Positions 1 to 64,000 of a stretch of DNA of 64,000 nucleotides are shown here, one piece after another (position 1 is the stretch's first letter; each line of letters starts with the position of its first letter). The stretch spans positions 62,001-126,000 of the forward strand of contig VCJN01002444.1 of the NCBI GenBank assembly GCA_006384855.1, written 5' to 3'. The position numbers and the translations under genes are program-made. The notes beneath the pieces are model-generated. The model had not been told where the DNA came from. It saw only the letters and a program-made list of their open reading frames with translations, and did no database searches. The DNA is from Tetraselmis striata (lineage: Eukaryota > Chlorophyta > Chlorodendrophyceae > Chlorodendrales > Chlorodendraceae).

Positions 1-939
1 GGCGAGAGCTCGAGGCTGCGAAGAGGAGCGGCGCGGGCGGCGGGGCGGTGCGAGCGGAGCTGAGTGCGTACAACATCCGGTAATATGTCGTTCGCTTTTG
101 GGCCGGGAGCGAAGCGGATGATGCCGCGGGGGAGTCGACTCGAGGCAGGCCTGCCAGCTGGTAAACAACGCGTGACGTGACAGGCCCGCCTGCCAGCACG
201 TCGGCCGCGTCGGATATCTCACAAGCCGGCCGGGCGAAGGGGTGGGAGGGCGCCGTGACTGTGGGGGCTGCCGGCCGGCGCGGGCTATTTCGACCCTGTG
301 TTAAGCGAAACACCGGGGCGGGCCCGGGCCTGGGCGCTGGGCCCGGCCCTACAGACAGGGGCGCCTGTGTTTGCCCAGTGGGGGAAACGCCCACACTGCG
401 CGCGCTACGCCCACGGGGCGGGTTTGCCCACACTGTGGCCCCGCACTGTGTATGATGTACGGGTCAACCCGTAGCGGCTGGATGTGCTAGTCTCGACCGC
501 AGAGCCTCGCCGAGCACTGGGCGAGCCATACAGTTGATGCAGACCGCGGCTTTGCGGTGGGATATTGTAGACATCGGGACGCGGGTCGAGCCGTGCTGCT
601 TGCAGAGCAGTGGAGGAGAGCAGGCCACCGCATATCTCGCTTTCGTTTAAACAGAGGATACTTACTGCCGCGAGAACGGAGACGCAGGGTACCACCGATA
701 GCACCGTAAGGTACTACGCGACGTACTGGAGCGAAATACGAGTTGCAGACCAGCAGAAGTGATGTAATCAGGCTGTGCCGAGACAGTGACTCGGGCGGTG
801 GGAGAGTCGACGCCACAGGCACGGGTGTCCCAACGTCTGGAACTGCAGGCAAGTCAGACGCGGAGGCCGACGACACTCCGTGAGCTGGTTTTCGAAACAC
901 AGCTGCTGCTAGGGCGGGGAGGGGCGAGCCGGCGCGCAC

Positions 940-1014
940 CAAGGGCCTCTTGGGCGCGTTGGGGTCCTTCTTCGCGCGCTTCTTGCGGCCCCCATCCTCC
1001 TTGACCTTCGGCAT
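940..1014 (-). CDS. HMG-box protein (NHP6/HMGB type), first exon only
   Basis: The ATG at 1014 opens a 25-codon lysine-rich exon that ends in DPNAPKRPL. This is the standard N-terminal lead-in to the HMG box of NHP6/HMGB chromatin proteins, which bind and bend DNA without sequence specificity in the nucleus. A GT donor follows directly after the PL codons (GTGCGC), in phase 0, so the rest of the box (normally starting S-A-Y/F-M-F-F) should lie in a later exon at lower coordinates. I do not find that exon between 940 and 1, so it is probably left of the window, unless the gene is truncated. The exon is confident; the fate of the gene is not. Confidence 0.72.
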
Positions 1015-1853
1015 GTTGGCGGCGTGAGGCTGTAGGGCTTTTGACGATCAGCTGCGGTTCGTGGTGGTAGCAGAAGGTGCTCGTTGAGGGTGTGGTGGGA
1101 CTGATAACGGGCTGGTTTCACGGAGACGGATGTCAACTTCTTCGCTGCTGTAGTGCGTTGGGCGGGCGAGTGCCGGTCAGCAGACTGGCCATGGGCACAT
1201 GTGGGTGAGTGACACAGATACATCCCGCCAAATAAACGTAATAACCACGATATATTTGTTACAACAAATCACATGATGATAAGGATGAAACGGATGATGA
1301 CGCCCCGCGCAGGCGTTTGTACCCAGGTACTCGTGTCATTCAGCTGCGTCCACCCCATCGTCATCAAAATCGAGAGCTCGTCGCGCCGCAGAGCGCACAT
1401 GCATAAATATAGCGACTACTGTACCCGTACAAATCGTTATGGTCGCCACATTAATAAGTATACTTACTGTAGCAATATCCGCCCGGCGTGTCCCGGGGCG
1501 GGTATGTGCATTAGCCCTTCGGGGTTCGAATGAGGCAATATTTATTACATAAATAAGGGTTTCCACAAAAGCGCACTACAAACAGAACCAGCAGCAACTA
1601 TGAAATGGGGCAATGGTCTACGGGCAATGCCAGACCTACGACTGCAGTTGGCGCACGAGGTCAAGTGCTGGCACATGGGGCGGCTTATGTATTGATGATT
1701 TGGTACTGGACTACTGGTACCGGTGATGATAATAGTTCCATCAGTACTGTTTCTGTCGCTGTGACTCATCAGCAGGTAGGCTGTAGTAATGAGTAATGAC
1801 CAGCGATGATCGTACGTACTGTATGTAATCCTTAGTACCGCAGCGAGTAGAAC
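1015..1853. other. Region without recognised gene, upstream of HMG exon
   Basis: This stretch lies between the HMG-protein start codon and the left LTR of the Ty3/gypsy element. It must contain the promoter and 5' leader of the HMG gene if that gene is alive. Open frames on both strands are short and compositionally odd, and none resembles a known protein. I see no RNA gene or repeat here. Confidence 0.5.
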
Positions 1854-2080
1854 TGTGAGGATATATCCTATACCCTCACTAACCCTAATCAACCATAGCA
1901 CACATTAAGGCGCGTAGCGCGCGCGCCACTTGTAGTGGCTGCGCCTGCGCCCTGTCGTCCGCACTGCGCCCGCTGATATATCAGCGCGGCGCCCTGCCGG
2001 ACTGTAATAATAAGACAATACTCACCCTCACAACCTAGGAGTAGCACAGACTCTTGCCACCATAAGCGCATTCCCTCACA
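1854..2080 (+). repeat. 5' LTR of Ty3/gypsy element
   Basis: This 227-bp terminal repeat starts TGTGAGGATAT and ends TTCCCTCACA, giving the usual TG...CA ends. It aligns over its length with 9905-10102, with a few substitutions and an internal length difference: the left copy has an extra stretch around ATATATCAGCGCGG. The LTRs are therefore diverged, and the insertion is not very recent. Confidence 0.9.
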
Positions 2081-2082
2081 TT

Positions 2083-2095
2083 TGGTGCTTCTACC
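2083..2095 (+). promoter_or_regulatory. Primer-binding site of the retrotransposon
   Basis: Two bases after the left LTR is TGGTGCTTCTACC. Its reverse complement ends in GCACCA, that is, a discriminator base plus the CCA tail of a tRNA, as expected for the site where a tRNA primes minus-strand synthesis. I cannot assign the tRNA isotype from memory with confidence. Confidence 0.65.
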
Positions 2096-2199
2096 TACTC
2101 CTTCGCTCTCTCGCGAGCCTTTCACAGTCACACTACTGTAGCTTTCTATCGTATCATATCTGCGGGCGTCGAAGATTACCCCGCCGCAAACGTGGTCGG

Positions 2200-3105
2200 C
2201 AATTCCCCCGCCGAGACCTGTCATAGGCGACTGCCCCGCCGATTCGCGACTGCCCTTCTAGAAGGCAGCACGGAATACCATAACCTGTCCTTGTCGTGGA
2301 CTCCACCTTACCGTAACTTCACCTTCTTATCCGACACCCGATTACTATATACCTGCAGCTTCAGCGCCAACTGAGCGCCTCATATGCGCCTGTAGCGTAG
2401 CCACCGCGGGCGCCGGCAATTACCCCGCCGGAAGACTGTAACGGGCTTTTCCGAAAGCCACTGAATCATAACGATTCTGCCAAGAGGCAGCATTGGACAG
2501 TCGAAACTTATCGACGACTGAATCCACGACCATAACTCCGCGCTTGCTGTCAGCGGGAGCTTATCATATATCCGCCACACGATGTCGGCGCTACCATCAA
2601 CTCTACTTTCTCGCCCGGAGCTTGGGGATTACCGGGCCGCGACGCTACCTGAGAAATTCGGAGCGTCGTAGAAAAAAAATACTATAACAGGCCAACAGGC
2701 AGCACTATACACCAGAACCCGCTCGACCACTGAGTCGAGCTTATCATAACTCCGCCTTGTCTTGAGGCGAATGCATACAATATCCCTCTGCGCTACCTTC
2801 TCACTTGGAGCGCTACACCCATGATACTCGCGCTTGTCGTGGGGCAACTGCGGGTGTCGGCAATTACCCCGCCGAAAAACTATAAGAGGCTTTTCCAGAA
2901 GCCACCCTGCCAAAAGGCAGTACTATACAGTCGAACATTCTCGACTATGGAATCGAACGAATCATAACTCCGCCCTTTCATAAGGCGGAAGCATACTATA
3001 TTCTGCGCCACCTCGGCGCTACTTTCAGCCCGGAGTTTGGACATTACCGGGACGCGCGACGCTGCCTGTAGAACTCGGAGCGTCATTATTCTTTTTTTGT
3101 ATGAA
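2200..3105 (+). repeat. Diverged repeat blocks in the element's 5' internal region
   Basis: The phrase GGCAATT(A/C)CCCCGCCG recurs near 2203, 2418 and 2858. The last two begin blocks of roughly 250 bp that share, in the same order, a GGCTTTTCC(G/A)GAAGCCA-like hairpin, CTGCCAA(A/G)AGGCAG, a GTCGAA...TCGAC inverted repeat, 'ATAACTCCGC', 'CCCGGAG(C/T)TTGG..ATTACCGGG' and 'CTCGGAGCGTC'. The unit is therefore an old duplication rich in short perfect hairpins. It lies in the untranslated leader of the retrotransposon, where RNA structure can matter for packaging or translation. That role is inference. Confidence 0.65.
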
Positions 3106-3408
3106 TCGAATTGAGGTAAGCGGCCTATTAGGTAAGCCACTTCCACTCCCACCTTACCTTATCTTCTTTGCCAAAAAATATGAATAACATAACAACCATC
3201 GAACGTCAGCATATCATTGTCGGAACCATACATCACTGTTGCGTCGCTTATTACGATATTCAAACCATATTGAGCCCGAAGAGGCATGTGACGATATCCA
3301 AACCATATTGATCCCGAAGAGGCCTGAAATCAAACCATATCCAGCAGGTTGAATCCTGACTGTAATGACTATATTTCGAACAATATCACAGCCTCAATGG
3401 CAGCTGCG

Positions 3409-3642
3409 GACGAAACGATGATCAGTCGCCCAATGGGGTCGACAACGATATCTCCTCAATGAATGAGGACAAACCATAACTTGCAGGACGAAACGATAAT
3501 CAGTCGCCCAATGGGGTCGACAACGATATCTCCTCGATGAATGAGGACACACCATAACTTGCAGAACGAAACGATAATCAGTCGCCCAATGGGATCGACA
3601 ACGATATCTCCTCAATGAATGTGAGGACAAACCATAACTGGA
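3409..3642 (+). repeat. Three tandem copies of a 78-bp unit
   Basis: Units begin at about 3409, 3487 and 3565 with GACGAAACGAT or AACGAAACGAT. Each continues through CAGTCGCCCAATGGG(G/A)TCGACA, ACGATATCTCCTC and ACCATAACT. The period is 78 bp with few substitutions, and the third copy carries a small insertion near its end. The array sits between the element's leader and its gag-like region. The shorter motif AACCATA is also scattered through the whole element. Confidence 0.85.
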
Positions 3643-4116
3643 AAATGTTGTTGACATTGTAAATGATATGCCACCTCACAATACGAATGATACAATATAC
3701 ATGATAATCTAGGCCAAACTGAGGGTCACTCTGGCGAACACATGTTGCCAAAAGGAGAGGAAGAGATAACATCACAACCTCTCCATGATCACCATAATAA
3801 TCCAATTCTAAGTGAGGCACAGCCTCGCCTGAACATATGAACATCTTTCCAACATATCTCAGAGCAAAGCCATGAGAGCTATGACTCTGATGCTAATCAT
3901 AAAAGATATTCATGACCTATTACGATATGCTGCGCGAAGATGGTGACTATATCCAAAATATGATACTGGGTTTTCAATCCAGTGAGTCAAGGAATACTAT
4001 AAGTAACCTGCGCCAAGCAGGCGGTCTGATTCTTCCCTTCATGGATGCAGACCTGGTACCATATCAAGACATGGCAATGAAACATACACTATAACCAAGG
4101 CTGGAATGCCGGCCTG

Positions 4117-5506
4117 ATGGACAATCTGGCTGACTTTGTCGGCAGATGGTCTAACAATATCATAGAACATAACCATATCACGCACAGGCCTGCTGGAGCA
4201 GAGGACCCGCAGCAGCGACTCTTGCTGCAAATACAATATATTGACACTGTGCTTACACGGGCTACACCAAAGCCAGCCAGCTCAGCCCTCATACTGTTTC
4301 CAGCAGCTTATGTTCATCAGATTCCTGTGCTAACATATTGCAAGATATTCCGAATGGCGCACAAGACTGGATCCAAACCGGAATGGGTCCTTGAGTATGT
4401 TAACCATATGGCCCCTGCGCTTGAGGCGTGGCGGCAGAGATACAATAAGAAAGTACGTGAGCACTTCAAAGACTGTGCTAACATATCTTATCCCAAACAT
4501 ATCTTATCCCAACAGACAGTTTGCAGACCAACCGTTGGGTCTGCCAATATACTCTGCCATCAGAACCATAATGACCAAAGCAGCGCAGCAACGGCACAAT
4601 CCAAGTGCCTATGATATGAGTGCAAAACCTGCAGATTATGACCCACACCTGCAGCATGAACCATATGCTGGCCAACCGGACCATAGGGCAGACAAGCGCC
4701 CATCATATCCTCCAGCAGAATAGACCAGGCGGAAGTCGCCTAGGCGTGAAACCTCGCCACCGGTGAGTGAACGGCCTGCACCGCAACAACTATATGCAAC
4801 TGTAGCTGCTAGCCAGCCAACGCTGCAACTTAAACTGACCCCGCTGGCAGGGCAGGAGAAGTTGCATGCCAATCACCATAGCCCTCTGTACCTCACTGAG
4901 GTCATGCAGTTTTTGGACAGAGTGGGCCCTACAGTAACAGAACATGTCTATGACTATATGTCAGAAAGATATGTGCTTGACTCTATCAACAAACAATCAC
5001 AATACTATAATACACTGGAAACCATGTTCGCAAACAAGCGAGGAATCCGTGGAGCTGCCTTTACTGATTCTCATCAGTTGGCAGAAACTATAATATGCTA
5101 TGTTCAAAGTAAAAAATGTTATCATGATCTCAAAATACACAGGCACAATGGATTTTTGCCTGCAAATCTTATTATACAAATACTGTAATACGCTGACAAC
5201 AATTTTTCGCTGGGTGCTGAAATGATCCAGCGTCAATCAGCGTGGAAGCAAACATATCCTAATAAGGACTAACCATACGCATGCCGTAAGGCTTACGATA
5301 ACCTGAGCAGGCACCTAGGCTTGAAGCCAGGGCCCTCAGTGCAACTGCTGAAAATATCAGTAATATCAGACATGCTCCCGAAGCATGATGGTGGAGGTGG
5401 CTGTGATGGTAGTGGAGGCCGCAATAGCGGCCGTGGCGGCCGCTCTGAAGGAGGAGGCCGCGGCAGAAATGTTGGTCGCGGCCGGGGCGGTCGAGGTGGA
5501 GAATAA
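4117..5506 (+). pseudogene. Gag-like region of the Ty3/gypsy element
   Basis: Three partly overlapping frames (4117-4614, 4763-5188 and 5321-5506) look like one decayed structural protein. The first is helical, with several Trp/Tyr/Arg residues, as in a capsid-like domain. The last is a compact Gly/Arg tract full of RGG-type steps, typical of RNA binding, and replaces the usual CCHC knuckle, which I do not see. The position between the 5' leader and the protease is where gag belongs. I do not recognise a specific gag family, so the name rests on position and composition. Frame changes near 4.6 and 5.2 kb mean it is not translated as one protein. Confidence 0.5.
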
Positions 5507-6076
5507 ATATAGGCTACCATATGAACGCATGCCCACTATAATAGTGGAGACCACTTTCGTCCGCAGCGCTCCAAAGAAGAGCATACAAGCTGAGGCATCA
5601 GCCCAGCAAATTGCAAACAAACTACAGTATAAAACAAATATTGACATAGTAAACTGAATGAATTGACTTTATAAATACCTTTTGATCCACTATGTCAATA
5701 TCAGTCTCCTTACCTTATGATTGAATGTTGCCATACACTACATAAGCTGAACGTAGTGATGTATTGTTTTGGCAACAGCTTTGATTTGCGGTGATTTGGA
5801 TGTGGCCGCTCAAGTTGATCTGTGCCAGGGGACGCTCTGGAGTGTTCCTGGGCGTGGGCCTGCCCCTGTCGTTTACGGCAGGATCGCCAACAATCAGAGT
5901 TCATAAAAGTCGGCCGACGAACACATCCTCCCATCATATATTGCTTTGAGCCAACTTTCACATAACGACAAGAATATCATATAACTATAAAGACAATATC
6001 TGAATATTGGCTCACGGCTACTGTGTCTCATGACACCACTATGATATAACCATGACAACAATACCAAGAGTAAATA

Positions 6077-6904
6077 TTGTGGAGGATGTGGGACCACTGC
6101 GTTCGAAACATATGGTCGATGACACTCAGGAACCCCCTGTTGTGCATCATATACTGGAGACTCACAAGCGCAGAAGGCGTAAACCCAATAAACACCATAT
6201 TATCGGTCAGAAAGGCACCTCGTCAAAAGCAAACTGAACCAGTTGAAAAATTACTATATCAGCAAAAGCCACCAACAACGGTGGAGAATGCTGTGCAAAC
6301 GGACACTGTTGAGTGCCGTCACATGCAAACACAAATCAATGAAATCATATCTGACTATAATGACAATATGGCCAGGGCGATGATCCTTGAGCATCATGAT
6401 AACGACGCAACAGTATCAGCTCCCCAACACGATACTTACCCATCATTCAATCAGAATGTTCGGCAACAATTAAACATGATATGGGGGCCGTTCACCCTTG
6501 ATGGGGCGGCAACAGCTGAAACCACAAAAGTGCTTGACAATTATTGTTCTCCGACTAACTCTTTCTTTGATGCTGACATTACTAACCATCATGTGTGGTT
6601 GAATCCACCTTTTGAGCAAATCTCTGATTTTATCGCCTGCTTCGAAAGGAAGCGCAGGCTGAATCCTTACAATATTTCCGCAGTAATTGGGATTCCAAAA
6701 TGGAAAAACAATAACAATATCAAACATATGCTGAAAACATACAAAAAATACACCAGTACCCTCAGGGTGCTTATTTGTATGATATTCCAGACCCAAGTAA
6801 CCATAAAGAGCGGATACCAATGGGTCCGACTCCATTCGCAGTTGATGTATGCCTTGCTGACTATACTGTCGAAGACAGACTGCGCGACAAAGCGCACAAT
6901 GTGA
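6077..6904 (+). pseudogene. Retrotransposon segment with DNA N6-adenine-methyltransferase-like domain
   Basis: About residues 130-225 of this 275-residue frame read like the phage-type Dam domain. There is an acidic 'DGAA' start followed by a Cys-containing helix, then SFFDADI, then the motif WLNPPFEQ, which has the N-P-P-F catalytic signature of amino-methyltransferases, then a helix and a hydrophobic strand ending AVIGIPKW. It lies between gag and the retropepsin. Domains of this type are established in DIRS-group retroelements; finding one in a Ty3/gypsy order is less usual. Whether it is active or only structural cannot be seen. The 3' end overlaps the protease frame, so a frameshift separates them. 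Confidence 0.65.
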
Positions 6905-6939
6905 AACCACCATATCAAATTCCAACCGCAAACTTTACT

Positions 6940-7300
6940 TCTCAGACTGTCGAGACAGATCTGTTGAAGGCCAAAGCCAAAATTACAATAAACAATGATA
7001 TCCTGTCCAATCACGTTGACATACTGATCGACAGTGCTGCCCAAAGAGAATTTATCTCATAAGATATTGTACAAAAATATAATCTGCCAGTGAAACTGCT
7101 GGATCAAGCGATCAAAATACAACTGGCAGATGGAATAACATATAAGATCTCTCGACATTATGTTACTGTAATGTTTCAATTTGAGGCGGGTTACACTACG
7201 AAGGCTAATTTTGTTTGCCTCCCCAGCAACAATAACTGGGATGTCATACTTGGCATTCCATGGCTGAGAAAAAACAATCCAGACATCCATTGGGATGATG
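6940..7300 (+). pseudogene. Retropepsin (aspartic protease) domain of the element
   Basis: The protease has the strand-turn VDILIDSAAQREFIS, where the catalytic motif is D-S-A rather than the common D-S/T-G. About 70 residues later comes DVILGIPWL followed by NNPDIHW, which is the conserved C-terminal half of Ty3/gypsy retropepsins. A TAA directly after EFIS (7060-7062) interrupts the frame, and the sequence resumes in register after it. The copy is therefore broken by one nonsense codon. Such proteases cut the gag-pol polyprotein inside the particle. Confidence 0.8.
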
Positions 7301-7579
7301 CCACCATACACGAGAGTCAGACAAATGCCACGCTGTTTGGCTGTGAGATCGTCCACTCTGAAAGAGGACTATATTGAGACGCAGACACCGCGGACAAATT
7401 CGAATGATCTGCAAATACAGACTGATTTTGGCCAACAATATGACGAAAAAATAATGCGAATCATAAAACAATATGGTCACGATAAAAATACCTTAACTGA
7501 CCTGCCACCGAGCAGGGGCAGATTTGATCACAGTATTCCAACCATACCTGATGCTAACCCGCCAAAAGGACAAAATTTA

Positions 7580-7660
7580 TAAAATGTCTCCGGCGGAGCC
7601 GACTCAGCTGAAAAAGCAGCTGACACAATATTTAGAGAAAAACTGGATCCGACCCTATAT
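7580..7660 (+). pseudogene. Remnant of reverse transcriptase N-terminus
   Basis: The frame reading K-M-S-P-A-E...QLKKQLTQYLEKNWIRP matches the conserved opening of Ty3/gypsy RT (MSP-E-ELKKQL-ELLEKGWIRPS). Immediately after the RP the sequence turns into decamer repeats. The fingers, palm (with the YxDD motif) and thumb are all absent. Confidence 0.8.
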
Positions 7661-7900
7661 TGAATCATATTGAATCATATTAAACCATATTGAATCATAT
7701 TGAATCATATTGAACCATATTGAATCATATTGAACCATATTGAATCATATTGAATTATGTTGAACCATATTGAACCATATTAATCGTATTGAACCATATT
7801 GAAGCAACATATTAACCATATTGAACAGTTACTTGCGAGACTTCGCAAACATATTATCATTTGTACCTGAACCATATTGACCATATTGAACAGTGATTAT
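7661..7900 (+). repeat. Decamer minisatellite replacing the RT core
   Basis: About 15-20 imperfect tandem copies of TTGAATCATA / TTGAACCATA run from 7661 to about 7830, decaying into spaced copies up to about 7900. The array stands exactly where about 1 kb of RT should be. Coding sequence resumes at RNase H after 7905. The same array, reversed, is in the inverted copy at 13310-13512. Confidence 0.9.
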
Positions 7901-7904
7901 GCAT

Positions 7905-8913
7905 AAACCCTAATGCCGGACAGCTGCGTCATGTCGCTTACCCGGCAAAGGTCCTGAGGGGGGCGCAACTGCGCTACTCCACTTACGATACTGAATTTCT
8001 GGGTGTAGTGATTGCCTTACAACATTGGCGACATTACCTGGAGGGATGCAAACATTTTACCGTAGTCACTGACCATACAACCCTCCGACATCTGCCAACC
8101 CAGGAAAAGCTCAGCAAAGAACATGCTGGCTGGTCCCAAATTATATCACCATATATGAACAATATTAATATTGTACATAAAAAGGGATCTCAAAATATGG
8201 CAGATGCACTCAGCATATTACCAGATCTAACAGATCTGAAGGTATCGTTAGATGCATACTATATGCAGACCTTTCAGAAGGATCTGGAGCACATCACTGA
8301 ATGGCTCAATCTTACTACTGTCTCAGTGCAGTTGCACAAACAATTCCTCAACCATATCAAACTAAAATATATGCAGGATCCAAAACTGAACAAGGCGAAA
8401 CTATCTCCTGGAGTACGATATGATTACCATACTGATCTGAACCATATCATCAAAGAACACCATAATTACCATACTGATCTGAGCCATGATGATGATGATG
8501 AACTCAAAAAGAGCATCATCAGAGAACATCACGATATTAAGACGGCTGGCCATAGCGGTATACTCAGGACAGAGAACCTGATCAAAAAAAATTTTTGCTG
8601 GCCGCACATGCACCAAAACATAAAATCATATATTCGAAACTGTAAAGTCTGCAAGCTGACGAAACAACATACGCATGCCCCAGCAGCGGCTTTGCAGCCA
8701 CTGCCAACACCAACTGTACCATGGGAATATTTCAGTCTTGACTTTATCACAAACTTACCATCAGTGGATGGTTATGACTGTATTGCCACTTTGTGGATTT
8801 GTTCACAAAGCAGGCACACTTTGTACCATGCCAAAAAGCCATCTCAGCTCCAGAACTGGCACAACTGTACATCAAAACTATATACAAACTCCATGGTCTC
8901 AGTACCTGTATGA
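7905..8913 (+). pseudogene. RNase H and integrase N-terminal part of the Ty3/gypsy element
   Basis: After the minisatellite the frame reads the Ty3/gypsy RNase H (PAKVLRGAQLRYSTYDTEFL, VVTDHTTLRHL, then NMADALS). It is followed by the integrase zinc finger, with His at 'REHHD', His at 'AGHSG' and the pair C-K-V-C, and by the first integrase Asp in SLDFITNLPS. It then goes out of frame near 8800, and the catalytic core continues in the next frame from 8793. RNase H removes template RNA during reverse transcription; the zinc finger helps integrase multimerise. One frameshift breaks the protein. Confidence 0.88.
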
Positions 8914-9869
8914 TAGGAGACAGAGATGTCAAGTATACATCATCATATTTCCAAGAACTGCTCAAACAGCTTGGCACAACCTTAAACCTCAGTACTGCTC
9001 ACCATCCGCAGACTGATGGTCAGACTGAAATATTGAATAAGATAATTGAGCAGTTGCTCCGCGCATTCTGCTACAATAACCAGCAGGAATGGGTGAACTA
9101 CCTATCCCTTGCTGAGTTCAATTACAATAACACAGAATCGTCCACAACAAAATTTATTCCATTCCAGGCAATATATGGCTTCCATCCTCGGTTGCCAATA
9201 GATATTGTAAACCCCAAAACTGGAGTGAGAGAGATTACCATAGACATTCTGTCAAAAATACAGGATATACACAATCTGGTGCATGAAAATATCATAATTG
9301 CCAAAGAATACGAAAGGCACTACTATGATAAAGACAATAAGCAGCCGATAACGTTTCAGATCGGTGATAAGATAATGATAAAAACTGACGATATGATCAT
9401 AAGAGGACAGAAGTGTCCTAAGCTCAAACGACGATATGTAGGACCATATGAGGTCATCGAACAGGTGAACCCTCAGGCCTACAGAATACAATTACCACCT
9501 GAGCTTGAGTGCCACCCAGTGTTCCATGTCTCAAATTTGAGACTCTGGGATACTATATCTGCGCAAACAGAAATTCCGGATGCCTTGATTGGCAGGCAGA
9601 CGCGCGGAACTGATGACCCAATCATTGCGGACATCACTGACTGTAAATTGGCACTATACCCCAGACTGTATGCAAAGGGCAAAGCCTTGCTGTTCAAAGT
9701 AAGGTTCCATAATTTTCCAGCAACAGGAGATGACTGGATGCCCTATGAAACGATGCGGTATTCACCGGTGATGCAGCATTGTATGCTGTCAGAACGATAT
9801 AAACATATCTCGACCTCACCAGCATACCGTGCTGCTAAGGCGAGCCACCCGCAAAGGTTTCCACCGTGA
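8793..9869 (+). pseudogene. Integrase core, GPY/F module and chromodomain-like end
   Basis: This 358-residue frame carries the second catalytic Asp (IGDRDVKYTSSYF), the HHPQTDGQTE block with the downstream Glu (ILNKIIEQLL), the GPY/F module (RRYVGPYEVIEQ...FHVSNLRLW) and an end segment LFKVRFHNFPATGDDWMPYE. That last piece is shaped like a chromodomain, which would make the element a chromovirus; chromodomains steer integration to marked chromatin. The frame is open to its natural stop at 9869. Because it is offset from the zinc-finger frame, the integrase as a whole is broken. Confidence 0.88.
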
Positions 9870-9888
9870 ATCTGCTAGCTCAGATTCA

Positions 9889-9904
9889 TCAGAGCGGGGT
9901 GGAA
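9889..9904 (+). promoter_or_regulatory. Polypurine tract before the 3' LTR
   Basis: A purine-rich run AGAGCGGGGTGGAA abuts the right LTR. This is the expected RNase H-resistant primer for plus-strand synthesis. The two non-purines in it could reflect decay. Confidence 0.6.
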
Positions 9905-10102
9905 TGTGAGGATATGTCCTATACCCTCACCAACCCTAATCAACCATAGCACACATTAAGGCGCGTAGCGCGCGCACCACTTGTAGTGGCTGCGCCTGCG
10001 CCCTGTCGTCCGCGCGGTGCCCTGCCGGACTGTTATAACACTCTCACCCTCACAACCTCGGAGTAGCACAGACTCTTGCCACCATAAGCGCATTCCCTCA
10101 CA
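9905..10102 (+). repeat. 3' LTR of Ty3/gypsy element
   Basis: This terminal repeat of 198 bp begins TGTGAGGATATGTCC and ends CATTCCCTCACA. It matches the left LTR with scattered substitutions and lacks about 29 bp of the left copy's middle. Confidence 0.9.
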
Positions 10103-10130
10103 CTAGCAGGTGACACCATAGCGTATGACA

Positions 10131-10440
10131 ATCGCGCTCCTGCTGGTACGCAGGCGTAAGTACAGGTTACTCGCACCCCATGTGGGTACTCGTAATACTG
10201 TTTTTTTTATTTAAATTACTCGTAATACTGTCATGCACTACTAGTCGCCTGGTAGTCGCTCGTACTGACGCCTCGTCGTCCTCGTACCAGTACTTTGCCT
10301 TCACTTGTACTCGAACTTGCAATGCTCATACTCGTACTTCGCTTGGCTTGTACTCGTTCTCGTCCGCCTCAGTCGCCAGTTCTTTGCTCCTTCGTCGGCT
10401 CCCGCAGTACAAAGTACAGCAGTGTAGAGTACATAACACT
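10131..10440 (+). repeat. Flank duplication, copy 1
   Basis: From ACAATCGCGCTCCTGCTGG to the CAGTGTAGAGTACAT phrase this stretch matches 13541-13810 in direct orientation, with small indels (for example a poly-T insertion here near 10200). The duplicated pair brackets a unique 1.6-kb stretch and the inverted retrotransposon fragment. Part of it (AGTACAAAGTACAGCAGTG) also recurs inverted near 18500. Confidence 0.85.
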
Positions 10441-12039
10441 CTCACCCTGTTAATGAACAGCGGCCGCGCTGTTCGCCAGTACGTTCAGCAGAACTCGGTC
10501 GTCGTTGTACAGTCGCGCAGCCATAATCTGTACAGATATGTACAGGTGGAGACACTCGTCGTAGTGGCAGTCCCATCCGGAAAAAAAAATCCTCATAGTC
10601 GAGCATCATCTTGTGGTGCAGCAAGTTGCAGCAAATCGCCACCAATGGGACCGATAGGTGTCGTTCGGTGGGTAGCCACAGAAATGCACCATTCTTCGAG
10701 CTCAGCCTCGTCGTGTCGTACTGTCGCAAGTCCCTTTTGACTCGTCCGTGTGCGCCATCGCCCCCATGTTGCCATCGGAACGCACACTCGCGTAGTCGTG
10801 GTCAAAGATCTCATACCAAAGGCTCTTGCGTCGCAGTTCGCCGAGTTAGCAGGCTCGCATCTTGGCAATCTCAGCGGTGTCGACAATGGCACGCAGCGCG
10901 TCGGTATATTTGTCGCAAAGCAGAAAGTCGATGGTGTGTCATCGATGCTCGCGATACCGTAGGTGGGACACTTGTCGCTACATGTAGCAGCTCTCGTGCT
11001 CGCAGTCGCTCATCGCTGAACCGTAGTCTCATGTAGTCCACGGATTTCTCTTCTCTCGATTTCGGTCAGCTGTTTTGTACTCGCGTACGAAATTAATTGT
11101 ACCAGCACCTCATGGTTGTACCGGTAACCACAGCTGTTCTGTCTTCTTCTTCTTCTGAGTTCGATTTTCGTGTGGCAGGTTCATTCTTCATCGCAGAAAA
11201 AAAAGCTGCGGTTCTTCTCGTTCGCTATACCAGCTCGTTACCAGTAGTCGCTACTGTTCCGATAACGGCTGATACATTTCGGTTATGGTTGATGTCGCGC
11301 CATCGCCAACTCGCGTCGTCGGAACTGTAGCTCGGGTCGCGAGTCGCACGTTGCTCCGCCTTCATGGCTTCGCAGCTTGCAGCGTCATCGTTACACATCT
11401 CAGATCGAACGTTCGGCCGCTCCTTGGTACTCGCGATCTTATCTTCGTCCCTTCGCTAGTTCATAATTTCGCTCGCTCGTTGTCGCATCCTCCTCATCGT
11501 CGCTACATCGTTCTCGCCACGTCGAACTTGACTCCATCTGTCAAAGCCGGTGCGCATCCTTGGTGGGCGTCCCCGCCATAGGAACCTTGACATCTGAAGT
11601 CTTCTTATGTCCCTACCTCGCCTCTCGCTCTCGTCGCTATGCCGCTTTTCTTGTGGAATCCGGAACCATGTGCTCCGGTCACCGCTCCGAAACCAAGTGT
11701 CACAGCCCCCTTAGGACTTAGGCCGAATAGTCGTCTAGCCATAGATAGTCCTAAAGCAGGAGCTGAGTTGAGGGCCCATTGGATCGTTATTCCACACGGC
11801 CAGGAATAATGAGCGGAGATTTGGAAAAAGGGATTCTTACAGTACCGGAAGCCAGCAACCTGGGTGACTGGCCCGGCGGTGGTTTTGCCGGCCTATTTAT
11901 AGTCGCTGGTTTCCGGCATTCAGTGCGTTGTGTACCGATCCAATTTCCGCCACCTGTGCTGCGTGTAACTACTAGACTCATACTAAAATCGACGTGTGCG
12001 GTCCCAACCCGCGGCCCGTCGCTATTTTAGTCTCACACT
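10441..12039. other. Unassigned stretch between flank duplication and inverted element
   Basis: The sequence is rich in TCG and CTCGT steps, with many short frames on both strands, none of which looks like a protein family. No splice-consistent gene, RNA or terminal repeat could be supported. It ends at the 18-bp inverted repeat that bounds the inverted retrotransposon fragment. Confidence 0.5.
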
Positions 12040-13534
12040 ACGATTCCTGGGACGATTCTGTGTTATTGTAATTGAACTCAGCAAGGGATAGGTAGTTCAC
12101 CCATTCCTGCTGGTTATTGTAGCAGAATGCGCGGAGCAACTGCTCAATTATCTTATTCAATATTTCAGTCTGACCATCAGTCTGCGGATGGTGAGCAGTA
12201 CTGAGGTTTAAGGTTGTGCCAAGCTGTTTGAACAGTTCTTGGAAATATGATGATGTATACTTGACATCTCTGTCTCCTATCATACAGGTACTGAGACCAT
12301 TGAGTTTGTATATATTTTTGATGTACAGTTGTGCCAGTTCTGGAGCCGAGATGGCTTTTTGGCATGGTACAAAGTGTGCCTGCTTTGTGAACAAATCCAC
12401 AAAGTGGCAATACAGTCATAACCATCCACTGATGGTAAGTTTGTGATAAAGTCAAGACTGAAATATTCCCATGGTACAGTTGGTGTTGGCAGTGGCTGCA
12501 AAGCCGCTGCTGGGGCATGCGTATGTTGTTTCGTCAGCTTGCAGACTTTACAGTTTCGAATATATGATTTTATGTTTTGGTGCATGTGCGGCCAGCAAAA
12601 ATTTCTTTTGATCAGGTTCTCTGTCCTGAGTATACCGCTATGGCCAGCCGTCTTAATATCGTGATGTTCTCTGATGATGCTCTTTTTGAGTTCATCATCA
12701 TCATCATGGCTCAGATCAGTATGGTAATTATGGTGTTCTTTGATGATATGGTTCAGATCAGTATGGTAATCATATCGTACTCCAGGAGATAGTTTCGCCT
12801 TGTTCAGTTTTGGATCCTGCATATATTTTAGTTTGATATGGTTGAGGAATTGTTTGTCCAACTGCACTGAGACAGTAGTAAGATTGAGCCATTCAGTGAT
12901 GTGCTCCAGATCCTTCTGAAAGGTCTGCATATAGTATGCATCTAACGATACCTTCAGATCTGTTAGATCTGGTAATATGCTGAGTGCATCTGCCATATTT
13001 TGAGATCCCTTTTTATGTACAATATTAATATTGTTCATATATGGTGATATAATTTGGGACCAGCCAGCATGTTCTTTGCTGAGCTTTTCCTGGGTTGGCA
13101 GATGTCGGAGGGTTGTATGGTCAGTGACTACGGTAAAATGTTTGCATCCCTCCAGGTAATGTCGCCAATGTTGTAAGGCAATCACTACACCCAGAAATTC
13201 AGTATCGTAAGTGGAGTAGCGCAGTTGCGCCCCCCTCAGGACCTTTGCCGGGTAAGCGACATGACGCAGCTGTCCGGCATTAGGGTTTATGCATAATCAC
13301 TGTTCAATATGGTCAATATGGTTCAGGTACAAATGATAATATGTTTGCGAAGTCTCGCAAGTACCTGTTCAATATGGTTAATATGTTGCTTCAATATGGT
13401 TCAATACGATTAATATGGTTCAATATGGTTCAACATAATTCAATATGATTCAATATGGTTCAATATGATTCAATATGGTTCAATATGATTCAATATGATT
13501 CAATATGGCTTATGGTAATCGTCCCAGGAATCGT
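12040..13534 (-). mobile_element. Inverted partial copy of the Ty3/gypsy element (RNase H to mid-integrase)
   Basis: On the minus strand this stretch repeats the left element from its minisatellite (about 7670) to the middle of the integrase core (about 9140), with very few differences. It includes the same loss of RT, the same minisatellite and the same frameshift near the first integrase Asp. It has no LTR. It is bracketed by a perfect 18-bp inverted repeat, ACGATTCCTGGGACGATT at 12040-12057 and its complement at 13517-13534. Part of that 18-mer (AATCGTCC) is native integrase sequence; the rest is not in the parent copy. Sharing the RT loss means it derives from the defective copy or from a common defective parent. 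Confidence 0.9.
13310..13512 (-). repeat. Inverted copy of the decamer minisatellite
   Basis: Tandem CAATATGATT / CAATATGGTT decamers on the plus strand are the reverse complement of the array at 7661-7900. Spacing and variants are very similar, including the same spaced copies near the RNase H side. Confidence 0.88.
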
Positions 13535-13540
13535 CACACA

Positions 13541-13810
13541 ACAATCGCGCTCCTGCTGGTACGCAGGCGTAAGTACAGGTTACTCGCACCCCATGTGGGT
13601 ACTCGAATACTGTCCTGCACCACTAGTCGCCTTGTAGTCGCTCGTACTGACGCCTCGTCGTCCTCGTACCAGTACTTCGCCTTCACTTGTACTCGCACTT
13701 GCAATGCTCATACTCGTACTTCGCTTGGCTCATACTCGTTCTAAGTCGCCAGTTCTTCGCTCCTTCGTCGGCTCCCGCAGTACAAAGTACAGCAGTGTAG
13801 AGTACATGAC
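13541..13810 (+). repeat. Flank duplication, copy 2
   Basis: This stretch matches 10131-10440 in direct orientation, beginning ACAATCGCGCTCCTGCTGG and ending at GTGTAGAGTACATGACACT. It is somewhat shorter owing to small deletions. The higher-order tandem repeat begins right after it. Confidence 0.85.
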
Positions 13811-13820
13811 ACTAGCCCTC

Positions 13821-16800
13821 ATTATTGGTATGGCCGATGTACGGCTCACGGCACGGCGCCGTGAAACCGTGCCGCTGCGAGTGCTCATCCGGACGAGGTG
13901 CGGCATGTTGCCGCGTGGGTGGCTCGACCGACAGATGCTACCCGATACGCGCTTCCAGCGCAGCGCATTGGAACGGCTCCGGCGCCGTGCTTTCGGCACA
14001 TATGCATGAGTTATGCGTCGCGTCACGGTTTGTTGTTCTACACCGCGCCACGGCACCCGGCAGTCACCATGAATAGCCGCGGCGTGTTGCGTCGCGTTTG
14101 TCTCGTCCAACACGTGCTTTCCCAAACGCGCGTCTCCTCGGCGCGCAATTTGATACGATGCGGTGTAGCCCATGCCGTGCACAATGGCGGGCACATATCG
14201 GCACGGGCGCAATACGGTTTATTGGCCACCCCGCGGAACGGCTCCAAGCGGTCCTTCGGAGTGCGGCGGCGTGATGCAACGTGTTTGCCTCGCCCGGCAT
14301 ATGCTAGCCCCCATGTGCGCCCCCATTGCGCGCTGTGTGAGGCCTACGGTAATCCGCGTGCCGCGGTCTGTCAGACTTGCCATTTGCAGAATGGCCCTAG
14401 TGCGCCGCCCCGCGGAACGCGTACAAGCACTCATCCGGACGAGGTGCGGCATGTTGCAGCGTGGTTGGCTCGTCCGAAAGATGCTACCCGATATGCGCCC
14501 CTCAGCGGCGCGCATTGGAACGGCTCCGGCACCGCGCGCGCGCCGTGCTTGGGGCACATATACATCCGTTATGCGGCGCGTTACGGTTCACACACCCTCA
14601 CCGCGCAACGGCCGCATGCGGTCATCAAGAATAGCCGCGGCATGTCGCTTCACGTTTCTCTCGTCCGACACATGCTTGCCTATGCCCGCGTCTCTTGGAC
14701 GCGCGATATGAACGCTCCGGTGTAGCGCGGGCCGTACTGCGTGGGCCAGCCCACATTATTGGTGTGGCCGATGTACGGCTCACGGCACGGCGCCGTGAAA
14801 CCGTGCCGCTGCGAGTGCTCATCCGGACGAGGTGCGGCATGTTGCCGCGTGGTTGGCTCGACCGACAGATGCTACCCGATACGCGCTTCCAGCGCCGCGC
14901 ATTGGAACGGCTCCGGCGTCGCGCGCGCCGTGCTCGCGGCACATATACATGAGTAATGCGTCGCGTCACGGTTTGTTGTTCTACACCGCGCCACGGCACC
15001 CGGCAGTCACCATGAATAGCCGCGGCGTGTTGCGTCGCGTTTGTCTCGTCCAACACGTGCTTTCCCAAACGCGCGTCTCCTCGGGGCGCATTTCGTACGA
15101 TGCGGTGTAGCCCATGCCGTGCACAATGGCGGGCACATATCGGCACGGGCGCAATACGGTTTATTGGCCACCCCGCGGAACGGCTCCAAGCGGTCCTTCG
15201 GAGTGCGGCGGCGTGATGCAACGTGTTTGCCTCGCCCGGCATATGCTAGCCCCCATGTGCGCCCCCATTGCGCGCTGTGTGAGGCCTACGGTAATCCGCG
15301 TGCCGCGGTCTGTCAGACTTGCCATTTGCAGAATGGCCCTAGTGCGCCGCCCCGCGGAACGCGTACAAGCACTCATCCGGACGAGGTGCGGCATGTTGCA
15401 GCGTGGTTGGCTCGTCCGAAAGATGCTACCCGATATGCGCCCCTCAGCGGCGCGCATTGGAACGGCTCCGGCACCGCGCGCGCGCCGTGCTTGGGGCACA
15501 TATACATCCGTTATGCGGCGCGTTACGGTTCACACACCCTCACCGCGCAACGGCCGCATGCGGTCATCAAGAATAGCCGCGGCATGTCGCTTCACGTTTC
15601 TCTCGTCCGACACATGCTTGCCTATGCCCGCGTCTCTTGGACGCGCGATATGAACGCTCCGGTGTAGCGCGGGCCGTACTGCGTGGGCCAGCCCACATTG
15701 GTATGGCCGATGTACGGCTCACGGCACGGCGCCGTGAAACCGTGCCGCTGCGAGTGCTCATCCGGACGAGGTGCGGCATGTTGCCGCGTGGTTGGCTCGA
15801 CCGACAGATGCTACCCGATACGCGCTTCCAGCGCCGCGCATTGGAACGGCTCCGGCGTCGCGCGCGCCGTGCTCGCGGCACATATACATGAGTTATGCGG
15901 CGCGTCACGGTTTGCTGTTCTACACCGCGCCACGGCACCCGGCAGTCACCATGAATAGCCGCGGCGTGTTGCGTCGCGTTTGTCTCGTCCAACACGTGCT
16001 TTCCCAAACGCGCGTCTCCTCGGGGCGCATTTCGTACGATGCGGTGTAGCCCATGCCGTGCACAATGGCGGGCACATATCGGCACGGGCGCAATACGGTT
16101 TATTGGCCACCCCGCGGAACGGCTCCAAGCGGTCCTTCGGAGTGCGGCGGCGTGATGCAACGTGTTTGCCTCGCCCGGCATATGCTAGCCCCCATGTGCG
16201 CCCCCATTGCGCGCTGTGTGAGGCCTACGGTAATCCGCGTGCCGCGGTCTGTCAGACTTGCCATTTGCAGAATGGCCCTAGTGCGCCGCCCCGCGGAACG
16301 CGTACAAGCACTCATCCGGACGAGGTGCGGCATGTTGCAGCGTGGTTGGCTCGTCCGAAAGATGCTACCCGATATGCGCCCCTCAGCGGCGCGCATTGGA
16401 ACGGCTCCGGCACCGCGCGCGCGCCGTGCTTGGGGCACATATACATCCGTTATGCGGCGCGTTACGGTTCACACACCCTCACCGCGCAACGGCCGCATGC
16501 GGTCATCAAGAATAGCCGCGGCATGTCGCTTCACGTTTCTCTCGTCCGACACATGCTTGCCTATGCCCGCGTCTCTTGGACGCGCGATATGAACGCTCCG
16601 GTGTAGCGCGGGCCGTACTGCGTGGGCCAGCCCACATTGGTATGGCCGATGTACGGCTCACGGCACGGCGCCGTGAAACCGTGCCGCTGCGAGTGCTCAT
16701 CCGGACGAGGTGCGGCATGTTGCCGCGTGGTTGGCTCGACCGACAGATGCTACCCGATACGCGCTTCCAGCGCCGCGCATTGGAACGGCTCCGGCGTCGC

Positions 16801-17199
16801 GCGCGCCGTGCTCGCGGCACATATACATGAGTTATGCGTCGCGTCACGGTTTGTTGTTCTACACCGCGCCACGGCACCCGGCAGTCACCATGAATAGCCG
16901 CGGCGTGTTGCGTCGCGTTTGTCTCGTCCAACACGTGCTTTCCCAAACGCGCGTCTCCTCGGGGCGCATTTCGTACGATGCGGTGTAGCCAATGCGGTGC
17001 ACAATGGCGGGCACATCTCGGCACGGGCGCAATACGGTTTATTGGCCACCCCGCGGAACGGCTCCAATCTGTGCCAGCAGCCGCGGTAATACAGATGGGG
17101 CGAGTGTTATTCGGAATGAGCGGTCTTTCGGAGTGCGGCGGCGTGATGCAACGTGTTTGCCTCGCCCGGCATATGCTAGTCCCCATGTGCGCCCCCGAA
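13821..17199 (+). repeat. Higher-order tandem repeat, about 940-bp unit, about 3.6 copies
   Basis: Units begin with ATTGGT(A/G)TGGCCGATG at about 13824, 14758, 15697 and 16636, giving periods of 934-939 bp, and the copies are nearly identical. Inside each unit three diverged subunits can be seen. Each has a GTGCGGC(A/G)...TGTTGC or CGTGATGCAAC phrase, a GGTTGGCTCG / GTTTGCCTCG step, a GATGCTACCCGAT / ATATGCTAGCCCCC step, and a CGCGGAACGG or GAATAGCCGCGGC phrase. The apparent long frames on both strands overlap each other and repeat with the unit, so I treat the array as noncoding satellite-like DNA. The last unit is interrupted at 17068-17119. Confidence 0.9.
17068..17119 (+). other. 52-bp fragment of organelle/bacterial-type SSU rRNA inside the satellite
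   Basis: The insert contains GTGCCAGCAGCCGCGGTAAT followed by ACAGATGGGGCGAG and TGTTATTCGGAATGA. This is the universal 530-loop of 16S-type small-subunit rRNA. The bordering satellite sequence is continuous once the insert is removed: GGCTCCAA joins GCGGTC as in the other units. The base pattern after GGTAATAC is of bacterial/organelle type, not eukaryotic 18S. It is far too short to be a gene; most likely it is a chip of mitochondrial or plastid DNA captured at a repaired break. Confidence 0.85.
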
Positions 17200-20100
17200 G
17201 ACGCTTGAGGTTGGCGCAAGTCTCGTCAATCTCGTCCTTCAAAGTAGGCGCCTCATCAATATGCCGCACATAGGGTGAACATACAGCGTGAAAAGGACAG
17301 TCGGTAAGGCATGTGAGATTGCTTTCTCAGGAAGGCGCTAAACATGCTAGCGGGGTGTTGACACAAGTGCGACGACCGCGAAATGTTCGGGAGAAGAGGC
17401 CCCAAGAGAAGCACCAAGGGGGGGATTGGCCACAATCATGGCCTTCGGATATGCAAAACTAGTCTCGCCTTGGCACACATGGAATCTTGTCAATCTGGCT
17501 CTTAATTTCCTTCCAGGCGGAACTATAGCAGACGCAAAACGCAAGAGGTTCCTAATCTAGGCACGCGGGTAGGTTGACCCAGATGCGAGGTCGGTTACTA
17601 AAACCGGCTCTGCGGCGAGCGGAGGCTTAAATGCCGTCTGCGCATTATTGCGATAAGGAGCATGGGCGCGGGCAACAACTAGTTGTATTTGAAGTAACAA
17701 AGATAATAACTCGTGGGCACGGTGAATTGGTGCAGGCAAAAGGCATGTCTCACCGGCTGCCGGGAGAGCACGGCGGCAGGCGGAGCGGATGTCGGGTCCG
17801 CGGATTGTGGATTGGGTGCCGTGGGGTGGGGAGGGGAGGGTGGCAAATTAACCGCAATCTTGACACTCGGGACTTCGTGGATGGAACCCGCCGCCTCCGC
17901 TGACCCCTCGGATGCTAGAGCGGCGCTAGGATGGGCTTTCATCAGTTCGGCGTGGCGAAGGGCACTGTCACGGGGATGCAAGTCCGCGACGCGGTGAGTG
18001 GCCCCCGACGCAGTGCGCGGCATTACAAAAATCCGGTCAACCCATCACCCTGCTTGAATTTCCCACCCCTGCCCTCGAGTAATCGAGTTCACCACATCAT
18101 ATGAGTGGGTATATTCCTCTGAAATGCCCAAGAAAATACTTCAACTTTAGCTATTAACCTCCCGGATTGGACCATATATGGCCAATATGGGGGCAGAAAG
18201 CTACTCAAGTGTACCAAAAAATGGTGTACCAAAACTACCCCCATATGGAGATGATACTAGTACTACCTGCAAAAGAGGTACAATATAGTACGGGCAGTTA
18301 AGTCATACGATTGGGCAATCTTGAATAGGATGTCATACAAAAGCATGAGAAAGCATGCTAATAGTACATTGTGCTAGCATGGGATGACAGCTAAGCGCAT
18401 GCTTGGACAACATGTATGCATAATTGGGGTCCGTGAATGGGGATTAGGATTAGGGCGCTTGCGTCGCTGGACCTGTTCATGTTTAGAGGAACTGTTATGT
18501 ACTCTACACTGCTGTACTTTGTACATAACAGGAACGCTTTAGCAGCTCACGGCCTCATAAATGGACAAATTAAATCGCCTGCGCGTTCTAATACCTCATC
18601 AGTGCTTTTAGATTCGCGCGCAGTGGCGTTTTAACCGGGCTTTGCGTAAATTTCATGTAGTCCCATCTTTGTGACGAGTAGTCTTTTTGCTTGCAGCGGG
18701 ACTGCGTGCTGCTTGCTTGGGGCCAACATGTATTCATCCCCAAACTTATCCACCATGGCCGTTGATCATGGCCATACCCCCTAATCGCTTGTCATGGCTT
18801 GCAGATCTAATGCGCATTGGTTTTGATGCCTCACATGGATACCTTGCTTGTACTGCGGTATCTAATAATATAGTCAGCCGCATGGCTCCATCATTGATAT
18901 AATAATTCCAATGATATAACCATGCCTTTTTGGTGCTCTGGCGGCCCTATCGACTACTGTCTATCATTGGTGGGCTATGCATTCCTGATTTTCACCCGGA
19001 TCTGTCTGTCCAAGCTAAACAGCTTGCGTATATGTATGTCACGCGCGCTCTATCACGTCGCGCTATGCACTCACATGATGCCGATTAGCAGCGTAGCCTC
19101 CACCGTGAGTGGGACACGGGGCCAGACTGGCCTTGGAAGACAGGACATTGAAGCTGTGACGGCTGAGGTGTCGCTGCATCGTGCCAGCACTATAACATTA
19201 TTAAGATGCATCAGCAACTGATTCTTTTAGTACATGGACCCTATTTTGGACAATTGATCACCATCTCTTGGGAGTGTATCCTTCCGCGTGAGCCGCGAAT
19301 TGGGTGGAATAGTTCGCCTTTGGCTTAGCTCTCCCGCCAAACAACTGATGTCCCCAATGATCACGAATAATAATCCAAGCCGATTTGCAATTACGATTGC
19401 TGCCTAGTGGGGGACATCCCGTGGGAGCACTGCCAACAGTGAAATAACATGATAGTTCAGCGCGGCACATTCAGAAATCGCGATGATGCATCCACTACGG
19501 AATCGTGACTCCCATGTTCGGTAATTGTGCTGCTGTGTAGCACGTAGGTACATCAAAGCACGGCAGTTTCCGCTTTCCTCCCGGGCAAGGGGCCGCACAA
19601 CTTCTAGTCGTCGAGGTAGATGGTTGCGCAATTTTCTCTTTCGGATGTTTATCAGCATGTGGCACTACCGTGGTTCCAGTAAAAATGATCATATCATACG
19701 ACAGCATGGGCATGGCTTAATTAAACTGGGATCACGTCAATGGGCTCACCCTGATGCATTGGAGAAACGAGGGGCAGCAGGTTCAACCATGAGGGAAGCA
19801 GCCTCATGTCCGCCACCCATTTGGAGGCATGACACTCACGCGGCTGGTAGGCCCCCACAGCCCAAGGGCATTTCCTGGGTGCATTCCACACGTCTTCCCG
19901 AAGCCACCCATCCATTGCCATTGCCGACACTTCGCTCCCCCTCGGCCCTCTTACACCAGCGGCACTGCAGCCTCAGCATTAACGGTTTAGGCAATCCTGT
20001 CACTTGCCACCCGACTGTAGAGGGGGTCTCAGCGGCGAAACCGAGAATAACACTCAATAATCACGCTCACTCAGATGTATAGACATCACCAGCGGTGGGA

Positions 20101-22322
20101 GCAGCACGCCTGGCAGCGCCCCCATTAGCCAGCCAAGCTGATTGACTGGCTCTGCATTCGCCATCAACATGACCTATCACACTCAAAGAAAAGTAATTAT
20201 TCTTATTCTTATTATTGATTTGTCGCGCAATTATTCTCATGTAGGTGTTCTGGCCCTATGCGTGCCGATGCCGGCACGCCGGTCAGCGTGGTGATGTATT
20301 GCCACTAGCTAGTTCGCATGCATGCGAAAGAGTGTAAGTGGCTTGACTTGCATGCGGCGCATGTTGTCGTATTCGCATATTTGCAACATGCCAGTCTTGA
20401 TGTAGCCGCTGGGAATCAGCGCTAGCCGTGCGGGCCGCCCCACAATGCGCCCTTACGAGCTTCGTCTACACCGCCCAGCAGGCGATTAGAGCCATGTGCA
20501 AGGCATTACGCCCCCATGGCGGACCCAATAGTGGCCATTGCCGGGCCTTGATGCCGGTGCCTCTTTCGGTCGAACATCGTTGGCACTGGCTTCACTATAG
20601 TATCCGTGCATCCGCAGCGGCCATCGCGATCCGGCGCTGTCAGATGGCCGTTGACCGGTGCCACCTTCACCTCGCGCTCATTCTTGCCCGATAGAGCTAC
20701 AACAGGCAGCGGTGCTTCAACGTGTTGCTAGAGCATTGCTGCCATGCAGGGCATCGTACATACTACTCATTGTGCACCAGCGCTAGCACGGCCTGTTGAT
20801 ACGCAACCCGCGCTTGCAGTCTGTACACATGCGTTGCACGTCTTCTTCTGGGCACATGGCCGTCACGTCACGGGTGATGGGGAAGGCAGGCACCCACACC
20901 TTGTGCGATGGGTTGCTCGTCCTGCAGGCGGTCATCGTGCCGCGCGGAAGTGTTTGGCTGCACACTGTGTTGGCGGGGTACGGCTCATCGAAACGCTAAC
21001 GGTGCCCATGCATGCATGTTCGCATAAGGCGTATGCACTCGACAGCTCACGAAGAAGGCACGGCCGCCCAATGTAATGCGACGAAGATGCTCCACCTCTA
21101 CATACTCGGCGGTGGCCGATTCCCACATCTGTTGTTGTGCTCCGCTCGGCGGCTAGCGGGGCTGAATTCATGATCGAGGGTAGCAGCTCGGGAGCCCATC
21201 GGGCGCTCATCCATGCCGTCCGTCATCATGATGCTTCACCCCGTCACACTTGGCGGTGGTAGACAGCATACTCTGTCCTAGGCAGTGCTCCGCTCGGCGG
21301 CCGGAGTTGCCTAGTGAACATGCAATAGCGTCGTACTGCGATATCCGTTCGGACCCTGAACCGCTGCCTCATGCTTGTGCCCTCTGAGTGTGTTCTAAGC
21401 TGCAGCATCACATACCTAACACTGACAGTCGTGACTAGTGACGGCTCTCTACAAAGCACATATGGTCCCAAGGTTTGTTCAGCATGCTGATCAAGACTAC
21501 TCTGGGCGAGCGAGACAGGTTGCCAGTTAGGCCATAATCAACTAGTAATCCTTATAGAGTTTGAGACTACTTTGAGTACGGCTGTACGGGGCGCGCACGC
21601 ATGGTTGCGCGAAACCGCGTGCACAATATGCCACTTGGTTCCCCCTGAGGCGGTCCCGAGTTGAGTACCCATCATGTAGCACGCCAGTTCTAGCGGTAGG
21701 GGACCTCCCGAAAATGGCCTGAACTACTCATTGAGTTCATCTGGGCATATTTCACTAATAGGCCTTGGTTCGTTCGCCGGAGTCAGCTGCTTGGATTTGA
21801 TGAACGGACTTATCATTGTTTGCACAAGTGTGATATGCGGCGGAGGAGCTCGTCCAGTCAGATCACAGACTTCTCGCGGAGTTCAAGACGAGTACCTGAA
21901 TACTGGCCCTCTACGTACTTTTCACTGCTGAATTCGAACACCACATTCGCCTGAACTTCACACCTCCCAGGCGCACTGCCGCGGGTCAACAACCAGGACC
22001 GGCTACGAGTGCCGGCGCACTTATAAGAAAGCACTGTTCAGAGAATTATCGGGGTTGCCTGGCGGCCCTTCCGTGATTTCACAATATGTTAGTGATGTAT
22101 TATTGTATACTTTTGGGTGGAAAAAGGCAAGGCACTTCCTTTACATAGCAAGTGCGTCAGCACCGGTATTTGATAGCAGCGCTCGGTAGTCGTGGCAGTG
22201 TCGGAGCAAATACCAATTTACATTTTGTCCCCGAGAGGGAGAGGCGGGGACAGTTGCAGGACGGAAAACGGCAGCAGTGCTCTAGGGGGCAGCGCGCCAA
22301 ATGGGGGCGGACAGCTCCCTCC
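17200..22322. other. 5.1-kb stretch with no recognised gene
   Basis: I found no protein family, splice-consistent exon chain, rRNA, tRNA or terminal repeat here. A short inverted match to the flank duplication (ACTCTACACTGCTGTACTTTG region, about 18495-18530) is present. The region at 20.3-21.5 kb has the same GC-rich, CpG-rich texture as the satellite, but no alignable unit could be traced by eye. Confidence 0.5.
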
Positions 22323-25300
22323 TCACTTCTTGAGGGACGCAATGCCGTTGTCGCACTCCGCAAGCAGCGCCTTGGCGCGCGAGTGGATGTCATCCCAGTT
22401 GCCGGCGGCGATGGCGGCGGGGTCAAAAAGCGGCGCCACGAAGCCGAGCGACCAGGCGCCCGCGCGGATGTAGTCCGCACAGTTGCTGAGCTCCGTGCCG
22501 CTGGTGGGGTTGATCTTGAGCATCGGCATCGCCGCGCCCACCGCCTTCAGCCACGCCTGGCCGCCGGCCACACCTGTGAGCAGCGCGGGGGAGGGGTGGC
22601 GCAGGGGCTCAGTCACACCATGCGCGGAACAGGTATTTAGCCAATTACCGACCCCCCAAAATGGTTAAATGCGTTTCAATTGTTAACTCTTTCCCTTCAA
22701 ATTTACGCAAGGATTCAAACCATGGACAAGTGCGCCAAGTTACAGGCGCGACCTTGCGCTGTACACTCGCTCGCTCTACCAGCACGCCAACCCTGAGGGC
22801 CCTTTCCTCCCTGGACACTGGACCGTCCCCATAATCCGCCGGTTCGTCACTGTCCCCCCCCCCCCCCCCCCCCCTTGATATGCCCATCCACAGCCACTTG
22901 GAACCACACTGTTACTTGTCCCGTCGCATATTATCTTCATGGCATGAGTACCGATACCAAACTTGAAGGTCTCTCTCTTTCTGCTCTCTAGGTGCCCAAC
23001 ATGATGACGTCCCCGGCTGTAGCGCCGTCACCATGCACAATCCCGATGCCGGTAGCAATGGTAAGCATCCTGCTGCGGAAGCGAAGCCTCTTCCTCCCAT
23101 CGCCCGCTCCTATCCCGCCTCTCTTATCACTCACCTTCCTCCCCATGAATCTCACTCACACACACACTTGCTCTCACACAATGGCCGCTGCTACAAGGGC
23201 AACTTGTATCCTGCTAAGTTGAGTCCTACCAGAAGCCGATGAGGACATGCCGGTGCAGAGACGGCACACTGCGCTGGCCGGCCTCCCTGGAAGCTCCCGG
23301 ACGCATCGTCTCAAATAATCTGCGGACCGATGTGATTATTCGGGGTCCTAGCGGATGTGTGATTTGTGTGTTCATACCCAGTGAAGTGCCCACCATAAGG
23401 TAACGCGTAAACAAGCCCACTAGACGGAGAGGGTGCCATTCCGTTTCTGTGTACGGCGGCGGCGGGTAGGGGGGGGGGCGGTACGGACGCACCCGGGAAG
23501 ACCTTCTGGATGGGCGCGCCCAGCTTGTAGGCCTGGTAGAGCTCGGAGGGGGTGTTGCAACCCGGCAGGCAGGCGACGTGGCGCTCCGCGCAGTAGGTGA
23601 CGACCTCGGGGATGAGGCAGGGCGACACAATGAACTGCGCACCGGCCTCCAGCGCCTGCGCGGCCATGTCGGCGTTCATGACGGTCCCGCAGCCGATGAG
23701 CACGTCGGGGTGCTTGCCGCGGAAGTCGGCCATGGTGTCGAGGCAGCCGGGTGTGGTCAGCGTGAACTCCGCGATCTTGAAGCCCGCGGCCAGCGCGGCA
23801 TCCATCGCCTTGGGGGCTGCCTCCGCGGTCGGGGTGCGCAACACGGCGGTCGCCTTGTACTGGCCAAACCACGCGACGGTCTTCTCCATCTCCTCGATGG
23901 GGCGAACGCTTGTGGCACTGGACATGGCGCGGCGGCCCGCGGGCGCGGCGGTGGACATGCCGCGCGCGCCGGCAGTGCCAAACAGGCCGGGCGCGGGGCG
24001 GCGGGAGGCGGCGCGGCCGGGGGAGCCGGCGCCGCTGGAGAAGAACTTGACGCCCTTGCTGGTGAGCAGCTGCCCCAGCGGGGACTCGGCCTTGATCTTG
24101 CCGGTGACGAAAGGGTAGTAGCGACCCGGTGGGCCGGGATTCTTGACCAGCTCCTCCTTCACGATCTCCTCCACCACCTCACGGCTGTGCGCAATGTCGT
24201 ACACCTCCTGCGCCACGGCGGCGGGCACCACTATCACGCCGTCCTGGTCGCCGATGATGGCGTCGCCGGGGCGCACCGTGATGCCGCCGCACATGATGAC
24301 GCTGTTGCAGGACCAGGGCTGGTGCACGTGCGGCCCCTGGCGCGGCGTCGTGCTGTAGGAGAACACCGGGAACCCGTAGTCCAGCAGCACATCGGTGTCG
24401 CGCACGCTGCCGTCGGTCACAAGGCCGCCCACATTGAGCTGCTTCAGGCGCAGGAAACTTGATGTCACCGCCCACAGACTCCCATGGCCCCACAGACGAC
24501 AGCACCATCACCTGCAGGAACAGGGCACAGAGAGGCAGGATCAGCCAAACGCCGAGGCGGGTACAGCAGTGGGGCCACATGATTGCTGGGCTGAAGAGAG
24601 AAGACGTAGGCAGCAGCAATGCCAGACCAACAAGATGTGATATGAGCATGCCAGCGATGGCCATGTCTGCCTCTCATAGGCTAATAGCTTCAGTAGTTGG
24701 AGCAGTGCCACATAGTCCACACAGATTACCAGCATATGGATACAGACAGGTGGCCCCATTACGCAATTGACAAATGTACTTCAGGCATCTACCATCATCC
24801 GTCTAGTAAAAAGTAGCGCTGCACCGGCCCTTATGTGTGTTTGTGTGTGTGTGTGTGTGTTTGGGGGGGGGGGGGGGGGGGGGGGGACAGTCGGGGCGCA
24901 GAGGCGCAGCAGCGAAAAGGAGAGCGGCAGCGCTCGACGGTTGTCTCGACCGCGCCAGCATGGTCACGTTATCGGAGAGAATGAGAGGGGAGAAGGCGGC
25001 CGATGGGGTGGGGGAGGGGGGGGGGGGGGGGGGGGGAGCGACCTCGTTCGGCCCCGCCTGCTCGAAGGCCTCGTACTCGGGGCTGGCCTCGCCGCCGGGC
25101 TTGTCCGCCGCGATGTCCGGGCGCTGCCCCACGAACTGGATAGTCACGGCCCGGCCGGCGCACTTCATGCCGGGGGCGAGCGGGCGAGCGCCAGCAATAT
25201 GGCTGGTGGGCCAGCCCTTGATCCACAACCCGTCAATGAGGCTCTGCGTCGACATCGTCTCTGCGACCAACAGGGCGGCGGCGGCGGCGGCCAAAAGGCG

Positions 25301-25825
25301 GGGGGGGGGGGGGGGGGGGGGGGGGGGTGGGTCAGCATCCACGTGGTACAAGGGGCGCGCCTGGCACCGACGCTACCCCATATAGTCAGACGGCTGCCCG
25401 AAGAGAGGGCGGGGGTAGTAGGGGTTTGGGGGGCGCGGGGGGGTCGAGGAGCCGGGGCGCGCGCAGCCGCGCAGAGGGCGTCGGCAAAGGATACATACTA
25501 CACACCATATAAAGGAAGTTGTCGGGTCGGGAGTGACACTGCAGAGGATAGGGAAGAAGGAGAGGCGGGGTGCGGAGAAACGGTCGCCCCCGCCGAGCAG
25601 ACGCGAAAACATATCGAGTCAAGGGCGTTTTATGGTTTTGCAGGGATGCAGGGGTCGAAGAGGTGTAGAGGTTAGGGGTGGGCGCTGCTACTCACTCAGC
25701 TTGGCGAGCATCTCATCGGAGACGGGCCCGGTGGAGGAGACGGCGGGCCCGGTGGCGAAGCTGCGCAGCGCGACGCCGGCGGCGCTCGACCCGCGCAGAG
25801 CGCGACCGCACACAGCGGCGAGCAT
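22323..25825 (-). CDS. Fusion of RraA-like aldolase and KDPG aldolase, mitochondrial-type leader, one apparent frameshift
   Basis: Exons are 25825-25696, 25260-25043, 24511-23493 and 22573-22323, all with consistent phase. An Arg/Ala-rich leader (MLAAVCGRALRGSS...RSFATG) suggests mitochondrial import. The first half (about residues 45-230) is an RraA/HMG-aldolase fold (IKGWPTSHIAGARPL, GGLVTDGSVRD, GDQDGVIVVP), a family that cleaves 4-hydroxy-4-methyl-2-oxoglutarate or acts as an RNase E regulator in bacteria. After a low-complexity linker comes a KDPG aldolase (ATAVLRT, FKIAEFTLTTPG, GCGTVMN, FIVSP), with the Schiff-base Lys in IQKVFPG and a phosphate-site strand MLKINPTSG. KDPG aldolase yields pyruvate and glyceraldehyde 3-phosphate in the Entner-Doudoroff route. 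Exon 3 contains one extra base near 24451-24457, between GGDIKF and LRLKQLNVGG. Phase downstream is right only if that base is discounted, so it is a sequencing error or a real lesion. Without it the product would be 538 residues. Confidence 0.85.
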
Positions 25826-27547
25826 GGTGGCGGGTGGTTCGGCGGCCGGGCAGATAGGGGACAGCGGTCGGTGGGGGGGGAGGAGCCAGAGTGAGGAGCG
25901 GCCCGGTGTGGATGCATCGAGACGACGCTCCAGATGACCCTATGCCGCGCGAGCAGGGCTTCGATGTCACGTGCCGCGCGCGGTGGCGCTCCGCCGATAA
26001 GAGCGGCTGGGGTGTGCACTTAGGGTTTAACGGTACGAAATCAATTTAAATGCTTTCAGGATTACGTAGCGACTAATCCATACCGGTAAACACTGCATTG
26101 ATTACTCGCTCGCTCCAAGATCGGATACGGATGTTAGCCGCCGTGGCACTGAATTTCTTCGAACTCATATATGCAACATACTTGTGTATTCTCAGTACCG
26201 TACTACGGGTACCAAGTATCCTATTGCCAAGCAGCGTTGCAATAACGCACACGCACATTACGCACACGCGCAGGCACTGTCCAAGCGCCGTCATCTGGCG
26301 GTGAGGCGCTGTCGCATGGAAACCCTATTGTTATACCCTGTCGAAAGTAAACCCTGGAAAGTGTTTTGTTCTAAGATACAGTGAGCGAGGGTACGGGGTA
26401 CCTCTATCTCTAGCGAACATACATGCATACATATAATATACACTATATAACATATTATAGCGATGCATAAATAATGTATCTTCTCGTGCTTGATCTTATA
26501 ATATAGGATGCCAGCCTCGGAAATCACATGCTGCAAAATCCTAGATTATTCTTAGTTAGGGCCGTAATAACCGGCCACTGATCGTGTCTCATGACTTAAG
26601 TGGTAATAATAAAATAAAATAAAAAATCTCGGTACTGCATTCGTATGTCCACCCCCCAGCAGCACTGTATTCGATGCTGACATGATCGCTATATAACGAT
26701 TTTCGACCCCACCGCTCTTCAGCCATAGGCGATCTCGCCGCCGGGCAGCTGGTCTGCACGACTGCTGCTGCGATCTTGCTTTACCCGATCAGACGATATG
26801 ATTAGGCACATATGCTGCCCGGATGGGCGCTCGCGAGTCTTGGCAAACTACTATAGTAAAGTACTGCGATCGCAACCGTCATAGAATAAAATGATGATAA
26901 TGCACGCAACATCACAATCCGGACGAAATACTTTACGACTGAAAGGCGCGGATTTCAATACAGCGTAGTCGCTACTGGTACCGGCTGATGCTGATCCCGT
27001 TCTTAACAGTCGCTATAAAAAATTGGTGCCATAGCCGCCAAGAAGGATGACGAAATATCCGATACGCTGAAGAGATTGTCTCGACAGCAGCATCGTCCGC
27101 CATCACCGACAGAATACCGTACATGCAGCGACCATAAATAAAAATGATCGTGTTGAGGGATAACGTTGAGAATAATACGGCGGGCTATTGCCTGCCCATC
27201 TGACGTGGACAGTGACAGCGTGACGTCAGTCGTCAGCTGGCGAATTTTGCTTACTCTGGCGCTTCTTGATCCATGGATCCGCCACCCTGGCACTGGCGGC
27301 GCGCCCCTTGAAATATCCGTGCGTCCCCGAGCCCGACCACCTATTCCTCCCGCTGTAGGTATTGTGCTGCTCCGCGATGCTGCTCGTCGTCCTGACGGGA
27401 GTAGGCGGGCGAGGGCAATCAGGGGGGCAGGTGAAGCGGCCGACGTGAATCCCACATCCTGTTTATTCCTCCTCACACCTGTTCTTGCAGACCCGCGCCG
27501 TCTAGCCCCCCCTTCCCCGCCGAGCTCTTTACCCCTCAGAAGTAGCC
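25826..27547. other. Divergent intergenic region between aldolase fusion and quinone reductase
   Basis: These 1.7 kb separate two divergently transcribed genes, each with a mitochondrial-type leader, and must hold both promoters. I see AT-rich patches (26400-26640) but no motif I can name. The frames inside are short and not protein-like. Confidence 0.5.
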
Positions 27548-28475
27548 ATGGCGATGGCGCTGCGCCGCGCTTTGTCGACGGGCGCGGCCTATGTCCGCGC
27601 GATGTCGTCGGTGCCGAGCACAATGCGCGCCGCCGTCATCCGCGAGACGGGGCCGATCGACGTGATGAAGGTGGAGACCGACTACCCGGTCCCGGAGCTT
27701 AAGCCCGGAATGGCGCTGGTGCGCAACCAGTTCTCCGGCATTAACTTCATCGACACCTACCACCGCAGCGGGCTCTACGCACGCGAGCTACCCTTCATTG
27801 GCGGACAGGAGGGTGGCGGCGTCGTGGCGGCTACCACGCCCGAGGCGGAGGCGCAGGTGGGCGCTGCCCCCTTTCACCCTGCCGCGTGACGCTACCGCGG
27901 GCTTGCGTAGTGAACATCAGTACTGTAGTCCCCCTTACATGCTATGCTCAGCCTCAATAATCATGCGACATAGGGGTGAATTTCCTTTTACTTGTTCCTA
28001 ATCAGCCCATCGATGGCTACTTTTCAGGGCCTCAAAGTGGGCGATCGCGTCGCGTACAGCTCCGTCTTCCAGACCTACGCCGAGTACACCGCCGTCCCCG
28101 CCGGCAAGCTGCTGCCGGTGCCGGAGAAGGTCCCGCTGGACGTGGCGGTCGCCTGCGGCGTGCAGGCAAGACCAACCCCGCTGACCCCCCGCGTGAAGCC
28201 ATGCTGCCCCTCTGATGGGGTTAGGGCCTTTTCTGAGCCCGCGGCCTGCTCTCTCCCGACAGGGCCTCACTGCGCACTACCTCACCCACTCAGCGCACGC
28301 TGGGCTGGTCAAGCCGGGCGAGTGGATGCTGATCCACGGTGTGGGCGGCGGCACCTGCCAGTGGGCCGCACAGATGGCGAAGATCCGCGGGTACAAGGTC
28401 ATCGGCACTTGCTCCCGCTCCAAGGAGGCTGTGGGCCGTGCCACCGGCGTGGACAAGCTGGTTGTGCTGGAGGAG

Positions 28476-28510
<35 letters not shown>

Positions 28511-29593
28511 TTTTGTGAGAAACTAGACCAAATTCCGCGTTGTCTAATATGGCTGTCAAATCATTTTGTCACCTCTGGCAGCAACTGCTTAGCGTAGCAT
28601 CAGGACGCCCGAATTTGCTTGGTGTATGCAGGTGCCAACGCACCTATGAGAAGCCTTATCATAAGCATCGATTCGGGCTGGCGTGGAACCTATAAGAACA
28701 TTCGCTATCGTCCCCCTGTAGTTTTGTCTACATGTGACCTCTGGCAGGCAGGGCAGGCTCTTATCGCAGTGTTTGTATTACTGTGCCGGCACCAGTAGTC
28801 GTACATCCGTACCATCTGAGCTGCGCACATCTTCCCGCCGCCCGCACAGCAACACAGCGTAAGGGCCGGGTTGGTGGTGGTTGCGGTCCTCATCTGCCGC
28901 CACTTCTTGCGCTCCAGGCCCCCGGCACCAGCTACGAGGACTACTCCACTGCAGACATTGTGAAGGAGGTGATGGACGCCACTGACGGCAACGGCGTCAA
29001 GTGTGTCATTGACGGCATCGGTCTGAACACCTGGGAGATCTCGCTCAACTCTCTCGTGCGCCTGCTGCCCTCACCCGGCGGTCTCCCCTCGCTGCATTCC
29101 CTTCCCGGCAATGCCTGCACTGGACATGTGATCCACATCCACGCATCGTGTATGGTGCATTAAGAAGCGCAGCACAGATTGCCACATGATAAACACAAAG
29201 AGGCTGATGGGTCTTAACCATGATGAGCCAAGTATTATAATATACTATAATAATACAATAGGTATCATATTCATAGTGCGCTCGCCCGTCTCAATAACTA
29301 TGCAGGGCCAGCGCGGCATCTTCGTGAGCTTTGGCAACGCCAGCGGCGCCGTGCCCGCCTTCCCCCCACTCAAGCTCATCGGCAAGTCCGCCTTCTTGAC
29401 GCGCCCAAAGCTCAACGACTACACCGTCACGCGCGAGGAGCTGCTGGAGCGCGCCAACGACATCTTTGGCTGGCTGCAGGACGGCCGCCTGAAGGTGACG
29501 GTGGACCGCGCCTTCAAGCTGGACGACGTGCAGGAGGGGCACCGCTACCTGGAGGCCGGCAAGAGCAAGGGCAAGGTGCTCTACGAGATCTAA
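27548..29593 (+). CDS. NADPH:quinone reductase, zeta-crystallin type (medium-chain dehydrogenase/reductase)
   Basis: Five phase-0 exons are supported: 27548-27856, 28028-28165, 28263-28475, 28918-29055 and 29306-29593, giving about 361 residues. The first codons (MAMALRRALSTGAAYVRAM) look like a mitochondrial presequence. The GroES-like half shows VRNQFSGINFIDTYHRSGLY and PFIGGQEGGGVV; the Rossmann half shows WMLIHGVGGGTCQWAAQMAK, with the glycine-rich nucleotide loop, then KCVIDGIG, FVSFGNASG and a C-terminal YLEAGKSKGKVLYEI. Such enzymes reduce quinones with one electron from NADPH and lack catalytic zinc, as here. Intron 2 is GC-AG (CAG|GCAAGA). Intron 3 opens GTGCC and then about 30 C. 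The ATG follows AGTAGCC. Confidence 0.88.
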
Positions 29594-32500
29594 ACGACCC
29601 CTCATGCTATTCACACACCGCCCTGTGGGAGCTACCCAACTCCCCACCCCTGTCCTCTCTTTGTGCGAGTGGCAAAGCTGCCTCACCACAAAGTGATATT
29701 TCTCAAGTGTAAGAAACCATTTGCAATTGTTGTAGCCATAGATATCCAAGGCCGGATTCTGTCGGCATGTAGAGATACAGCCATTTTGCTCTAGCATGGA
29801 TGCTTTTGAAGGCTAAATGCTGTTCGCCCTTGAACACGCATTGAACCTGTTTGGCACTGGAGACCTGGAGTATGTACCAGCGGCATTCCTTAAGTCTGGC
29901 CAGGCATTGCTTGATTCCATGCAGTGATCCCCTCGTCTACTCAAAAGCCAAAAACACGAATTCCATTACCATTCATGGCGCACCCAGTATTCCATTTTTG
30001 ATGTTTTACTCGAGGTTGTTCCAAGCAGTATGTGCGGCCTTGCATTGGGCCGCTTTGGCTGACAAGGAAGAGGGCCGTCAGGGCATCAGTACTGGCGGTG
30101 TGGCCTCGCATAAACCCCTACATGTCCTTGCCATTGCAGGGATATCAGAAGTATCGTGCGGTAGGTCTGGCGGGGAAGGAAATGTTGAAAATACCGGCTG
30201 TTGTGAGGAAAGGCCCAGGCTCCCCCCCCCCCCCCCCCCCCCTCAGTTTCTAACACGCACAATTCATTTATAGAAATCTCCGGGCGCGGCCCCAGGTGTG
30301 CTGGCAGTTGGGTTCCCCCACGGACTAATCTGCCACTTACAACAATTCTTACTTTATTGTTACTTTAATTCAGTCTTGGTCTTGATCTTCCCTTGACTCG
30401 TCCTTCGTCTCTGCAGAAAACCATTGTGGCCCTGGCCCACGGGCCACCAGCAATCATGCAGCGCAGCCAACGTCAAAGCCATAGTGGAGCCAGCAGTAGA
30501 GGGGCGAGAAGCAATAAAAACATATGCATGTAATTGTGTTAAACAACGTACAGCACTTAGCTTAACAGTAAAGCAGGCTATTGTTCTTGTCACTTTGCAC
30601 CATGGGAGCTGGTTGTAACCTTGTGCGCTGAAAGACTATCAGTGATAAAGACTTACACGTATTTTTGCATGGGTTTGTATAACTAGGGGCTGGGGTGTCA
30701 TTCGAGAACGTGCACCTAGCAGCGACGCACATCCCACTCCATTGATGGTTTCGGAGGATTTCATGCGTCCATAGGAGGACAAAGTGGAGGGAGCTCGATA
30801 GTATTACATCCATCGCTTTGCCTTGCACAATACGCGTACTATGTTACATGTACACGTGTATTTAATTGGAAACTTTGTCGGCTTCAATTGTACCCAGGCC
30901 CATTTGAATACTTAAAATAACTATTTGGATACTTATAATACCTATTTGAATAAATGACGTGACAGCACTTAGTGACGGCTTTGGAATGCTATAAAATTGA
31001 AATGAGGGGGGTGGGGTTAATGAACCCTCAATATGATGACGAATATGCCTACGATTCGGCTTCTAACTAGGCTTTTTGCTTGATTTCAAAGTCAATTTTC
31101 GCACTGATGGAATCACAACACACGTGGTAAGTGTTATCAGAGCCTAGTCTTTAGATTGGAACCCTCAATGTAACACGTCCAGCCGCCTGGGGAGTGCCGC
31201 TCGCTCCGCACCGCCACCCGTCTCCACCAGTTTATTATCATCCATCAGGGGCAGCCTGCCCCGCCGCCCATGATTGCCAGTAGACCTACCCTACACGTAA
31301 ACACCTGCGGATCCATAGGACATCCGCACTGCGAAGGCGCCTATTTCGCTTCCTTGACCTCGCTTGCGTTGGCCTCTCCCGCCGCTGCTGTAGCCGCACG
31401 CTTCCCATCGCGCACCCCTGCTCACGACAGTTCACGGCCAACCGCAGTACACAGCGCCAGCTGCTGCTATCGCGCCCCGGGGCAGGAGGCGCTCCGAAAC
31501 CATTTTTCACTCGTCCGCCGATCCGTCTAAAGAGCCGCCACCCGCCCCCCTGCGTGCATCTCGCATGTAACATGACGCCCGTGGCACCGTATGAGCCCGT
31601 CACTGCGCGGGCGATGGCACCGCTGGGCGGTCGCTATGTTGCTGCAACTTCTGGGAGGGCCTGAATGCGGCACTCGGGAAGGTGGTGTACCCCGGGTGCC
31701 GCTTACATATTTTGGCGGGCCGACGGCTCTGAAGACGGGCGACGTAGTGGCTGCTTCGGAGCGCCTGAGAGCATGCAGTCGGCTGACCAGATGCTATATC
31801 AGACTAAAGTCGGAGCGCCAGGCACGTCAGGCAAAGGCCCGGGTTCACATGAAGAGCATTTGCCGTCGCCAAGTGCTCTGCCAACCTCTGCCATCAAACA
31901 AGCGCGCGCGCACTTCCGGACGAGCGACGATATGACGAGTGCAGGCGGAGCGCGCTGGCGATCATGTTGCCCTAGTCTATATAAGTCGCTCGCAGTATGC
32001 TACCTGGCGAACCACCGACCACGTCACGGGAAACGGAGAAATATACGGCTATATCGCCGGCCATATACCCGTCGGCATCCTGCTGAAAGCAACCAAAGCA
32101 CAGCAGCTCGACGTAAGAATGCTGAAGACGATGGCGCGAGCAGCAGGCGGCGGCGGGCGGTGTCGCGGCTGTTCCTAGACATCTCCACAGAAATATTGAT
32201 GATGCGCATATATAGATATATCATGTCAGATATGTCCTTTCATCATATTACTTCATTAAGGCCTTCGTGACGCCATACTGCAGCACGGAAGCGAAAGCTA
32301 ATATAAGCAGGCGTAGGTATGAATATTACACTTGTACAGTAATAATCCTTAGTAAACAATGATGTATAAATCCAAGCTTGAATAGTGCGGATGCAAAATA
32401 AGAGTCAACGCTATTTTTTTTGCTATTAGTTTAAAAATGGACAATAAAATAGGTGCTATATCGTGACCTGCCCACTTGACCACGCTCATCAAGTCGTAGC

Positions 32501-34526
32501 ATTTTTGGCTCTTGGGCCATGCATGGCGGGGCGGCCCGCCTTGCAATTAGCAGCATATAGTAATGCTGCAGATAGGCAATAAGCAGCGCCTGCCCATACA
32601 GAATAGATATGTCCACTCTATTGCCCTACACGTCAAGGTCTTTGCACGTTAAAATCCGCTTACCGCGCGGGGGCCGTCCTGCCTCAGCATCACCTTGTCG
32701 CACATGACGTGTTGCTTTTTGGCCGCGGCCATACGCCCAAATGGAGGGTTGCACTACTCAATATCACAGAGTGCGTATTCGGTATAAACATGAGGCGTAC
32801 GTTTTATGCTTATTCGAAATGTTCCGAAATCAATCCTAATCAATACCGCCCCTATAATGCAAGGGGGAAAGGCGAAACCTGGAGAATCGACTGAGTGTGA
32901 AATATGTTGTAAACGGCGTATCTAAACTTATTCTTATCATGTCAATATATACATACACGTCCTTACGTCGTCGGCAAACCAATAGTGTATTTCCTAACAT
33001 ACACAAATAATAATACACAAACACTTTTTTCACTGACGTAAGTGGAATTGAAAGATGTATGTCTATCTGCCAGGCATCCTACGTACGCTGATGTGATATA
33101 AGTGTGCATATATAATATACACACGCCTTATATCCTGCCAGCACAAGGAGACAACATTGGCCATTCGGGACCTGCCCTGCTCTACGAACTTGTAGAAAAT
33201 ATTTTCAATGGATTTTTATGTGCCAAGGGTGAGAATTTCTCGGCGACGGAATAATGCAACAAAGAACTTTTTTTGATACGGCAAATATGGAAAAGCGACA
33301 ACTCGCGGCGCGGTGATGCGGGGCATCGTACATCGCAGGCGGACATCATGCGCACTGTCGCCGCCCGGTGTATATAGTGGGTGAACAATGTAGTTCGCAT
33401 GGGTTAAAAAAATGTAAGATGATGCGCAATTAGTCGAGCTGTACGAGCCCTGCACGCCACCACCGACGGAAACCGGTGCAACGACCCAATAACTGCGGCA
33501 AGTGAATGCTGAGTCAAGCCAATATGATGACCCGCTATATCATCAGCTAACGGCGTTCTTCTGATAAACAGCGCTACGTATAGAGTGACGTACAGAGTAG
33601 TGCAATAACGATGGTCACATGTACTATAGAATAACTAAAGCAACACAATCATTCAGGTATAGTGCAATAATAATCACGATAGGATTCATAAATTACTGTG
33701 TATAAACTGGTATTATTGCTGTTCCCGCAGTCACTCAGTTATGATTGCAATAGCACAGACGATGCGTGACTGTCGAGTTTGTTATGGGCTGGCGCATACC
33801 AAATATTAATCGAATTTAGAACACATGCAAAAACTCTTGTGGACTGATGTATTGCTTCAATTCGCCGCCAAGTCGTATGTTGTCAGTATATCATCAAATG
33901 GTGATAACAAGTACTAGAATTGGACTGTTGATGTATTGCATGATCACTAAATATCTAGCTAAAATGCCAATTCTTCTTCTTCTTCTTCACTTAAATGTGC
34001 ACAGTCAACTACGCCTTGTCATATAGCGCAACACAATGTCAGAGATGCCGTTGCCTGCAATTGGTGACTCGATCGCGGTTCACATTCTGAACCACCAAAG
34101 CGTTCGATAATGTTGTTCCTGTTGATTAAGTCGGCGAGTGGGTATAGCGAGGAGGGGGCGATGCTTGGACCCGGCAAGGGGGGGGGGGGGGGGGGGGGGG
34201 AGGTACTGTCTTCACACCGATCCCATGGGCAGCAAGAGCGGAGGTGATCTTAACCCCACGGTTATTATGTCTGTCCGACTTTACAAGGACTTAGAAAGTA
34301 GATATGCAAAGATACAGAATGTAGGCTACGTCTATTATAATGCGACCTACGCCACAACGATGAACTTATGCACAACCCTGATGCCCAGCAGCAACGACAA
34401 GCGGCGGAGGGATTCCGATGCCTCTTCTCGTGTGTGATGCGTATTCTTTACTTGCAAGTGTAGACGAGCCCCATTGGTATGGGGTTTGCATGGCGGGGAG
34501 TTACGAAACAGTTCGCTGGTGACATG
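29594..34526. other. 4.9-kb stretch with no recognised gene
   Basis: This region includes the 3' flanks of the quinone reductase and of the unidentified minus-strand gene. It contains poly-C/G runs at 30223-30242 and about 34178-34200, TATA-rich parts around 32.2-33.8 kb and a (CTT)n run near 33970. None of the open frames resembles a protein family, and I could not build a credible exon chain. Confidence 0.45.
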
Positions 34527-35474
34527 TCATGCAGCCATCTCCAAGTCAGGGAGCTCGTGGCCCTCTCGCCGCAGTTGCCGCACCACCGCTCTGTCAACCG
34601 CCGCAGCCTTAATCGGCCTGCTAAAGAAGGCCCACGCGCGCTTGGTGCTTTGATCGGCCGGAGGGGTGGGGCTGCCGCCGAGCAGCACGCGGCGCCGCGT
34701 TTGCAGGACCGACAACGCCGGCAATTTGGACACTTGCAGCAGAACCGCCGTCTTGTCTGCCAGCGGCGGCAGCCAGTGGACGCATTCGTCGGTCACGAAG
34801 AGCGTGGAGAGCTTACCGCTGCGATACTGCGTCAGCAGCTCACGAATAGCCCTGTCGTCAACCTTGGAGTGCAGCAGCCCGACGCCCGCGTAGGCGAACT
34901 TTGACTTGCTGGCCGAGCCCACACCCAGCTTGCTCACTTGCTTGGTCTTCACTTGAGGCGCCCCAAAGCGCGGTGGCAGCCGAGACAACGGCTTATCGCA
35001 GTCACCGACAATCACGACCACGCGCGCCTTCTGCCGCCCGTCACGCGCCCGCACGCGCTTGTACGCCGCTATCGCGCCCTCCATTCCCTCTTCACCGTCC
35101 GCCGTCAGGGTGATCCGCTCGCGCACCGCCCAGCCAAGGCCGACGTCCCCCGCCGTGTCGCCGCCGCCGCCGCCGCCGTCGTCCCGGTAGTAGCCCAGCC
35201 CGCGCGGGCCCGCCTTGAACACGTATCCCTCTCTCCGTGCACCCAGCGCGCTCGCCGCGATGAAAGCCAACGTAACGTCCCCTTTTGCCCCGCACGCCTC
35301 AGCTTCCGCTGTCGCAACGTTATCGCCCGCCGCTGCAGCAGTATCGGTGTCGTCGTCGTCGGCATCGGCGTCGGCCAGCGCCGCCACCCCGCGCCGCACC
35401 GCGTCAACCCGCCGCTTGAGGGTCTTCTTGCGCGTCGCGTACGTCCGCCGCAGCACCTGCTTGAAGGATGACAT
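34527..35474 (-). CDS. Unidentified intronless protein of 315 residues
   Basis: An uninterrupted frame from the ATG at 35474 encodes a basic, lysine/arginine-rich start (MSSFKQVLRRTYATRKKTLKRR), an Asp/Ala-rich stretch, then the short motif REGYVFKAGPRGLGYYRDD and a Gly-rich linker. A C-terminal half follows with beta strands (ARVVVIVGDCDKP, LSTLFVTDECVHW) and an amphipathic helical end. The codon use is that of the neighbouring genes and the frame is far longer than chance allows there, so it is probably a real gene. I do not recognise the family. The basic N-terminus would suit a nuclear, nucleolar or organelle-targeted protein, but that is a guess. It is divergent from mL46, whose first exon begins about 750 bp away. 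Confidence 0.65.
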   Translation of the reverse strand: MSSFKQVLRRTYATRKKTLKRRVDAVRRGVAALADADADDDDTDTAAAAGDNVATAEAEACGAKGDVTLAFIAASALGARREGYVFKAGPRGLGYYRDDGGGGGGDTAGDVGLGWAVRERITLTADGEEGMEGAIAAYKRVRARDGRQKARVVVIVGDCDKPLSRLPPRFGAPQVKTKQVSKLGVGSASKSKFAYAGVGLLHSKVDDRAIRELLTQYRSGKLSTLFVTDECVHWLPPLADKTAVLLQVSKLPALSVLQTRRRVLLGGSPTPPADQSTKRAWAFFSRPIKAAAVDRAVVRQLRREGHELPDLEMAA

Positions 35475-36230
35475 GGCGCGCTCCACGGCGCAGGGCTGCG
35501 ACAAGGTGGGCCGTGGGGTTGTTGGGCTGTGTTAATCGGGCTCCGCCGCTCCGGCTGTTGCTGACTTGGGAACGTGATGTGGGCGCCGCGCCGCCTTCGT
35601 TGCTTTCAGCCTCCGCGTGCTGGAGGTTATTGTCGCGGCACGCGCGCAAGAATTATTTATTGCTTAATATATGGTCGCTAGTATATATCTATTCTGACGT
35701 ATTTGCAGTGTACCGGTACCGGTAGTGCAGTACGTGCGTTGATATAGTCGCTAGGATTTCCTGGTACAACGACCGTACGGTACCTCGTACGGGCCTCGTA
35801 CGCGTATGTTACGTACATTAATAATCATACCCCGAGTGTATCAATCATTGATGACGTACCCATAGTAGAATATAAGGAAAACGAGCAGTGCGACGAGCAA
35901 ACCGCACTATTACTGGCGGCATGCACATGCAGGCAACACCCACTGTTCGGCGGTATGTTCGGCGGCTGTTCGGCGGCATGCGCACCCAGTAACCTTGTGA
36001 TACTCCGACGCCAGGCGTACCTGTAGCCTTCTACGAACTTCGCGCAGTCTCGCTGCCACTGTGCTTAAACCCGCCCAGCTGTGCCACGTCCGCGTGAGAC
36101 AATTGAAGGTGGAGATTTCAGTCTCGCTGCGAACGCCAGGCGGGTGTCCTCAGGCTCAGCAGGCGGGGCGGACGGCAGCGCGTCCAAGCGGACCCTTCAG
36201 TCGGGCGCGGTCGCCCGGCTCAGCGCAAAC
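35475..36230. other. Divergent promoter region between unidentified gene and mL46
   Basis: This region holds the 5' flanks of two divergently oriented genes. A CGGCGGCATGC / CGGCGGTATG / CGGCGGCTGTT phrase repeats around 35948-35980. No coding signal is seen. Confidence 0.45.
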
Positions 36231-38233
36231 ATGCCGTTCAGCACGGCAGCGGCGTACGCCGCCCAGCGGATGCTGATGGATATCACGCTGGCGCCTTTCG
36301 ACGCGCTGCACCTTCCCACGCAGACGCTGGTGAACAAGTACAACATGGATAAGGGGGACGCCAGGGCGCTCACCGCGCAAAAGGCATGCTGCTACTCACT
36401 CACCCTCCCCCCCCCTTTGTTGCCCACTTTCTTCCCGCCACTATCGCCCCAAACGCGATCGGTGATCTTTCTCTCACTGCCCATCGCCTGGGATTGAGTG
36501 AGGTTGTCCTCTGCTTACGCTTGTGTTCCCGGCGTCGCCGCGGACAGCTGAAGACCGACTTTGGGAGAGTGACGGCCGTGGCGCTGGTCAAGCGGCTGCC
36601 AATTCCTAAGCCAGAGGTGTGTGATTGCCATGTCATTGCGAAGTGCCGCGGGGCAATGCGTTCCGGCTGACTTCTTGCATTGATCGGAATCGCGGATGGA
36701 GCGTATGGATGCGATCGTAGCAGGCGGCATCGCAAGGTTGATGGGGCTCGCCGTGCATCCTAAGCAGTAGGTGTCTCGCATGTCATTGCCAGCCGCCGCC
36801 CGAGCCAGACCCAGCAGAGGAGGAGGCGCCCGCGGAGGCCGAGGTGCAGGTGCCCAAGCCAGCGGCCGGGAAGGCTGCACCCAAGCTCGCGACAAAAGGT
36901 GGCAAGGCCGCCCCGGCCCCAGAGCCAGAGCTGGAACCGGAGCCGGAGGTGAGCCAGCCCAGACCAGCCCAGCCACCCAAGCCACTGGCCGGGCAGCAAA
37001 CGTTGTGCACACAGCAGATGCTATTTCCGCGCAAGTGGAATTATATCACAAGAGTAAGCACGTGGTGGTTGTGCTCGCATACAGGCGCAAGAGGATCAGG
37101 ACGCGGAGGGCCGGCTGACGGATGCAGATAAAACAGGCGACATGAGGTGCTGCCCAAATCCCCGCCTCCGCAGCCCCGCTCCCTGTTTCCCACCCGCCTT
37201 TCCTCCATGGACACATCTCAAGTGCCTTGCGATGCTGCGGCACATGTGTCCGTAGATCAGCGTGGCGCGCGCTGGACGAACCGCTGTGGCTGCTTGTCAA
37301 GGATGGCTATGACATGTCGGGCGACGCATCGGAGACGTGGAAGCTGCCCATGGAGGACTTTGTACCCGGGGACAACATCAGGTGTGGCCATGTGCACGAG
37401 GCGGCATTCGCAATGCCCATTGATGCGTCTCGGTCAGCAGCATGTCAGCAGTAGGCCAAGAGCACGAAGTGACCTCCGCAGCTTCAATCCGCCATACTCT
37501 ACGTTTCTTGTGTTCCATGACCACCCCTCCCCGCGCGCCTCTTGGTCTCCACCCTGGCCCCGCAGGCACACCGCGGAGCGCGCCCTGAACAATGCCGTGA
37601 GCCGAAGCCTGGACGTCTTTTACGAGCTCGACTCGCCATCTGCACATCTTCCACTGGCTGACGGTCTGCCCCCCCCCCCTCCCCCCCCCCCCCCCCCCCC
37701 CCGGCTCACATCGCAATCCTCCTGCAGCAATCCTTCTTCCCGCTTCCAGAAGGCCCCGGCCTGCCTTTGCCTTCTCCCCCACTTGATGCCGCCTTGGGTA
37801 GTTGGCGGAGAATTAAGAATTATTGTGTTTGCTCGGACAACCTAACTGCGTCTGGAGGAACCTTGACCAAATCCATTTGCCCACCTTGCCGGTCGCATCA
37901 GGCGGCAACGCCTTCTTCGTGCGCGCTTTGCTTAAAGGCGGCCGTGGCGGCAAGCCCATGGACAAGGTCACCCTCACGCTGGGCGCAGGCCTGCAAGACT
38001 ACGCATGGGTAGGTTCCCCCCCCCGTGCCCCGTGTAGCCAGCCGCCATCACTGTGCACCCCGCGCCACTATAGTCCACAACCCCGTTCTCACCTGCGCTT
38101 GCATGGCCTTTCTCAGGTACCACAGGGGGATTTGGCGCACTACATAACCGATCCTGGCCTCCTGGACGTCACACGCAAACTTTGCGCGCTCGATGGGCCG
38201 CACCCCAAGTCGTCTCCAGCTGCGGCTGTGTAG
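36231..38233 (+). CDS. MRPL46: Mitochondrial large-subunit ribosomal protein mL46
   Basis: Exons 36548-36616, 36793-36948, 37085-37146, 37256-37381, 37566-37663, 37902-38008 and 38117-38233 join in phase. A likely first exon, 36231-36383, would use a GC donor. The product is about 295 residues, near the usual 280. Family landmarks appear in order: an early hydrophobic strand ending KRLPIPKPE, an acidic/proline-rich insert, RLTDADKTGDM followed by LDEPLWLLVKDG, WKLPMEDFVPGD, HTAERALNNA, GNAFFVRALL, and DYAWVPQGDLAHYI near the end. This is the Nudix-like fold of mL46, which serves structurally in the mitoribosome and lacks the catalytic Nudix box, as here. The alanine/lysine/glutamate-rich insert coded by the third exon is unusual. 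The first exon is the weakest part: it does not resemble other mL46 N-termini. Confidence 0.78.
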
Positions 38234-38454
38234 ACACAATCATTATTGCGACTTTAAGATTATTTCACATTAAAGAAATGCGGCAGCGAGCTCCATAATG
38301 CGGCAGCGAGACGATAATTAGGGTTTAGAAAGTTCTATCTAGGGTTTGCGACCCCTCAGCTTGTTTTTTTTCTGGCACAGGCGCACCCAGAGCGGCCGCC
38401 CTCGACGGTGATTAGCATCATGCACATGAGGGGGTTGAGGGTAGCGATGCGCGC

Positions 38455-41400
38455 CTACTTATCGCAGTTTCCCTTGGACACGGCAAACGGCTTGGGGTCC
38501 CAGTGGGACTGGGCACACTCGTAGCGCCCCTCGCTGTTGACCTTGAAGCGGCAGCAGGGCGCGCGCGTGAGGAAGCGCTTGGCGCAGCCGCCGCCGTCGA
38601 TGGGCAGCGACTGGAACAGCGTCCACTCGAAGCCCATCGCCAGGAGCTGCTGGGCGCGCAGCTTGAGGTTCTGGGCCAGGCGTGGCTCGGGGAAACCTGA
38701 TGTGACACGCAGCCAAGCAGCGGGGCATGCGTTAGAGTCAGCGCTGCTGTCATGCTTAGTCATATGAGTTGCAGGTGCCCCCCGCGGCAGTAATATCACT
38801 ATAAAGAAGAAAGTGCCCTACTTGCTAAAAGGCCAAATATAGACAAAACTACAGTGGAACCATGACAAACGTTCTCATAGCTTGCATGCAAGCCCAAGAA
38901 TACTCTTCGAGCCTTGTGGACATTGTCCTAACAGGTGCGCCGTCGGCATCCGTATACTTATCCCATAGTACCAGCAGCGCGTATGCCTATATAAAGAAAT
39001 ACACTTGCGATGCGCAGAGCGGTGCAGGGAGGGGACAGCTCACCGTACAGGCCCTGCACGTCCTTGATCGGCAGGTTGTTGATCTTGCCAAGGCACTTGC
39101 GCACGGAGGGCGGGTAGTTGTTGCGCACATGGCCGCGGTGGGTGTGGCAGCGGTAGTCCAGCATGTCCAGGATGGAGGTCTTTGGCAGCATGCGCTCTGC
39201 CCCTGCCAGGCTCTCCTTGGCATGATATTGCGTACCTGGCAGGAAGATGGAATTGGCGATGCACTTTCCTGACAGCGACTGTGCAGCGTGGGCCACGTTT
39301 TATCAGTACCGGGCGAGACAGTTGACGGAAATGACACGCACGGATGGTGGTGGTGGTGGTGGTGGGGGGGGGGGGGGGGGGGGCGAGGGGGGCACTGAGG
39401 GTGCATACCATGTCGTTATCAATGAGGCTCAGCTTGCCATGCTCATCGACAAACACATTCATGGTGTGCCGGTCGCAGTTGCCAACCAGCAGATCAAAGA
39501 TCGCGGCCTTCAGGATGGAATCACTTGGAATCTTCTCAAAGATCTTGAGAACCTCCTGCGGGTCGCACATGCCCACATCGCCATGATAGTGAGATATTCA
39601 CAGTTAGCATCTTCTATTGAGCAGTATATGTCCGACAAAATGCTGTCATTGAAGTGGGGGCTTCCTCACCTTGCGATTCTTGCCCTTTGCCAGAAATTTC
39701 GCACTTACGCCAGGGGCAATGTCCGAGAAGAGGGCTGGCATGTCGATGACATACCCTGTGAGGCGATTGAAATACAAGGGGGGGGGGGGGTTAGATCACA
39801 CAATATGCAGTGTTCACACAGGCAGGCTACATGCATGCGAAATTGAGCAGGGTGAGCTCCCCACCTGTATGCGGCATCACCGTCCGGAGGCGCTCCACCC
39901 ACGTGCTGGCCAGGATGTCCTCCATTCCGCAGTCATGCGCCAGCTTGTTGAAGGCGCCGACCTTGGCCATGGTGGCGTTGCTAACTGCTGGCTTGCACTG
40001 GTCCACGCGAATGTTTTGGTGCTTCTTGAAGGGCAAGCACCACACCTTAGCGATGGCTTCGCCCGAGGGTGATTTTGGGGAAGATGCCCTTTCAAAGCAA
40101 CATACATAAAGTGGTATTAGTCATCGGGTCAGAGTAGATAGATGGGTAGACTTACATGCAGGAAATGAGCCATCAGCAGCTCCATCATGATACGCAGACA
40201 CCACGTGGATATTGCAGACGCTGCTTGCATATACAATGTAGATCGCTGATTTAGCTCACATGATTTGCGTGAACTGGTGCATTGATATAAGCATAAATAG
40301 ACGTGGGCAAACCTGAAGATCCAAGATGACGATCTCCCCACGGGCGGCACAAACGCTCTCTCAGAGACAGTGTTTGACACGATGCCCACGGACTCGCCCC
40401 ATGTTTGGAGGTGTGATGTACAGCCTGCATGTCAATGGCGCACATTGTCGGGTTTCTATTCCATGCTTGTGGTGTTAACACATTGCGGTCATTCACGTGC
40501 CACTCCCCTCACCTTGGCACGCTTTACAGGTCGTTCCGCTCACGGACGAGTTCACGCGCGCGTCCTTCCCAACCACATACGTATACAGCAGGTCTCCAGC
40601 TTCAGGACTTGGAGGATCGCTTGGCTCCGACGTTGGGCTGTGGATGTTGTCCTCTGTCTGGTGCGCGTGCGACACGACGTGGGACCGGGAGCGAGGCTGT
40701 CGAGCAGCTGCAGCGCGAAAAGACTCCATGACCGCCTGGAACGCCGCCTTAGCCGCCTCCTGCTTTGTCGCGCTTTCCGAGACCGTGTTATCACTCGAAA
40801 CTTCCATCTCGGGCATGTCTCGGTTCCCAGACTCTGCGAGCAGCTTACTGTACTGCACCGTCCTCGCTTCGTCCTCGGGGAAGCCACTGACGTAGTCGAA
40901 GAAGTCGTCATCCTCGTCGTACCCATCCGACGGCTGCGTCCATTCACCCCTCAGCGGAATCGCTGCGACCTCGGGCGATGCCTCAACAGACGCAGGGTCC
41001 GCCTCATGTGTGGCGACGTCCTGCTCGCGATCCTCGAGCGGAGCGTCGCCGAATAGCGCATTGCTGAGCCGCGGCGTGAGCGGTATTCCTGGAGGCCGAC
41101 ACATTGACACTTTAACCACAATCAATAGGCACTTATTAATAGGCCACAATAAATAAATCGACCACCTCGAGAGTAGCCCCGCAGCCTGCAAACAATCGAC
41201 AAGTTCTCGCAGCTGAGGCGCTTACCTGGGTAGACCTCGGGCAGCCGGCGGCGGCTATTAGCGTCAGAGCACCGCTCGCAGAAATGGCAGTCCTGGACGT
41301 TTGGCGTGCCTGCGGCGCCTTGGAGCAACGGCTCGACGCGCCCTGCACGGACCGCTGTAGCGGATAGCAGCAGCACAAACAGCGCCGCCTGCGAAATCAG

Positions 41401-41524
41401 AGCACACTCTCAGTATACACGTACCACTGAGTGGCACCCTATCAATCCGAGTTGCACGAACGCCCGCCTCGTGTCACTGTGGCTGCACTTTTACCCGCTT
41501 CAGCAAAAATGTTTTGTTTCGCAT
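38455..41524 (-). CDS. Secretory-pathway kinase-like protein (FAM20/four-jointed type, candidate)
   Basis: Supported exons include 41524-41495, 41388-41226, 41088-40513, 40424-40313, about 40237-40155, about 40098-39865, 39755-39670, about 39590-39409, 39278-39044 and 38696-38455. The joined N-terminus, MRNKTFLLKR plus AALFVLLLSATAVRAG, is a signal peptide or type II anchor. An acidic, probably disordered stretch follows, then TWGESVGIVSNTV and RYVIDMPAL-like segments. The key block is LLVGNCDRHTMNVFVDEHG followed by LIDND. G-N-x-D-R-H with a downstream Asp is the catalytic/metal signature of FAM20, FJX1 and related lumenal kinases. The C-terminal tail is rich in Cys and aromatic residues, fitting the secretory lumen. 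The product is roughly 600 residues. Assignment to FAM20 rather than another kinase-fold family (such as HipA-like) is inference, and exons 5, 6 and 8 have uncertain edges. Confidence 0.55.
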
Positions 41525-42369
41525 CCCGCCCTGCGGTCGAGGTCCTCCCCGTTGACAATGCAGGCGCGCACGCTCCCGATCCTCGAGAAAGCCCCACAGG
41601 TAGAGACCGAGCTGTCTCAGCTATGCACAGCAGAAAGAGTGGCCGGGGGGCCACGCGGCGGTATGCTGTCCTAGGCGGCGCGTGCTGAGCGAGGTACACT
41701 GACGGCCTATCGATGTGGCTCTTCCGATCGAGCCGGACGCGCGCGAGTGGCAGCCAAAAGCGTGGCGGGGAGAGGGTATCGGCGATAACGGCCGTTCGAC
41801 GTCTGGTACGGGATAATTTCAAACCCGTACGATATCGTAAAACGGACCGACGGGGTCTTACCGAGCGCTATTCAATATAAATGCACATGCTCAGTGGCAT
41901 AGTCGCTATCAGCGATCAAAGTGCAGATAAATTATATATGAACTCCTGCCTCACAGCGGCCATGACGCCAAAAAAATACACCATTTGTAGGGATTACTTA
42001 AATTATAATGATTAGCGACGAATTCAGTCGAAACCCGCGCCGGCCCGTGATAAGGATAGCGTCGCTATAAGGATGAGCGCTCACGCGCCGCCCGTCCACG
42101 GGCACTACCAATAATCCTTAGTACTTAATACAGCTTTCTATCGCTCACCCGCTTCGCGCGCCCGCCCCTCGCAAAGGAGCCAATAGCACGGCCGCCGCCG
42201 GTCCGCGACGGCCATCCGCCGTCGCCAACACCAACCATGCGATGGCACGCACAATCAGGATACGCACTCTCAAATAGCCGCGGTGCGAGCTTCACCACCT
42301 TAGCCCGACCTCTCGCCTCACAACCGGAGCGCTTATCGCCAGCGCGCTCTCCATACAAGATCTTCAGTC

Positions 42370-42785
42370 ATGGCGGCGCCTACCGGCAGCATCAACCTTG
42401 GGCCCGCCTCCGAATGGGTGTACCTCGGCGAGGGCGGCGCGAACATCGTGTTCGGATACACAGGCAGCGACCCCGTGCTTGTAATAACCCACCCTACAAC
42501 CCATCCGACTCGACGCCCCACCCGCCCGATTCCCAGCGCAAACTTCCCGCCTTTGCCTCCCGTACAAAAAAAATAGCATAGCAGTGGGATTCACGTGCAT
42601 CGTCTTGCGCGACACCTGCCCGGGCCAAGCTGACGTGGGCTGCCGGTTGGTCGGCAGGTGCGGCGCGGCATCCGTGTGAAGAAGAAGCTTCGCGCAGAGA
42701 CGGAAGACACGACCAAGGAGCTGGAGGACCTGGTGTGGGCGCCGTACCCGGACATGGTTGCCACAGGTGATGTGTGTGCGTGGGG

Positions 42786-42819
<34 letters not shown>

Positions 42820-45800
42820 TGTCGGCAACCTACCCCCCATACCCGTCGAGTCGTCCGAGACACAATTTTCCAGCCCCTCCTTCGCCGCTCCCTTGTTTAC
42901 CGGCTCCTCTTCGCTGAACTTGCCGCTACGTTGTGGCCTGTCAGACACGCTTAGCCGCGAGGCTGCCTTCTTCCGGGACGTGATGGAGCCGCTGCTGGGC
43001 GCTGGATACATTACGCCGGTGGTGCGCAGCCTCCGTCACTCTCCCCTCGCCGACTCGGCGCCTCCTCTCCTTTTGCCACCCCGAAAAATGCGCCACGAGC
43101 GGGCCGCCTGAGCGCCGTCACTACTGCATGCAGACGATATCGACGGCGCCGAGCGCATTCGTCAAGGTGCGGCACGCCGGCCAGCCCGTCCGGAAATCAC
43201 CTTCGCGGGTGCTGTCGCTGTGTCGCAGCAGGGGTGCGCTGTCGGTGGCGCAGTTGTGCTGGCCGCCGGCCTAGTACCCCAATGCCCTGATAACGATGAT
43301 GATGATGATGATGACCCCCCCCCCCCCCCCCCCCCCCGCACGCGCGCAGGAGGTGCTGGAGGCCAGCGCGCACCGGCTGCGCAATCTGAGCAAGACGCTG
43401 GAGGATCTGGAGCTGGACAAGCACCAGGAGCTGGGCATCACGATCGTGCCGGACCTCACCCAGCTCGACCCAGGTGCGTACTGCGGTACCCCCCCTGGCA
43501 TGCGCCTAGATAACCATTAGCAAGCAGTCGCAACGTCGGACGAGATGGGACAAGTCAGGGTACGACAGGCCCATGCACCGAGCGCTCACCGCAGTGCTCC
43601 AAGCTCATGCGGCACCTCGGCCCCCACTCTCCTGTGGCCCACCCTATGTGCCCTCTGGCAGATCAGATCCCAGCGCCGACCTCGCATGATGTCTCCGCCG
43701 TCTGCGTGGAGCTGAAGCCCAAGTGCGGCTTCATCCTCGACTGCGCCAGCATCCATCCCGCGCACTACATCAAGAAGCAGAAGCCGCGCTTCCACCTGCA
43801 GCAGGCAAGCTCCCCCCCCCCCCCCCCCGTGCCCATCGCATCCCTCCATCTAATGCCCTGCAGCCCCCATCTACTTAGCCGGCCGATTCATGTTAGCCAC
43901 ATCGCTGTATCTCATCAGTGCGGTATGGGGATACCCGTTATTCTGCAGGGCATCAAGCTCGCGGCGGGTGACATCCCTGCCATCAGCGCCTACTCCCCCC
44001 TGGACCTGCTGTCCGGGGACGCGGCCAGGGTCAACGCCACGCTCAACACACTGGCGGACAATCCGCAGAACAACATCCGAGGTGAGAGGGCGCGCTGCGG
44101 CACGCAGGGATGGCGACTGGGGCCGCGCAGATTGGCGGCACGTGGCGAGCAAAGGGCTGAGTCAGAAGGGGGGGGGGAGGTGTGCCAGTGTGTGTCGGGC
44201 GACAGATGGGCTGGGCGAGTTGGGAGAGAGGAGTGGAGAGGAGAGAAGGGCGGGGGCAGGGGTCGGGGTCGCGGGGGGGGGGGGGGGGGGGTGCGGGGGA
44301 CTCATGGTGTCAGTGACAGGGAGTCACCTTTGCTGTGCTGCATCATTTGAGGAGGCATTCCGTGGGGCCAGCACCCCCATCCGCACTCCTGGTTGACAGT
44401 GAGTCAGTCAGTATTACATAATTCCTATCAAGAAATTAATCACGGATGCTGGGCCGTGTTGATTAACACGGATTCCCGGGCAAATGTGATGGGGCTACAG
44501 TACACGTATAGTACCGTATAGTGCCTTTCAGCGTTGCGTCTGCTCTTCTTTGACTTCTCCTTTGAAGTTGCCGTGCTTCGGCGCTTGGTGCTGGGCTATG
44601 CGGTTGGCCGCTATTGTCTGCCCCATGTGATGTCGGTGCCAAGCACCTTGAGAGACTTTCGAACCGCGCGCCCAGAGGTCATGTTGGCGCTGCCCCTTAG
44701 GTGCCGCACGTTTGCCATCACGGCGATTCACAGCACGGCTTGCCATAGGCAGTTCGTGCTTCGCACATAATCTATATGATCTGGAATCCAGGCTGTCTTT
44801 GTTGGCTTGGATGCCATGCCCCGCCAGGAACTAAACGCGCTGACATGACTTCAGTATGCCGGCCATTGTATCGCCCTTCCCACTTTATTTCTGGCCTGCT
44901 TGTTGTGGCGGGGTAAGGTTCCATTGATAAAGCTCGTGCGATTGCACATCGGGCGTTTTTCCAGTCGTGGTTCACTGCATAAAAAAGGGGGCACGAGTGC
45001 ACTCTTGGGAACGATTGGCCATTACTGCAGCTGCAAACCTGGGCTGGCACTGATGTGGGACACTGTGCCCCTCCTCTCTGCATGTGCAGTCTTCAAGGAG
45101 GGCGGCATGGCGTACACCGCCAAGAACAAGACGCTGGGCGTGCCCGCGCTCGGGGACGCGCTCCAGGGCGGCGCGCAGCCATTTGCTGCCGGGCTGCCAG
45201 AGGCGGCCGCCGGCCCGCTACTGCTTCGCCTGCTGGCGGGCATCCTGCTGCAGGAGTCACAGGCCGTAACAAAGCTGGTCCAGGTGGAGAAAACGCCCAC
45301 TTGGGCATTACTTTTCATCGTGTTTGAGCTGACCACAACAAACATTGTCTTAAGTACTGAAATGTGAACATGTGTGTTGCCCTCCTGGCTGCGCACTCAT
45401 AGGCTCAGAAGCTGGAGACCATCGACATCGAGGGCCTGTACGAGGTGGGGCTTCCCCCTGTGCCGCGCTGATGTTTGTGCCAGCGAACGCCAATCTGCAT
45501 AGTCTGATGCGGTCGCTGACAGTGCTGCCGCCCTCCCTATGATACCTGCAGATATATCAGAAGTGTATGGAGGGCAAGCTGGAGAAGAATCCCACCTCGC
45601 ATGAGTGCGACCCGCCCCCTTCGCACGTAGTGCGCCATGTATCTATTGTTTTGCAGCCGATGCTTTTTCCACACCTCTCTCACTTCCTCTCTCTCCTCAT
45701 ACATGCATACATACATGCATGCATGCATGTAAACATATATACAAGCACACAAGCAGAAGCAGATGCCAATGCAGGCGCATATACATGTTTATGTACTTAT

Positions 45801-47757
45801 CCACATGCATATCCACATCCACATACACACAGATGCAGAATGATACATGTGCATATAAATATACATGCACATATAAAAGCATGTGATTACACATCTAAAC
45901 ATGCACATACACATATATATAAGTATGTGTATGTACATATATACATACTCAATGAATTACATATCTGCATTTGTCACCTCGATTGGAAGATATATGTATG
46001 CGCCCTTGCCTGATTGCCCCCAGGCTCTCGTGCGGCTGCTCCGAGGCAGAGCACCATCACGCTGCGAATGCCCAGTGCTCCCTGGACGTCCCGTTCGACA
46101 AGGGCGAGCTCGCCAAGCGCAATGAATACATCAGCGAGCTGCGCTCAAAGCCGATGTCGGAGGTGAGCTGCCGGCTGCTCATGCTTGACCCCGGGCAGCC
46201 CTCGCATCGACATTGCCTTCCTTGGAGTCCACCCACCGCACACCCTCTGATGGCGCACATGGCGTGCATCGCCCCGCCTTTCATGCTGCAGTAGAGCCAG
46301 GTTGTGTCAAGATCACACGCGATTGTGTCATAGAGTTATCCCATTTCTCTGTGTTCCGGTCCTTGGACCCCTGTTTTTTTTCCCAATTCTGGCTTTGCAC
46401 CGGGACAACCATCTCTCGTACCATAACCACGCTTTGGGTTTGGGGTATATTAATCTTTTTTGCCCCCCCTGGCCCCCTACTTGTGAAAAAAAGAAGAACT
46501 GACAGTTATACTAATCAGAATACATCATGAATACCCCACGGGCTCGATGCTGCGAAGCAATGTTTTTTGACCCTTGAACCCAACAAAGGTGTGATGTGGG
46601 TACATGCAATGAAATGATAAACACGGAATCCTCCTTCTGACCGTTTGTGCCGCACCGCTGTGACCTCTGCAGATGCTGGAGCTGTTGCGCAACTACATCC
46701 TAGCCAAGACCGCGCAGGACTGCAGCATGATGTTCACGCTGCAGCAGACCGCGGATGCCTGTGAAAGTGCCCGCGGCAGCGACGGCACGGGCGCCATTCA
46801 CGACGTGGAGACCGGCCTCAGCTTCGTATACCAGGTCACCCCCCCCCCCCCCCCCCCCCCCCCACCAAAACCCCAGCCAAAACCCCACCGCCCCCTCCCT
46901 GTTGACATGCACACCGCCGTTGCCGTTTCTCTCCACTCCTCTCACTCAGTTGTGTGCCGCAGATGAGGTTTGTGGATCTGGACGTGAAGCCCATCACCAA
47001 GATCGCGCGCCACTACCAGGACGACCTGGAGCGCGTGCACGCCTGGCACCTCCTCAGCCGGAAGGACAGGTGCGCGCCCAAGCAACAACTACCATCCAAA
47101 CACAAGAACCCAACCCCATGTGTAAAATCTCGAACAACCTAGCATGGTCCACACCCCCCCTGAATGTCCTGGTACCAAATCTCAGTTTTGCATGTCGACG
47201 GCCCATGAGTGTGGGACCATAACTGCACCACCCAATTCATTGGGTTTGTGAGCTCCAAACTTATTGATCCGCTTTGCCGCACCATGCCAACAGTTCTGTG
47301 AAATCCACAGCGCGCAGTCGGATGAAATATTACACGTCCTTTGTGTCTGTGTGTGAAGGCATAATAACAAAACGTACGCGAACCCAAAGTTAGTTAGCGG
47401 CTTGTGCCCAGCAAATCTGCTATGCAGTGTAGCAGGCCCTTGAGACAAATTTATGTATCAATATGTATTGCCTGCACCTTCTTAGTCCGTATCCCCCCCC
47501 TCCTCCTCCCCCCCCCCCCCCCCCCCCCCGAATCAAGCAGAGCCAGAGGCGCAGGCATAGAGCTGAACGTGCCTTGCTGTTTGGCGCGCCTGTGCAGCAG
47601 CCCGCCTGCACAGGAGGCACCCGCCGCCAAGGCGCCGGCGAAATCGCAGGCGGCCTGTCCGGTGGCCAAGGCGAAGAGCGTGCTGGGCATGCGCGTCACG
47701 CAGTGCGTGCTGTCCGCCACCGCCGCGTTTCTCGTCACAAGGCTCATCAAGCAGTGA
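42370..47757 (+). CDS. IPK1: Inositol-pentakisphosphate 2-kinase
   Basis: Thirteen exons are proposed: 42370-42480, 42658-42766, 42945-43018, 43350-43473, 43662-43804, 43949-44081, 45090-45283, 45403-45444, 45552-about 45630, 46022-46162, 46673-46834, 46963-47069 and 47598-47757. All family blocks occur in order: WVYLGEGGANIV (P-loop-like N-lobe), VMEPLLG, VCVELKPKCGF, AISAYSPLDLLSGD, NPQNNIR, QKLETIDIEGLY, a Cys-containing zinc segment, ILAKTAQDCSMMF and FVDLDVKPITKI. The enzyme phosphorylates InsP5 at position 2 to make InsP6. The last exon joins in phase and adds an Ala/Pro/Lys linker and a hydrophobic end (VTQCVLSATAAFLVTRLI), which is not usual for the family. Intron 5 is GC-AG (CAG|GCAAGC). 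The join between exons 9 and 10 is unresolved: the obvious donor gives the wrong phase. Confidence 0.9.
45690..45960 (+). repeat. Simple-sequence stretch in an IPK1 intron
   Basis: ATACATGCATGCATGCATG leads into 250 bp of purine-pyrimidine alternation built from ACATAT, CACATACA and ATGCAT steps. It fills the intron between the zinc-segment exon and the exon starting at 46022, and is a typical intronic microsatellite. Confidence 0.8.
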
Positions 47758-48641
47758 GCCGGGGGCAGGGGGAGGGGGGGAAGGGCTTCGTTCGGCAGAT
47801 GGGCGCTCAGCGCTGCTCAATTGAGATGAGCGGCCTATGGAGGCTGGAATCCTATGCTAAAGAGTTAATCGTTGTATTTCATCGACTGCGAAAAATTCCT
47901 TCTGGCACAGGTTGCATTTTGGGGGGCAGATGAGATGTTTGGCACATTTACCGTGGTGTTGCCATAGCTGCCTTCTCTTGCCAATGCATCATGAGCATCC
48001 GTGCGTATACGATGCGCTTGCCGGGCATGTGGCATCGCAGCCGTTGGCATCCCGTATAATCCTTGGGGCCCACCGGAGCCCGTGCATGTCGGGTCTGTCA
48101 TTATGAATGGAAACACGCTGCTTGCAAGTGGTACTATCAAAAGCGGCACATATAACTTCACCACACACATTACCTATCATCATACTCCGGAAGATTCATT
48201 TGAGCAGCTCGCCGACACCAAAAAACCCGGAAGGTGGGGGCAACCACGAGTACACCGAGTGCGTACGTGGGAGATGGGTGCGCCGTCACCAATTGATGAC
48301 AAGTACTGATTATTGCGTGCATATGTTTGGATTTGAATAGAAATCGCCCAGTGAAAGGGCTGTAGGACCCGCGAGAGTTCCGTTGCACCATTCACAGCAA
48401 CACGTCCTCATTCAAACCCCCTCCCCCCCTCCCATTCTCCTTGGGCTCGGTTTGCAATCCTGCCTGTGCGCTCTTCTATGGTATTTAGGCATACAAACGA
48501 CGCTGACAGTTTTTCAGCAGTGTGCGCACTGAAAAATAATGTCAACCCAGACCATTGAACCAGCAATGAATATACAACAACCGGTGGCGCGGCCATTTCC
48601 CGGCGATGCTAGGACTTGCGGTAGAGGCGGCATTGACGTGC
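47758..48641. other. Convergent 3' intergenic space between IPK1 and VTC1-like gene
   Basis: This stretch holds the 3' ends of two genes facing each other and should contain both polyadenylation regions. I see no reading frame worth naming and no RNA gene. Confidence 0.5.
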
Positions 48642-49531
48642 TCAGGCAGAGGCAAGCAGGCCGTCTGCGGGCAGCGCGGTGGGCGTGGGCGTGGGCACCA
48701 GGGTGGGCGTGGGGACCGGGGTGGGCGCGGGGGCCGGGGGCGTGCCGCCGCTGGCCGGGTGCGTGTACGATATGATGGAGCCCGCAAACACGATGACCAT
48801 CATGATCATCATCATAACCGTCACGAGGACAGGCAGGGTACGCGAGTAGTAGGGGCCGTCGATCTTGAGCCTGCATATGGAGTGGAGAGGGTGCGCGCAG
48901 CAGAGTTAGGGTTTGAGGTATTGCGGCATGCGAATACTCTAATCACAAGGCACGACATGAGCATCTACGATTTAGCGCACGGATGTGCGGGGTGGGTATT
49001 GGGGTAGCCTCAGGGCAGGGCGTGGGAACTCCAAGACCCATCCCAACCCTAATAGGGCAGGTATCATGGGCTTGTGGAGCCGAACAGGCAGGGTGACATT
49101 GGGTTTGGAGATAATAGCGGGCAAACACCCTACTTGCTACACCCTCGACACGTATGTATTCGCAGATAGAGCATGCATCATATATCATAGAGGAAGCTGA
49201 AGGATTTGTGGGTTACTTCTCCGCGATCACCCCAAGCCCTAAACCCTGTACATGCAGGGTATGGTATGCGTATGGTATCTGGTACCATGGGTTCATGGTG
49301 GTAGGCGGTGGGTTTGGGGGGGGGTTTCACGTGAGGAAGCGCCCGCGCGTGTAGAAGTTCCCTGTGGCGACAATGGCGATGATGACAGAGACCAGCACCA
49401 TCAAGGTGGCAATCGCCTGCACGCCAGTGCTCTGGATGCTGCCAGTGGAGAGTTTGGAATGGCCCACCACGCCTGCAGGGGCGCCACGAAAAAAGGCAGC
49501 GATAGGGGTTGTGGGTGTCCGGATGTGGGTG

Positions 49532-49564
<33 letters not shown>

Positions 49565-50292
49565 GCCTAAGGCATGGGGGCAGGGGCAGGGTGTGGGGCG
49601 GTGACGCACCTGCCAGCGCGGAGGAGATGGTGCCCAGCGTCACCGAGGTGCTCAGCCAGTGCAGGAAGGTGCGCTCATTTGCTGTTAGCGCGGAGCAAAC
49701 GGGCGCCCAGGGAGGGGGGAGAGGCACAGGTGTCAGTGGAACGTGGGCTCATCAAATTCATAATTCCTCCAGCATCCCCTGGTGCCAATACTCTATCACT
49801 CAAACCCTTGTCGGCAGAACCCCCCTCAGGAAGTCCCAAACCCAAGCATAATATCCGACACCTCTTTGCAAGCAGCAGGCTGGGGCGTGAACACGGAGCC
49901 CGCCACCGAGAACCTCCCTCTCCCGACCAGGTGTACTTTGGCGAGATTTGGGGGGGAAACTGTAGCGAGAAATGCCCGAAAATGAGAAACCTATGCCTCG
50001 ACAGATGTGTCAACCACGGGGCCGGTGTCTGCACAACTCCCCGCGGTGTGCCCTAACGGGGCTGGCGGCTGCCCTGCCAGGTCAGGTGTCGCCAGGTTCG
50101 GGCGTGTACTCCGGGCGAACGCCGTCCAGACCCGACATCGTGGAGAGAATATGCGCGGGAATATTCTCCTGCCGCCCGGTTAGCCCCACTTCCCCTCTAC
50201 TGTACGGTTGTGCGCGCACCGAAGTATGCCTTCACATCTGTACGCCGAAGCTGAGGCGCGCTCGCGACGGGAACCGGGGCTGCGGACGACAT
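48642..50292 (-). CDS. VTC1: VTC1-like vacuolar transporter chaperone subunit (DUF202 membrane protein)
   Basis: Four exons join in phase: 50292-50220, 49681-49610, 49472-49331 and 48870-48642, giving 171 residues. The start MSSAAPVPVASAP is followed by VKAYF, which splices directly into ANERTFLHWLSTSVTLGT, the hallmark of VTC/DUF202 proteins (VEPKVFFANERTFLSWL in yeast VTC1). Three hydrophobic segments follow: the VTLGTISSALAG helix, IATLMVLVSVIIAIVATG, and LPVLVTVMMMIMMVIVFAG. VTC1 is the small membrane subunit of the complex that makes polyphosphate from ATP and moves it into the vacuole or acidocalcisome. The tail after the third helix is a Pro/Thr repeat region absent from yeast VTC1. 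Intron 2 contains a poly-C tract on the coding strand. The gene converges with IPK1. Confidence 0.85.
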
Positions 50293-50463
50293 GGTGGAAG
50301 CTGCTGCTGTTGCGATTAGGAGGTGGGATGGGCGGTACGCTCGGTTGTGTGTGCTGCGGCGCGGAGGGGCTTGGCGGCTTCGTTCGCACGGCTTCGTTGC
50401 CGATCGGCCGGGATACTCAGTCGCTACTACTATGCGGGATACCTGAAGGTGCCTGGCATGTTC

Positions 50464-50649
50464 TGATCTAAACTAGTTTATGGGGTTTCCATCCTTGACC
50501 TAACCGCTTTTCAGCTACAAGTGCTGCGCAGTGGTACGGGAGCTAGTAACTGTTGTTGCGCCCTTGTTGGGTGCAGCACGAGTAGACATAAAAGCAGCCA
50601 GAACAGCTGAGCCTGCCATCTTCCAGTTTTCGCTGCGTTCCACGCAGCG
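50464..50649 (+). repeat. A1 repeat of the YR element
   Basis: This 186-bp sequence, from TGATCTAAACTAGTTTATGG to CGTTCCACGCAGCG, is identical to 53360-53545 by eye. It is likely to carry the promoter for the gag-like frame that starts at 50763. Confidence 0.92.
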
Positions 50650-50762
50650 ATGTAAAAACTGTCTCGTAACCCGTTGCGAGCAAGGTCACCCCAGGTTGTT
50701 CAAGACCACACCCGGCTCGCCATCCGAGTGTGATATTCTCGTCCGTACGTCCGTGCGTTACT

Positions 50763-51618
50763 ATGTCAGATGGAGAAGAACCCGTCGTTGAGCCGACGCT
50801 CACGTCGTTGCAAGCAGATGTGCGTGCATTGGCTACAGCTGTGGCACAATTGACGGCTCGTGATCGCGCTGTTGATGGAGAAGGGGCACATGGCTCCGGC
50901 TCCGGGCAGCGCTTCGCGGGACAGCCGACAGGCAGCGGGGGAGCCGCAGAGCGCCCCGACTTGCTAGAGCTAGCTCAGAGCGGCCGTGTCGGAGCAAAAT
51001 CCGTGAGTGCCGAGGATGATTACCTCGCGGTGCCAGAGCTACTGCAGAGAGCAGAGTCTGGTTACGAGGCCGTTCGACCGGTCAGCCGAGTGCCTGGACT
51101 TTTCCCGTTGAGCACCGACCTAACGAACGAGTACCTCAAGCAGGATGACCGGCGTCTGCCGGCCCAGGAGGAGTACTTGTGGATGTCGTGTTTCGGGGCT
51201 CACATGGCCGCCCCTTTTCGTGGCGCTCGACGAGCTGCTACCTTACGTCCCCACCACTAACCAGGACTTCACCCCCTACCTCGCGAGAGCTCGGAATCAC
51301 GCCGAGGCCATCGACAAGGCGTTTCGTTTTCGTCTAGCCTTCCTGCGGAGGCTGAATGAGATCAAGCGTGTGCACGGTGACCAAGGCGTTCTGGATGTGC
51401 TGCGAGCTCAGCATTTTCAGCCCGCTGCGGAGCATCTGGGTTCTGCGATTTTTGGGGACCTGATGAGAGACTACGAGCGTCGTGTCTTCGAGGCGACCGT
51501 TGCCAGCAGTGCCAAGGCGACCGCTACTTCTCGAGTAGCGGCTGCAGCTGCAGGTCGCGGGCGTGGGCGAGGACGTGGTGGTGGACGTGGACGCGGCCGC
51601 GAAGGTGAGCACGAATGA
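50763..51618 (+). CDS. Gag-like protein of the YR element, two frames joined by an apparent +1 shift
   Basis: The ATG at 50763 opens a frame with an N-terminal heptad-like helix (LTSLQADVRALATAVAQL) and a Ser/Gly-rich linker, which runs to 51260. Homology-like continuity moves to the +1 frame at CCCCTTTTCGTGG (about 51213-51225), where FVALDELLPYVPTTNQDFTP continues into a helical, capsid-like segment and ends in a Gly/Arg repeat (GRGRGRGG), a probable nucleic-acid-binding tail. A TGA at 51616 stops it. The recombinase lies in the same frame beyond that stop. The frame change may be an indel or a real +1 shift site; the sequence alone cannot tell. Confidence 0.65.
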
Positions 51619-53280
51619 TGGCGTGGGGCGCCGCTCGTCGGAGCTGCAGGAGCCTTGCGAGGCCACTTTTCGGTGACCGCCGCAAAACGCACCCTTGCAG
51701 CTCAACGGCGGGATGAGCGCCCTGTGTCAGGACCTGACCCCCCCACCTTACAGACTTCATTTAGACCTTCCTCGGTGCGGCGCTTCTTACAGCTACAGCC
51801 GAGTGCGGCTCAACCATCCGTACACCTGCACATGGCGGCTCAACCATCCGCCTTTCTTACAACCCCATCTCTGCGTTCGTCGGTTGTTACACTACGTGTT
51901 ACAACCGGTTCGCAACGACCAAGTTTCGCGCGTGTACGTTACGCACGGGACAGGCGCTACGAGCGCGACGGGCGCGCGGGGCGGCCCTCTTACCTGAACC
52001 TAGCCCCGCAAACCCGTACTGAAGCTACTGCAAACCCGTCCAGCAACTACCGGCCAAACGCCGGGAACCTAACCGCTGCTGCCGAGTACTTTGCGAACAG
52101 TAGCCGTGCCAGTGGAACTCTGTCAGTAAAACGACGCACTTACGTAATCGACGAGCCCGCAGCTATCGCTCCATGGGCTGCGTCACTGCGATCTCGGCTG
52201 CAGGACGCGTTCGGCTCAGACGAGCTAGGCCAGCGGACGCTGGACCTGCTCTCCAGCTCCCTCAGCGCGCAAACCCTCAAGAGCTACGCCGGCAGACTGT
52301 CTCAGTTCGCTGAGTTCTGCCACGACTCCGAGAACATCAGCCCGCTAGAGGCGACTACTGCTACTGTTGTTCGGTACGTTGCCTGGATCGGGGAGCGAGG
52401 TCACATCGCAGCTAAGTCGCTGCAGCCCTACCTGTCTGCCATCAACACCTTCTTCGAGCTGCACAACCTCGTCCCGATCGCCAAGGACAGCCTACACCTC
52501 ACTTCGGCAAGGCGTGGGTTAATGTTGCGGCAGCGCCGGCTGGACGCTGCCCCCTTGCGTGTCCCTCTGCCTGCGGATGTAGCTTACCGCTTCGTCTCAA
52601 AGGCCGAGCTAATTGTGTCTGCTCCTTATCCAGAGTCCCACCTCGACTACCGAGCCCTCTTGGCTTCGGTTGTCAACTTCCTGTTCTTTGCCAGGGGCCT
52701 TACTGGCGTCTCCTGTCGAGCGCAAGATGTACATGTCGACACCTACAACATCACCTTGCAGGTCTACCGCGAGAAGGGTCGCGCTGGCCGTCGGGGACCC
52801 GACGACCTGCGCGTACTGCTCCTTCCGGTGTCCGAGCACCCTCGAGTGGCACGACTCTTACGCTACTTCATCGACAACGTCCAGTCTGTCCCCCTGGTTA
52901 CTGTTGGCTTGGCTGCCTCCAACTTCTGGGCTGTAAATGTGGCTGAGCAGTCAAAACCTTGGACTGCGGCTACGATGTCAGACTGGTTGTCTACAGCGGT
53001 CAACCTAGTCAACGCAGCCCCTCCTGCTGGCACTTCCTGGACTTCACACAGTCTGCGCAAGGGCGCAGCCTCTGCTGCAAACGCCATCGGAGCGCCACTG
53101 TCCCACATCCGCTACCAAGGCGGTTGGGCCACTAACTCCGATGTCGTTTTGGACTACATCGACCCCAACGTTCTTCCTTCTCCTGGCGCGTGGTTCTTCT
53201 TTGGACACATCGCCCCCCTCCGCCACTTCCAAGTCCAACAGGACTCCGCAGCGGTGGCCTTCCCAGTGCCTCCTTCATGA
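51619..53280 (+). CDS. Tyrosine recombinase of a DIRS-group retroelement
   Basis: This long open frame has its first in-frame ATG at 51833, though it could instead be made by read-through of the TGA at 51616. The core has an SAM-like helical N-domain (LSAQTLKSYAGRLSQFAEFC), the first catalytic region at FFARGLTGVSCRAQDV, the H-x-x-R box TSHSLRKGAASAAN, then IRYQGGWATNSDVV with the conserved W, and the nucleophile Tyr in LDYIDP. The order and wording match DIRS/Ngaro-type recombinases, which insert the cDNA circle without target-site duplication. All catalytic positions except the first Arg, which I place only tentatively, are clear. No stop interrupts the domain, so it may be functional. Confidence 0.9.
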   Translation, partial: WRGAPLVGAAGALRGHFSVTAAKRTLAAQRRDERPVSGPDPPTLQTSFRPSSVRRFLQLQPSAAQPSVHLHMAAQPSAFLTTPSLRSSVVTLRVTTGSQRPSFARVRYARDRRYERDGRAGRPSYLNLAPQTRTEATANPSSNYRPNAGNLTAAAEYFANSSRASGTLSVKRRTYVIDEPAAIAPWAASLRSRLQDAFGSDELGQRTLDLLSSSLSAQTLKSYAGRLSQFAEFCHDSENISPLEATTATVVRYVAWIGERGHIAAKSLQPYLSAINTFFELHNLVPIAKDSLHLTSARRGLMLRQRRLDAAPLRVPLPADVAYRFVSKAELIVSAPYPESHLDYRALLASVVNFLFFARGLTGVSCRAQDVHVDTYNITLQVYREKGRAGRRGPDDLRVLLLPVSEHPRVARLLRYFIDNVQSVPLVTVGLAASNFWAVNVAEQSKPWTAATMSDWLSTAVNLVNAAPPAGTSWTSHSLRKGAASAANAIGAPLSHIRYQGGWATNSDVVLDYIDPNVLPSPGAWFFFGHIAPLRHFQVQQDSAAVAFPVPPS

Positions 53281-53333
53281 CTTGGCGCTACCCCTTCTCC
53301 GTCAATCCACCGCTCTCTACGTTCGCTCAAGAC

Positions 53334-53359
53334 TGGCAAAACCAGACTCAACTTTGAAA
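53334..53359 (+). repeat. B1 repeat of the YR element
   Basis: This 26-bp sequence, TGGCAAAACCAGACTCAACT followed by TTGAAA, lies immediately before A2 and matches B2 at 53640-53665 exactly. Confidence 0.85.
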
Positions 53360-53545
53360 TGATCTAAACTAGTTTATGGGGTTTCCATCCTTGACCTAAC
53401 CGCTTTTCAGCTACAAGTGCTGCGCAGTGGTACGGGAGCTAGTAACTGTTGTTGCGCCCTTGTTGGGTGCAGCACGAGTAGACATAAAAGCAGCCAGAAC
53501 AGCTGAGCCTGCCATCTTCCAGTTTTCGCTGCGTTCCACGCAGCG
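53360..53545 (+). repeat. A2 repeat of the YR element
   Basis: This is the 186-bp twin of A1. It follows B1 with no gap, giving the joined B1A2 block that defines split direct repeats. Confidence 0.92.
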
Positions 53546-53639
53546 CCCCCCCCTGACTCCGTTTTCCCTCCACGCTTTTCGCTAAACCTTCCTGCCAATT
53601 TCGGCTCTTGACCGTGTAAAACAGCCTGCGCGACCTTTT

Positions 53640-53665
53640 TGGCAAAACCAGACTCAACTTTGAAA
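53640..53665 (+). repeat. B2 repeat, right end of the YR element
   Basis: This 26-bp copy of B1 lies about 95 bp after A2. The sequence after it (CGGCAATTACG) differs from that after B1, marking the element's right end. Confidence 0.85.
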
Positions 53666-55060
53666 CGGCAATTACGACTATAACCATGTATATTTTATAT
53701 ATAAAGAACTGTCACAGAACTACGCGCCTCCTACCGCTTTATTATCCCCATATACGGCCATAATTATATACGTACACTTGCCCACAAAATTCTTGCCCTC
53801 CTTGTCAAGCATCAAGTGTAGATTTTGGCCCATTATGAGCCCTCACCTTCGTTTCCGGCCGCGCCCTTCCATGTGTCATACGTGAACACGAGATCATGCA
53901 TGCTCGGGGGGAGCCCTAAGTGGCGTTTGTTGGGCTCTCGTTGTAAAAGCCATACGTGTGCGTGTCATTGTTCAGGGCTAGTAATGAATTTGATAACCCA
54001 ATGCCACGAGGGCACGAAATTTTTAATTTGCACGTATATACGTTCTATCTGTACGGATGCACGCCAAGACTTAGCTCTACCATCGTAGAGCACATTCAAA
54101 AAGGCGCGCTCTCCCCACCGTCGGCATGCAAGCAAGCGAGCGAGCGAGCAGTTCCCGCAAAAACGGCCAAATCTTTAGTTCCTGCGATAAAGGCTTGCTC
54201 CAAAGCCAGCCCACCTACAGCTGATGTCATCCGCATTCAATGCGCCCTTGGTAGAGCCGGGCTTCGGCCCATACTGCGCAGGGGTGCAGCCCCCGAGTCA
54301 GCGGGTGGGTCCATATGGTCACCTGCTAGGGAATCGTCCAGGGTATGTGTTAGGGTTGGCCATCAATACCCTCCCATGTTCTGCTATTGGGCTGCGCCTA
54401 GCGGGCCCCTAAGGTGGGAAAATCCGCGCCTTTTTACCGGGATGCGTGTCGCGCGGTAAGCCACTGTACTAGGGTTTGTAGGAGAACCTATTTTTTTGCA
54501 TCGCCCCCCCCCCCCCCTTACCCCCTCGGTTATATTTCCACCGAGGGGCCCGGCAGGGTTTGAACCTGCACACAGCGGAATCACGAGCGTAACAAGCAGG
54601 CCCCCCTCCGCCACCTATCACATCTCAAGCCGTTGATGAATATTCTAAGTTAAAAATATCATAAAAATACGCCATTGTACCACTCGGCGGTCGGCGCCGC
54701 CGGTGCTGACGTGACGATATGGATAGATACGTATAGATAGGTCAAGACTTACGAGGGGGGTTGTACATGATGAGCTAGCTGCAGAAGGCGATATCAGGAA
54801 ATCACCAGAAAAGGACAATCGGAAAGGTCATTTTCAACAACTGCGAGGTAGAAGCGGTAGCATGAGAAGATGCAGAGTGGGCACGAGCCCACGCATCATA
54901 CTTGGCCATCTGCATACCGGCAGAGAGAGTGCCGCCCAGGGTACCATGCACGCAAGCAGAGACCCGTTGCAACAACCCCTGCCGTGTGCGCGACGGGTGA
55001 CGGCGGAACTCAGCAGGTTGGCTAGCGACAAAGGGTTTGTGCCCTCCTAGCCTCACATCG
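53666..55060. other. No recognised gene; contains a hairpin with a tRNA-like T-arm
   Basis: At about 54523-54549 CCCCTCGGT pairs with ACCGAGGGG around TATATTTCC. Next to it, on the minus strand, is GCAGGTTCAAACCCTGC, a perfect 5-bp stem with a 7-base T-loop. A poly-C run lies at 54506. I could not fold a full tRNA around it. Nothing else is identifiable. Confidence 0.5.
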
Positions 55061-55106
55061 TCGCTTCCCGTTGTGTGCTCCTTCTCATCGCGCCACGCCC
55101 ACCTGC

Positions 55107-55689
55107 ATGGCCATGTCGCCCGGTTTGTCCGTGAGCGTCCGTATGTCCGATCTCACGCCTCCCCCGCAGCCGCTGGGCGCCGCCGGATCCCCCAACCAGT
55201 GGCCCGCACTCGGCCAATCCTTTTGCCCCCTATCCTCAGCTTCATGGGGACAAGTCAGCTCTGCAGCGGCGCAACACACCGTGCAAATTCAGCCGCCTAA
55301 TGTCTCAGCTGCTCGCGCTGATGTGGGACATCGCGCACGATGCTGCCACGGCCGCCACCCGCGCGGTTATGTAGGCACTGGACAAGCCACGGCTCGCTCC
55401 CAAGCACGAACCTCCCACCTCTCCGCCGCATGCCGCCCCCGTGCACCCGGAGCCCGCGCCTCCGCCGCATGTCGCCCCCGTGCAGCCGGAGCCCGTGCCT
55501 CCGCCGCCTGCCGCCCCCGCACAGCCGGACATCATGTCACACGCGAACATGCCATTTGGGACGTTTTGTTTTTTCGCCCCAAGGACAGGACTGGCACCAA
55601 AGAAACCCTTGCAGCGTCTCTACGGCGTACGGCCGTTTAGGCAGCGACCCAATTACGGGAATCCCGGAGTAGGCGACGCTCCGGTTTAG
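55107..55689 (+). other. Proline-rich open region with a tandem repeat, function unknown
   Basis: Several short frames look codon-biased. One begins MSPGLSVSVRMSDLTPPPQP. Another at 55441-55689 has a Pro-rich tandem motif PPPHVAPVQPEP / PPPPAAPAQPD made by three imperfect copies of a unit of about 42 bp (55420-55530), followed by GTFCFFAPRTGLAPKK. A stop (TAG at 55371) and a frame change separate the pieces. It could be the remains of a transposon's first ORF, given its surroundings. I do not recognise it. Confidence 0.35.
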
Positions 55690-57099
55690 ACAACGAGCAA
55701 GTTGCCGAAGAATTCTGCAAGACTTATTGAAGAATACTGATAGAAATTCAAACAATGTTGGATCACTGTCTACAACCACTGCCATCAAAACACCCGGCAC
55801 TGACCACGAAAGGTCCGCCCTACCCGTTTATTGGGCGTCGGCCCATTCGGGAAATGCGAGTTGGGGCTAGCTAGCCCGATCCCGCGGAGCAAAGCATTTC
55901 GGGAGTGCGATACATGAGCAACAACAAAGGCAATGTGCGTGAGGGAGGGCGCCCGACGCCATAGCTGGAACATTTTCCCATTCCCAGTACAATACAAGGC
56001 GCCGTGAAGGGGGGGGGGGACCCCGCCCAAAATAAGGCAGTCAAGTCCTCAGGTGCTGACGCAATAACCTAACTAAGAATAAAATCCGTAAACTTCGGAA
56101 CTAACAACCCCAAATTATGACGGTGATACCCCCACCGCGGGCACTCCACCAACATATGTTCGATAGTCTCATATTCACCTCCGCCACATGTAGTAGCATG
56201 ACAATGTTCAAGGAACTGATAAGGCATGGCATGAATCGGGTCAATCGGCGGGCAGTGGGAAACGTTCGGGTGCATAATTGTATCATCTTGTGCAGCCCGG
56301 CCACAACGCCCGCGGGGACACCGACACGGTACTGTGGCAACGGGGTTGACGCATAAGACGCCTCGACATATATACCCCAGGTTTTAGTGCGTAGGTACTA
56401 ATGCGATGCCGACGATTCGTAACGCGCCCACACCGATGCCTGTACTAGTTATTTGGCGGCATCGCGCGCGGCTAGTGACCTCCACTCAAGTGGAAGGTGC
56501 GCCGCCTCAGCTAGCCCTACTAACCCTAGCTAGTCGATCTAACCACCGCACAGTTCTTGACGTCCACGTGTTAGGGCGCGCCCGGCTTCGCTGGTCTACT
56601 AAATGGGTCTTACATGTATGCAAGTCGGATGCTTTAAGGAGTGCCCGAGCCCGTGCCGCAACATCTGTAGCATGTATGGGCGCAATATCCAATTCCCGGA
56701 TCATCGGTGCAGTGGCCACCCAAGGGGAGTTTTTACCCACCCCAGGAAGGCACCGTAAGCAATGATTGAGTACGGTTTGTAATTTATTTGCGCCGATGCT
56801 AGTTCTATCCATACCCCATACTTCACACCCGTAAGTTAGAACCGGTAGTATACAATCAGGTTTAAAAACAAGCACACGCACATTAATAGGGATTATGCCC
56901 CTTCCACCAACAAATACCGAATCGAACGCCTCGACCCTTGCTTCTTAACCCGGTCGTCTACTATGTGTTACATATCTAAATCCGAGTTAATGACCGAACA
57001 CAAGTACCTATATTATTCATTTACAACCGGTACCCGTTCCCCCCCAAGTTGCCATCGGGCAGGTTGTTTGCGTTACGCGGCCTCGTCGGAATATCAGCC

Positions 57100-57827
57100 T
57101 TATGCCATCACCCCACACTTAAGTACGCAAAACCCCATAAAATGGCCCTCCGCCCATTGCGAGAAGTGGGCAAAAATGGCATGCAGTCTATCGAACGAGC
57201 CGGATGTGATACCAACAGTGTCGTCCGCGTATATTAATAACTGATCTGGCACCCGTGGTGGTTGCCTTGCCGCTAATGTGTCGGTGCACCATGGTACATC
57301 ACACCCTAGATGTTCTACCCCATCAAATATATCGATAATAAATATGTTAAATAGGTTGATGGGGGAAGCGGGGCACCCCCTATCGGAGGCCACGCTCTAT
57401 GGGTATGGGGTCTGATAGTGTTCCCGCGGCCACCCATGTCTAAACCTGTACCATACTATCCATGTATAAAGTTTTAATGAAGGAAAGCATATATATGACC
57501 CGTGACTCATCCTATGGCTTGTAGTTTTAGGAATAACTGCTCATGAGGTACGGTGTCAAATGCATTCCTAAAGTCAATAAATCCCGCGTACGTGGGTAGA
57601 CCAAACGCTTGGCGACGAGCCGCGATATCGAACAAGCTTGCGACTTGCATGGGGCCCTCCTCATTCCGCATAAAACACGCTTGCCAACGGCGGATTGTCC
57701 CTTTAGCCTGCCAGACGTCTTGCAAGCGTTGGGTAAATACGGTCATAGGGAGTTTTATATGGCGGCACTCGTAACCGAAATACCCCTGTAATTGTCCATT
57801 ATACAGTCGAGTAGCCTTTTTGGGCAC
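57100..57827 (-). pseudogene. LINE reverse transcriptase palm, disrupted
   Basis: Two minus-strand frames carry the two catalytic motifs: 57827-57507 with the DFRNAFD motif and 57393-57100 with YADD. Between them, near 57400-57500, the frame breaks. The preceding LQDVWQAKGTIRRWQACF segment and the downstream GFCVLKCGV segment fit the LINE RT fold. The protein cannot be made intact. Confidence 0.85.
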
Positions 57828-58998
57828 CGATACTATGGCCGAGCTACGCCATTGATGGGGGTATATTTCTTAGTCCATATCCCGTTAATTAAGGCCAGCA
57901 ATGCCTTCCCAAAATGGCCATTCGGGGCGTATATCGCCAATCTTAAAGCCTCCGCAGAAATCCCATCCTGCCCCTTGGCCTTTTAATTTTTTTAACGCCT
58001 AAGAGCCTTGACTACTTCCTCCCATGCTATATGGGCGAAATAATCTTGTTCCGTGCGGGGCAATGGATGGCGATGTACCGTGGCGGTGTTCCAGGGGTTG
58101 GGGGTCACGCAACCGCTCCCGATAGTAGTGCCGCGCCTAGCACGCATTGATTTTGCCCGGCTCCATCGGTATGAAGTACCCCCGATACCGGATCGCGTAT
58201 TGGCTGGTCGTTTGCGCCCGCGAATGAACCCTGCCCCTTACGGAGAGAGCGCACCCACTTCCATAACCCCCGTCTCCCACCACCCTTCTTAAAATCATGA
58301 ACCGTTGTTTATTTTGCACGGCCCGCTCCCTGTGGCGGCGGCGGTTATTACGTACTAGTGTCCGGACCCTATGCCGTGCAGCAACATAATGTGCCGACGC
58401 TAGAGCGGCATCCCGAGGGGCCCTAGTCCCCCGGCACGCCAGAAAGGCCATGCGCCGACGATCAATCGTGCCTAGGATAGACCGTTGCAGCGGCGGCCCT
58501 AAGCCACGACGCCCGGACTTGGTAATAGCCCCTATTGCGCGCGCCGCCGATACTATTGCCTGGATAAATTGGTCGACACCGGTGTCTGCCCCCCCCCCCC
58601 CCCCCTTCCAAGGGCCCGCCATCTACATGTGTGTCATTCACATGGGCGAGCACAGGGAACGGAATAGCGGTGATGAAATCATGGAACGGCTTCGGCCATT
58701 CGGAGGGAGAGTCATCGTGAGCCGGTTCGGGAATGAACCTTGAAAACGCGTTCATGCATGGGAGGTGGACAAGTATCCTCACGGATGGCGCCCACGGGGA
58801 AAGAAGACAGGACAGGGAAGTGATCGGAGGTGTCCCAAGAGTAGTCCACCTATGCCGAGGGCGAGAGAGGGGGGGAGGGCCTATGGTGGGGGGCCATGCG
58901 ATGAAGTGGTCGAGAACGCGGCAGCTGCCCCTCCGGCAGGTGCCACCGCGTTCGCGAGCCGATACATCCCGCGCCCATATGGATTTACCGCCGGGAAG

Positions 58999-59035
<37 letters not shown>

Positions 59036-59138
59036 ACGACCATATCCCTCGGATAACTCGTACGAAGCCGCGCAAACTCATCTTCGCGCAGGCGGTCCCG
59101 AGAAGGTTCCCCTGTGAGCCGGTGGGCAAATAGGGCGA

Positions 59139-59162
59139 TATATATATATATATATTTAGGGT

Positions 59163-59190
<28 letters not shown>
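59139..59190 (+). repeat. (TA)n simple repeat with a TTTAGGGTTA interruption
   Basis: Two TA-dinucleotide arrays flank TTTAGGGT, inside or at the edge of the LINE. The interruption resembles a single telomere-type unit, but one unit is not evidence of a telomere. Confidence 0.9.
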
Positions 59191-59193
<3 letters not shown>

Positions 59194-59265
59194 GAGTCAC
59201 TGCAACCTCCCCCCACCCGGACACAGGTCCGACATGTTTGGGGCGCGCCGACTGCCCACGCCATT

Positions 59266-62050
59266 TGGAATGTGTGACGTGAAAATCGTCATCGCGTCAC
59301 GCCGCGTGGTGAAGGCTTGACCATGCGCACAACAAAAGGGTGCGGACTGCATGCGCACCATGTACGTACCGTGATGCACAACCACCCCCTAAAACTCCAA
59401 AACAACTCAGCACCAACAAACTCCGCGACCAATTACCCGCAACACATCGCAGATATCGCACTGGCGCGTGATGTGGCGTTGTAATACCGCGCCGCTAGCG
59501 TTGGATCTGGCCATGTGTCGTAGGGCAACGCCCCGTGGTCGGGGTGCGGCAAGGGTCGAGGCAACTAGCGCGACACGGGAACAGTAGCGGCTCGCAAGGG
59601 GAGCACTCGGGAGGGGGGATAAGAGGTACAATAGCTCCATACTCGTGCTTCGATGTGCTATACGTGAGGCGGTGTTGGGAGAGCTGTGTTATTGACCGAG
59701 GGTTGGGAGGTAGCGGCGGCCTATCATATGTTGTTGCTCGTGGAAGCCCTGCCGGGCGTCCACGAGCGACAACCGGGTTGACCACTTTGTGCACTTATGT
59801 TATCTCCGCTGTATGCTGGAACTATGAAGCTAGTGTGGAGGGCGGGTGGGTCGTACCTCACGCGATGGCGGCCGGGCACGGCAATGCCATGGCATGGGGG
59901 TGGGACTATGGTGGGACGTGATCTCGCCGGATGTCCCGCCATGCCCGCGCAGTGACGCGGTGACCGTCATGTATAGAACGATTCTTCCGTTGTATGTCAT
60001 CGGAGAAAGGAGATTTCATGTACCATGTTCACGTACCACCAATGACGATGACTATGACGGTATCATGCCCTGCATAGAATGACCCTCAATGATTTGTTCG
60101 TAGGGCGTGCCACATATCTTCATAGTAGGGTACACATATAGTGTAATTACAACTCAAGTTTCGTCCGGCCATCCTCTTTCGTTTCCAAGACCCGTCTCCT
60201 TCCATCACGTGATCAATAACGATGTTATTTTCCGGATAACTATGGGCAGACGCCGGTACGAGCGACTACAGCTAATTGGCAGTATGGGATTTACTAGTAG
60301 TAATCGCCGCACCCCCAAAAGGGCTTTCCAGTTCCATTAGTAATGCACCTGTACATCACAATTTACGGTCGCCGCGCTGCGTCTTGGCTCCATGTGCCAC
60401 CATCGCTGAAAATCTCCCGCGGGTCGTCGCGGCGCTGACCGCCCCCCGCGCCGGCCGTGGCGGTCCGCCGGCCTAGTTCGCGGTCCGCGGATGCTGTCGC
60501 CATCTCGCCCGCTTGAGCTCTTGCGGTAGGATCCCCGAGGGGGATTGGAGGGGGAAAGGCGCCCCCCCCCCCCCCCCCCCCCTTTATCCGTGTGTCGTCG
60601 CTCCGTGATCGGCAGGCCGGTCATGCTCGCATGCGCGCCGCTTGCGGCCGCAGCGCGCCCCGTCGTTGTAGCCACCCGTTCATGGCCAGACCGGGCTGGC
60701 CGCCAGGTGACTCCTCCCGCTGCATGTCCGCGACTCTCCCATGGCACTCCGGCTCATGTCTACTGGCTCATGAGATCTGCTGGCTCTACTGGCTCATGTC
60801 ATGGCTCATGCTCCTGGCCCATGATGAGTCGCTGCCAAGCCCGGCCTCTCCGCCCCCGAACGCCCGCCCCGCCTTGAAGTGCCGGGTTCCCGTCTCCTCG
60901 CCCTCGCCGCCCTCGCCCGTTTATCTCACGGGCCGCTGAGGGTATCCCGAGTGTTTCGAACGGGTCGGCCGCAAGGCGCCGCCGAACACTCCGCCGTATG
61001 AAGCCGGGTTCGAGTGATTCACAGGTGGAACACATACAAGTGCGGTGTTTGTGTGTGTGTGGGGAGGGGGCGGGGGCGCCATAACTTCTGCATGTCGGTC
61101 ACGGGTCGCACCGAGGTACGAGAATATTATTTTATTTCGAACAACCCCCGCGAGTAGGCTGCCCCCGTCCGAGTCGTACACATCCGCTGCCCACCAGTAG
61201 GCGGATATCGGAGAGGCCGACGCAAGGCCGAGGTCGTACATGAATTATCATTTGCAGCCCCCCGTACATGGCTGCTATCTGGCGGCGCCAATAGGCGCTA
61301 CAGGGACTACGAGTATTATTTGAAAAGCCACCCGTAGGGCTCCCTAATCGTCGCAGGATCCGAACATCAGCGGCAACCGGCCACCCCGCTCAGCCTCCCG
61401 CCGCGCCTAGCTAGCCGGGCACGGGTCTCAAGGGTTACCAACGCCCACCACACGTGGAGGTGGGGGTGGTGCCGGCAATAAGCCTCCCGCACCCATGGTC
61501 CTCCGCTCGTCATGGTAGACTGCTGCCTGACGGCGGGCACCTAAGGATGATTATAAAGTATCCGAGACCACTTCGCATCACAAATTTCAAATTAGGGAGG
61601 GAACAATGCGGTTTGCCGAAAAGGCGTATTCCCTTGGGTAACCGTATGTTACAGGGCAAGAGCTTCTCGGCAACCCGCAAGAACATAAAGCATGAAGTGC
61701 GGGAGAGAGGACATACGCGGTCCGCCAAAAATGGTAGGCGGGGCGCGAAGATGGAAGATGGGGACAGCGAAGAGCCCGCTAGTGTGTAATGGAATACTAC
61801 CTCGAGCGGGGTCGACTTACAACGATGTGCTAGAGTTGGCCGTGCTCGATCGTCACGGCAGTTCTCTACGTCAAATTTGGGTGATGTAGCACGCCCGTAG
61901 TACAGCGGTCCGTGCTCGTGCTTGGTAAGATGTATAGATGCGCGCGTCGCATGCGTGTCACGCGGATTGGCGTGTCCCAGGCGAAAAAACATTTTGACAT
62001 GCGGCAGGAAATCGCAACTACTTGTAGTAAACATTTCTACTAAAAGGAGG
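59266..62050. other. Unassigned, probably transposon-derived region
   Basis: There are no recognisable domains. CTGGCTCATG-type short tandem steps occur at 60765-60830, a poly-C tract at 60562-60582 and a GT-rich run at 61048-61062. Frames such as 60747-60337 (minus) are Arg/Gly-rich and could be a decayed LINE ORF1, but nothing specific supports this. Confidence 0.4.
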
Positions 62051-62269
62051 GGGCTACTGTGTGGTTTGCCGAGCTCGATCTTGGGGCGCGACGCAGGAGG
62101 GCACCAACCGGCTCGAGGGGCAGACGAGGGGCGGTCCAGAAGCCGGGGCCGGGCACCGGGCCGGAGCGGGAGCCGAAAGGCGACCACGGGTGTCACTTAG
62201 GAGGACCGATGCCGTCGCGCACGCCGAGTCGGCCGGGCGCGAAGTTATTGTCCGGGGGCGAGAGCGGGA

Positions 62270-62505
62270 ACACACCCACCTCACGCACCATCTCCGAGAG
62301 GCGTTGGTGCCAGCTCCGATCGGGCCAGAAGGCAAGATGGCGGTGGCTGGCGCGCCGGAGGTGTGGAGTTTAATGACGATATCGTCAATGCGGCCCCATG
62401 GAAGGTTGTACCGGTTGTGCTCGCGACGCCACGCATCGTCGAAAAGGCGTAGGCTGTCGGTAGCTTCACTGCATGGGTGGCGCCAGCCTATCGCGGGAGC
62501 CGCGC
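62270..62505 (-). pseudogene. Methyltransferase-like domain following RNase H in the DIRS element
   Basis: Text from FDDAWRREHNRYNLPWGRID to VIKLHTSGAPATAILPSWP (the second part in a neighbouring frame) matches the Dam-like domain that DIRS-group pols carry after RNase H. There the signature normally reads N-P-P-W; here it is N-L-P-W. The frame changes near 62340. The loss of the first Pro would be expected to harm catalysis if the domain were an active enzyme. Confidence 0.65.
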
Positions 62506-62599
62506 ATTCTCCATTGTAGCGAAGCGGTTGATGGTGTGGCAACTTCTGATATAGTCGAGGTGGTTGAAGTGGCATAAGTTGAACGCCTGGTCGGCGTAG

Positions 62600-63010
62600 T
62601 CGATGTCGCGGCTGAGACGGCCAGCCCAAATGTTCGCCGTGGTTTGCACTTGATATAGCGCGAACGAATGGATTTGTCGTTGGTGTCGAAAATAACCGAC
62701 AGCTTCCGTAGCTCGGCCATATTTAGAGGGGAGCGGCGGGAGGTGAGGTTGGCGAGGATGTAGACCACCTCCATGTTGCCCTCGTGAATCAGCACCTGTC
62801 GACCTCGCAGCTCTACGAGGAAGGTAAGCACTGCGTACCAGACAGCCGTGAGCTCCTTGTAGGCTACGTGCAGCTCGCGGTGGCCGTCGTGCCATAAGCC
62901 GCGCATGTCGGTGGTCTCGCCGAGGACGGCGCCCCATCCGTAGCCAGAGTTGTCGACGTGCATGTAGACGGTCTTGACGGGCTTGTAGTTGGAGCGGCCG
63001 TTGCTGTGGG
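62600..63010 (-). pseudogene. DIRS-type RNase H
   Basis: The landmarks are VYMHVDNSGYGWGAVLG (first Asp, in the position of D-A-S-x-x-G-W-G), HVAYKELTAVWYAVLTF (the Glu), then QVLIHEGNMEVVYILANLTS. In that last motif the usual D-N-x-x-V has become E-G-N-M-E-V-V, so the third catalytic Asp appears lost. The domain ends RSRYIKCKPRRTFGLAVSA, in place of the usual WIPREENxxAD. Its position directly after RT fits DIRS pol. Confidence 0.75.
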
Positions 63011-63449
63011 TAGGGATCGCGGCCCACCACTGGAGGCCACGCCGGAGTTGGTGCGTCGTCTTGTCGCGCCCGCTCATCATGAGTCCTTCGTGCGGAGCAC
63101 GTCGTGCAGCCCGCGGAGGTAGACCTGGGCAGGCTTGATGGCGAGGAACATGAAATGGGCACGACATGCCTAGGACGAGGGCTCTCGTACATGTAGCCAT
63201 CGTTTGTCCCGCTTAGCGCGGCGGATGAGACTGAGGGTTGTTGCAACGAGCGATCCGAGTTTCTGCTGAGGGGCCCGAATCGTACTGTTATGCGAGTCGA
63301 ACTTCATGCCGATATGTGCTCCAGTCGTTGCACCGCCTTCCACTGGCCATTTTCGGGATGTCGGATGAGGCCTAGCTTCCCCTAGCTTTCCATGAGACCT
63401 AGATTAGCCATATGATGCGGTCTCGCACGGCGTAGGCATGTGCTCGACT

Positions 63450-64000
63450 TCAAGCGGAGAACATGAAGTCTTCCATGTAGGGGAGCATGCGGCAACCGCG
63501 GAAGTGCCGGTTTGTGTTTGGCGTCGTCACATGCTGGGCTTGGACCGACGCACTCCATGGGGGGTTATTGTGAAGTCGGGACGACGCAGGTGGGCGGCGG
63601 TTGAACGCGGCAGTGAAGGAGCATAAATAGTAGGGCCATGGGCTCCTGCACATGGAGAGCCCCGCCAATCGGTAGATCTTGCCTCGGTAGTCAACGGTGA
63701 AATTGTCTCGGTCCTCGGGGGCAACGCCGACGGCGTAGAAACCGCCATGCAGGTCCATGGAGAAAATATAGCCGCCGGGCCGAACTAGATGACGCAGCCG
63801 GGTGAGGGTCTCAAAGCTCAAGTCCCGCTCCTCACAATACCGGTTGAGGGGTCGCATGTCGATGATGGGCCGCCACTTGTTGACGCTTGGCTTGGGGACG
63901 AGAAGGAGTCGGGAGACCCACCGCGAGCAGTGGCCTTCCTCCCACGCTCCGCTAGCCAAGAAGCGAGCAGCCAGCTCGCCGTCCACGAAGCGTAGCTGGT
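63450..64000 (-). pseudogene. DIRS-type reverse transcriptase, N-terminal part
   Basis: The frame shows SRLLLVPKPSVNKWRPIIDM followed by RPLNRYC, then LRHLVRPGGYIFSMDLHGGF, in which the first catalytic Asp sits, then YAVGVAPEDRDNFTVDYRGK and YRLAGL. The D-L-H-G-G-F wording in place of D-L-x-x-A-Y/F, and the RYCE...FETL step, are typical of DIRS-group RTs. After MCRSPWPYYL the frame drifts. The polymerase Y/V-D-D motif is not visible downstream in the right place (MLPYMEDFMF near 63480 may be its relic, with M-E-D). The left part lies beyond the window. Confidence 0.8.

Follow-up and report, generated by a model that had tools for sequence, protein, structure and literature searches.

The genome of the green alga Tetraselmis striata contains two families of compact mobile elements that carry complementary sets of genes between similar termini, and these families probably constitute a two-component PAT-like retrotransposon (order DIRS) in which the Gag-YR and the RT elements each move with proteins encoded by the other. 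We came upon the first family through a single copy in a stretch of 64,000 bp of contig VCJN01002444.1 (the window). For the stronger proposition, that the Gag+YR and RT-RNase H elements form an obligate pair, a bipartite retrotransposon whose parts recognize each other through their ends in a manner reminiscent of multipartite viruses, we consider the chances to be about even.

Structure and genes of the Gag-YR family

The copy in the window (positions 50464-53665) has the order A1-ORF1-YR-B1A2-spacer-B2 and is without a reverse transcriptase (RT) gene (Table 1). Its long repeats are of the split direct type found in PAT-like elements (A1 - B1A2 - B2); inverted terminal repeats with an internal complementary region, as in DIRS1, were not found, the long repeats being direct. 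A1 and A2 are identical at 186 of 186 positions and B1 and B2 at 26 of 26, which for exact repeats of such length far exceeds chance, and the B1/A2 junction has the same sequence as the B2/A1 junction predicted for circularized ends. The 3' terminus of A1 is a hairpin with a 7-bp stem (CGCTGCG-TTCCA-CGCAGCG), and the base that follows B2 is C in the window copy and C or T in all 21 copies compared, i.e., the window copy and 20 others fetched on purpose.

Table 1. Positions in the window of the element's parts and of two related features
Feature	Position	Strand	Remarks
A1, left split direct repeat	50464..50649	+	186 bp; starts TGATCTAAACTAG
ORF1, gag-like, basic RG-rich tail	50763..51618	+	terminal TGA at 51616-51618
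YR open frame	51619..53280	+	continues the ORF1 frame past its stop; first in-frame ATG 51832
B1, split repeat	53334..53359	+	26 bp, TGGCAAAACCAGACTCAACTTTGAAA
A2	53360..53545	+	copy of A1 without differences
Spacer	53546..53639	+	94 bp; C-rich tract at its start
B2	53640..53665	+	right end of the element
Degraded PAT-like RT-RNase H stretch	62196..63998	-	runs to the window end; outside the element
Homologue (90%), without an insertion, of the site that copy L021 occupies	1853..2080	-	flanks join seamlessly

An earlier note on this DNA had described a compact, apparently recent YR element that has split direct repeats, identical in both pairs, an uninterrupted recombinase frame and gag-like and recombinase proteins as its sole products, and that depends on a borrowed RT for any movement by cDNA. 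All of this holds, the repeats being of PAT type, and the layout is repeated in the 20 further copies; what has to be revised is the intactness of ORF1, which in the window copy has a frame change near 51.2 kb, and the apparent isolation of the element, which belongs to a very large family.

ORF1 is open (284-291 aa) in 16 of the 21 copies and resembles the gag-like ORF of the RT-bearing element L030 (128 aa aligned at 28% identity; E 2e-4, or 0.003 when another copy is used), while a comparison with Pfam returned nothing above the cut-off (best E 0.091). YR is open from 51619 to 53277 (553 codons), and its tyrosine recombinase domain carries the boxes HSLRKG and DYID; it matches Phage_int_SAM_1 at 5.9e-8 and, below the cut-off, Phage_integrase at 0.0015. 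It is related to the YRs of PAT/DIRS elements, with 39% identity over ~360 aa to those of the RT-bearing split-repeat elements L030 and L034. Both genes are under purifying selection as judged from dN/dS (seven pairs per gene in all), which between subfamilies is 0.11-0.17 for ORF1 and 0.07-0.09 for YR; higher values were obtained for one pair within subfamily 2 (YR, 0.42) and for pairs within subfamily 2 or involving the recombinant copy L027 (ORF1, 0.17-0.21). In the stretch between ORF1 and YR, substitutions number 3, 1 and 2 by codon position, which is no codon bias, and the 5' part of ORF1 gives 6, 9 and 8 in the same tally, from which L026 was left out for its many indels and in which variants counted only if present in at least two copies. 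Expression of YR past the ORF1 stop may involve read-through, splicing or an internal start; a spliced intron linking the two genes, suggested by a possible GT...AG pair noted by eye on either side of the stop, was dropped as a specific proposal.

The family is very abundant (1,057 YR sites and 1,090 B1-A2 sites with at most two mismatches), and all 21 copies compared are compact, with no space for RT and no encoded RT-RNase H. An old relative, with proteins ~60% identical, is likewise compact and RT-less, with the same gag-YR junction and a YR that is 56-68% identical in long pieces. It appears, then, that the RT-less form is an old, self-perpetuating lineage, and the view of the element as an intermediate, put forward in the earlier note, is not supported, given this relative and the purifying selection on both genes. 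A1 equals A2 in 18 of the 21 copies, and at A position 79, a base that marks the subfamilies, they agree in all 21; such agreement would follow if either repeat served as template for its partner. Recombinant copies have a single breakpoint in common (group majorities from 17 of the 21 copies). Four single-A loci that were fetched proved to be older, mutated copies, and one of the match lists was confined to matches below 93% identity. Patterns from the 5' part have higher counts than those from the 3' part (A, 2,863 vs B1A2, 1,090; ORF1 end, 1,573 vs YR, 1,057), but the patterns are unequal in degeneracy, and widespread 3' truncation was dropped as a reading of this excess. Searches for related proteins gave no result in phage records and none that was confirmed in viral and prokaryote contigs.

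Complementary families and one-piece relatives

The second compact family is the mirror image of the first, in that it carries RT-RNase H between similar ends. The complete copy L043, which is 3,049 bp long, shares its repeat layout with the Gag-YR element (its own two A repeats, 179 bp, are 100% identical to each other, as are its two B repeats, 26 bp) and has a single 763-aa RT-RNase H frame (RVT_1, 1.3e-16; RNase H, 9.4e-6), and no gag or YR was detectable in it (best E 0.83). A 155-aa piece of the RT-only protein matches at least 82% at 150 of 150 scored places among the matches listed, of which 29 fall within a 763-aa frame whose matched portion is free of stops; since three of the 150 listed loci were read (L043; L013, complete but decayed; and L017, partial), the absence of gag and YR is established for few copies. 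The complementary gene sets thus lie on separate elements with matching termini, as judged from the one intact complete RT-only copy. At L013 a Gag-YR element starts directly at the base next to the RT-only B2', an exact abutment at a B/A junction, and at L039 an RT-only B2' is followed, as seen by eye, by Gag-YR spacer plus B2 and A1. The degraded stretch at the window end aligns piecewise with the RT-only protein, at identities of 40-61%.

One-piece PAT-like elements with gag, RT-RNase H and YR exist in the same genome (L030, L031, L034 and L035; L036 bears RT but is interrupted). The earlier note had proposed to search the genome for RT-bearing relatives with the same A/B repeats; the termini of these one-piece elements are different from those of the Gag-YR element. 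Over B plus 30 bp of A, Gag-YR and RT-only termini have 45 matches in 57 columns, as compared with 38 in 61 against the RT2 one-piece family; over B plus 20 bp of A the two compact families score 27 with each other and 3-10 with any one-piece family. This likeness is mostly through A (when B is taken by itself, the RT-only score is 11 against Gag-YR and 9 against RT2), and at the junction nearly all family pairs exceed nearly all shuffles, as kin would. A stem-loop ends A in four of five element types, being weaker in RT1, and a C-rich tract lies 3' of A2 in all five (Gag-YR, the old compact copy, RT-only, RT1 and RT2). Different A/B repeats in all relatives, which the earlier note would have held against its account, were thus not found.

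Movement of the two components and its alternatives

Empty sites, another object of the earlier note, were found, and insertion is seamless where L021 is aligned with its homologue in the window and L014 with its homologue at L017. Other homologues align with small gaps (L014-L019, 3 bp fewer; L009, 3 bp more), small differences (L024) or, for a second L021 homologue, 23 bp fewer; the L015 and L027 alignments were too poor to use. No target site duplication was present at any aligned insertion site.

The window element would be the Gag+YR component of a PAT-like tyrosine-recombinase retrotransposon, whose RNA would be reverse transcribed in trans by RT-RNase H from a separate RT-only element. 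The cDNA ends would be joined as B2/A1 in a circle, a step enabled by the B1A2 stretch, and the YR of the Gag-YR element would integrate both kinds of circle seamlessly and without target site duplication, Gag and YR thus being provided in trans to the RT-only element. We infer this partnership from termini, gene content and adjacency. The circle model of PAT/DIRS replication is, in the part of the literature represented by PMC5633606, described as not fully proven for DIRS-1. The RT-only family with its similar termini is a likely source of RT; a one-piece element with Gag-YR termini may lie outside the listed matches, and the RT1 and RT2 one-piece families could be additional suppliers.

That RT1 or RT2 is the actual supplier, the Gag-YR element being a non-autonomous PAT-like element with its own Gag and YR and the RT-only element another such derivative, strikes us as unlikely, even though the one-piece families provide for it: 21 of 73 RT1 protein matches lie within a stop-free 849-aa frame (the L034 family), and a 551-bp piece at L021, from an RT2-derived element in which neither RT nor YR is intact, has matches at 40 scored places, two of which belong to L021 itself. 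RT-less PAT-type elements thus seem to be mobilized in trans in this genome, which also favors the two-component reading. Against supply by RT1 or RT2 stand the low junction scores of RT1 and RT2 relative to the mutual score of the compact families, and the RT-only family itself, which is abundant, has many open frames and would itself need a YR.

Still less probable is that reverse transcription has been given up and that YR excises or copies a DNA circle that reintegrates in Crypton-like fashion with relic retroelement ends. The selected YR, the lack of RT in the copies read and the seamless insertion would suit such movement, as would a head-to-tail array in C348 with a period of ~2.92 kb, inferred from match positions; selection on the gag-like ORF as well, the concerted evolution of A1 and A2, the cis features common to RT-bearing families and the very high copy number speak against it. 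So does the absence of any solo A-spacer-B among 40 scored places: a full B1 precedes 39 of them, and the 40th, in C159, has a B1/A2 junction.

That the two halves arose recently by deletion from a still extant one-piece element with the same termini, with no stable division of labor, is very improbable: YR does lie in the open frame of the ORF1 stop, as would be seen after removal of an intervening part, and the recombinant copies attest that recombination occurs, but the old relative already has the RT-less junction, each of the 28 perfect A-A match pairs of element size (among the first 100 matches listed) spans 2.9 kb (2,876-2,949 bp), and dN/dS between RT-less subfamilies is far below 1.

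Relation to known systems

Retrotransposons are normally autonomous, or are parasites after gene loss. The two families described here complement each other in gene content, resemble each other at their ends, are both abundant and include many copies with open frames, and, if they are mutually dependent, a retroelement genome would be divided into two cooperating mobile parts, in which the sharing of Gag, RT and recombinase in trans, the stability of the split against cheaters and the formation of PAT/DIRS circles become testable. TOC1 of Chlamydomonas is similarly RT-less with split repeats, but is not known to carry YR or gag genes in intact form. Gag-only LTR retrotransposons such as TR-GAG likewise retain Gag and obtain RT in trans, but they have LTRs and are integrase-based, and they are not known to retain a recombinase gene or to have an RT-only mirror element. 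Engineered two-component retrotransposon vectors, as far as described in PMC2923131, also take proteins from a separate element, but are man-made, whereas the reciprocal split described here is natural. Cryptons resemble the Gag-YR element in having YR without RT; in the part of the literature represented by PMC3212892 their direct repeats are short (4-6 bp) and long repeats are lacking, unlike the 186-bp and 26-bp split repeats and the selected gag-like ORF found here, where YR is not the sole gene. There is also a likeness with the PAT-like elements of the DIRS order, e.g., Pat1, Kangaroo of Volvox and TOC3 of Chlamydomonas (in part PMC3266345, PMC4157794), which, to the extent covered by PMC3266345 and PMC8226300, share the split direct repeats A1-B1A2-B2, a YR, a gag-like ORF (here a candidate one), the lack of target site duplication and an occurrence in green algae, and from which the present system differs in that RT-RNase H is on a second element with similar termini.

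Structure and abundance of the Gag-YR family

The Gag-YR element, which encodes a gag-like ORF1 and a tyrosine recombinase (YR), has the features that the earlier note claimed for it: its two A repeats (186 bp) are identical, as are its two B repeats (26 bp), reverse transcriptase (RT) is absent from the whole element, and the recombinase frame is uninterrupted. The frame of ORF1 continues open past its TGA and includes YR (see table). ORF1 of this copy is broken near 51.2 kb. The YR matches an integrase in PHROG (2e-5) and, in Pfam, Phage_int_SAM_1 (5.9e-8) and Phage_integrase (0.0015, under Pfam's cut-off); its match to Cre is weak (0.006).

Coordinates of the window Gag-YR element and of the complete RT-only copy L043 (C735:89200-92700)
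Locus	Feature	Position	Remarks
Window	Gag-YR element	50464-53665	Order: A1, internal region, B1 abutting A2, 94-bp spacer, B2
Window	ORF1	50763 to 51616-51618	Start ATG, closing TGA
Window	ORF1 frame past TGA	open to 53277	Includes YR; first ATG of YR frame 51832
Window	Invariant stretch	51739-51813	75 bp, between ORF1 and YR domain
L043	A1'	169-347	179 bp, 100% to A2'
L043	Single frame	613-2901	RVT_1 1.3e-16; RNase H 9.4e-6; Dam-methylase sub-threshold
L043	B1'	2906-2931	26 bp, identical to B2'
L043	A2'	2932-3110	179 bp
L043	B2'	3192-3217	26 bp

Across the genome (224 Mb, 2,903 contigs), the A2-spacer-B2 sequence was scored at full length in 40 places; 39 have a full B1 directly upstream, and the last (C159) shows the B1|A2 junction in a separate pattern search. 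An rbcL in the same genome looks green-type, and the host is therefore probably a green alga. With at most two mismatches, the A start occurs at 2,863 sites, the ORF1 stop region at 1,573, the B1|A2 junction at 1,090 and the YR segment at 1,057. All of 21 copies (that of the window and 20 others chosen for the purpose) are 3.19-3.22 kb long and lack RT; ORF1 is open in 16, YR in 16 and both in 13. Among the first 100 A-start matches listed, 28 perfect same-strand A pairs of element size are always spaced 2,876-2,949 bp apart, leaving no space for an RT, and the sole closer pair (968 bp, C165) lies between two adjoining elements. On C348, at about 0.8-11.4 kb, the match positions of three patterns recur every 2.92 kb or so, from which we infer a head-to-tail array of Gag-YR units with A in common.

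The RT-less plan looks old, because older copies and a more distant relative have it too. L032 (96%), found by YR profile search, and L038 (minus strand, 85%) retain both ends and an unchanged plan, and L039 (86%) has unchanged ends and an internal deletion. The relative in C1417 ("old Gag-YR") is 56-68% identical in the long pieces of YR and about 60% in the main ones of ORF1; its ORF1-YR junction is the same, its 26-bp B repeats are identical, its spacer is at 92%, and it has no RT.

The 75-bp invariant stretch is without variation in all 21 copies, in contrast to the variable third codon positions elsewhere, and may possibly be a splice or regulatory signal. Two other repeats lie in the window: inverted arms at 7681-9143 and 12050-13512 (1,463 bp each, 99% alike), with frames that by eye resemble integrase and RNase H, apparently an LTR-type retroelement in inverted double arrangement, and a tandem array at 13824-17196 of about 940-bp units, the inner ones 99% alike and the first 64% in the 300-bp stretches compared.

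Insertion, selection and recombination

Empty sites, which the earlier note had suggested looking for, were found for L021 at window 2080-1853 and for L014 in L017, with flanks joined and nothing duplicated or lost. Other homologues have small gaps there: 3 bp fewer for L014 against two L019 places and 23 bp fewer for L021 against a second place in the window, 3 bp more for L009, and small differences for L024. No target duplication was seen in any aligned homologue, the L015 and L027 alignments being too poor. B2 is followed by C or T in all 21 copies; two positions before A1, 18 copies have T and 3 have A.

With L026 left out, substitutions at codon positions 1/2/3 number 16/4/58 in YR; in ORF1 the 3' part has 4/3/29, and the 5' part (6/9/8) lacks such a bias. 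For subfamily 1 against others (five pairs per gene), dN/dS ranges over 0.11-0.17 in ORF1 and 0.07-0.09 in YR; for the other two pairs, within subfamily 2 or involving the recombinant L027, the values are 0.17 and 0.21 in ORF1 and 0.42 and 0.12 in YR. The two A repeats are identical in 18 of the 21 copies and the two B repeats in every one; the base at position 79 of A is subfamily-specific, yet A1 matches A2 there throughout. L010, L022 and L027 have in common one sharp lineage switch near 52.3 kb, compatible with either template switching or DNA recombination.

Relatives that encode reverse transcriptase

The earlier note had called for relatives with RT between gag and YR and the same repeats. 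Four loci (L030-L033) were read among the YR places from a profile search, and two, L030 and L031, are one-piece elements that combine a gag-like ORF, RT-RNase H, YR and split repeats. The whole B|A junction groups the L030 family (RT1) with a second one-piece PAT-like family (RT2, L034) and apart from Gag-YR. Their YRs are 39.6% (L030) and 34.8% (L031) identical to that of the Gag-YR element; both B repeats are present in L030, and the L031 sequence ends before B2. L033 (C396:39900-45900) is unrelated; it has a phage-type integrase frame and a second frame that we take to be terminase-like, and is possibly bacterial contamination of the assembly.

The L030 RT gave 73 match rows at 68 scored places, 21 rows falling in a stop-free 849-aa frame, the RT2 family, whose layout is visible in L034 and L035 (right end without B2). 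L036 is a third, interrupted, RT-bearing element. RVT_1 matches the RT of L030 at 5e-17 and that of L034 at 7e-12. At L034:5824-6588 the B2 of one RT2 copy is followed at once by a second copy, which gives a B|A junction in tandem. L021 contains a small RT2 relative without intact RT or YR; at L021:4167-7211 two RT2-derived elements, neither with RT or YR intact, stand tail-to-tail. A 551-bp piece of the small element recurs at 40 scored places (89-100%, two being L021's own), which we read as an indication that such RT-less elements are copied in trans here.

The RT-only family came from L013 and L017, loci chosen for their Gag-YR copies, which also contain RT stretches terminating in a B'A' junction like that of Gag-YR. 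Of 2,088 first-look candidates for 155 aa of the L013 RT stretch, 150 places were scored; all are at least 82% identical, and in 29 the matched part of a 763-aa frame is stop-free. L043, the one complete copy read, gave no gag or YR hit (best E 0.83) in tblastn searches with the two Gag-YR proteins and, from one-piece elements, two gag-like ORFs and two YRs.

Matching termini and a probable partnership

Over B and 30 bp of A, Gag-YR has 45 matches in 57 columns with RT-only and 38 in 61 with RT2. Over B and 20 bp of A, Gag-YR scores 27 with RT-only, 9 with RT1 and 5 with RT2, RT-only scores 3 with RT1 and 10 with RT2, and RT1/RT2 scores 16; over the first 30 bp of A, Gag-YR/RT-only scores 20 against 2-4 for others. 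B alone divides the families poorly, since Gag-YR/RT-only scores 11 there against 6 (Gag-YR/RT1), 6 (Gag-YR/RT2), 2 (RT-only/RT1) and 9 (RT-only/RT2). The whole junctions fall into two groups, Gag-YR, old Gag-YR and RT-only on one side and RT1 and RT2 on the other. A C-rich stretch lies 3' of A2 in all five types; A ends in a stem-loop in Gag-YR, old Gag-YR, RT-only and RT2, and in a weaker one in RT1. In L013 the first base of the Gag-YR element directly follows RT-only B2', and in L039 (read partly by eye) B2' is followed by Gag-YR spacer and B2, then by Gag-YR A1.

The DIRS replication model is, according to PMC5633606, proposed and not fully proven. Under it, the RNA of each element would be reverse transcribed by the RT of the RT-only element, with Gag and YR supplied by the Gag-YR element; B1A2 would guide the joining of cDNA ends, and YR would insert the circle. 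The parts of the two elements and their match are observed, and protein would flow between them. The pairing is not described in the available portions of DIRS, PAT-like and Crypton texts (PMC4157794, PMC3266345, PMC3212892, PMC8226300, PMC5633606, PMC12477816), nor is such a pair named in open-access work on DIRS, PAT-like and RT-less elements, covered mostly by title. An open-access search for bipartite or two-component retrotransposons led to accounts of engineered vectors and of deletion derivatives from which a SINE arose.
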